From Planctomycetota bacterium (GTDB taxonomy: Bacteria; Planctomycetota; Planctomycetia; Pirellulales; PLA5): a DNA stretch of 36,261 nucleotides. The DNA is taken from contig JAJDEG010000624.1 of assembly GCA_029259895.1 (NCBI GenBank), positions 1 to 36,261 on the forward strand, given 5' to 3'. Position numbers and translations under genes: made by a program. Positions 1 to 36,261 of the stretch are shown here, one piece after another; position 1 is the stretch's first letter, and every line of letters begins with the position of its first letter. Below the pieces are notes generated by a model. The model did no database searches and was not told where the DNA came from. It saw only the letters and a list, made by a program, of their open reading frames with translations.

Positions 1-6
1 TGACAT

Positions 7-1299
7 ATGGCTAAAGCGCCTCGCTCATCGACCGGCGCGAAAAACCGACACGACGAAGACGCCGCGTTGACGTTGCTCGACGCGGCGTTTTGCGTTGACG
101 CAAAGCAGCGCTGCGAACTCGTTCGCAAAGCGCTGGCCAGCAACGCTCAGTTACAACATTGGGCCGAACGCTGGGCGTTGGACAATGTGGATGAAGTAAA
201 TGCGAGCGGCACAGATGCGAACACAGTTGCGCACACCGTTGCGAACACAGATACGAACATCGACGTGCGCGTCGCCGAAAGCTTGCCGGAATTCTTTCTG
301 TCGCTCAGTGCACCGCCGACGGGCAAGAAGGGCAGCGCCCGTGATCGACCGCTGAGCGGCGCTTGGCGGAAGCGACTAGCTTCGCTCGCCCACCAATTCG
401 CGCCCCTCGACGCGAGCCCTCAGCCGTTCGACGACGCGCTGGCCGCCGCCAAGGTCGATGCCATCAAAGAATTTGCCTACGGTGCCGGGCACGAGATCAA
501 CAACCCGCTGGCGAACATATCGGCAAGAGCGCAGACCCTGCTCCGCGACGAAACCAATGCGGAACGGCGGCGCGCGCTGGCGACCATCAATCGCCAGGCA
601 ATGCGCGCACACGAAATGATCGCCGACCTGATGCTCTTCGCCCGGCCGCCACGGCTAAGCATGGCCCAATTCGACGCCACGGTCGTCGTTCGCCGTGTCG
701 TCGAGGAACTTTCCACAGTGGCTGCGGCTCAGGCCACACGGCTCACGTGCCGCGTCGGCGAGACACCCCTGCTCGCCGTCGCGGACGAAACGCAGTTCGG
801 TGTGGCCGTCAAAGCTGTCGTACGAAATGCCATCGAGGCTGTGGCGGCTGGCGGCAACGTCGACGTCGACGCACGGATCGTTTCCGCCGCCGAGCTACGC
901 AGCCTAGGCGCGACAAAAAAAATCTCCGACGAGTTTCGCCGCGAGCTTGGCGTTCAGTTTCCAACGCAAGGTGGCAGCCGAGTGCGCAGCCCCGCCGATG
1001 TGGAGCGCCCCGACGAGCAATTGATCGAGGTTTCGGTATCCGACGACGGTCCGGGCTTCTCGCCACGCGAACAAGCGCATCTGTTCGACCCATTTTTTTC
1101 CGGCCGCGAAGCGGGTCGCGGTCTCGGTTTCGGCTTATGCGTCGCTTGGCGGATCGTGACCGATCACAGTGGCCAAATCGCCGTGATCAGCGAACCGGGG
1201 CGCGGGGCGACGATCGTATTGACGTTGCCAGCGGGCAAGACTGGCGATAGCTCGGCGGCCGTATTAGATCCGGCGCGAGGAGAAAGAAAACAGGGATAG
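7..1299 (+). CDS. Soluble sensor histidine kinase (HisKA + HATPase_c)
   Basis: A two-component histidine kinase of 430 residues that autophosphorylates on His and passes the phosphate to a response regulator not present in this window. The H-box GHEINNPLAN puts the phospho-acceptor at H162. The ATP-binding lobe shows the N-box (N274), the G1 box DDGPG (347-350), the F-box FDPFFSG (from 360) and the G2 box GRGLGFGL (370-377). No membrane segment or PAS domain is visible, so the protein is probably cytosolic, with an unrecognised helical input region at residues 1-140. Residues 66-88 form an Asn/Thr/Ala-rich linker from repeated codons. About 45 extra residues (291-338) separate the N-box from G1, which is longer than usual. 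An in-frame TGA at positions 1-3 fixes the longest start at 7. The gene converges on the next one with 67 bp between. Confidence 0.9.
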   Translation: MAKAPRSSTGAKNRHDEDAALTLLDAAFCVDAKQRCELVRKALASNAQLQHWAERWALDNVDEVNASGTDANTVAHTVANTDTNIDVRVAESLPEFFLSLSAPPTGKKGSARDRPLSGAWRKRLASLAHQFAPLDASPQPFDDALAAAKVDAIKEFAYGAGHEINNPLANISARAQTLLRDETNAERRRALATINRQAMRAHEMIADLMLFARPPRLSMAQFDATVVVRRVVEELSTVAAAQATRLTCRVGETPLLAVADETQFGVAVKAVVRNAIEAVAAGGNVDVDARIVSAAELRSLGATKKISDEFRRELGVQFPTQGGSRVRSPADVERPDEQLIEVSVSDDGPGFSPREQAHLFDPFFSGREAGRGLGFGLCVAWRIVTDHSGQIAVISEPGRGATIVLTLPAGKTGDSSAAVLDPARGERKQG

Positions 1300-1366
1300 G
1301 TAGCCGGATGGTGCGCGTCGATGTCGCAAGTTCGTCGATGCCTCAGGTTCACCGTGACGACGTCAA

Positions 1367-2932
1367 CTACAGCACCGGCCCCACCACCCAAGGCACGAAC
1401 TCCTCGTCACCAACGCCCTGTAGTTCGCTCTTGGTCTTCTCGCCACTCGCCACGGCCAAGATTTTCTCGAAGATTTCCCGCCCGACCTCGTTCACACTGC
1501 GGCCCGTCAGAATCTCGCCGGCGTTTAAGTCCATATCCCCTTGCATCCGCTCGAACATGGGCGTGTTCGTCGCCAGCTTGATCGACGGCGTCGGTTTGCA
1601 GCCAAAACAACTGCCGCGTCCCGTCGTGAACACGACGACATTCGCGCCACCTGCCACCATTCCCGTCACGCTCGGCGGATCGTATCCCGGCGTGTCCATG
1701 AAAACAAAACCCTTGGCCGACACCTGTTCGGCGTATTCGTAGACCGCTTCCAACGCCGTCGTCCCTCCCTTGGAAATCGCGCCGAGCGACTTTTCGTAGA
1801 TCGTGGTAAGCCCGCCGGCCTTGTTGCCGGTCGATGGATTGCCGTCGATCGTGCATCCAAACACGCTGGTATACCATTCCCACCAGCGAATCCGTTCGAG
1901 CAGCTTTTCCGCGACTGCCGGCGTTCGGGCACGAGCAACGAGCATCTGCTCCGCGCCATAAACTTCGGTCGTCTCGGCAAGAATTGAAGTTCCGCCAGCC
2001 GCGACGAGCATGTCCGAAGCGACGCCGAGCGCCGGGTTGGCAGTGATCCCGCTTGCCCCGTCGGACCCACCGCATTCGCAGCCGAGGATGATCTCGCTCG
2101 CGGCAATTGCCTCGCGCCGCACGTCGTTTGCTTTGGGAAGCAAATCCGCCAACCGGCGGCAGCCTTCGGCGACGGTTTGTTCGGTGCCGCCGGTTTCTTG
2201 CATGATCAGCACGGGCGGCCCCGGCGATGCGTCACCGAATCCCGCAATTTGCACGAGTTTCTGGCTATCGACCAGGTAGCTCATCGCCCCCTGCTCACAC
2301 CCAAGGCCAACGAGCAAGAACGCGCCCACGTTTGGATGCCGCGCGATCCCGGCCAGCGTGCGGTTGAGCATCTCGTGACCGAGCCCGCCGAACTGCATGC
2401 CGCAGCCACTCTGGTGCGTGATCGGCATGATGCCGTCGATGCCCGGAAACTGCGCGAGCAGCGAAGCGTCGAACCGCCGCGCGATCAGCTTGCTCACCGA
2501 TGCCGAGCAGTTAACGGTGGAAATAACGGCCAAGTAGTTCCGAGTCCCAACGCGGCCGCTCGCCCGGCGATATCCTTGGAATGTGCGACCAACGACCGGA
2601 TCGGGCGGCGGCGGAATTGCCGAGCATGGCGCGTACTGCCGCGTGAACTGGCCCGCCGAGAGATTGTGCGTATGGACCCAATCGCCGGGCCCAATGTCCG
2701 CGGTTGCAAAGCCGATCGTCTGCCCGTACCGAACGATTTTCTCGCCGTCGCCGACTCGCTCGAGCGCGATCTTATGGCCCATGTTGACGGGCGAAGTCAA
2801 CTCGACGGACCGCGAACCGGCGACGATCCGCGCACCGACCGGCAGATTGCGCACGGCGATGCAAACATTGTCGTCCGGATGAATCAGGACGACATCGACG
2901 GCCGCAGCAGTAGGGTTCTTAATTGTCGCCAC
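1367..2932 (-). CDS. uxaA: UxaA-family altronate/galactarate-type dehydratase
   Basis: A 521-residue sugar-acid dehydratase of the altronate/D-galactarate family, which removes water from a hexonate to give a 2-keto-3-deoxy acid. The N-terminal 100 residues form the SAF-like domain. The catalytic part follows, with the family cysteine motifs NCSASV, HQSGCGMQF, GLGCEQGA and GCECGGSDGASG, and near the end GSCFGCKPTPSIK and GDMDLNAG. Both parts are fused in one chain, as in classic UxaA; some bacteria split them. The start is GTG, giving MATIKNP, with only a weak ribosome site. The exact substrate cannot be read from the sequence. It is the last gene of a minus-strand run, 127 bp after gnd, so it may have its own promoter. 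Confidence 0.88.
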   Translation of the reverse strand: MATIKNPTAAAVDVVLIHPDDNVCIAVRNLPVGARIVAGSRSVELTSPVNMGHKIALERVGDGEKIVRYGQTIGFATADIGPGDWVHTHNLSAGQFTRQYAPCSAIPPPPDPVVGRTFQGYRRASGRVGTRNYLAVISTVNCSASVSKLIARRFDASLLAQFPGIDGIMPITHQSGCGMQFGGLGHEMLNRTLAGIARHPNVGAFLLVGLGCEQGAMSYLVDSQKLVQIAGFGDASPGPPVLIMQETGGTEQTVAEGCRRLADLLPKANDVRREAIAASEIILGCECGGSDGASGITANPALGVASDMLVAAGGTSILAETTEVYGAEQMLVARARTPAVAEKLLERIRWWEWYTSVFGCTIDGNPSTGNKAGGLTTIYEKSLGAISKGGTTALEAVYEYAEQVSAKGFVFMDTPGYDPPSVTGMVAGGANVVVFTTGRGSCFGCKPTPSIKLATNTPMFERMQGDMDLNAGEILTGRSVNEVGREIFEKILAVASGEKTKSELQGVGDEEFVPWVVGPVL

Positions 2933-3059
2933 GGGAATTCTCGCTGGATAATGAACCGCCGAGGCGCGGAGGGAATATCAAGCACTCGATCCGATCGCCT
3001 ACATAATACTCCGCGGCTCTGCGCCTAATTCTTCTGCGTCTCAGCCTTTTGTGGCATTC

Positions 3060-4499
3060 CTACTGAGGTTTCTTTCGTAGCGACAACCAGTCCGTATGAA
3101 AGAATTCGCCGCGCGACTTGTCGACCCGTTCGTACGTGTGCGCTCCGAAATAGTCGCGCTGGGCCTGGAGCAAGTTCGCCGGCAGCCGCTCGCGGCGATA
3201 ACCGTCGTAGTAAGCCAACGCCGATGTAAACGCCGGCGTCGGAATACCCAGCATTACCGCCGTACTCACGACGTGCCGCCAGGCCGCTTGGGCTTTGTCG
3301 ACGGCCTCGCGGAAGTACGGCGCGAGCAGCAGGTTTTCGAGATTCTTGTCTGCGTCGAATGCTTTCTTGATCCGATCGAGGAACGCAGCGCGAATGATGC
3401 ACCCGCCGCGCCACAGCATGGCGATGTTGCCGTAATCGAGCGGCCAGTCGTGTTCCTTGGCCGCCGCTTGTAGCTGCACGTAGCCCTGGGCGTAGCTGCA
3501 AATCTTCGAAGCGTACAGCGCCTGTCGCACCTGCTCGACGAACGCCTTGCGGTCGCCGTCGTACTTGCCCGTCGGGCCTTTGAGCACCTTGCTTGCACGA
3601 ACCCGGGCGTCCTTCAGCGCCGACAAACAACGTGCGTAAACCGCCTCGGTCACCAGTGTGCTTGGCACGCCCAAGTCGAGCGCAAGCTGACTCATCCACT
3701 TCCCCGTTCCCTTGGCTCCGGCGGTGTCGAGAATCTTGTCGACGAGATGCTCGCCCGACGCTTCGTCCTTGACGCTGAAAATGTCGCGCGTGATGTCGAT
3801 CAAGTAACTATCGAGTTCGCCGCGATTCCATTCGGCGAAGACGTCGTACATCTCATCGTTCGACAGGCCGATCGCCTCGCGCATCATGAAATACGCTTCG
3901 CAGATCAACTGCATGTCGCCGTACTCGATGCCGTTGTGGACCATCTTGACGTAGTGGCCTGCCCCACGCGGGCCGACCCATTCGCAGCAAGGAATGTCGT
4001 TGTTGGGACCGACTTTCGCGGCGATCGACTGAAATACCTGTTTCACCAGCGGCCAGGCTTTCTCGCTGCCGCCGGGCATCATGCTCGGGCCTTTGAGCGC
4101 TCCTTCCTCGCCGCCGGACACGCCGGTACCGACAAACAACAGCCCTTTCGACTCGACGTACTTCGTCCGCCGCTCGGTGTTCGTGTAATGCTCGTTACCG
4201 CCGTCGATGATCACATCGCCCGGCGAAAGCAGCGGAATCAACTGCTCGATCTGCTGATCGACCGCGTCGCCGGCCTTGATCATGATCATGATCCGCCGCG
4301 GCGGTTTGACAGCCTTGACCAACTCTTCCAGCGAGTGGCAGCCGATGAACTTCTTGCCAGCCGCGCGGCCGGAGACAAGCTCGTCGACCTTGCGCGTCGT
4401 GCGATTGAACACGGCGATGGTATTGCCGCGGCTCTCGATGTTGAGGGCCAAATTCTCGCCCATCACGGCGAGGCCAATGAGACCAAAGTCAGCAGTCAT
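3060..4499 (-). CDS. gnd: 6-phosphogluconate dehydrogenase, decarboxylating
   Basis: A cytosolic enzyme of the oxidative pentose phosphate pathway that converts 6-phosphogluconate to ribulose 5-phosphate and CO2 with reduction of NAD(P)+. The 479 residues match the usual length of about 470. Visible signatures are the Rossmann loop GLAVMGENLALNI at the N-terminus, GVSGGEEGALKGPSMMPGG, the catalytic-lysine segment VKMVHNGIEYGDMQ and the C-terminal domain with GAKGTGKWMSQLAL. The frame stays open for 32 more codons upstream, but that stretch is G-quadruplex repeat and the end of the HAD gene. The start is therefore placed at the ATG at 4499, where MTADFGLIG begins the Rossmann fold. No Shine-Dalgarno is visible before it, only C-rich repeat on the coding strand. 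It is 52 bp after the HAD gene and probably cotranscribed with it. Confidence 0.95.
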   Translation of the reverse strand: MTADFGLIGLAVMGENLALNIESRGNTIAVFNRTTRKVDELVSGRAAGKKFIGCHSLEELVKAVKPPRRIMIMIKAGDAVDQQIEQLIPLLSPGDVIIDGGNEHYTNTERRTKYVESKGLLFVGTGVSGGEEGALKGPSMMPGGSEKAWPLVKQVFQSIAAKVGPNNDIPCCEWVGPRGAGHYVKMVHNGIEYGDMQLICEAYFMMREAIGLSNDEMYDVFAEWNRGELDSYLIDITRDIFSVKDEASGEHLVDKILDTAGAKGTGKWMSQLALDLGVPSTLVTEAVYARCLSALKDARVRASKVLKGPTGKYDGDRKAFVEQVRQALYASKICSYAQGYVQLQAAAKEHDWPLDYGNIAMLWRGGCIIRAAFLDRIKKAFDADKNLENLLLAPYFREAVDKAQAAWRHVVSTAVMLGIPTPAFTSALAYYDGYRRERLPANLLQAQRDYFGAHTYERVDKSRGEFFHTDWLSLRKKPQ

Positions 4500-4505
4500 A
4501 GAACA

Positions 4506-4535
4506 GGGGCTGGGGCTGGGGACTCGGGGCTGGGG
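4506..4535 (+). repeat. Five-run G-quadruplex motif before gnd
   Basis: Five runs of exactly four G lie at 4506, 4512, 4518, 4526 and 4532, separated by CT, CT, ACTC and CT. This fits an intramolecular G-quadruplex with very short loops on the + strand, which is the template strand for the minus-strand gnd operon. The transcript carries the C-rich complement 7-36 nt upstream of the gnd ATG, where a ribosome site would normally be. The unit GGGGCT also makes it a short tandem repeat that could vary in copy number. Confidence 0.75.
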
Positions 4536-4551
4536 AAATGCCGCTTCGCAC

Positions 4552-5415
4552 TTAAACCGTCGGCCAATTCGGTTTGTCCGGCAGGCGCTTTTCAAATTCT
4601 GCTAACAGTTCATTCTGGTAAGCATCGTCAAATTTTCCCGACAAGAAGCGAGCCAGTCCGTCGTCGTGCAGCCGCTTCCAGCTTGCTTCTTCCGCACCGG
4701 GATTGATCGGAAAGAACCACGCCTTGTTCGCAACCGCTGCTTGATGGTCGCCCGGCGCGTCGCCGATCATTAGCACGTGGCCAGCCGCGTATTTCTTGGC
4801 GTTGCCGAGCGTCTCTTTCTTCGAGCCGATCTCCTGCCCGCAGATCGCCGCGACGTGCTTGTCGATGCCGTGCTCGGCCCATTCGCGCTGCAAGGCTTCG
4901 TTGGGCGTGGCCGAAACGACGATGATATCCGCGGCCTTGGCGAATTCGTCAAGGCACTCGCGAACCAGCGGATAGGGCGGCACGCGATGCACCATGTCGC
5001 CCACGCGCTCGTTGACTTCCAGCGACCACGCCAGCGCCCGCTTCAAGTCCGCGTCGCCCGTCTTGACGACTTCGGATTCGAGCGCCGGGTTGCCGAGTTT
5101 CGTTTCACGCTCAGTCCAGGCGACGACGCCCGGCGGCGGTTGGACGTCGTACCCGCGAGCTTTCACCTCCGGTCGCTGTCCGAGCAAGACAAGCTGCTTG
5201 ATGAGAGCGTGAAACCGATTGCACCCGCGGTCCTTCGAGTAAAGATTGACGAACTCGGCACACTCGCGGGCGTATTTGCTGACGCCTTGCAATCCGAAAT
5301 GCTTGATGAACGGCGGAATAAAGCACTCTTTGTGCTTTAGTTCCATCGTGTCGAATGCGCAACCGTCGGAGTCGATGCCGACAAGGAACTTGTTCTTTGG
5401 GGAAATCTCATACAT
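4552..5415 (-). CDS. HAD-superfamily hydrolase (probable phosphatase)
   Basis: A 287-residue haloacid dehalogenase-like hydrolase, probably a cytosolic phosphatase. Motif I is GIDSDGCA with nucleophile D15 and acid D17. A large helical cap follows (about residues 20-160). Motif II is VVSATP (166-171), motif III is the lysine pair in GSKKET (199-200), and motif IV is MIGDAPGD with D219 and D223. All catalytic residues are present. The substrate is unknown. Its place between phosphofructokinase and 6-phosphogluconate dehydrogenase suggests a sugar phosphate or a damaged metabolite, by inference only. The ATG at 5415 lies 24 bp after the lipoprotein gene. Confidence 0.82.
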   Translation of the reverse strand: MYEISPKNKFLVGIDSDGCAFDTMELKHKECFIPPFIKHFGLQGVSKYARECAEFVNLYSKDRGCNRFHALIKQLVLLGQRPEVKARGYDVQPPPGVVAWTERETKLGNPALESEVVKTGDADLKRALAWSLEVNERVGDMVHRVPPYPLVRECLDEFAKAADIIVVSATPNEALQREWAEHGIDKHVAAICGQEIGSKKETLGNAKKYAAGHVLMIGDAPGDHQAAVANKAWFFPINPGAEEASWKRLHDDGLARFLSGKFDDAYQNELLAEFEKRLPDKPNWPTV

Positions 5416-5439
5416 ATGGCGTTTGCGATCCCTTGAACG

Positions 5440-5970
5440 TCAAAGCAACGTGATCCGCCGCATTTCTCCAATGCGGTTCGTAAAATACCAACGTCCGTCC
5501 AGTTTCATTCCGTTATCGAACTCGATCTCATAAATCACACGCAAGTCAGGGACTTCAATTACCAGCAGAATATTGGCAAACGACTCCCCGCCCTCGTCTG
5601 ATCGCCGCCCGTCAACTTCGATGTGGACTGCTTTCGCTGCATGGAGATTGTACCCGTCTCTCTTGAATGTCTGTTGAATCTTGACGAACGCTGCCTTAGC
5701 GCGGACAGGCAGATTGCTCGTCATTCCTAGAATGGTCGGAAGATCCGAGTCTCCCGCAAAGTGCGTCCGCAACGTTTCTTCAGACGGAATCGTCGACAGC
5801 GCGAGATCGACATCGTTCGTTTGCAACGCCTTGAAAAACCGCTCCGCAAGCTGCTCTGGCTCTTCGGCGCCATGCGGCACGGTATCCGAAGCCTTCGGCT
5901 GACTCGCTTCGGGCGGCTTGCACCCGACGATGACCGTCAGCACCAAAATGCTTGCGATAAGTCTCGACAT
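5440..5970 (-). CDS. Small predicted lipoprotein, unknown function
   Basis: A 176-residue secreted lipoprotein of unknown function. The chosen ATG at 5970 begins with a short positive end, a hydrophobic stretch (SILVLTVIV) and a lipobox ending in C17 (VGCKPP). This is why it is preferred to the 70-codon upstream extension, which runs into the phosphofructokinase gene. After a polar linker (residues 18-40), residues 43-80 (AERFFKALQTNDVDLALST) resemble the first helices of a small NTF2-like or DUF3887-like fold. The C-terminal half is beta-rich and ends in GRWYFTNRIGEMRRITLL. The fold comparison is tentative. Spacing of 29 bp from pfp and 24 bp to the HAD gene indicates cotranscription with cytosolic sugar enzymes. 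Confidence 0.7.
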   Translation of the reverse strand: MSRLIASILVLTVIVGCKPPEASQPKASDTVPHGAEEPEQLAERFFKALQTNDVDLALSTIPSEETLRTHFAGDSDLPTILGMTSNLPVRAKAAFVKIQQTFKRDGYNLHAAKAVHIEVDGRRSDEGGESFANILLVIEVPDLRVIYEIEFDNGMKLDGRWYFTNRIGEMRRITLL

Positions 5971-5999
5971 GGGTCGCACTTGCGATGTCACTCGCGGGG

Positions 6000-7289
6000 T
6001 TACGCCCGGTCGGCTTGGGGAACATACTTCGCCAACGTCTGCGTCGCATAAATCGGCTGCAACCGCGCCAGTCGCTGTCGTCCGTCGATCATTGGCAGCG
6101 TCACCATATCCTCGCCGACCAGCGGTTTCGCGTAGCGAATGAACTCGTCGGTCACATCGCACCCATTTGCCGCTATCCACGCCTTGGGAAACGTTCGCTC
6201 GCTATTGGCCACCGCTTCGAGCGGGGCTTTGTCGTATCGCACGCTGTAAAACGGCGTGTCATTGCGAAGGATCGTCGACATGAACCCGCTCTGGCCGGTC
6301 GCCGCCAAATACGCCGCGTTCTCGCCGATGCGGTACGCTTCATCCAAGTCGACCGTCGAGGCGTAGGCCATCGAATGCCGCTGGTCGGTGCCCGGCACGT
6401 TGCCGCGGGCTGCGCCTTTGGCCGCCAAGCCGGCTTTATTCAAATAATTCACGACCACCTGCGCCACCGTGATCTGGCTGCTGCTGAACATCACGTGGCC
6501 GAACGAATCGCGGACTTCTCCAACGCCGCCGACGTCGAAACCTTCGCTAACGACGACCATGCACCGCCCGGTCTGCTTGAGCTGGTCGTTTACCTGATCG
6601 GCGACTTGCTCCAGCGGCACCTTATTCTCCGCCAGATAGATCTGCAGCGGCATCTCGCGGTGCGGATCGGCCAGCCGCGCCGCCGCCGGAATGTACCCGA
6701 TTTTTCGCCCCATCGCCTGCATCACCAGCACCGGATCCGCCGGGCAGCTTCCGCCGTTCTCCTCGTTGGCGTTCTGCACCATGTGCATCCAATACTTCGC
6801 CGTCGAGCCGTAGCCCGGCGTGTGATCGATCAGCTTGAACTCGCTGTCGCCGACATCGTTGTCGATCGTCTTCGACACGCCGACCGCCACCAGATCCAGC
6901 CCGCGCTGGTGGGCGAGCCCGGCGATCTTGTTGGCCGTGTCCATCGAGTCGTTGCCGCCGATGTACAGGAAATAACCGATGTTGTGGGCCTTAAAGACCT
7001 CGATGACCCGGTCGAAATCCTCGGTCTGCGCCGGTTGGAGCTTGTACCGGCAGGTGCCGATCGATCCGGCGGCGGGCGTGTAGCGGAGCAGGGCGATTTC
7101 CTCGGCCGGCTGAGCCGAAAGATCGATCAGCGCCTCTTTCAGCACGCCTTCGATGCCGTGGTGCCCGCCATAAACCGTGCCGATGGCGTCGAATTGCCGG
7201 GCGGCCTCGACGATGCCGCGGAGACTGCTGTTAATGACCGGGCTGGGGCCGCCGCTTTGGGCGACGATCATGTTACGGGCGTTTGGCAT
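6000..7289 (-). CDS. pfp: Diphosphate-type 6-phosphofructokinase
   Basis: A cytosolic phosphofructokinase of about 429 residues that interconverts fructose 6-phosphate and fructose 1,6-bisphosphate. The phosphoryl-donor motif reads GGNDS (about 111-115), with Asp where ATP enzymes have Gly (GGDGS). The catalytic loop reads SKTIDND, with Lys where ATP enzymes have Gly (PGTIDND). Together these are the accepted signature of PPi-dependent enzymes, so the step is probably reversible. Also visible are the N-terminal AQSGGPSPVINSSLRG and MQAMGRKIGYIPAAARLA. The start is put at 7289 (MPNARNMIVAQ) because upstream codons look non-coding; M7 of that chain is an alternative. It is the first gene of the minus-strand sugar operon. 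Confidence 0.92.
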   Translation of the reverse strand: MPNARNMIVAQSGGPSPVINSSLRGIVEAARQFDAIGTVYGGHHGIEGVLKEALIDLSAQPAEEIALLRYTPAAGSIGTCRYKLQPAQTEDFDRVIEVFKAHNIGYFLYIGGNDSMDTANKIAGLAHQRGLDLVAVGVSKTIDNDVGDSEFKLIDHTPGYGSTAKYWMHMVQNANEENGGSCPADPVLVMQAMGRKIGYIPAAARLADPHREMPLQIYLAENKVPLEQVADQVNDQLKQTGRCMVVVSEGFDVGGVGEVRDSFGHVMFSSSQITVAQVVVNYLNKAGLAAKGAARGNVPGTDQRHSMAYASTVDLDEAYRIGENAAYLAATGQSGFMSTILRNDTPFYSVRYDKAPLEAVANSERTFPKAWIAANGCDVTDEFIRYAKPLVGEDMVTLPMIDGRQRLARLQPIYATQTLAKYVPQADRA

Positions 7290-7453
7290 GGACGTTGGGC
7301 CGAGCAGAATTGGAAACGAGACGGAAACGCCGCCGTTTTTCACAGACCGCGAATGCCGCATAGGAACTCTGGCCCAGCCGCATTTCCGACCGAACCCGAC
7401 GGAGCAGCGCAGGAAAAGATCCTACGAGCGACAGCGGACGCAAACTCGAAATC

Positions 7454-7678
7454 CTAGCCGGAATTCTGGCCGGTCACAACGGGCCGTCGTCGCGCCACGC
7501 AACTCGCTGAATGCGTCGCCGGAGATGATTCGATTGCTCGGTAAATCCGCAGCCGCCTGCCGACCTGGGCGTCGTCGGCGACCGCCGCGAGGACCACGCT
7601 CCTCGCGTCGATTGCGATGGCCACGCTTTTCGCGCGTTCAACCGCGAGTTTTTTTCCGGCGAGAAAAACCTTTTCCAT
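7454..7678 (-). CDS. Possible small hypothetical protein
   Basis: An ATG-started frame of 74 codons beginning MEKVFLAGKKLAVERAKS. The first 50 or so codons have GC-rich third positions and a plausible amphipathic composition, and AGGCGG lies just upstream of the ATG. The C-terminal third (RRRPVVTGQNSG) looks like random sequence. No family is recognised. It could be a real small protein upstream of pfp or simple chance in a GC-rich gap. Confidence 0.2.
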   Translation of the reverse strand: MEKVFLAGKKLAVERAKSVAIAIDARSVVLAAVADDAQVGRRLRIYRAIESSPATHSASCVARRRPVVTGQNSG

Positions 7679-7808
7679 ATCCGCCTATTTGCGTCGGAAT
7701 GCGGCGTTTTGCGTAGTTTTTGCTGTCGAAGATGCCCGGCAAGGCGTGCATCGAACCCTCCACGCGACGGGCGTTTAGCGAAATCCGGGAAATTATTTCG
7801 CAGGATGC

Positions 7809-7836
7809 TTGATTTAATTATTCCGCCGACTATTCT
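7809..7836 (+). promoter_or_regulatory. Candidate sigma-70-like promoter for PEP-CTERM gene
   Basis: TTGATT (7809-7814) and TATTCT (7831-7836) are separated by 16 bp, each matching the housekeeping consensus at four of six bases, in a local AT-rich patch. Transcription would start near 7843 and leave a leader of about 95 nt. This is a consensus match by eye only. Confidence 0.3.
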
Positions 7837-7937
7837 GGCAACTAGGATTTTTCCGATTAGCGGCGTTCCGCAAGGGCATCGGCGTGGGTCCGTTGCCTTG
7901 GCAGACGTCCGAACATTTGCACCCTGGAGCTAGCCTA

Positions 7938-10571
7938 ATGAAAGTCTCATGGCCGCGACGCAGGTCCCTGTGGGGAATCCCACTCGGTGTGATCTGCACT
8001 CTCATCGTTCAAACGAATCTCGCGCGAGCGGATCTAACCGAGCTCATCGGTTACGGCAACGGCAACGACGGCGGCGGCGTCGCGTTTACGAATCCGAATC
8101 CCGGCGAGTATACGATCACTGCCAGCGGCAGCGACATCTGGGGTAACAGCGACCAAGGTGGCTTCCTCTACGACCCGAACAAGATTTCGGGCGACTTCAC
8201 GGCGATCGTTCGCAGCACAGGGTTCAGCGGCCCCGACGCGCTTGCGCCTGAATGGGGACGCTCCGGCGTCATGGCCCGCGTCGATGGCGCGGCCGCGAAC
8301 AGCGCGATCGTGATGGCCACTCGCAAGAGCGGTGGCGGCGTTGGCTTAGTTCAGCAATATCGCAATTCCGCAGGTGCCGGCACGTCGCGCGACGGCGGCG
8401 AATGGCCCGGAACGAATAACCTCTCGGGCGCAGCCGGCAACGACGTCTGGATCGCCCTGAGTCGTAATGGTGACGACTGGGTAACTCGCTTTGCCCCAGG
8501 CGATGGCACGAACAACGTGCCCACGAACTGGATGACTGGACGCGGACACTGGGCGCCCGACCTCGCCGGTTCCGTCGACGTCCACGTCGGCTTGGCGCAT
8601 CAGTCGCATGCGTTGCCGCGCCGCAATACGGCGGAGTTCGAAGCCTTTTCCGTCGGCGCGCTGGACGCTCAGCTCGGCTCGACGCGGTCGGGATTGGTCA
8701 ATTACGTCCAACAGCCCAATGGCACGTGGAATCGGATCGAGCACTACACGCCGAACCGCACCTACGAAGACGCCAAGGCGATCGTGGGCGGCATGACGCA
8801 TAACGGCGCAGCCGGACATCTCGGCACGCCGCGCAGCTTGCTCGAAAACTTCACGATGAACGGCCTGCAATACGCCGGTAACGGTGCGAGCTGGGAACAG
8901 TCGTGGATCGGCTTGGACGATACCGGCGTGGAAGGCGACTGGGCTTTGGCCGATGGTGGTGAAGTAATCTGGCAAGGTCTCGGCAGCGGTGGCGTTCCTC
9001 CGGGAGCACCGGTTGGCGGAGCTTACACGCAGTGGAACGGCACAGGCGAGCCGAACGATGCGGGCGGCGAGGACGCGGCCGTGATGCTTAGTGGCAGCGC
9101 CTTGTGGAACGATTTGCCCAGCAACAATCCTGTTCATACCCGTTCGTCGATCGTCGAATTTGAGTCGGCCCTGGCCGCCAAGCCGGCTTTGCCCGGTCCC
9201 AACGGCACTGCCGGCAACTTCGGCGTCCGCATGCTCCGCGGCACGAACTACAACTTCAACAACGTGATGGGCGTCGAGGCCTTGGCCTACGGCGTCGGCG
9301 AAAATCCCGGTCTCGTGCAGGAAGTGATCGACTCGCAGCAGCCGGTCATCAACTTCCAGAACGACAACAACGATCCGCACACGCCGGGTAGCGTTCCGTT
9401 CCCGGGAATTGCGGCAAATAGCGACAACTTCGCGATGGTTGCCAAGGGTACGATCCAGATCGACGTGGAAGACGACTACACGTTCGGTTTCCGTTCGGAC
9501 GACGGGGCCATGCTCCGCATCCACGGAGCGACGTTCTTCGATTCGTCCACGCCGGCCCACAACTGGTCGAACCGCAACGGCGGCAAAGCCCACCTGGGCA
9601 ACTTGGCGATGTTCTCGTCGCCGACCGGCGACACGAACACCAAGGCCGTCGCCCACCTGACCCCCGGCACCTACGGCATCGAGTACATGATGTTCGAGAG
9701 CGGCGGTGGCGGGCACACCGAATTGGTCGCCGCTCAGGGCAACCGCATCGGCGAAGACACGAATGGAAATCCGAATTTCCGTCCGATTGGCGCGCCGGCC
9801 CAAGGGCCGACGGTCGCTCCGCCGACGCTGTTGGCCCCGATCGCCACGGCGCTCGCACAAGATCCGGGCTTGGGCGGCGATCCGGGCAACCCGCCGGTTT
9901 CCGGCTGGGACGTGGGGCGTGTGAACGGTCCGAATAGCCTCGATGCGGCAATCGTCGCTTTCGAGCCGATCCTGGCCGATCCGATCACCAACCAACCGGA
10001 TTTCTTTGGTGCGTATGCGACCGTCAACTTCACTGATCCCGACAACGGTGGCGGCAACATCGGTGTTCCTCAGGATACGTTCCTGGGAGATGAAGCGGGC
10101 GTTGACGACAACAGCTTCGCCATCGGCGCGCTGACGCAAATGAACATCACCCAGGCGGGAACTTACCGTTTCACCGTACTCGGCGACGACGGTTCGCGGT
10201 TCCGCATCTACGGTACCGACGGTGGTTGGACCGCCGGCGGCATCGCCACGGCGGATCCGTTGGTCGACGCTCGGGCGCCGACCGATGGATTCATCATCGG
10301 CGGTTGTTGCTCGGATGGCTTCGGGGATGTGTTCCTCGATCCGGCCAACGGTCCGTATTTCGTGGAGTTGATTTGGAACGAGATCGGCGGCGGTGCGTAT
10401 GTCAACGTCCGCTACTCGATCGACGGCCAAGGCAACTTCCTGCTCGGCAGCACGGCCGACGGATCGTTGTCGGCGGGCCTGCAACTCGTGCCGGAACCGT
10501 CCAGCTTCGTGCTGGTCGGCTTTGGGGCGATGGGACTGCTCGTGACGCTGCGTCGCCGACGTCGCAGCTAG
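7938..10571 (+). CDS. PEP-CTERM surface protein, lectin-like and PA14-like domains
   Basis: An 877-residue exported protein. The ATG at 7938 follows a good ribosome site (GGAG at 7926-7929, 8 nt spacing) and starts a signal peptide (about 1-32, ending near ARA). Residues 33-250 form a beta-rich jelly-roll-like region. Residues 258-410 look like a C-type lectin fold (WIGLDD, GDWALADG, then GEPNDAGGED and a late SIVEFE) without the usual cysteines. Two PA14-like modules follow at about 423-600 (YTFGFRSDDGAMLRIHG) and 655-845 (YRFTVLGDDGSRFRIYG). The end is a PEP-CTERM sorting signal: VPEP at 851-854, a hydrophobic helix and RRRRRS. Such tails are processed by exosortases, which are not in this window. 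The likely role is cell-surface or matrix glycan binding, inferred from the domains. A strong terminator follows. Confidence 0.85.
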   Translation: MKVSWPRRRSLWGIPLGVICTLIVQTNLARADLTELIGYGNGNDGGGVAFTNPNPGEYTITASGSDIWGNSDQGGFLYDPNKISGDFTAIVRSTGFSGPDALAPEWGRSGVMARVDGAAANSAIVMATRKSGGGVGLVQQYRNSAGAGTSRDGGEWPGTNNLSGAAGNDVWIALSRNGDDWVTRFAPGDGTNNVPTNWMTGRGHWAPDLAGSVDVHVGLAHQSHALPRRNTAEFEAFSVGALDAQLGSTRSGLVNYVQQPNGTWNRIEHYTPNRTYEDAKAIVGGMTHNGAAGHLGTPRSLLENFTMNGLQYAGNGASWEQSWIGLDDTGVEGDWALADGGEVIWQGLGSGGVPPGAPVGGAYTQWNGTGEPNDAGGEDAAVMLSGSALWNDLPSNNPVHTRSSIVEFESALAAKPALPGPNGTAGNFGVRMLRGTNYNFNNVMGVEALAYGVGENPGLVQEVIDSQQPVINFQNDNNDPHTPGSVPFPGIAANSDNFAMVAKGTIQIDVEDDYTFGFRSDDGAMLRIHGATFFDSSTPAHNWSNRNGGKAHLGNLAMFSSPTGDTNTKAVAHLTPGTYGIEYMMFESGGGGHTELVAAQGNRIGEDTNGNPNFRPIGAPAQGPTVAPPTLLAPIATALAQDPGLGGDPGNPPVSGWDVGRVNGPNSLDAAIVAFEPILADPITNQPDFFGAYATVNFTDPDNGGGNIGVPQDTFLGDEAGVDDNSFAIGALTQMNITQAGTYRFTVLGDDGSRFRIYGTDGGWTAGGIATADPLVDARAPTDGFIIGGCCSDGFGDVFLDPANGPYFVELIWNEIGGGAYVNVRYSIDGQGNFLLGSTADGSLSAGLQLVPEPSSFVLVGFGAMGLLVTLRRRRRS

Positions 10572-10635
10572 TGGCCCTCGGTTAAAGTAGAAGTCGACGC
10601 AACCAAAGGTCGACTGAACCTATGCAACCTGGTAG

Positions 10636-10674
10636 GGGCCGCTTTCGCGCGGAAACGCGAAAGCGGCCCTTTTT
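10636..10674 (+). terminator. Strong intrinsic terminator after PEP-CTERM gene
   Basis: A perfect 14-bp GC-rich stem (10636-10649 with 10656-10669) with the 6-nt loop CGGAAA is followed directly by five T. It lies 65 bp past the stop codon and separates the PEP-CTERM gene from the giant gene downstream, so the two are probably transcribed separately. Confidence 0.92.
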
Positions 10675-10846
10675 GTTGCGAAATTGCTAGCGGCTTGTGA
10701 GAATAGATTAGTACGTCCGCGAGAGCGGGCTTCCCCGTAGCGAGAACGCACAGCATACAAGTTTTCGATTTCAATTGCGGCGTTCGCCGCGCCGAAGGTT
10801 CCTCTCGACCGCACGTTCATGCCCTATCTCTCTGGAGCGCATTTCC

Positions 10847-13800
10847 ATGGATCGTTCGCCCGCGCCGCGTGTCCGCAACGCCTCATTCCCGCGTCGCCGT
10901 AAGAGCAACTCGCCGAAGAAACGCAAGTCTCCGGTTCGCGCGCGTTTCGAAGCGCTCGAAGGCCGGCAGATGCTCGACGCGTCGTTTGTGATCAGCGAAA
11001 TCATGCCGCTGAATACGAAGACGGTCCGCGACGAGGATCTTGCATTCTCCGACTGGATCGAGATCCGCAACGACGGCGACATGACCGGCGATCTCGGCGG
11101 ACACTTTCTGACGAATAGCCTGGGAAATCTCACGCAGTGGGCGTTCCCCGCTGGGCAGACGCTGGCTCCGGGCGAACATCTCGTCGTCTTCGCATCCGGC
11201 AAGGATCGCGCGAACGTCGCCGAGCCCCATACGAACTTCACGCTCGATCACACCGGCGGCGACGTGGCGCTGGTCGCGGCGAACGGCACGACGATCGTGT
11301 CGCAATTGGCCGGCTATCCTTCGCTGGTGTCCGATCAGTCGTACGGCCTGATCCGCCGCAGTGCGGACGCCGAGTGGATCGGCGACGCGGCGGCCTCGCG
11401 GATCCTCGTTCCCGCCGGCGGCGCGCTGGGCACGACCTGGACCGGCGGTAGCGAGCCGTTCGACGACACTGCCGGGGCGGGCTGGACGGCAGCAACCGGC
11501 ACGATCGGTTACGACACGGCCAATGGTGCGTCGAGTTTCCTGGTCCAAGTTTGGTATTCGACGGTCGCGATTAACAGCCTGGCCAACTCGGACGCCGCGA
11601 TCGCCGGGCAGAACGTCACGGCAGCGTCGCCGTTTTCTTCGACGCCGCAGATCATCAACTACAAGGACGACCCGGACGCCGGCGACGGCAACTATGGCGG
11701 CGGCGTCGTTTGGCCGGGCAACACGAGCGGCGACAATAACGACTTCGTGATGCGCGCCACGACGACATTTTTCATCCGGCCCGAGCAAGCCGGCATTTGG
11801 ACGTTCGGCTTCAACAGCGACGACGGCGGGCGATTGCGAATCGACGGCAATAACGTCATCGTCGACGACGCCAACCACGCTCCGGCCGATCGACTTGGCA
11901 CCGTGACGCTCGCGGCGGGACTGCATACGCTCGAATATGTGTACTGGGAACGAGGCGGCGGCGCGATAGCCGAGCTGTTCGCCTCGCCCGGCCTCAAGGC
12001 GGCTTGGGACGCCTCGTTTTCATTGGTCGGCAATCCAACCGGCGTTCTCCCGCTGGGCAGTCTCGACGACCTAATCGACACCGACGTCGAAGCGGCGATG
12101 CTCGGCCAAAACGCCACGGCTTACGTCCGCTATCCGTTCAACGTCGCCAGCGCCGATGAAGTGCAGACGATCCAGTTCGACGTGCAGTTCGACGACGGCT
12201 ATGTCGCCTACCTAAACGGCACGCTGGTCGCCTCGTCGAATGCGCCCGGCAGCTTGGCGTTTAATTCCGCCGCATCCGCAAACGCCGGATTGCAGTCCGC
12301 TTCGGTCGACCTTTCCGCGCACATCAATCTACTTCAGGACGGCCAGAATATTCTCGCCGTTCACGGTTTGAATTCCGCCGCCGGCGACGAAGAGTTTTTC
12401 CTCGACATCGGTCTCTCCGCCCGCGAGCTTGGCGCCGCGACGATCGAGACCATCGACCTTCCCACGCCGGGCGCGGCCAACGGCATTCTCGAACCGCTGA
12501 TTACCGAATTCCAGGCCTCGAACCGCGGCACGATCGACGACGAGGACGGCGATTCTTCGGACTGGGTGGAAATCCACAATCCAGGCTCCGTCGACGTGAA
12601 CCTCGCCGGATGGTATCTCACCGACGATCCGCTGACGCCGATGAAATGGCAGTTCCCGTCGACGCGAATCGCCGCCGACGGCTACCTCGTCGTGTTCGCC
12701 TCCGGTAAGGACCGCGCCGTGTTTGGTGAGGAGTTACACACGAACTTCGCCATCAATGCCGACGGCGAATACCTGGCGCTCGTGCGACCCGACGGCACGC
12801 CGGCTTGGGAATATGAACCGGGGGGACAACCGTTTACGCCGCAGTTCGAGGACGTGTCCTATGGCTTGAAGGGGAGCGCCATCACCGCGCCCTCCGACGA
12901 GAACATCGTCGGCCTCCTCGCCTACTGGGATTTCGAGGACGGTCCCGGGTCGAGCACGCTTACCGACCGCAGCGGAAACGGTTGGCACGGCACGCTCGTG
13001 AGCATGGATCCGGCGACCGACTGGATTACCGGCCGTGTCGGCACTCGGGCTCTCGATTTTGATGGCGTCAATGACAACGTCACGACCTTGGCGACTGCCG
13101 CCGATTTTGATATCGAGGGGCGGTCGAAGCGAACGATCTCGGGCTGGGTGCGCGGACCGTCGTTCCTACAGGGTCGCAACGGCGCGATATTTGAAGTCGG
13201 TACTGGCGGCGGCGAGTTCGCCGTGCGCAACGTGGCATCGGCGGGCACGGCTTGGACCGTCGAGCAGGGCAACGCCACGCTGACCTACACCCAGGCGTCG
13301 GCCAATTTGTGGCATCATGTCGCCATCGTTTACAACGGCACCGATACCATCGCGTACGTCAATGGCGTGGAACGGACGCGCAGCACGAACGTCGATCTCA
13401 ACACCGGCGGCGCCGGCACATTCAAATTCGGAATTCGCACCGCGACCAACCAGTTTTTCCGCGGCGGCATCGACGACCTGGCCGTCTGGGACATGGCCCT
13501 CTCGCCGAGCCTCATTTCCAGCTTGGCCAACGAGACGATGACGCCGCTCGACGTGCCGACGGTCAATCGCAACATCGGCACGACGCAGGCCGGGTTCATC
13601 GTTCGTCACGTGAACGCCTCGGCGTCGTTCCCCGGCATCGTCACTGGTGAGATCGGCGGCGACGCCGGCGGCGGCGCGAATCCGTTGGCCGACGCCGACG
13701 CGCTCCTCGGCTTGCCGAGCGGACACGCTGGCATCGCCGGTGACTTCACGTTTAACTACAACCAAATCAACTTCCGCGATCCCGACGGTGGCGGCAGCAG

Positions 13801-16800
13801 CGGTGGTTTCACCGGCGACGAGTCGTTCCCGCTCGACGGGGAAGAGATCGACGAGAACCACTTTGCGGTGCGCGCCACGGCGATTCTCGTCGTGCCGGCG
13901 GGGGCGGCTGGCGAGTTCGTCTTCGGCGTGCATGCCGACGACGGCGCACGTTTGAGAATCGACGGCGCGGACGTCGTGCTCGACAACACGGTCAGCGCGG
14001 CGAGTTTGTCGACCGGCACGGTCACGCTGGCCGCGGGGAACCACACGCTGGAACTCGTCTACTTCGAACGGGACGGCGGGGCCGAGGTCGAATTGATGTA
14101 TAAGTCGCGCAGCGGCGGCAGCGACGACGCGGCGTTCGAGTTGCTCACCGTCGTCAAGAGCGAGCAATTGCCGCCACCTCCGGTGACGGTCTTCGACGCC
14201 GAGAAGGTGTTCTTCACGACGCCCACACCAGGAGCAGCGAACAACGTCGGCGTCGACGTCTTCGTCGGACCGACGAGCTTCTCGATACCGCACGGATTTT
14301 ATTCCACTCCACAGTCGGTGGCCATCGTCAATCTCACGCCGGGCGTGGAGATCTACTACACGCTCAACGGCACCGATCCGTTCACGCGCAACCCGGCCAC
14401 CGGCGTCGTCACGCCGACGGGCACGCTGTACAACGGCACGCCGCTGACGGTCTCGTCGACGACGGCTATTCGCGCGGCGGGCCTTTTCCCGAACGCGGAG
14501 CCGTCGCGGATCGCCACGGCCACGTACTTGTTCACCGCCGACATCGCCGCGCAACCGCGGGGCGTAACACCCTCCGGCTGGCCGAGTTGCGCCGGGAACA
14601 CGATGGTCCACGGCATGGATCAGTCGATCGTCAACAACGCCACGTGGGGGCCGCAGATGGACGCGGCTCTCCAGCAGATTCCGTCGATGTCGATCGTCAC
14701 GGACTTGGCCAATTTATGCGACCCGGCGACCGGCATTTACAATCACGCCGGCAACCGCGGTCGAGCTTGGGAACGGGGGATTTCGCTGGAAATGATCGTG
14801 CCCGAGGGGTACGTCGATCCGGTCGACCCAACGACCGACCAATCGGGCGGTTTTCAGGTCAACGCCGGCTTGCGCATCCGCGGCGGTTTCAGCCGCACGG
14901 CCGGCAACCCAAAGCACGCCTTCCGACTCTTCTTCCGCGGCGAGTACGGCGACTCGAAGCTCAATTTCCCGCTATTCGGCAATGAGGGCACCGATTCGTT
15001 CGACGGAATCGACCTCCGTACGTCGCAGAACTACTCTTGGAACGGGGGATGGCAGAACGGCCCGAACACGTTCATGCGCGATGAACTGTCGCGCGTGCTC
15101 GAGGGCGACTTGGGCCAACCTTATACGCGTGGCCGCTATTACCACCTGTACATCAACGGCACCTACTGGGGCCTGTATCAGACCGAAGAACGGCCCGAGG
15201 CTGACTTCGCGGAGAGTTATTTCGGCGGCCAGGAAGAGGACTACGACGTCGTCAAGAACGACCCGCGTCTGGTCGGCGTCACGGACGGCAACACCGACGC
15301 CTACATGCGGCTATTCGACTATTTCAGCCAGCCGGGCGGCCTGAGCGACGCTAACATGACCGATTACTTCGCAGCCCAGGGGATGAATCCCGACGGCACG
15401 CGAAACTCGGCCTTCGAGCGTCTGCTGGACGTGGAAAACTTGCAGGACCACTTGATTCTGACGTACTACACGTCGGCGGCGGACAGCGCCGGCTCAGAGT
15501 TCACGCGGCCGCAATTAAACAACTGGTTTGCCATTTATAACCGCGAGAATCCCGATGGATTCAAGCACATGGCCCACGACTTCGAGCACGCCTGGGACAC
15601 GGGCGGCGCGGCGGGGGCGAACTTCAACATGGTTTCGCCGTTCGTCAACAACTGCGGCAGTTTCACGACGTTCAATCCGCACTGCCAGCACGAAGTGTTG
15701 ATGGAGACGAATAGCGTTTACGCGCAGAAGTTCGTCGATCGCGTGAGCGAAGTTTTCTTCAACGATGGTCCGCTGTCGACCGACCGCGTTCTTGCCAAAT
15801 TCGACGAGTTGGCTTCGCGGATCGACGTGGCGATAATCGCCGAATCGGCCCGCTGGGGCGATAGTGGGTCGCGCAGTCCCACGTCGTGGGTCAACGCGGT
15901 CGCCACGATGCGCAACTTCGTCACCGCGCGCGGTGGCAGCGGCGGACTCGGCCGCGTCCACGAGGTAATCGATCAACTCCGCGAGGTCGGCTGGTATCCG
16001 CAAGTCGGCGCGCCGACGATCGCACCCAACGGCGGCCACATCGACGATACGACGGAAATTAGCTTGTCGCTACCCGGATCGGTCGTCGTTCAAGTCAACG
16101 ACACGGTCATCGTCAGCGGCGACAACGGCGCCGTCAACGCGAATTATCTCGTGCCCAACGACGCCTCCGTGGACGCTACGTGGATGCAGCCTGGGTTTGA
16201 TGCCTCGTCGTGGGCCACCGGCGCATTGGGGATCGGTTACGACAATGATACGACGTACGTCCCGCACTTCACGACGGACGTCCGCGCGCTGTTCACTGGC
16301 ACGCAGTCGTCGGCTTATATTCGTGTGCCCTTTACGATGTCCAGCACCGCCGTCGACGAGCTCGTGCTGCGGATGAAGTACGACGACGCGTACGTCGCCT
16401 ATCTCAACGGCGTGGAAGTGGCGCGGCGCAATTTCGTCGGCACGCCGGCGTACGATTCATTGGGCACGCTCCACGACGACACGGCCGCCGTCTTGTTCGA
16501 GGACGTCGACATTTCGGCATCCAAGAACCTGCTGGTTTCCGGGCAGAATCTGCTCTCGATCCACGGCATAAACACCAACCTTACCAGCAGCGACTTCTTG
16601 ATCCAGCCGGCACTGGTCTCGCGAGTTACGACGATCATCAATCTCGAAGGCGCGGGCCAAATCTACTACACCACCGACGGCAGCGATCCGCGGGGCGCGA
16701 GCGGCAACCCCGGCGCGACCGCGGTTTCCTACAACGCCATCGAGGATTACCTGACCACGTCGAGCGCAGGCAAGTTCTTCGTGCCGACGGTCGAAGGGGC

Positions 16801-19800
16801 TCAGGCCGGATGGCAAAGTCGCACCTTCGACGACTCCGCATGGACTCCGTCCGTCGGCGCGATCGGTTTCGACACAGGCGCCGCGGAAACGATCGGCGGA
16901 TTCGCCGTTCGCGTGGTGGACACCACGGCCGGCGACATCCCGACGATCGACGTCGCCACGAATATTCTCAACGGCAATACCGCCGGATTCACCATTGGTT
17001 CGGACACGACACGCGCCCAGCCATACGTCAATCATGGCGATGGTGGGAACTTTGCCACGCCGAGCGTGCTGTCCGTTTTTGGAACGCCGGATCGCGAGCA
17101 ATACGTCATTCGCGCCACGGCTGACGTCACTATTCCGGTCGGCACCTATACGGTCGCTGTCGGCAGCGACGACGGATTCCGCTTGACGATTCCCGGCGTG
17201 TCATTCACGTCCAAATTCAACACGAACGGTGACCCGGGCAACGGCACCAATTCGCTAGTATTTAACGCTCCGCGCGGCCACGGCCAGACGGGGGGCGCGT
17301 TCACGGTAAGCGGGTCGCCGCTGACGACGACGGTCCAGCTCGATTTTTACGAACGCGGCGGCGGCGACTCCCTGGAGTTGTCGCTTGCATCAGGTGCGCT
17401 GGCTTCCTTCAATACCACCGCCTTCGGCATCCTCGAGGACGGCCGGCTCGGTTGGTCCGTCAAGACGACCGGCGAGAACGTCAACTACGACCCGACGATA
17501 CAGACCGACGTCGAAGCGGCGATGCTCAATGTCGGTAGTTCGCTGTACGCCCGCTATCCGTTCAGCGTGTCGAACGTGGAGCAGATGCGGAACCTTTCGT
17601 TCTCGATTGCCTACGACGACGGATTCGTGGCCTATCTCAACGGCGTACGGGTCGCGTCTCGCGCGGCGCCCGCCAGTCCGGTATTCGATTCGACGGCAAC
17701 CGCCGTTCGCTCCGACGCCGAGTCGCTGGTCCGCGAGTTCATCGACTTCTCGGGTTTCGTCGGGAACCTAGTCAACGGACAGAACGTGCTGGCCGTGCAT
17801 TTGCTCAACGCCAGCGCGTCGAATCCGGACGCCCTGCTCAGCGTCGAACTCGACGCCACGTTCGGCGGACAGCCGTTTACGCTCACGGACAACGCCCTCC
17901 TCAAGACCCGCGCATTCCTCAACGGCGAGTGGTCGCCGCTGTCGCAAGCCCAATTCATTCTCGGCGAAACGACGTTGGCGGTCAGCGAGATCAACTACAA
18001 TCCCGCGCCGCCAACGGCCGCGGAGATTTCGGCCGGATTCACCAACGCCAACGAGTTCGAGTTCATCGAGTTGATCAACACCGGCGCGCGTAACGTGAAT
18101 CTTGCCGGCGTGGCGTTCAACCAGGGGATCACGTTCGACTTCAACGCCTCGCCGGTGCAGGTGCTTTCGCCCGGCGAGCGGGTCGTGATCGTGGGCAACC
18201 TGCCGGCCTTCTTGCTGCGATACGGCGGCACGTTACCCGGCGGCACGAAGATCGCCGGTACGTATTCCGGCAATTTGAGCAACGGCGGCGAGGGGCTGAC
18301 AATCGTCGACGGCTTGGGCGGCGTGGTTCAGTCGTTCTCGTACGACGACGACTGGTACGGCAACACCGACGGCGTCGGCTTCACGCTCAACATCCGCGAC
18401 ACGCAGGCCGATCCGGCGACGTGGGGACAGCGCGGGTCGTGGCGGCCCAGCAGCTTTTTGCTCGGCACGCCAGGTTCGGCCGATACGTTCGCCGGCGTCC
18501 TTGCTCCAGGAGCGCTGTTGGCCAACGAGATGCTGGCGGCGGCAATCAACCCGGCCGACAAGCGGATCGAGTTGCTCAATCCCACGGCCCAGCCGATCGA
18601 CATTAGCGGCTGGTACATGTCCGACGATCCGGACAACGTCAAGAAGTACCAATTGCCGTCGCTGCCGCCGATCGCGCCGGGCGAATTCCGCGTCCTCAAC
18701 GAGCAAGGCCTGTGGGGATCGGCGTTCTCGCTCTCTAACACGGGCGGTAATCTGATCCTGCACGCCACCAACGGCGCCGCGACGCTCGTCGGGTTCGCCA
18801 TTTATCGCGACTACGGCGCCGCCGACAACGGTGTCGTACACGGGCGGCACGTCAACAGCGACGGCGACACCGACTTCGTGGCCCTCGTATCGTCGACGTT
18901 CGGCGCAACGAACGCGGCCCCGATCGTCGGCCCGATCGTCATCAGCGAAGTCCACTACCATCCGCAGAACGACATGGGCATGCCGCCCGTCGGCGGCGAC
19001 GAGTTCATCGAGTTGGTCAACATCTCGGCGTCGCCCGTATCGCTCAACGGTTGGCAGTTTGCCAACGGCGTGAACTATGTCTTCGGCAGCGTAACGCTCG
19101 CTCCGGGCGAAATCCTCGTGCTCGCGGGAGTTTCCCCGGCGGTGTTCGCGGCGAACGCGAACAACGCGGCCATTCCCGGCGGTGTGCAGGTGCTCGGTCC
19201 GTTCAGCGGATCGCTCGACAACGACGGCGAAAACGTCGAGTTGTTCCGTCCTGGACCGGCCGGTTCTCTGATCCTCGCGGACCGCGTCGACTACAACGAT
19301 GCCGCGCCGTGGCCAACGCTGGCCGACGGCACGGGCCCGTCGCTGAGCAAGACGGCGGCCGCTTCATACGGCAACGATCCGATTAACTGGACCAACGGAC
19401 CGGACGATGGCACGCCCGGGTCGGCGAACGGCTCGACGGTTCCCGGCGACGTGACCGGCGACGGACTGGTCAATGCCGCCGACATCGACGCCGTTCATGT
19501 GGCGATCAATGCCGGTTCGACGAATCTAGCGTTCGATCTCGACGGCAGCACGGTCGTTGACACCGCCGATGCGACGTTCCTGATCGAAACGATCCTCGGC
19601 ACTCGCCGGGGCGACGCCAACCTCGACCGCTCGGTCAACCGGACCGATGCGTCGATCGTGGCCCGCAACTACGGCCATGCTGGAACGCCGGCGTGGGCCA
19701 AGGGCGACTTCAACGGCGATGGTAATGTCGGTGTCGCCGACGTGGCGATCGCTCAGGCGAACATGGGCTTCGTGGCCCCGCCGTCGCCGGCTGCCTCGCC

Positions 19801-20101
19801 CAGTCCATCGGCCCCGGCGGCCGTGATTGCCGCGGCAGGCGATGGTGCTTCCCGAGTGGCGACGCGCCGTGCGAGCGCTGCCGTCCGAGTGGCCGCCCCA
19901 GCGGCAAGTGGCGTCGACCAGGTGCTGGCCAGCGTCGCCCGCGAGCGGTCGGGCGATCAAGCCCGCAGCGAATCTACGGCGAACGGCGGCGGGCTGCGGA
20001 TTCGCGCGGCTCGCCATAGGGCACCCCTTTCGCAGGCGAGCCTCGGCGACGTCGACCTTTCCGCAATCGCCAGTGAAGTACGACGCATTCGCCGGTCGTA
20101 G
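10847..20101 (+). CDS. Giant surface protein: LTD, PA14-like, LamG, CotH, dockerin-like
   Basis: A 3084-residue exported multidomain protein. The ATG at 10847 follows GGAG at 10834-10837 (9 nt spacing); a more upstream ATG lacks this. A basic N-terminus leads to the planctomycete surface motif FEALEGRQMLDA. In order: LTD (47-165); half a beta-sandwich interrupted by a PA14-like module (229-383), then its second half (403-526); LTD 2 (548-670); LamG-like (688-891); PA14-like (916-1088); chitobiase C-terminal-like (1136-1233); CotH-kinase-like (1280-1670) with the segment AHDFEHAWD; two more beta-sandwich copies (about 1757-1928 and 1965-2340), the last again holding a PA14-like insert; three LTDs (2378-2865); and a dockerin-like region (2866-2975) with repeated DxNxDG-type calcium loops. 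The tail is Ala/Pro/Arg-rich. CotH-family proteins can phosphorylate secreted proteins; activity here is not proven. A terminator follows. Confidence 0.88.
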   Translation: MDRSPAPRVRNASFPRRRKSNSPKKRKSPVRARFEALEGRQMLDASFVISEIMPLNTKTVRDEDLAFSDWIEIRNDGDMTGDLGGHFLTNSLGNLTQWAFPAGQTLAPGEHLVVFASGKDRANVAEPHTNFTLDHTGGDVALVAANGTTIVSQLAGYPSLVSDQSYGLIRRSADAEWIGDAAASRILVPAGGALGTTWTGGSEPFDDTAGAGWTAATGTIGYDTANGASSFLVQVWYSTVAINSLANSDAAIAGQNVTAASPFSSTPQIINYKDDPDAGDGNYGGGVVWPGNTSGDNNDFVMRATTTFFIRPEQAGIWTFGFNSDDGGRLRIDGNNVIVDDANHAPADRLGTVTLAAGLHTLEYVYWERGGGAIAELFASPGLKAAWDASFSLVGNPTGVLPLGSLDDLIDTDVEAAMLGQNATAYVRYPFNVASADEVQTIQFDVQFDDGYVAYLNGTLVASSNAPGSLAFNSAASANAGLQSASVDLSAHINLLQDGQNILAVHGLNSAAGDEEFFLDIGLSARELGAATIETIDLPTPGAANGILEPLITEFQASNRGTIDDEDGDSSDWVEIHNPGSVDVNLAGWYLTDDPLTPMKWQFPSTRIAADGYLVVFASGKDRAVFGEELHTNFAINADGEYLALVRPDGTPAWEYEPGGQPFTPQFEDVSYGLKGSAITAPSDENIVGLLAYWDFEDGPGSSTLTDRSGNGWHGTLVSMDPATDWITGRVGTRALDFDGVNDNVTTLATAADFDIEGRSKRTISGWVRGPSFLQGRNGAIFEVGTGGGEFAVRNVASAGTAWTVEQGNATLTYTQASANLWHHVAIVYNGTDTIAYVNGVERTRSTNVDLNTGGAGTFKFGIRTATNQFFRGGIDDLAVWDMALSPSLISSLANETMTPLDVPTVNRNIGTTQAGFIVRHVNASASFPGIVTGEIGGDAGGGANPLADADALLGLPSGHAGIAGDFTFNYNQINFRDPDGGGSSGGFTGDESFPLDGEEIDENHFAVRATAILVVPAGAAGEFVFGVHADDGARLRIDGADVVLDNTVSAASLSTGTVTLAAGNHTLELVYFERDGGAEVELMYKSRSGGSDDAAFELLTVVKSEQLPPPPVTVFDAEKVFFTTPTPGAANNVGVDVFVGPTSFSIPHGFYSTPQSVAIVNLTPGVEIYYTLNGTDPFTRNPATGVVTPTGTLYNGTPLTVSSTTAIRAAGLFPNAEPSRIATATYLFTADIAAQPRGVTPSGWPSCAGNTMVHGMDQSIVNNATWGPQMDAALQQIPSMSIVTDLANLCDPATGIYNHAGNRGRAWERGISLEMIVPEGYVDPVDPTTDQSGGFQVNAGLRIRGGFSRTAGNPKHAFRLFFRGEYGDSKLNFPLFGNEGTDSFDGIDLRTSQNYSWNGGWQNGPNTFMRDELSRVLEGDLGQPYTRGRYYHLYINGTYWGLYQTEERPEADFAESYFGGQEEDYDVVKNDPRLVGVTDGNTDAYMRLFDYFSQPGGLSDANMTDYFAAQGMNPDGTRNSAFERLLDVENLQDHLILTYYTSAADSAGSEFTRPQLNNWFAIYNRENPDGFKHMAHDFEHAWDTGGAAGANFNMVSPFVNNCGSFTTFNPHCQHEVLMETNSVYAQKFVDRVSEVFFNDGPLSTDRVLAKFDELASRIDVAIIAESARWGDSGSRSPTSWVNAVATMRNFVTARGGSGGLGRVHEVIDQLREVGWYPQVGAPTIAPNGGHIDDTTEISLSLPGSVVVQVNDTVIVSGDNGAVNANYLVPNDASVDATWMQPGFDASSWATGALGIGYDNDTTYVPHFTTDVRALFTGTQSSAYIRVPFTMSSTAVDELVLRMKYDDAYVAYLNGVEVARRNFVGTPAYDSLGTLHDDTAAVLFEDVDISASKNLLVSGQNLLSIHGINTNLTSSDFLIQPALVSRVTTIINLEGAGQIYYTTDGSDPRGASGNPGATAVSYNAIEDYLTTSSAGKFFVPTVEGAQAGWQSRTFDDSAWTPSVGAIGFDTGAAETIGGFAVRVVDTTAGDIPTIDVATNILNGNTAGFTIGSDTTRAQPYVNHGDGGNFATPSVLSVFGTPDREQYVIRATADVTIPVGTYTVAVGSDDGFRLTIPGVSFTSKFNTNGDPGNGTNSLVFNAPRGHGQTGGAFTVSGSPLTTTVQLDFYERGGGDSLELSLASGALASFNTTAFGILEDGRLGWSVKTTGENVNYDPTIQTDVEAAMLNVGSSLYARYPFSVSNVEQMRNLSFSIAYDDGFVAYLNGVRVASRAAPASPVFDSTATAVRSDAESLVREFIDFSGFVGNLVNGQNVLAVHLLNASASNPDALLSVELDATFGGQPFTLTDNALLKTRAFLNGEWSPLSQAQFILGETTLAVSEINYNPAPPTAAEISAGFTNANEFEFIELINTGARNVNLAGVAFNQGITFDFNASPVQVLSPGERVVIVGNLPAFLLRYGGTLPGGTKIAGTYSGNLSNGGEGLTIVDGLGGVVQSFSYDDDWYGNTDGVGFTLNIRDTQADPATWGQRGSWRPSSFLLGTPGSADTFAGVLAPGALLANEMLAAAINPADKRIELLNPTAQPIDISGWYMSDDPDNVKKYQLPSLPPIAPGEFRVLNEQGLWGSAFSLSNTGGNLILHATNGAATLVGFAIYRDYGAADNGVVHGRHVNSDGDTDFVALVSSTFGATNAAPIVGPIVISEVHYHPQNDMGMPPVGGDEFIELVNISASPVSLNGWQFANGVNYVFGSVTLAPGEILVLAGVSPAVFAANANNAAIPGGVQVLGPFSGSLDNDGENVELFRPGPAGSLILADRVDYNDAAPWPTLADGTGPSLSKTAAASYGNDPINWTNGPDDGTPGSANGSTVPGDVTGDGLVNAADIDAVHVAINAGSTNLAFDLDGSTVVDTADATFLIETILGTRRGDANLDRSVNRTDASIVARNYGHAGTPAWAKGDFNGDGNVGVADVAIAQANMGFVAPPSPAASPSPSAPAAVIAAAGDGASRVATRRASAAVRVAAPAASGVDQVLASVARERSGDQARSESTANGGGLRIRAARHRAPLSQASLGDVDLSAIASEVRRIRRS

Positions 20102-20125
20102 GATCGGCCTTAATTGTGACAACCG

Positions 20126-20175
20126 ACGAGCCGCGCTTCGCAGTTCACCTGCGGGGCGCGGCTCGTTTCTTTTTT
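20126..20175 (+). terminator. Intrinsic terminator after giant surface gene
   Basis: An 18-bp stem (20126-20143 with 20149-20166, two G-T pairs) with the 5-nt loop TTCAC is followed by TTTCTTTTTT. It starts 25 bp after the stop of the giant gene and ends just before the stop of the opposite-strand deacylase fusion, so it mainly serves the + strand. Confidence 0.92.
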
Positions 20176-20189
20176 CATCGGCCTGTGAA

Positions 20190-23072
20190 CTACTTGCCGG
20201 TATCGGCGGCCAGCGTCGCGGCGACTTCTTCCGCCTCGCGCATCGCTCGCAGAATGTTGCCGCCCAGGATCAGGTGAATCTGCTGCCGGGTATAGCCGCG
20301 GTTGAGCAGTTCTTGCGTGATGAGCGGGTATTTGGAAACGTCTTCGAGTTGGGCGGGCAACATGCCGACGCCGTCGAAGTCGGAGCCGATGCCGACGTGC
20401 TCGATGCCGGCGACGCGGACAATGTGGTCGATGTGGTCGACGACGTCGTGGATCGTGCCCGGCTCGATGGGGTTGGCCAATCGCCATATCTTTCGCTCCC
20501 GATCGAAGTCTTGATCGTCGGGGAACTTTTTTCGCAGCTCGCGCGTGGCGTCGAACATGCCGGCCATCTTTTTGGCCGACGACGGTACGACGAAGCCCGA
20601 GAAAAAGTTGACCATCACGACGCCGCGGTTTTTCTTCACCAGCCGCAGCACTTCATCGCTGACATTTCGCGGATGATCGGCCACGGCGCGGGCGGACGAG
20701 TGGGAATAGATCACCGGCGCGCGGCTGACGCGGATCGCGTCCTTCATCGTTTCGTCGGAGACATGCGACAGATCGACCATCATGCCCAGACGGTTCATTT
20801 CGCGAACCACGTCTTCGCCGAAGGGTGACAAACCGTCGCTCTTGGCTGCATCGGTGGCCGAATCGGCCCAGTCGAGCGTGTCGCTGTGCGTGAGGGTCAT
20901 GTACCTTGCGCCTAGTTCGTGCAGTCGTCGCAAATTGGCCAGCGAGTTCTCAATCGAATGGCCCCCCTCGATGCCGATCATTGAGGCGATCTTGCCGGCC
21001 TTGCGAATCCGTTCGACGTCGGCGACGGTCGACGCCATCTCGAACGTGTCGCCGTAGCGCTTCATCATGTCCTGCACCAGAGAAACCTGTTCCAGCGTCG
21101 TGGCCAGGGCCTTGCCGTTCTTGGCCGTTTCGGCTGGCACGTAGACGGACCAGAACTGCCATCCGACGTTCCCCTCGCGCAGCCGTGGAATGTCGGTGTG
21201 CATCTTCGGTTGCGGTTTGGCGATGTCGGCCTTGTCGAACGAATTGCCTTGCCGCGTACGAATCTCCCACGGCAAGTCGTTGTGGCCGTCGGCCAGTAAG
21301 GCCACGGCGTGAATGCGGCGGCCTTCTTCAGTCATGACGACCGCCGGCCGCGACTCTGCTAGTTGCTTGCTCGAAGTGCGCCGGCCCGGTCCCCACACGA
21401 CCTGGCCCGGCTTCTCGCCCGTATGCTCGCCGTCGCGCAGCACCGCCACGCCGTTGACGAGCACGTCGCGCACGCCGACGGCGAGCTGATGCGGCCGATC
21501 GTAGGTGGCGCGGTCGGCGATCTTGGCCGGATCGAATATGACGACGTCTGCGTAGTAGCCGTCCATCAACAGTCCACGCCGCACCAGCCGCAAGTTCCTC
21601 GCGGGCAGCCACGTCAGCTTGTGAATCGCCGTTTCTAGCGGAATCACCTTCTCATCGCGGACGTACTTGCCCAACAGCCGGGCGAATGTTCCGTAGGCCC
21701 GCGGATGCGGATTCGACTTGAGAAACACCCCTTCCGGCGAAAGCGCCGCCGAGTCGCTACAAAAGCTGACCCAAGGCAAGGCGATGTTCTTTTTCACGTT
21801 CGCCTCGTCCATCATGAAATAGACCGTATCGACGCGGCTGCCGTCTTCGATGACGAGGTCGATGGCCGTCTCTTCCGGTGACATGCCGCGCTGCTTGGCC
21901 ACTTGGGCCAGCGTCTTGCCGGTTAGGTGTTTGAGCGATTCGTTCTTGAATCCGACCACCAACACATTGTCCGGCGAACCGGCGGCGAGCAATAGGTTCT
22001 CCCACTTGTCCGTCGGCGTCTTCATTTCCTCGACGACCCGTTTGCGCGTGTCGGGGTCGCGGAGCCGCTCGCGCCAACGGGCATAGCCCCCTTCCTGCAC
22101 CCAGGGTGGCATGGCCGCATCGAGGCCGGTCGCGCCGGCCGTGTAGGTATACATGTCGGCGGTGATCCGCAGTCCGGCGTCGCGGGCCGCTTCGACCTTG
22201 CGGACCACGTCATCGTGCTTCGACCAGTTCTCCCGCCCGGCAGCCTTGAGGTGATAAATCTCGGCCGGGATGTTCGCGTCGCGGGCGATCGTCACCAACT
22301 CGTCGACGCCTTCGAGCAGCTTGTTTCCCTCACTACGCATGTGCGAAATGTAGATGCCACCGTGTTGGCCGGCGACTTTGCACAACTCGGTCAGCTCGCG
22401 CGTATCGGCGTAAAAGGCCGGGGCATAGATCAGCGACGAACCGACGCCGAGCGCGCCCTGCTCCATCGCCTGGCGAACCAGCTTTCGCATCGCCTCCATT
22501 TCTTCCTCGCTCGGACGCCGGTCGGCATAGCCGAGCACGTTTATCCGCACGGACGTCGCGCCGACGAACGACGCCACGTTCATCGACGTTCCCCGGTCGG
22601 CGACGTGCTGGAGATATTCCGCGAGCGACGTCCAGGGCACGTCGAACTTAAGGTCGCTCTGGTCGCGCTTCAGTTGCGCCCGCATCCGCTCGTTGATTGG
22701 CCCCATCGACCAGCCTTCGCCGAACACTTCCAGCGTAACGCCCTGGCGGACGTCGCTTTCGCCCCGGCCGTCGACGAGCAACGACTCGGTGGCCCAACTG
22801 AGCATGTTGATGAAGCCCGGCGCGACGGCCAAGCCGCGCGCGTCGATCTCCTTGTGCCCTTTGGCAGTGGCCAGCTCGCCGATCGCAGCGATCTTGTCCC
22901 CATCGATGCCGATGTCCGCGACGAACGGAGGCTCGCCCATGCCGTTGTAAATCGTTCCGCCGCGGACCAGAACGTCGAACGTCCTTGGCTCGTCGGCGAA
23001 CTCCGCGTTCGCCACATGGGTGGGTGCGAAAACGGACATCGAAAATACCGCAATCGCGACAAGCGACCGCAT
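20190..23072 (-). CDS. Exported D-aminoacylase-like / M19 dipeptidase fusion
   Basis: A 960-residue exported two-enzyme chain. The ATG at 23072 begins a signal peptide (MRSLVAIAVFSMSVFA, cleavage near ANA, residue 24-26), so the 59-codon upstream extension is rejected. Residues 34-560 are an N-acyl-D-amino-acid deacylase-like amidohydrolase: DVLVRGGTIYNG, HMRSEG, IYHLKAAG and FCSDSA. The usual HxH segment reads PGFINMLSWATE and the usual metal Cys position reads EVFGEGWSMGP, so several metal ligands are absent. Residues 590-945 are a membrane dipeptidase (M19, renal dipeptidase type) with DGHNDLP (H597, D599), IGIEGGHS, MVDLSHVSD, YSHSSARA and GIGSDFDGVG all intact. M19 enzymes cut dipeptides, often with D-residues. 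A role in salvage of D-amino-acid peptides, perhaps from cell walls, is inferred. No stop or frameshift separates the halves. Confidence 0.88.
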   Translation of the reverse strand: MRSLVAIAVFSMSVFAPTHVANAEFADEPRTFDVLVRGGTIYNGMGEPPFVADIGIDGDKIAAIGELATAKGHKEIDARGLAVAPGFINMLSWATESLLVDGRGESDVRQGVTLEVFGEGWSMGPINERMRAQLKRDQSDLKFDVPWTSLAEYLQHVADRGTSMNVASFVGATSVRINVLGYADRRPSEEEMEAMRKLVRQAMEQGALGVGSSLIYAPAFYADTRELTELCKVAGQHGGIYISHMRSEGNKLLEGVDELVTIARDANIPAEIYHLKAAGRENWSKHDDVVRKVEAARDAGLRITADMYTYTAGATGLDAAMPPWVQEGGYARWRERLRDPDTRKRVVEEMKTPTDKWENLLLAAGSPDNVLVVGFKNESLKHLTGKTLAQVAKQRGMSPEETAIDLVIEDGSRVDTVYFMMDEANVKKNIALPWVSFCSDSAALSPEGVFLKSNPHPRAYGTFARLLGKYVRDEKVIPLETAIHKLTWLPARNLRLVRRGLLMDGYYADVVIFDPAKIADRATYDRPHQLAVGVRDVLVNGVAVLRDGEHTGEKPGQVVWGPGRRTSSKQLAESRPAVVMTEEGRRIHAVALLADGHNDLPWEIRTRQGNSFDKADIAKPQPKMHTDIPRLREGNVGWQFWSVYVPAETAKNGKALATTLEQVSLVQDMMKRYGDTFEMASTVADVERIRKAGKIASMIGIEGGHSIENSLANLRRLHELGARYMTLTHSDTLDWADSATDAAKSDGLSPFGEDVVREMNRLGMMVDLSHVSDETMKDAIRVSRAPVIYSHSSARAVADHPRNVSDEVLRLVKKNRGVVMVNFFSGFVVPSSAKKMAGMFDATRELRKKFPDDQDFDRERKIWRLANPIEPGTIHDVVDHIDHIVRVAGIEHVGIGSDFDGVGMLPAQLEDVSKYPLITQELLNRGYTRQQIHLILGGNILRAMREAEEVAATLAADTGK

Positions 23073-23488
23073 ACTCTTGGTAAGTCGTTCGACGGACGTC
23101 CGATCCAAGCGGTGCGTTCCCCGCGTCCGAAGCCAAGAAACGCGCCAAGTTACAGCGGCAAGATGCGTCATGATATGAATTCTCGTGATGCTGGAACGAA
23201 ATGCAGCTAATACAATCAACACAATAGATAGCCGAGAGAATCTGGACAACCGATGAAGGTCGACCTCTTAGCGCTCCACGCCGCGTGTATTTCCGCAATC
23301 TGCGTCAATTGCGAAAGGTATCGCGGCGTCGGTCGACGATCCCTATAATGTGGCGCGAAAGCGCAACCGGTGCGCGCGCCGATACCGTTTATCTCATTCC
23401 CGCCGGCAGCCGGCCGGCTCCTCGGTCGCCATCGGTGGCCGAAGCATGCCCCGCCAGACGGGTCCAACATACGCCGAGAACGCAAACT
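23073..23488. other. Divergent intergenic region, deacylase fusion / glgP
   Basis: A 416 bp gap between two divergent genes. Open frames extend from both flanking genes into it, but their translations are Arg-rich and unlike either family, so it is read as non-coding. It holds a candidate glgP promoter and an AT-rich patch near 23165-23230 that may carry the promoter of the minus-strand gene. Confidence 0.6.
23344..23349 (+). promoter_or_regulatory. Candidate -10 element for glgP
   Basis: A perfect TATAAT at 23344-23349 in otherwise GC-rich DNA, 140 bp before the glgP start. No good -35 hexamer lies 16-18 bp upstream, so the assignment is weak. A start near 23356 would give a leader of about 130 nt. 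Confidence 0.35.
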
Positions 23489-25672
23489 ATGGCAACAACG
23501 GTAATGCAAGACGACGTCACCCACGGCGAACTCTCGCCTCAAGTCCTCTACGACAAGTGCATGGCCTTGGCCCGAAATTTGTGGTGGAGCTGGCAAGCCG
23601 ACGTAACCAACCTGTTCCGCGAACTCGACCCAATTCGCTGGCGGCAACTGCAGCACAATCCCATCGCTTTGCTCTCCGAGTTTACGCCGGAGCGGCTCGA
23701 AATGCGGGCCAGCGAGCTGGTGCTCTACAGCCGCATCAATCAGGCCTATCGCCGCCTTAAGGAATACCTCACCCGCAATGATACCTGGGCCGCCACCAAC
23801 GTCGGCGTCCTCGGCTCGAAGCCCGTCGCGTATTTCTCCGCCGAGTTCGGCATGCACGAGTCGATGCCGATCTATTCCGGCGGCCTCGGCGTGTTGTCCG
23901 GCGATCACATAAAAAGTGCCAGCGGGCTCGGCGTGCCGCTCGTCGCCATTGGATTGTTCTACGACCAGGGTTACTTCAAACAACTCCTCGATCAAGACGG
24001 CTACCAGCGCGAGGAATACCTCGACACGAAGGTCGAAAACCTGCCCATGGAACCGGCCCTCGGCGACGACGGTCGGCAGGTGACCATTCACATCGACACG
24101 CGCTCCGGTCGCCTCGCCGCCAAGGTTTGGCTGGTTCGCGTTGGCCGCGTGCGCCTCTTTCTGCTCGACTGCGACGTCGAAGGCAATCAGCCCGAGGATC
24201 GTCAACTCACCAGCCGGCTCTACGGCGGCGACCATCGAACGCGTATCCGCCAGGAACTCGTTCTCGGCGTTGGCGGCATGAGGGCACTCAAGGCACTCGA
24301 CATTGTGCCCGGTGTATACCACCTCAACGAAGGCCACAGCGTGTTCGCCACGCTCGAAGCCATTCGCGAGCGCATGCACGACGACGGCTACACATTCGAC
24401 GACGCCCTGCGCGAAGTCGCCCAGCACACCGTCTTCACCACGCACACGCCCGTTCCCGCCGGCCACGACCGCTTCGACGCAGCACTCATCGAGGAACACC
24501 TCGGACCGCTTCGCGACGCGCTCGAAATCTCGCACGACCAAATGATGGGGCTCGGCCGCACCGATCCGCATAACCACGGCGAGTCCTTTTGCATGACGGT
24601 CCTCGGTCTTAAGCTCTCCCGCCGTGCCAACGCCGTCAGCGCCCTGCACGGCAACGTGAGTCGCCGCATGTGGCATCACCTTTGGCCGTGGCGCGTCGAG
24701 GAAGAAATCCCCATCGGACACATCACTAACGGCGTCCACCTGCCAACTTGGCTCGCATGGCAGATGCGGCAACTCTTCGATCGCCAGTTTCCCGCCGGTT
24801 GGTTCCAATTGATGGGCGAGCCGGACGTCTGGCAAGAAGTCCATCGAATCGACGCCGGCGAGTTGTGGGAAACGCACTATGCCCTCAAGAATCTGCTCCT
24901 CTCCTTCGTCCGCCGCCGCGTCAGCCGACAGTGCCGCCGTCGTGGCGAGCCAGACGAAGCGGTCGAAGCCGCACGCAGCGTACTCGATCCCAACGTACTC
25001 ACCATCGGTTTCGCTCGCCGCTTCGCCACTTACAAGCGAGCCGACCTGTTCGCCCAGGACATCGACTGGCTGAACGCCCTCGTCAACGATCCGCGTCGTC
25101 CGGTGCAATTCATTGTCGCCGGCAAGGCGCATCCGGCCGACGAACCGGGCAAACAATTGATCAAGAAAATCGCCAACCTGCGGCTCGATCCGCGGTTCGC
25201 CGGCAAGATCGTGTTCATCGAGGACTACGACATCAACGTCGCTCGCCACATGGTCCAGGGCGTCGACGTCTGGCTGAATAATCCTCGCCGCCCTCTGGAA
25301 GCCTCCGGCACCAGCGGACAAAAGGCCGTCCTCAACGGCGGATTGAACTTGTCGATTCTCGACGGTTGGTGGGCAGAAGCTCACGACGGCACCAACGGAT
25401 TCGCCATCGGCAAGGGAACGCAGCACGTCGACGACGCCATCACCGACGCTCGCGACGCCGATGAACTCCGCCGCGTCGTCGACGAGCAAGTCGTCCCTCT
25501 GTTCTACGACCGCGATGTCGACGGTCTGCCGCAGGGCTGGATTCGCATGATGAAAAGCTCCATTGGCTCGCTGGCATGGCGGTTTAGTGCTCATCGCATG
25601 GTCATGGACTACGCCCGCACCGCCTACCTTCCGGCCGCCGGCGGTTCGAGCTGCGAAATGAAGGTAAGCTAG
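23489..25672 (+). CDS. glgP: Alpha-glucan (glycogen) phosphorylase
   Basis: A 727-residue GT35 phosphorylase that releases glucose 1-phosphate from glycogen-type alpha-1,4-glucans in the cytosol. The N-terminal 115 residues match DUF3417 (MALARNLWWSWQADVTNLF), which marks the alpha-glucan phosphorylase subfamily rather than the E. coli type. Later motifs are YFSAEFGMHESMPIYSGGLG, YHLNEGHSVFA, TTHTPVPAGHDRF, IGHITNGVHLPTW, GFARRFATYKRA and the pyridoxal-phosphate lysine in EASGTSGQKAVLNGG. All expected active-site segments are present. The ATG at 23489 is chosen because DUF3417 starts right after it and the 68 upstream codons look non-coding. The gene stands alone between a divergent gene and selD, 166 bp downstream. 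Confidence 0.93.
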   Translation: MATTVMQDDVTHGELSPQVLYDKCMALARNLWWSWQADVTNLFRELDPIRWRQLQHNPIALLSEFTPERLEMRASELVLYSRINQAYRRLKEYLTRNDTWAATNVGVLGSKPVAYFSAEFGMHESMPIYSGGLGVLSGDHIKSASGLGVPLVAIGLFYDQGYFKQLLDQDGYQREEYLDTKVENLPMEPALGDDGRQVTIHIDTRSGRLAAKVWLVRVGRVRLFLLDCDVEGNQPEDRQLTSRLYGGDHRTRIRQELVLGVGGMRALKALDIVPGVYHLNEGHSVFATLEAIRERMHDDGYTFDDALREVAQHTVFTTHTPVPAGHDRFDAALIEEHLGPLRDALEISHDQMMGLGRTDPHNHGESFCMTVLGLKLSRRANAVSALHGNVSRRMWHHLWPWRVEEEIPIGHITNGVHLPTWLAWQMRQLFDRQFPAGWFQLMGEPDVWQEVHRIDAGELWETHYALKNLLLSFVRRRVSRQCRRRGEPDEAVEAARSVLDPNVLTIGFARRFATYKRADLFAQDIDWLNALVNDPRRPVQFIVAGKAHPADEPGKQLIKKIANLRLDPRFAGKIVFIEDYDINVARHMVQGVDVWLNNPRRPLEASGTSGQKAVLNGGLNLSILDGWWAEAHDGTNGFAIGKGTQHVDDAITDARDADELRRVVDEQVVPLFYDRDVDGLPQGWIRMMKSSIGSLAWRFSAHRMVMDYARTAYLPAAGGSSCEMKVS

Positions 25673-25838
25673 CCAGCGGCGAACGATTAAGAAACGGCGC
25701 AATCGCATCGTCCGACGCGCGCAATGCGATGAATTGAGCGCGCGGTGCACCGCTGCCTGACGGCTCATCGATCGTCCCTTGCACAACACCTCAGTGTCCT
25801 CTGTGGAAAAGCAACCGACGTTCCAAGCCAAGAAACCG

Positions 25839-26894
25839 ATGCGACTCTTCGGCAAGAAAAAACGACTCACCGACTACGCAAGCTGCGCGGGCTGAGCGGG
25901 CAAGCTTCCCCAAGAGGGGACCGCACAGGTTGTGCGGGGACTGCCTAAGTTCGCCGACGAAAATCTCATCGTCGGAACCGAAGGGTTCAGCGATGCGAGC
26001 GTGTATCGATTGCGCGATGATCTATACATCGTCCAGTCGCTCGACTTTTTCCCTCCGCTCGTCGACGATCCGTATTTATTCGGTCAAATCGCAGCGGCCA
26101 ATTCGCTTTCCGATATCTACGCGATGGGCGCACGGCCCATCACCGCGCTGAACATCGTCGGATTCCCCGACGACCAGCTCTCGCTCGACGTGCTGTCCGA
26201 AATCCTCAAAGGCGGCGCCGAAAAGGTCATGGAAGCTGGTGCCGTCATCGCCGGCGGACACACCGTCCGCGATGTCGAGATTAAGTACGGACTCTCCGCC
26301 ACCGGCGTCGTCGCGCCGGATCGACTCCTCACGAACCAAAAGGCCCAGCCCGGCGACCTGCTCGTCCTCACCAAAGCCCTCGGCACCGGTTTCGTCACCA
26401 CGGCCAACAAAGCCGGCCGCTGCCCCGAAGACGTCCTCGCCGCCGCTTCCGCCAGCATGGCCATGCTCAATCGGGCCGCCGCCGAAGCCGCCGCCGCGCA
26501 CGCCGCACACGCCGCCACCGACATCACCGGCTTCGGGCTCGCCGGACACGCGGGCGAAATGGCCGAGTCCAGCGGCGTCACCTGCGTCATTGAACTCGCC
26601 AAGCTCCCATTGCTCCCTGGCGTCGCCGAACTCGCTAGGGCCGGCAACCAAACGCGAGCCAGTGCCAGCAACCGCGCCTTCGCCGCACCCAATACGCTCA
26701 TCCAGGCCGGCTGCGACGAACTGCGCGTCGAGGTCGCCTTCGACGCTCAAACCTCCGGTGGCCTGCTTCTCGCCGTCGCGCCAGAAAATGCCGCTGCTCT
26801 CGTCGACCACGCTCGCTCTCTCGGTGCGACGGCCACGACGATCGTCGGCCACGTCGACCAACGCCGCGAGAAGTCGCTCGTCCTTGTGCCGTAG
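25839..26894 (+). CDS. selD: Selenide, water dikinase with selenocysteine (UGA codon 19)
   Basis: SelD makes selenophosphate from selenide and ATP for selenocysteine and selenouridine synthesis. Read from the ATG at 25839 the frame is MRLFGKKKRLTDYASCAG, then an in-frame TGA (25893-25895), then AGKLPQEGTAQVVRGLPKF and the clear SelD body. The pattern U-A-G-K matches the catalytic Cys17-x-x-Lys20 of E. coli SelD, giving Sec19 and K22. Selenocysteine at this site is known in many SelD proteins. Downstream are SLDFFPPLVDDPYLFGQIAA, SDIYAMGARPITALNI, VIAGGHTVRD, ATDITGFGLAGHAGEMA and AQTSGGLL. With the recoded codon the protein has 351 residues, the normal size. A conventional call would start at the GTG at 25932 and lose the catalytic segment. 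A SECIS-like hairpin follows the TGA. selA, selB and selC are not in this window. Confidence 0.88.
25921..25937 (+). promoter_or_regulatory. SECIS-like hairpin in selD
   Basis: A perfect 6-bp stem, CCGCAC (25921-25926) with GTGCGG (25932-25937), closes the loop AGGTT. The loop resembles the AGGUCU loop of the E. coli fdhF SECIS, with G at the second position. About 32 nt lie between the TGA (25893-25895) and the first loop G, within the range known for bacterial SECIS elements. A second small hairpin (TCCCC/GGGGA, loop AAGA, 25907-25920) sits between. SelB would bind here to recode UGA. Confidence 0.65.
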
Positions 26895-27303
26895 CACGGA
26901 CGCATCGCGGCATCCGTCGATCGCCCACCCCCGCGATCTGTCGCGTGCTCAAACGTCTTCGCAACCAAGCAAAGTATCCAGTCGCGCCGTCAAACTAGGC
27001 GATTCGCGACTCCAAATTCATGCCAAGTCCCGAAGTCGCGCGACGTCAATTTGTTAGCGAACGTGGGCTTTCGGCGGACAAGCGGGCCGTCGCAGATCGC
27101 GCAGAGGCCCTGTTTTCTCAGGGATGTCACCGAGGGCGCGCTAAGTTTTTTTCCCCGGCGTCGCGAGCAGCGGACCGCCAACGAATTCGCCGCTGCCCCC
27201 TGCCGAAACGCAAAAACCACTCAAAATGATGGATGATTCCATCGCCCAATGGAGTGCGGCGCGACGATTCGCCCAGGCACCGCAGGTAGGCCACTAACGC
27301 CAG

Positions 27304-27332
27304 TTCTCCCGGTTTTGCAGCAGGCGTATAAT
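27304..27332 (+). promoter_or_regulatory. Candidate upstream promoter for DUF1573 gene
   Basis: A perfect TATAAT at 27327-27332 lies 17 bp after TTCTCC (27304-27309, half match to TTGACA). It would give a leader of about 200 nt. The -10 is strong, the -35 weak. Confidence 0.35.
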
Positions 27333-27403
27333 TTGCTTTGGCGGCAACGGAGTCCTAGCCGAATCAACCTTTTGAACGTGGAGAATCGACGCTCCTTGCG
27401 AAG

Positions 27404-27432
27404 TTGACATCTCCGCGATCGCCGCGTACCTT
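27404..27432 (+). promoter_or_regulatory. Candidate proximal promoter for DUF1573 gene
   Basis: A perfect TTGACA at 27404-27409 is followed after 17 bp by TACCTT (27427-27432, half match to TATAAT). Transcription would start near 27440, leaving about 100 nt of leader. It complements the upstream candidate, which has the stronger -10. Confidence 0.35.
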
Positions 27433-27542
27433 CCCGACCCAAGAATCGCATCAATTCGCCGACCGTTCCACGCTAGCACGAACCTCTCCAGCGAGGGGGC
27501 GTCGCAAGCCGCGGTCTGCGGTCGCCTCTGGGAGTTGGCTCC

Positions 27543-28553
27543 GTGATTTGTAGGGCGATTACTTCGTTCGTTTTCGTTGCGATGCTATCGGCATCCGCGT
27601 CCGCCCAGCAATGGGCCGACAAGATGTTCGAGAACCACAAGCACGACTTCGGCACCGTCGCTCGCGCGTCGAAGTGCGTGGTGAGCTTTCCGATCAAGAA
27701 CCTGTACAAGGAAGACGTGCATATCAGTCACCTCGAAGTGAGCTGTAGCTGCACGTCGGCGGAGATCAGCCAGAAAGATCTCAAGTCGCTTGAGACGGGC
27801 GAGATCGTGGCGACGTTCAACACGCGGGCGTTTCTCGGCCAGCGGGGCGCGACGATCAAAGTGGTGATCGACAAGCCGTTCTTCGCCGAAGTACGGCTCC
27901 GCGTGGACGGGTACATCCGCAGCGACGTGGTATTCGACCCGCCGCTGGTCGACCTGGGCAACGTGGACGTGGGGACGCCGGTCGATCGCAAAGTGACGGT
28001 TCGCTATGCGGGGCGCAGCGACTGGACGATCGAGGACGTGACGAGCGCGAACAAGAGCTTTGAAGTGCAGATGTCGCCGCCGGTGCGCAACGGCAACCGC
28101 GTCGATTACGAATTGACGGTGCGCTTGAAGGCGGACGCCCCGGCGGGCTATATCAAGGACGTGCTGACGATCGTTACGAACGACGGGGCCACGAAGCGGA
28201 TTCCGCTGTACGTCGAAGGCCGCGTTACGCCGGCGCTGGCCGTCAGTCCGGCGTCGCTGTTTCTGGGCACGCTGAAGCCGGGCGATACGGCCACGAAGCT
28301 GATGATCGTGCAGGGGAAGCAGCCGTTTAAGATCGCCTCGGTCGAGTGCGACGACTCGCGTTTTCAGTTCAAGGTGGACGAAAAGGCCGCCGTGCTGCAT
28401 CGTATTCCGGTGACGTACACCGCCGGCAACGTCGCGGGAAAGGTCGCACAAACGGTGCGCGTTACGACTGACACCGGCGCGACCGGGGAATGTCAGGCGT
28501 GGGCGACGATCGAAGCCGCGCCTGGCGAGAATGCCGCCGCCAAGGCTGAATGA
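27543..28553 (+). CDS. Secreted DUF1573-domain protein
   Basis: A 336-residue exported protein common in planctomycetes, function unknown. The GTG start at 27543 is supported by GGGAG at 27530-27534 with 8 nt spacing, and by a signal peptide that follows at once (hydrophobic SFVFVAMLSASASA, then QQW). Residues 35-80 carry the DUF1573 signature HDFGTVARASKCVVSFPI with the SCSCTSAEI segment, where the family usually has SCGCT. Residues 110-210 and 225-325 look like two further Ig-like/ASPM-SPD-2-Hydin-type beta domains (LVDLGNVDVGTPVDRKV, FLGTLKPGDTATKLMIV). The tail is Ala/Glu-rich. It converges with the glycerate kinase region. The likely location is the periplasm or cell surface. Confidence 0.87.
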   Translation: MICRAITSFVFVAMLSASASAQQWADKMFENHKHDFGTVARASKCVVSFPIKNLYKEDVHISHLEVSCSCTSAEISQKDLKSLETGEIVATFNTRAFLGQRGATIKVVIDKPFFAEVRLRVDGYIRSDVVFDPPLVDLGNVDVGTPVDRKVTVRYAGRSDWTIEDVTSANKSFEVQMSPPVRNGNRVDYELTVRLKADAPAGYIKDVLTIVTNDGATKRIPLYVEGRVTPALAVSPASLFLGTLKPGDTATKLMIVQGKQPFKIASVECDDSRFQFKVDEKAAVLHRIPVTYTAGNVAGKVAQTVRVTTDTGATGECQAWATIEAAPGENAAAKAE

Positions 28554-28556
28554 AAA

Positions 28557-28583
28557 CGGCCGAGCGGTAGCGGCCGCGAGTTT
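28557..28583 (+). terminator. Weak terminator-like hairpin after DUF1573 gene
   Basis: CGGCCG (28557-28562) can pair with CGGCCG (28571-28576) across an 8-nt loop, followed by CGAGTTT. It is 4 bp after the stop codon. The stem is GC-rich but the T-run is poor, so termination here is uncertain. Confidence 0.25.
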
Positions 28584-28606
28584 CGTTCCGCCACGTCACC
28601 GGCGAA

Positions 28607-28735
28607 TTAGTCGCGACGTCTGACGCGCGGTATGTCCTCGAGCGGTGTCGATTGCTCGAGTACGATCTTCCATCCGCTTGCGTCGCGTTTGAGAACGAAC
28701 GACGTCTGTACGGTCATCCGCCATTGGACCTCTTC
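28607..28735 (-). pseudogene. 3' remnant of a SnoaL/NTF2-like gene
   Basis: About 40 codons read EEVQWRMTVQTSFVLKRD, then a segment with GWKIVLEQSTPLEDIP and a stop. This is the pattern of the last two strands of SnoaL-like/NTF2-like proteins (rmTfvlkrdgGWkivleq). The normal 80 or so upstream residues are absent, because upstream the frame runs into glycerate kinase coding sequence. An ATG at 28715-28717 overlaps the glycerate kinase stop as ATGA, so a 36-residue peptide could be made by coupled translation. The likeliest reading is a gene cut by a deletion that fused its end to the kinase gene. The family call is tentative. Confidence 0.45.
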
Positions 28736-30156
28736 TGTCCCTCGCCGACGATCGCAATGCGAATATCGCAGACGTTCGTATGCGTTGGCCCGGTCTTGAG
28801 TAGGCCGCCTGCGGTCGCGAAGAAGTGGTAGGCGTCGTTGCGAGCGAGGTAGTCGGCCGGGTCGAGACGCTCTCGCGCGGCGGCTGTCGCGACTTGGGCA
28901 TCGACGACCGCGCCGGCGGCGTCGGTCGGGCCGTCCTCGCCGTCGGTGCCGGCGGAAAGAATCGCGATATTGTCGGGGAATGCGCGTTGAGAGTCGCTTC
29001 CGATCAATTCTTGTAGGGCAGAGAGGACGAGTTGCTGATTTCGTCCGCCCAGACCGCGCTGCTCCGGCGGCGCGAGGCGAACGACGGGTTCGCCGCCAGT
29101 GATGAGGCAGTTCGGGCCGTTCGAGGACATCATGCGACGGGCCATTTGGGCCAGATGTTGGCCGACGTTTTCGGCGTCGCCTTCGAGCGTCGTGGCGGAG
29201 TGCATCGCGTGGCGATAACCCAGGCGTTCCGCTTCCATGCCGGCGGCGTCGACCGCGGCGGCGTTGTTGCCGATGACGAGGTTCGTCGTGCGGCAATGCG
29301 AGGCAAGAGCGGCGGATTGGCCGCTCGCCGCATTGGAATGTGCTGCTGTCGCGCGGCTACGCAGGAAGTTCATCACGTTCTGCGGTACGCCGGCCGCAAC
29401 GCCGCCGAAGCGTTCGAGCACGTCAACGGCGCGTTGCGTGTCGCGCAACGGCGTCGTACGATTCTCGACCGTTGGCCCCGAGGCAATCACGTCGAGCGGA
29501 TCGCCCAGCACGTCGGAAATGATGAGCGCGATCAGCCGGCCGGCGTTGCAAGCGCGTGCCAAACCGCCCCCTTTGACGCGGCTAAGCTGCTTGCGGACCG
29601 CGTTGAGTTCTTCGATGTTCGCCCCGGCGGCACTGAGGAACTGCGTTACTTCGAGCTTGTCTTCAAGCGTGATGCCGTCGACGGGCGCGGGAAGCAGGGC
29701 CGAGCCACCGCCGGATATCAACGCGATGCAGATGTCGGGCTGGCCGAGGTTCGACACGAGTTGGAGCATCTTCAACGTGCCGTCGACGCCCTCGCGGCGC
29801 GGTTCGTTTACGCCGGCGGGGCGGGCGGCGTGCAGTCGGATCGCCTTCGTCGGCCGCACGCAATCGGCGGGGACATTGACGAGACCGCCGACGCGCTTGC
29901 TGGTGAGCACGTCGTCGCCGAGCGCGTTTTCGAGACCAGCCGCCATGCCGGCACCCGCCTTGCCCGCACCGACAACGGCGATACGACCGACGCCACGCAG
30001 GTCGATGGCTTCATCGCCGATGTGCAGGGTGTCGCCGTGACGTCGAACGCATCGCTCGACGAGCCGATCGGCGCGGACGGCTTCGAGTCCCGCGAGCCAG
30101 ATGCGCCAGGCATCGTCGCGGAGCGAGCGTCGAGCGTTGCCGAGGATGTCCGTCAC
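28714..30156 (-). CDS. Glycerate 2-kinase, class II (DUF4147/MOFRL)
   Basis: A 480-residue cytosolic kinase that phosphorylates glycerate, probably at C2, feeding 2-phosphoglycerate into lower glycolysis. The N-terminal DUF4147-like domain shows VVGAGKAGAGMAAGLE, ALISGGGSALLPAP, LNAVRKQLSRVKGGGLA and ISDVLGDPLDVIASGPT. The C-terminal MOFRL domain shows CLITGGEPVV, GLGGRNQQLVL, SAGTDGEDGPTDAAGA and GPTHTNVCDIRIA. The start is GTG at 30156, with a weak GAGCGG upstream. The last ten residues (GEGQKRSNGG) run past the usual family end and coincide with the junction to the SnoaL-like remnant. It lies 42 bp after the receptor gene and is probably cotranscribed with it. Confidence 0.9.
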   Translation of the reverse strand: MTDILGNARRSLRDDAWRIWLAGLEAVRADRLVERCVRRHGDTLHIGDEAIDLRGVGRIAVVGAGKAGAGMAAGLENALGDDVLTSKRVGGLVNVPADCVRPTKAIRLHAARPAGVNEPRREGVDGTLKMLQLVSNLGQPDICIALISGGGSALLPAPVDGITLEDKLEVTQFLSAAGANIEELNAVRKQLSRVKGGGLARACNAGRLIALIISDVLGDPLDVIASGPTVENRTTPLRDTQRAVDVLERFGGVAAGVPQNVMNFLRSRATAAHSNAASGQSAALASHCRTTNLVIGNNAAAVDAAGMEAERLGYRHAMHSATTLEGDAENVGQHLAQMARRMMSSNGPNCLITGGEPVVRLAPPEQRGLGGRNQQLVLSALQELIGSDSQRAFPDNIAILSAGTDGEDGPTDAAGAVVDAQVATAAARERLDPADYLARNDAYHFFATAGGLLKTGPTHTNVCDIRIAIVGEGQKRSNGG

Positions 30157-30198
30157 GTGCCGCTCGATGCGGAGGCCAGTCGTTGCGGTAGAGTCGCG

Positions 30199-33132
30199 CT
30201 AATCGCCATCAGTAAACGGCACGACGACGCGGAATCCGATGTCGCGGCCACCACGGGCCGGATCGGCGTTGGCCCGCATCGTGGCCCGAGCGTTGCGCGT
30301 TGTGCTGTTGTACGGATCGAGAAAACTACCGCCGCGAATGGTGGGGAACTGCCGAATTCCCGGCGTTTCATCCTCGATGTCGCGATGGCCCGGCTCGTAC
30401 AAATCCTCGCACCACTCGGCGGCGTTGCCGAGCATGTTGAGGATTCCCTCCGGCGTGGAACCGTCGCTCAATGCGTCGACGGGAACGAGGCCTCCGCCGC
30501 GCTCGAAACCCAGATTGCAGCGATCTTCCGACGGTTCGTCGGTTTCCGGCCAAGGGAACATGCGACCTTGCACGCCGCGGGCCGCGCGTTCCCATTGTAC
30601 TTCCGTCGGCAATGCTCCGCCGACGAACGCGGCGAAGTTCTTTGCCTGTTGGTGAGATACGTTGGTGACGGGCAAGTTGGCGGCGGCGTCGACGTCGTCG
30701 GGACGCCACGCCGTGCCGGCTTTCGCTTCACCCTCGGCGGCGGCGAAGATGGCGTATTGGCGGACCGAGACTTCGGTCGTGGAAATCAAGTACGGCGCGT
30801 CGACTTCTGCGGGGCGTCGTGCCAGTGCCAATTCGCCGTTGCGGATACCGTCGCGCGCCGCTCCATAGACGAACTCGCCCGGCTCGATGACGACGAAATG
30901 CAGCGGCGCTCGGGCTTTGTCGAGCGCATCGTGAACGTACCGGCCTTCGGCGACCTGCCTCAGCGTCGCCGGCGGACGCGGGCCGGGCGACAATTCGAGG
31001 CGAAACTTTCGCTGGGCCAATTCGCTGCGCGACAAGGTCACGTCGAGCCCGCTGTAACCCTTCGCCGTTGCGACAATGTGATATCGCCGACCCGGCGCCG
31101 CGGGGAGCACGGCCCGACCGCCATCGAGCGGCAGCGGAGCGTCGTTGACCGCAACCGCCGCTTCGGCCGGAACGAACGAGACGTACGGATCGAGATCGAC
31201 GACGACGGTGAACTGCGTCGACTTCAATTCGTCGAAGGAAAATGTTTGCGTCCAATCGGCGTAGCCGTCGGCCGAGGCGGCGAACGCGACCTTTGCGTCC
31301 TCCTCGACCGGTATCGTGGCTTCTCCCGCCGTAACGGCGATGGGCTTTCCATCGGCCGTGACATTCGCGTCGGCCGGATCGATGCGTACGACGACGTTTT
31401 CGATTTGCTTCGGAACGGGCGCAAGGACAATCGATTCAGCCTGCGGTCCGACTCCGACGTTGCCGCCAAGCGCGACGTTGACCTCCGCGCTGGCGTCCTG
31501 AAATCCGGCCTTCTTAACGAGCAGCGTGTGACGACCCAGCGATAGCGTCACTTCCGCCGGCGTTCGCGAACCGATGGGCACCGGATTGCCGTCGAGGTAC
31601 ACCACGGCGTCGGGCGGATCGGTGGTGATCCGTACCAGCCGAGCCGTCGGTATCTTTTTCAACTCCAGTGTCACAACGCGCTTCTCATCGTTCTTGGCGT
31701 CCTTTGTGACGTCGATCGATTTCTTGGCTTCATAGTGCCCGTCGAGCGCGACGACAATATCGTGTTTTCCAATCTTCAACTTCAATTTCGCCGGCGTTTT
31801 TTCGCCGCTCGCCACGCCGTCGATGCTTACCTTGGCCCCGCTGGGGTCGCTGGCGATCTCGACCGTGCGCGTACCGTCGTCGACAGGCCAAGCGTAAAAA
31901 AGCAGATAAGCCACGCCCGCGATGACGGCCACGGACAGCGCGGCCAACGTCGCGGGATGATCGAGCGGACCGCGACGCTTTGCCAATCGCATCGCCGGCG
32001 GCAAGTCTGGATCGCGCCGCGGTGGGCGAGATGCCGCCGAAGCTGTCACCGTGCTCGGTCCGTCCTTCGACGCGGATTCGGCCGTTGGCGTTTCATTCGG
32101 CGGTGGAACATCCGACCGTACACGATCGGATGGCGGCTCTTCAGACGGCAAGTCATCTTCGCCCGGCATCATCGTGCCGCGAACGGACGACGCGGGGTGC
32201 TGGGCAACGTCCGCCGTCGGCGTGCGCTCTGGGGTCGATGGAGGCGCTTCGGCAGGTTTGCCGGACGGCACATCGGCGGGCGCGGAAACGCGCGGCGTGT
32301 TGCGAACGTCGTCTTGCCAGCCTTCGAGCGGTGCCAGGCCCTGGCTGGGCGAATCTTCCGGCGAAGCCTCGTCCGCGAAGTAGACCGTTGCGGCCGTGCC
32401 CGATTCCGTCGTGCGACGAGCGGCTTCTTCCGCGGACTCGTCGGACGTGGAAGTCTCTGACGGCATTTCGTTCGACACCGCCGACTCCGACTTGTCGCTC
32501 GCATCGGGCGGAGGTGGTGCGGAGGCAACGACGGGAGTTTGAGGCGGAGCCGCAGCCGCAGCCGCCGGTTCGTCGAGAATCGCCAGCACGTGCTTGGCGT
32601 CGGTCGGACGGTCGGCCACACGCTTGGCAATCATGCGGTCGATCGCCACGGCCAAAGCGGCATCGATGCCCGGCACGATTTGGGCGGCCGACGGCAAACA
32701 CTTGTCGGCATCGCCATGCCAGCGCATCCAGGCCAGGTCGCCTCCGAGCGGATCGTCGGCGACGCCCTCGAATAGCGACGCGAACCGCGATCCGACGAGA
32801 AGTTCGACCGCCAGCAAGCCAAGCGCATAAAGGTCAGTCGCCGGGCCGACTTCGCCGAACGTTTCTGCGGCCAGCGTTTCCGGCGGGAGGTACTTCGACA
32901 GCCCTTCGGGGGCTTCGACCTGAGTGCTGACGATCGTCGCCCGCACGTCGCCCAATCGCACGCGTCCGTCGGCCGCGAGATACACCGTATCGGGCCGCAC
33001 TTGGCCGAACGAACGTCCATTCGCGTGATACGACTGCAGCGCGGCGAGAACGCCCCGCACGACGTGTCCTACGAATTGGCTGTCGTGCGCCTCGCCGAGC
33101 AGCCCAACGAGATTGCCGGGTGGAAAATTCAT
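30199..33132 (-). CDS. Membrane protein: kinase C-lobe-like, PEGA repeats, FGE-sulfatase
   Basis: A 977-residue single-pass membrane protein. Residues 1-185 follow the C-lobe of a Hanks-type Ser/Thr kinase: LAALQSYHANG, a catalytic-loop position reading SFGQVRPDTV in place of HRDLKPEN, LGDV in place of DFG, YLPPETLA for the APE motif, DLYALGLLAVELL and RPTDA. No N-lobe, glycine loop or VAIK lysine exists, so catalysis is unlikely. A Pro/Ser/Glu-rich linker (190-385) precedes the membrane segment (about 392-414, LAALSVAVIAGVAYLLFYAW). Two clear PEGA domains (421-480 and 496-555), two PEGA-like repeats (580-702) and an FGE-sulfatase/SUMF1-type domain (745-974; ALPTEVQWERAARG, LNMLGNAAEWCEDLY, RGGSF, DIGFRV) follow outside. 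The ATG at 33132 is chosen; a GTG 31 codons upstream is possible. The role is probably sensing or scaffolding. Confidence 0.85.
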   Translation of the reverse strand: MNFPPGNLVGLLGEAHDSQFVGHVVRGVLAALQSYHANGRSFGQVRPDTVYLAADGRVRLGDVRATIVSTQVEAPEGLSKYLPPETLAAETFGEVGPATDLYALGLLAVELLVGSRFASLFEGVADDPLGGDLAWMRWHGDADKCLPSAAQIVPGIDAALAVAIDRMIAKRVADRPTDAKHVLAILDEPAAAAAAPPQTPVVASAPPPPDASDKSESAVSNEMPSETSTSDESAEEAARRTTESGTAATVYFADEASPEDSPSQGLAPLEGWQDDVRNTPRVSAPADVPSGKPAEAPPSTPERTPTADVAQHPASSVRGTMMPGEDDLPSEEPPSDRVRSDVPPPNETPTAESASKDGPSTVTASAASRPPRRDPDLPPAMRLAKRRGPLDHPATLAALSVAVIAGVAYLLFYAWPVDDGTRTVEIASDPSGAKVSIDGVASGEKTPAKLKLKIGKHDIVVALDGHYEAKKSIDVTKDAKNDEKRVVTLELKKIPTARLVRITTDPPDAVVYLDGNPVPIGSRTPAEVTLSLGRHTLLVKKAGFQDASAEVNVALGGNVGVGPQAESIVLAPVPKQIENVVVRIDPADANVTADGKPIAVTAGEATIPVEEDAKVAFAASADGYADWTQTFSFDELKSTQFTVVVDLDPYVSFVPAEAAVAVNDAPLPLDGGRAVLPAAPGRRYHIVATAKGYSGLDVTLSRSELAQRKFRLELSPGPRPPATLRQVAEGRYVHDALDKARAPLHFVVIEPGEFVYGAARDGIRNGELALARRPAEVDAPYLISTTEVSVRQYAIFAAAEGEAKAGTAWRPDDVDAAANLPVTNVSHQQAKNFAAFVGGALPTEVQWERAARGVQGRMFPWPETDEPSEDRCNLGFERGGGLVPVDALSDGSTPEGILNMLGNAAEWCEDLYEPGHRDIEDETPGIRQFPTIRGGSFLDPYNSTTRNARATMRANADPARGGRDIGFRVVVPFTDGD

Positions 33133-33479
33133 GCCGATGGTTCGTGTCGTTCGTGGAGATTCGGCCGCTTCCGGACGGTGCCAAAACGGGCGGCGAGAAA
33201 ACGGACGGCCACGGCGGATCGTCACCGCAGCACCCTACCGGGTCATCTTCCCGTATATCCGATTTTCCCGCCCTGCCAGCCTAACCTTTTGGAAGTTGGA
33301 CGCCAACCGAGCCAATGGGCGACCGACGCCGCGGTACGCCGCCCGCGGACAAGGTGCCGCGGCGGATTTCCCCTGCGAGTCGCGACGGTATGATTGTGCT
33401 TTCATATCCGACGCATAATCGCTTCTCGACATTGTTGCTTTCATCGCCGTACTTTGCTGCCTAGACGCCGGGAGAAACG
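33133..33479. other. Divergent intergenic region, receptor gene / manA
   Basis: A 347 bp gap between divergent genes. All minus-strand frames were checked for a missing kinase N-lobe and none contains a glycine loop or VAIK-like lysine. CATAAT at 33414-33419 is a possible -10 for manA, without a convincing -35. Nothing else was recognised. Confidence 0.55.
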
Positions 33480-34451
33480 ATGGCCAGCTTGTATCCGCTT
33501 CGATTTCGCCCGATATTGCGACACTACCTTTGGGGTGGTCGGCGGCTTGTCGAGATGTTCGGCAAAGACGACGGCGGCCAGAACGTCGTCGCCGAATCGT
33601 GGGAGATTTGCGACCGCGCCGACGACCAGAGCGTCGTGGCGTTTGGGCCACTCGCCGGGCGAACGCTCGGTGAACTCTCCCGCGAGTTTGCCGACGAACT
33701 CTATGGCCAAGCGACGCCAAATCAGCGATTTCCGCTGCTCTTCAAATTCCTCGATGCGCGGCAGTCGCTCTCCGTGCAGGTCCATCCAAACGACGAGCAG
33801 GCCGCCGGTCTCGATCCGCCGGATTTCGGAAAGACCGAAGCCTGGGTCGTGCTGGCCGCCGAACCGGGCAGCGTCATCTATGCCGGACTGAAACGCGGCT
33901 TCGACCGTGCGGCCCTGGCGCGCGAAGTCGCTCGCGGGACGACGGAACTATGCCTGCACCGCTTCGAGCCGCGGGTGGGCGATTGTATTTTCGTTCCGGC
34001 GGGCACGGTCCACGCGCTCGGTGGCGGATTGGTCGTCGCCGAAATCCAGCAAGCCAGCGACACCACGTTTCGCCTGTTCGATTGGAACCGCCTCGGAACG
34101 GACGGCAAGCCGCGAACGTTGCACGTCGAACGTGCACTAGCCGTCATCGACGAGCGGCGCGGCCCCGTCGAACCGCAAACGCCGCAAGCAACCGGCGAGC
34201 CGGGCGTGGAGGAACTTGTCGCATGCGAAAAATTCGCACTCGACCGCCGAACGATCGACGCGGAGCACGTATTGCACACCAACGGTCGGCCGCGGCTCGT
34301 TGCCGTGCTCGCCGGCCAATTGCGAATCGACGGCGGCCCAAGCGACACACCACTTAACGTCGGCGACACGGCCCTCATCCCAGCCTCCTGCGACGGCGTC
34401 ACGCTCCGTCCGCTCGCGCCGACGCAACTACTCACGGCCGGCATGACGTAG
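33480..34451 (+). CDS. manA: Mannose-6-phosphate isomerase, class I
   Basis: A 323-residue zinc-dependent cytosolic isomerase that interconverts mannose 6-phosphate and fructose 6-phosphate, linking mannose and GDP-mannose to glycolysis. Zinc ligands are visible as Q100 and H102 in SVQVHPND, E120 in GKTEAW and H178 in PAGTVHALGGG. The catalytic arginine is in TTFRLFDWNR (198). The length fits the short bacterial form of about 300-330 residues. The ATG at 33480 has GGGAG at 33470-33474 with 5 nt spacing. The C-terminal third is a second cupin-like beta domain. The gene stands alone, divergent from the receptor gene and convergent with the thioesterase. Confidence 0.93.
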   Translation: MASLYPLRFRPILRHYLWGGRRLVEMFGKDDGGQNVVAESWEICDRADDQSVVAFGPLAGRTLGELSREFADELYGQATPNQRFPLLFKFLDARQSLSVQVHPNDEQAAGLDPPDFGKTEAWVVLAAEPGSVIYAGLKRGFDRAALAREVARGTTELCLHRFEPRVGDCIFVPAGTVHALGGGLVVAEIQQASDTTFRLFDWNRLGTDGKPRTLHVERALAVIDERRGPVEPQTPQATGEPGVEELVACEKFALDRRTIDAEHVLHTNGRPRLVAVLAGQLRIDGGPSDTPLNVGDTALIPASCDGVTLRPLAPTQLLTAGMT

Positions 34452-34558
34452 CGTTGCCGTTCAATCGCGTGTCGATGTCCATACGAAAGCGATTCGCAGA
34501 TTCCCAATGCATTAAGAATCCATCTGCGCAATCTGTGGATCGTAAGCAACGGTTTCGC

Positions 34559-35008
34559 TCAATCGGCGGGAAACGACTGCCCTTCGATTTTCCCAATCGC
34601 CTCGCGCAAAGGCGGCGGAATCGGCTGCGGCCGGTGGGTCTTGTAGTCGAACACCACGACGGTCGAGTCCCCCTCCGCGACGACTGCCTGCTGCGCCGCG
34701 CTCAACACGGCGTGGACCATCGTTAGACTGGTGCGGCCCAGCCGCGTAATCCGCGCGCCGATCGTCACCGTGTCCGGAAAGTTCAACTGCCGCCGGTAAT
34801 CGCATTTCACCGACGCCAGAATCGGGCCCAGATCGCTATTGCTACTTTCCAACGCGATCCGATCGAGATAAGCCACGCGCGCCGACTCGAACCAGCGAAA
34901 GAACACCGTGTTATTCACGTGCCCCATCGCATCCATATCGCCCCACTGCACGCTAAGCGAGATCGTCACACGATAGTCGGCGAGCAGCGGATGCGGCGAA
35001 TCGGACAT
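34559..35008 (-). CDS. 4HBT-family acyl-CoA thioesterase
   Basis: A 149-residue hotdog-fold thioesterase of the 4-hydroxybenzoyl-CoA/YbgC-FadM type that hydrolyses an acyl-CoA in the cytosol. The active-site segment is QWGDMDAMGHVNNTVFFRWF with catalytic D24 and H30, followed by FESARVAYLDRI. The second half has the typical CDYRRQLNFPDTVTIGARI and LTMVHAVLSA strands. The length is normal. The acyl substrate cannot be told. It lies 109 bp downstream of the HNH gene and convergent with manA (107 bp gap, no clear terminator). Confidence 0.88.
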   Translation of the reverse strand: MSDSPHPLLADYRVTISLSVQWGDMDAMGHVNNTVFFRWFESARVAYLDRIALESSNSDLGPILASVKCDYRRQLNFPDTVTIGARITRLGRTSLTMVHAVLSAAQQAVVAEGDSTVVVFDYKTHRPQPIPPPLREAIGKIEGQSFPAD

Positions 35009-35043
35009 GCGGGCCAGTGTACCGGCAAACGTCGACCGGCGAA

Positions 35044-35080
35044 AGAATCGTACGAGGCGAATCCCATCGCCGACGATTCT
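35044..35080 (-). other. Imperfect hairpin between HNH and thioesterase genes
   Basis: An 8-bp outer stem (AGAATCGT at 35044-35051 with its complement at 35073-35080), a 4/1 internal loop and a 5-bp inner stem (GGCGA 35056-35060 with TCGCC 35067-35071) enclose a 6-nt loop. On the minus strand it lies 38 nt past the HNH stop and ends in TCTTTC, too poor in T for a confident terminator. One copy of the 24-bp repeat falls within it. Confidence 0.4.
35050..35073 (-). repeat. 24-bp repeated element, copy 1
   Basis: This 24-bp stretch matches 36044-36067 at 21 of 24 positions in the same orientation (consensus GTACGAGGYGAATCCYWTCG plus CCGA on the + strand). It lies 45 nt downstream of the HNH gene stop, as the other copy lies about 36 nt downstream of the AtuA-like stop. 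Confidence 0.4.
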
Positions 35081-35117
35081 CCATCGGCCGTTCCAACTGT
35101 TTTCTTCGGATCGCCGC

Positions 35118-35759
35118 TTACTTCAAATCCACCGACCAATACGCATTGCTCAAGAACGACTTCCAGCTCTCGTATTTCGGATTCCCCAATTTGATCGTCA
35201 CCAGCGGGCTGCGCTTCGGTTTCGCCGGACGGCGGATCAATGCCATGTGCGCCTCGCGCGGCGTGCGGCCCCCCTTGCGAACGTTACACGCCACGCAAGC
35301 GCAAACGATATTCTCCCACGACGTATCGCCGCCGCGGCTGCGCGGAACGACATGGTCCAGGCTCAACTCGCTCGTCGGAAATCGCTTGCCGCAATACTGA
35401 CAAGAATTGTTGTCCCGAGCGAACAGGTTTCGCCGGTTGAACCGCACAGACTGATTGGGCACGCGGTCGTAAAACAGCAGCCGAATCACCCTCGGCACCT
35501 GTACCTCGAAATTCACGCTCCGCAGCCAATCGTCGTGCGGATCCTGCTCCTTGAATTCGGCCCGAAGTTCGCTAATCTCGCGCCACGATTCGAAGTCGTA
35601 GTTGGCGTATTGCCCGTCCTCGACGTGGATCACCTCGGCCAATTCGCGCACCAAAAGTGCGAACGCACGGCGGACATTGATCACGTGGACCGCCATGTAG
35701 TGGCGATTCAAAACCAATACGCTGCTCGATAACGGACAGACGGTTTCGGCCAGGCTCAT
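35118..35759 (-). CDS. HNH endonuclease-family protein
   Basis: A 213-residue protein with a C-terminal HNH nuclease domain. The zinc cysteines are C120-x-x-C123 (CQYCG) and C155-x-x-C158 (CVACN). The ββα-metal core is LSLDHVVPRSRGG (D135, H136) and ENIVCAC (N150), with NVRKGGRTP after it. Residues 1-110 form a conserved-looking N-terminal region (VLVLNRHYMAVHVINVRRAF) typical of the housekeeping HNH proteins common in planctomycetes and cyanobacteria, whose role is unclear. The ATG at 35759 is chosen because the 45 upstream codons are Arg-rich non-coding sequence. There is no toxin, restriction or phage gene nearby, so a DNA-repair or general nuclease role is only a guess. Confidence 0.87.
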   Translation of the reverse strand: MSLAETVCPLSSSVLVLNRHYMAVHVINVRRAFALLVRELAEVIHVEDGQYANYDFESWREISELRAEFKEQDPHDDWLRSVNFEVQVPRVIRLLFYDRVPNQSVRFNRRNLFARDNNSCQYCGKRFPTSELSLDHVVPRSRGGDTSWENIVCACVACNVRKGGRTPREAHMALIRRPAKPKRSPLVTIKLGNPKYESWKSFLSNAYWSVDLK

Positions 35760-35881
35760 TGCGGCGCTCGCGTCGCGGGGTGCGGAGAAACTCCGATCGT
35801 GGTGATTCGATCGGCCCGCAAGAAGCGCCGCGCGTGTCCCGCAGCGCGCCTCTTCGCCGGCCGAGCGGTAGGCGATACGAC

Positions 35882-35952
35882 ACGGACACGCCAAACGGCG
35901 CTCGCGTTCGCCAAGAATGCCGGCGAATCGCCGCGCCGCTCGGCGTGTCCGT
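35882..35952. repeat. 71-nt long near-perfect inverted repeat
   Basis: The outer arms are an exact 11-bp inverted repeat (35882-35892 with 35942-35952, ACGGACACGCC). Inside, pairing continues on the minus-strand RNA through three weak or wobble pairs, 6 bp, a small internal loop, 3 bp, a bulge and 6 bp, closing on a loop of about 9 nt. In all this is about 29 pairs in 71 nt. No T-run follows on either strand, so it is not a standard terminator. It may be a structured RNA, a REP/MITE-like element or an attenuator ahead of the HNH gene. Confidence 0.6.
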
Positions 35953-36043
35953 AGGCAACGCCAAGCTACCCATATTGTAATCGCCCCGAAGCGCCGGGGC
36001 CAGTCTGGCCGTCAATCGACGATGTTGGCCCGATGTAGGAACT

Positions 36044-36067
36044 GTACGAGGTGAATCCTTTCGCCGA
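36044..36067 (-). repeat. 24-bp repeated element, copy 2
   Basis: Second copy of the element at 35050-35073, with three mismatches in 24. The inner GGCGA/TCGCC stem of copy 1 is not preserved here (TCACC), so the shared sequence is not explained by hairpin conservation alone. Confidence 0.4.
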
Positions 36068-36085
36068 AAAACCGCCAAGCGGCTT
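36067..36085 (-). terminator. Probable terminator after AtuA-like gene
   Basis: On the minus strand AAGCCGC, loop TTG, GCGGTTT forms a 7-bp stem whose 3' side runs into five T, 18 nt after the stop codon. The U-tract is partly inside the stem and the loop is only three bases, so it is a modest candidate. Confidence 0.4.
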
Positions 36086-36102
36086 GATCCGCGAGAACGA
36101 TC

Positions 36103-36261
36103 TTACTCGCCAAGCTCGAGCTCCAATATCGCGGTCCCCAACAACTTCCCCTGCGTGTCGATCCGCAACGAACGGCTCGCGCCGCCGGCCAGCGCGTCGA
36201 ACAGCAGGAAATTCAGCGTGCCGATCCGCGGCAACTCAAATCGTTCCACGCGACGAACGCC
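36103..36261 (-). CDS. AtuA-like protein, C-terminal end (partial)
   Basis: Only the last 52 codons lie in the window; the gene continues past its right edge. The peptide RVERFELPRIGTLNFLLFDA followed by LAGGASRSLRIDTQGKLLG and a stop at 36103-36105 matches the small ferredoxin-fold C-terminal domain of AtuA/DUF1446-type proteins (acyclic terpene utilisation family), which usually reads LPNLxALNFxLxxALGGGxxRSLRxDxQGK. The function of such proteins outside Pseudomonas terpene catabolism is unclear. The domain can also occur as a stand-alone small protein. Confidence 0.7.
   Translation of the reverse strand, partial: GVRRVERFELPRIGTLNFLLFDALAGGASRSLRIDTQGKLLGTAILELELGE

Follow-up and report, generated by a model that had tools for sequence, protein, structure and literature searches.

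Where does the selD gene of this window, the whole 36,261-nucleotide stretch analyzed here, begin, and what does its in-frame UGA encode? A selD with an in-frame UGA is easily annotated as truncated, and a branch of such genes running through an entire phylum could pass for SelD proteins without a catalytic loop. We asked whether the UGA of this gene is a genuine selenocysteine (Sec) codon, by what signal it would be decoded, and which proteins might use the product of the enzyme.

Reading frame and active site of selD

A plain open reading frame caller starts selD at GTG 25932, which cuts off the active-site loop. The initial annotation had proposed that the frame stays open farther upstream, and the coordinates agree: on the plus strand it runs from an ATG at 25839 through a single in-frame TGA at 25893 to 25895 and is otherwise open to a TAG stop at 26892 to 26894. 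With the UGA read as Sec, the gene (25839 to 26894) encodes a selenide, water dikinase of 351 residues carrying Sec19, and the added peptide supplies the catalytic segment absent from the apparent frame, also as had been suggested. The TIGR00476 selD model matches along the whole protein (364.8 bits; cut-off 125), and the Escherichia coli SelD chain (PDB 3u0o) matches residues 9 to 342 with an E value of 1.1e-64. This alignment begins at R9 and places U19 on the catalytic Cys17 and K22 on Lys20, so that the predicted equivalence of Sec19-x-x-Lys22 and E. coli Cys17-x-x-Lys20 holds. The loop itself, C16-A-G-Sec19-A-G-K22 (25884 to 25904, plus strand; CxxU followed by Lys), aligns to G-A-G-C17-G-C19-K20 of E. 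coli. The two proteins share family and length, and the core motifs D-x-T-G-F-G and QTSGG are kept; where E. coli SelD has Cys17 and Cys19, however, the protein described here has Sec19 and Gly21, with a Cys three residues before the Sec. Cys is found at the UGA site in homologues, both in E. coli SelD and in four orthologues.

The family model and the catalytic Sec and Lys together identify the product as SelD, with a predicted ability to make selenophosphate. Judged from sequence, this product is very probably a selenoprotein, and we hold it to be almost certain that selD encodes a Sec-containing SelD working in the following scheme. SelB with Sec-tRNA(Sec) would bind a SECIS hairpin just downstream (P2, described below) and decode the UGA at codon 19, placing Sec in the mobile N-terminal loop of SelD instead of the catalytic Cys. 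Sec19, Lys22, and the ATP-binding core would then convert selenide and ATP to selenophosphate, which SelA would use to make more Sec-tRNA, to serve both SelD and a few thioredoxin-fold selenoproteins. Sec insertion at UGA19 and the enzyme activity of SelD are thus both predictions that we infer from these comparisons.

Status of the in-frame UGA

Among the alternatives to a Sec-containing SelD, the one that survives best, though still very unlikely, holds that the Sec pathway is broken for want of selA and that the UGA is recoded as another amino acid or simply read through. The gene selA was indeed not found with two models in the source assembly, a draft of 7.19 Mb in 791 contigs of which the window is contig 584, but this assembly is 92.75% complete, and the genus-mate has a selA (513 bits), as does every one of the seven further genomes in which this SelD occurs within the order. 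A SelB with a winged-helix domain (C177:389-2281; 368 bits against a cut-off of 242) and a tRNA-Sec with a UCA anticodon (C523:3027-3122) are intact in the same draft, and at least three other UGA-containing genes have open frames, all of which argues against a broken pathway. SepSecS, as a substitute for SelA, is absent, and an attempt to place the missing selA by synteny, by comparison with the flanks of the sister genome's selA, gave no clear contig break that would account for its absence. We infer that selA lies in the unassembled part of the genome. It had been expected that this organism possesses SelA, SelB, and tRNA-Sec; the latter two were found, and SelA was not recovered from the assembly. 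Reassignment of UGA as a sense codon was ruled out: the genetic code is not altered, because TGA is the ordinary stop of at least two genes in the window, and the tRNA is a tRNA-Sec.

A sequencing or assembly error hiding a true Cys codon (TGC or TGT) would need just one base change from TGC to TGA in so fragmented a draft, but it is extremely improbable given what other genomes carry. All eight orthologues in the same order, 62 to 83% identical to the window gene, have one TGA each at the identical place. A scan of genomes of 84,980 species yielded 80 loci, 78 of which come from records whose titles name Planctomycetota or a group within it; the other two were one 'Deltaproteobacteria' record and one bacterium MAG. 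With duplicates removed, 82 distinct members share the CAG[U/C]AGK loop; TGA occupies the Sec site in 78 of these, across Planctomycetota, and a Cys codon in the other four. A maximum-likelihood tree joins the members in one supported clade, apart from other SelD proteins found in that order. Nested within one Isosphaeraceae-centered lineage are the four Cys forms (Aquisphaera, Singulisphaera, and two MAGs; L128, L136, L141, and L157), which for that reason are best read as later, natural Sec-to-Cys changes. Three of the four have lost the SECIS hairpin, and the loop GG is gone in the fourth. Sequencing error is excluded because TGA stands at the same place in the same-genus genome and in 70-odd others assembled independently, with the Cys forms nested among them; conservation of P2 beyond codon constraint, together with its loss in most Cys forms, points the same way. 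The suggestion that Cys might really be encoded at 25893 to 25895 therefore finds no support in these dozens of genomes. Still less credible than a broken pathway is a pseudogene or truncated product starting at GTG 25932, as in the caller's output, with the upstream part unused, since residues 9 to 32 rank with the best-conserved parts of the protein, the C-A-G-U-A-G-K loop, K22 included, is unvarying across the nine orthologues of the order, and the shorter product would have no catalytic loop. The TGA of selD is not an error, and it is not a stop codon in decay either.

No gene neighborhood is common to the family, the neighbors of selD varying by lineage. The nearest relative is the genus-mate, 'Planctomycetota bacterium isolate PLA5', and close relatives are Planctomycetota, mostly Pirellulales or Pirellulaceae, which places the source in the order Pirellulales. 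The 'Deltaproteobacteria' MAG (L151) carries a planctomycete-type Sec-SelD that falls within the planctomycete clade, by either transfer or mis-binning. Among viral contigs, the search found a single distant Cys-SelD. As a large orthologue set that includes natural Sec-to-Cys changes, the family is well suited to testing which features a bacterial SECIS requires.

Hairpins P2 and P1 downstream of the UGA

The initial annotation had noted a 6-bp hairpin with the loop AGGUU lying 26 to 42 nt past the UGA and resembling a bacterial SECIS. We located this hairpin, P2 (CCGCAC-AGGUU-GUGCGG), at 25921 to 25937 on the plus strand; its 17 nt can be extended to a stem of 7 bp with the loop GGU. The published rule for bacterial SECIS elements calls for a stem of 4 to 16 bp, a loop of 3 to 9 nt with G in the first two loop positions, a distance of 16 to 37 nt from the UGA, and a minimum free energy of at most -7.5 kcal/mol (PMC13188914). 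P2 conforms to this rule, and the predicted folds of the window gene and of 81 of 81 Sec-SelD genes examined agree with its loop requirement. For the 39-nt stretch of the window gene the energy is -18.1 kcal/mol, a value for P1 and P2 folded together.

Conservation of the stem exceeds what the protein and codon usage would impose. In shuffles that kept the protein and drew codons from the same gene, with the stem scored at a fixed apical place, stems of at least 5 bp were found in 77 of 78 Sec members, compared with 11.8 expected, and only 1 of 300 shuffles of the window gene equaled its P2 stem length at that place. The corresponding stems in the four Cys members measure 6, 3, 3, and 2 bp. 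A more general test, of folding across 39 nt, proved too blunt (median p of 0.165), and the fixed-apex test and a sliding profile were used instead. We counted covariation separately in two sub-groups of different register. Where CTG or TTG follows the loop, 91.9% of cells are paired and both sides have changed in 20 cells, compared with 7.9 in shuffles and 0 to 4 with a slid partner. In the GCA...GTG sub-group, which includes the window gene, 92.8% of cells are paired and 11 show changes on both sides, against 6.4 in shuffles; this is the weaker evidence, because four of the six pairs never vary. Across the axis, the choice of Ala codon (GCA or GCG) follows that of the Val or Leu codon, GCA occurring with GTG 27 times and with CTG never.

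The apical CAGGU of P2 also occurs in the SECIS stretch of E. coli fdhF, as checked in E. coli genomes. Taking together the match to the rule, the conserved and covarying stem, and this fdhF-like apex, P2 is, in its predicted fold, an ordinary bacterial-type SECIS, and the idea that its form might be new did not hold up. A search with Rfam returned nothing relevant in the window and no hit above threshold at the selD loci; a SECIS covariance model run against this genome and the sister genome recovered the second selD and no further selenoprotein. P2 does differ from the fdhF element in lying about 14 nt farther from the UGA, and here the intervening stretch is taken up by a second short hairpin.

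This proximal hairpin, P1 (UCCCC-AAGA-GGGGA; 25907 to 25920, plus strand), lies between the UGA and P2, and its role is a presumed one. We compared local folding energy with synonymous shuffles in a sliding profile over the first 170 nt of 78 genes, at 30 positions. The profile peaks at P2 (mean z of -1.96) and again 6 to 30 nt from the UGA, at P1, where the mean z of -1.35 is the second largest of the 30, by a statistic that ignores shared ancestry; 69% of genes fall below a z of -1 there, and the remaining positions range from about -0.6 to +0.3, save one position overlapping P2. P1 stems of at least 4 bp are present in 73 of 78 genes, compared with 44 expected; they occupy several registers, and the codons forming them differ widely. 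Nine Cys-SelD genes of other branches show no such excess (3.89 versus 3.69 bp). The order's other Sec-SelD type, represented by the second SelD of this genome, also has a P1 (GGUCC-UGA-GGACC), and among SelD genes from plasmid records the Terrisporobacter Sec-SelD has both P1 and P2, whereas in those of Acetoanaerobium and Peptoclostridium P1 is missing and the loop of a lone hairpin lies about 20 nt past the UGA. UGA-containing peroxiredoxins of the same order likewise place a SECIS-like loop about 20 nt from the UGA, mostly without P1. The P2 loop of the window selD stands about 31 to 32 nt away.

Because Sec genes whose loop lies about 20 nt from the UGA mostly lack P1, we suggest that P1 may fold a long spacer and bring the SECIS loop to the usual distance; the effective separation of UGA and loop would then match the shorter one seen both in fdhF of E. 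coli and in UGA peroxiredoxins of the same lineages. In its general form, the proposal is that a SECIS of two hairpins is present in the Sec-SelD mRNAs of Planctomycetota and of certain other bacteria, in which a P1 of variable sequence would give a loop 31 to 32 nt away the effective distance of a single-hairpin element, clostridial Sec-SelD genes with a loop at about 20 nt lacking P1. We advance this tentatively, as a possibility somewhat short of an even chance. All four Cys forms retain P1, so any connection with Sec insertion is put forward conditionally. It is comparably possible that P1 is a side effect of constraint on codons or amino acids and lies outside the recoding signal, a reading that fits its retention by the Cys forms, the differences in register among lineages, and single-gene p-values that are mostly not significant (median of 0.115), but one that is harder to square with the height of the profile peak, the surplus of stems, their ordinary length in Cys-SelD genes of other branches, and the possession of P1 by both Sec-SelD types of this genome and by Terrisporobacter. 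Should P1 prove real, it would account for the working of SECIS elements at very different distances from the UGA.

Known SelD proteins and other selenoproteins of the genome

Sec-containing SelD proteins were said at the outset to be known from other lineages, and the literature bears this out: Sec occurs in 19% of prokaryotic SelD proteins, always at this catalytic position (PMC4561486). In the Sec-SelD proteins of bacteria and archaea and in SEPHS2/SPS2 of animals, Sec lies at the same catalytic position of the N-terminal loop as here; the present proteins differ from known Sec-SelD in their C-A-G-U-A-G-K loop and in forming a separate Planctomycetota clade. NADH-dehydrogenase-SelD fusions in relatives have C-A-G-C-G-S-K loops with the same CxxC/CxxU spacing, but they carry Cys rather than Sec and form a distant branch, and their open frames of about 590 to 840 amino acids suggest an N-terminal fusion. 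Planctomycete selenoproteins have been reported, in a paper whose main text names selD once, as a pathway gene (PMC4807772). Our literature search, which left most subscription journals uncovered, found no report of a planctomycete Sec-SelD branch or of a two-hairpin bacterial SECIS. Sec-SelD itself is already known, then, and the phylum-wide Planctomycetota branch and P1 appear undescribed; P1 is the feature that could, if confirmed, become a SECIS variant.

Other UGA-containing genes of this genome include a second Sec-SelD, 46% identical to the first (contig C532), and two more probable selenoproteins: one SelL-related redox protein carrying HLAULPC (L195, C226; 182 bits against 120) and a ResA-like protein with FASWUAGC (L196, C456), which falls below the cut-off of the WAxxUGC model. 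Two usual reasons for keeping SelD were not found. No ybbB (2-selenouridine synthase) scored over cut-off in 58 relatives, which gave weak fragments only, and none of the many formate dehydrogenase paralogues of this genome has a UGA at the Sec place; one formate dehydrogenase C-terminal fragment contains a TGA. Selenophosphate therefore probably feeds SelL-like and thioredoxin-like selenoproteins.

In this genome and its relatives, UGA-containing genes of the AhpC/TSA fold (L195, L196, and L197 to L206) are of SelL-related (ULPC), ResA-like (WUAGC), and peroxiredoxin (GGUTxxC) types, with a predicted hairpin after each. A thioredoxin-like protein of the genus-mate (L208, G001:C119) has two in-frame UGAs separated by three codons (YVULTURRQ) and may be a double-Sec protein of the UxxU kind. 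The second Sec-SelD lies in a cassette with a LysR regulator and a TauE/SafE permease, beside metal-efflux genes (L068, G000:C532, 554-3494; L069, G022:C1, 2271-5250). Its LysR is closest to a selenium-metabolism LysR model, over the cut-off in L069 but not in L068. Three near-identical copies occur on different contigs of one relative, G022. This arrangement suggests a mobile selenium cassette, whose TauE/SafE protein may be a selenium transporter. Elsewhere in the window, positions 10775 to 20101 form a single open frame of 3108 codons.
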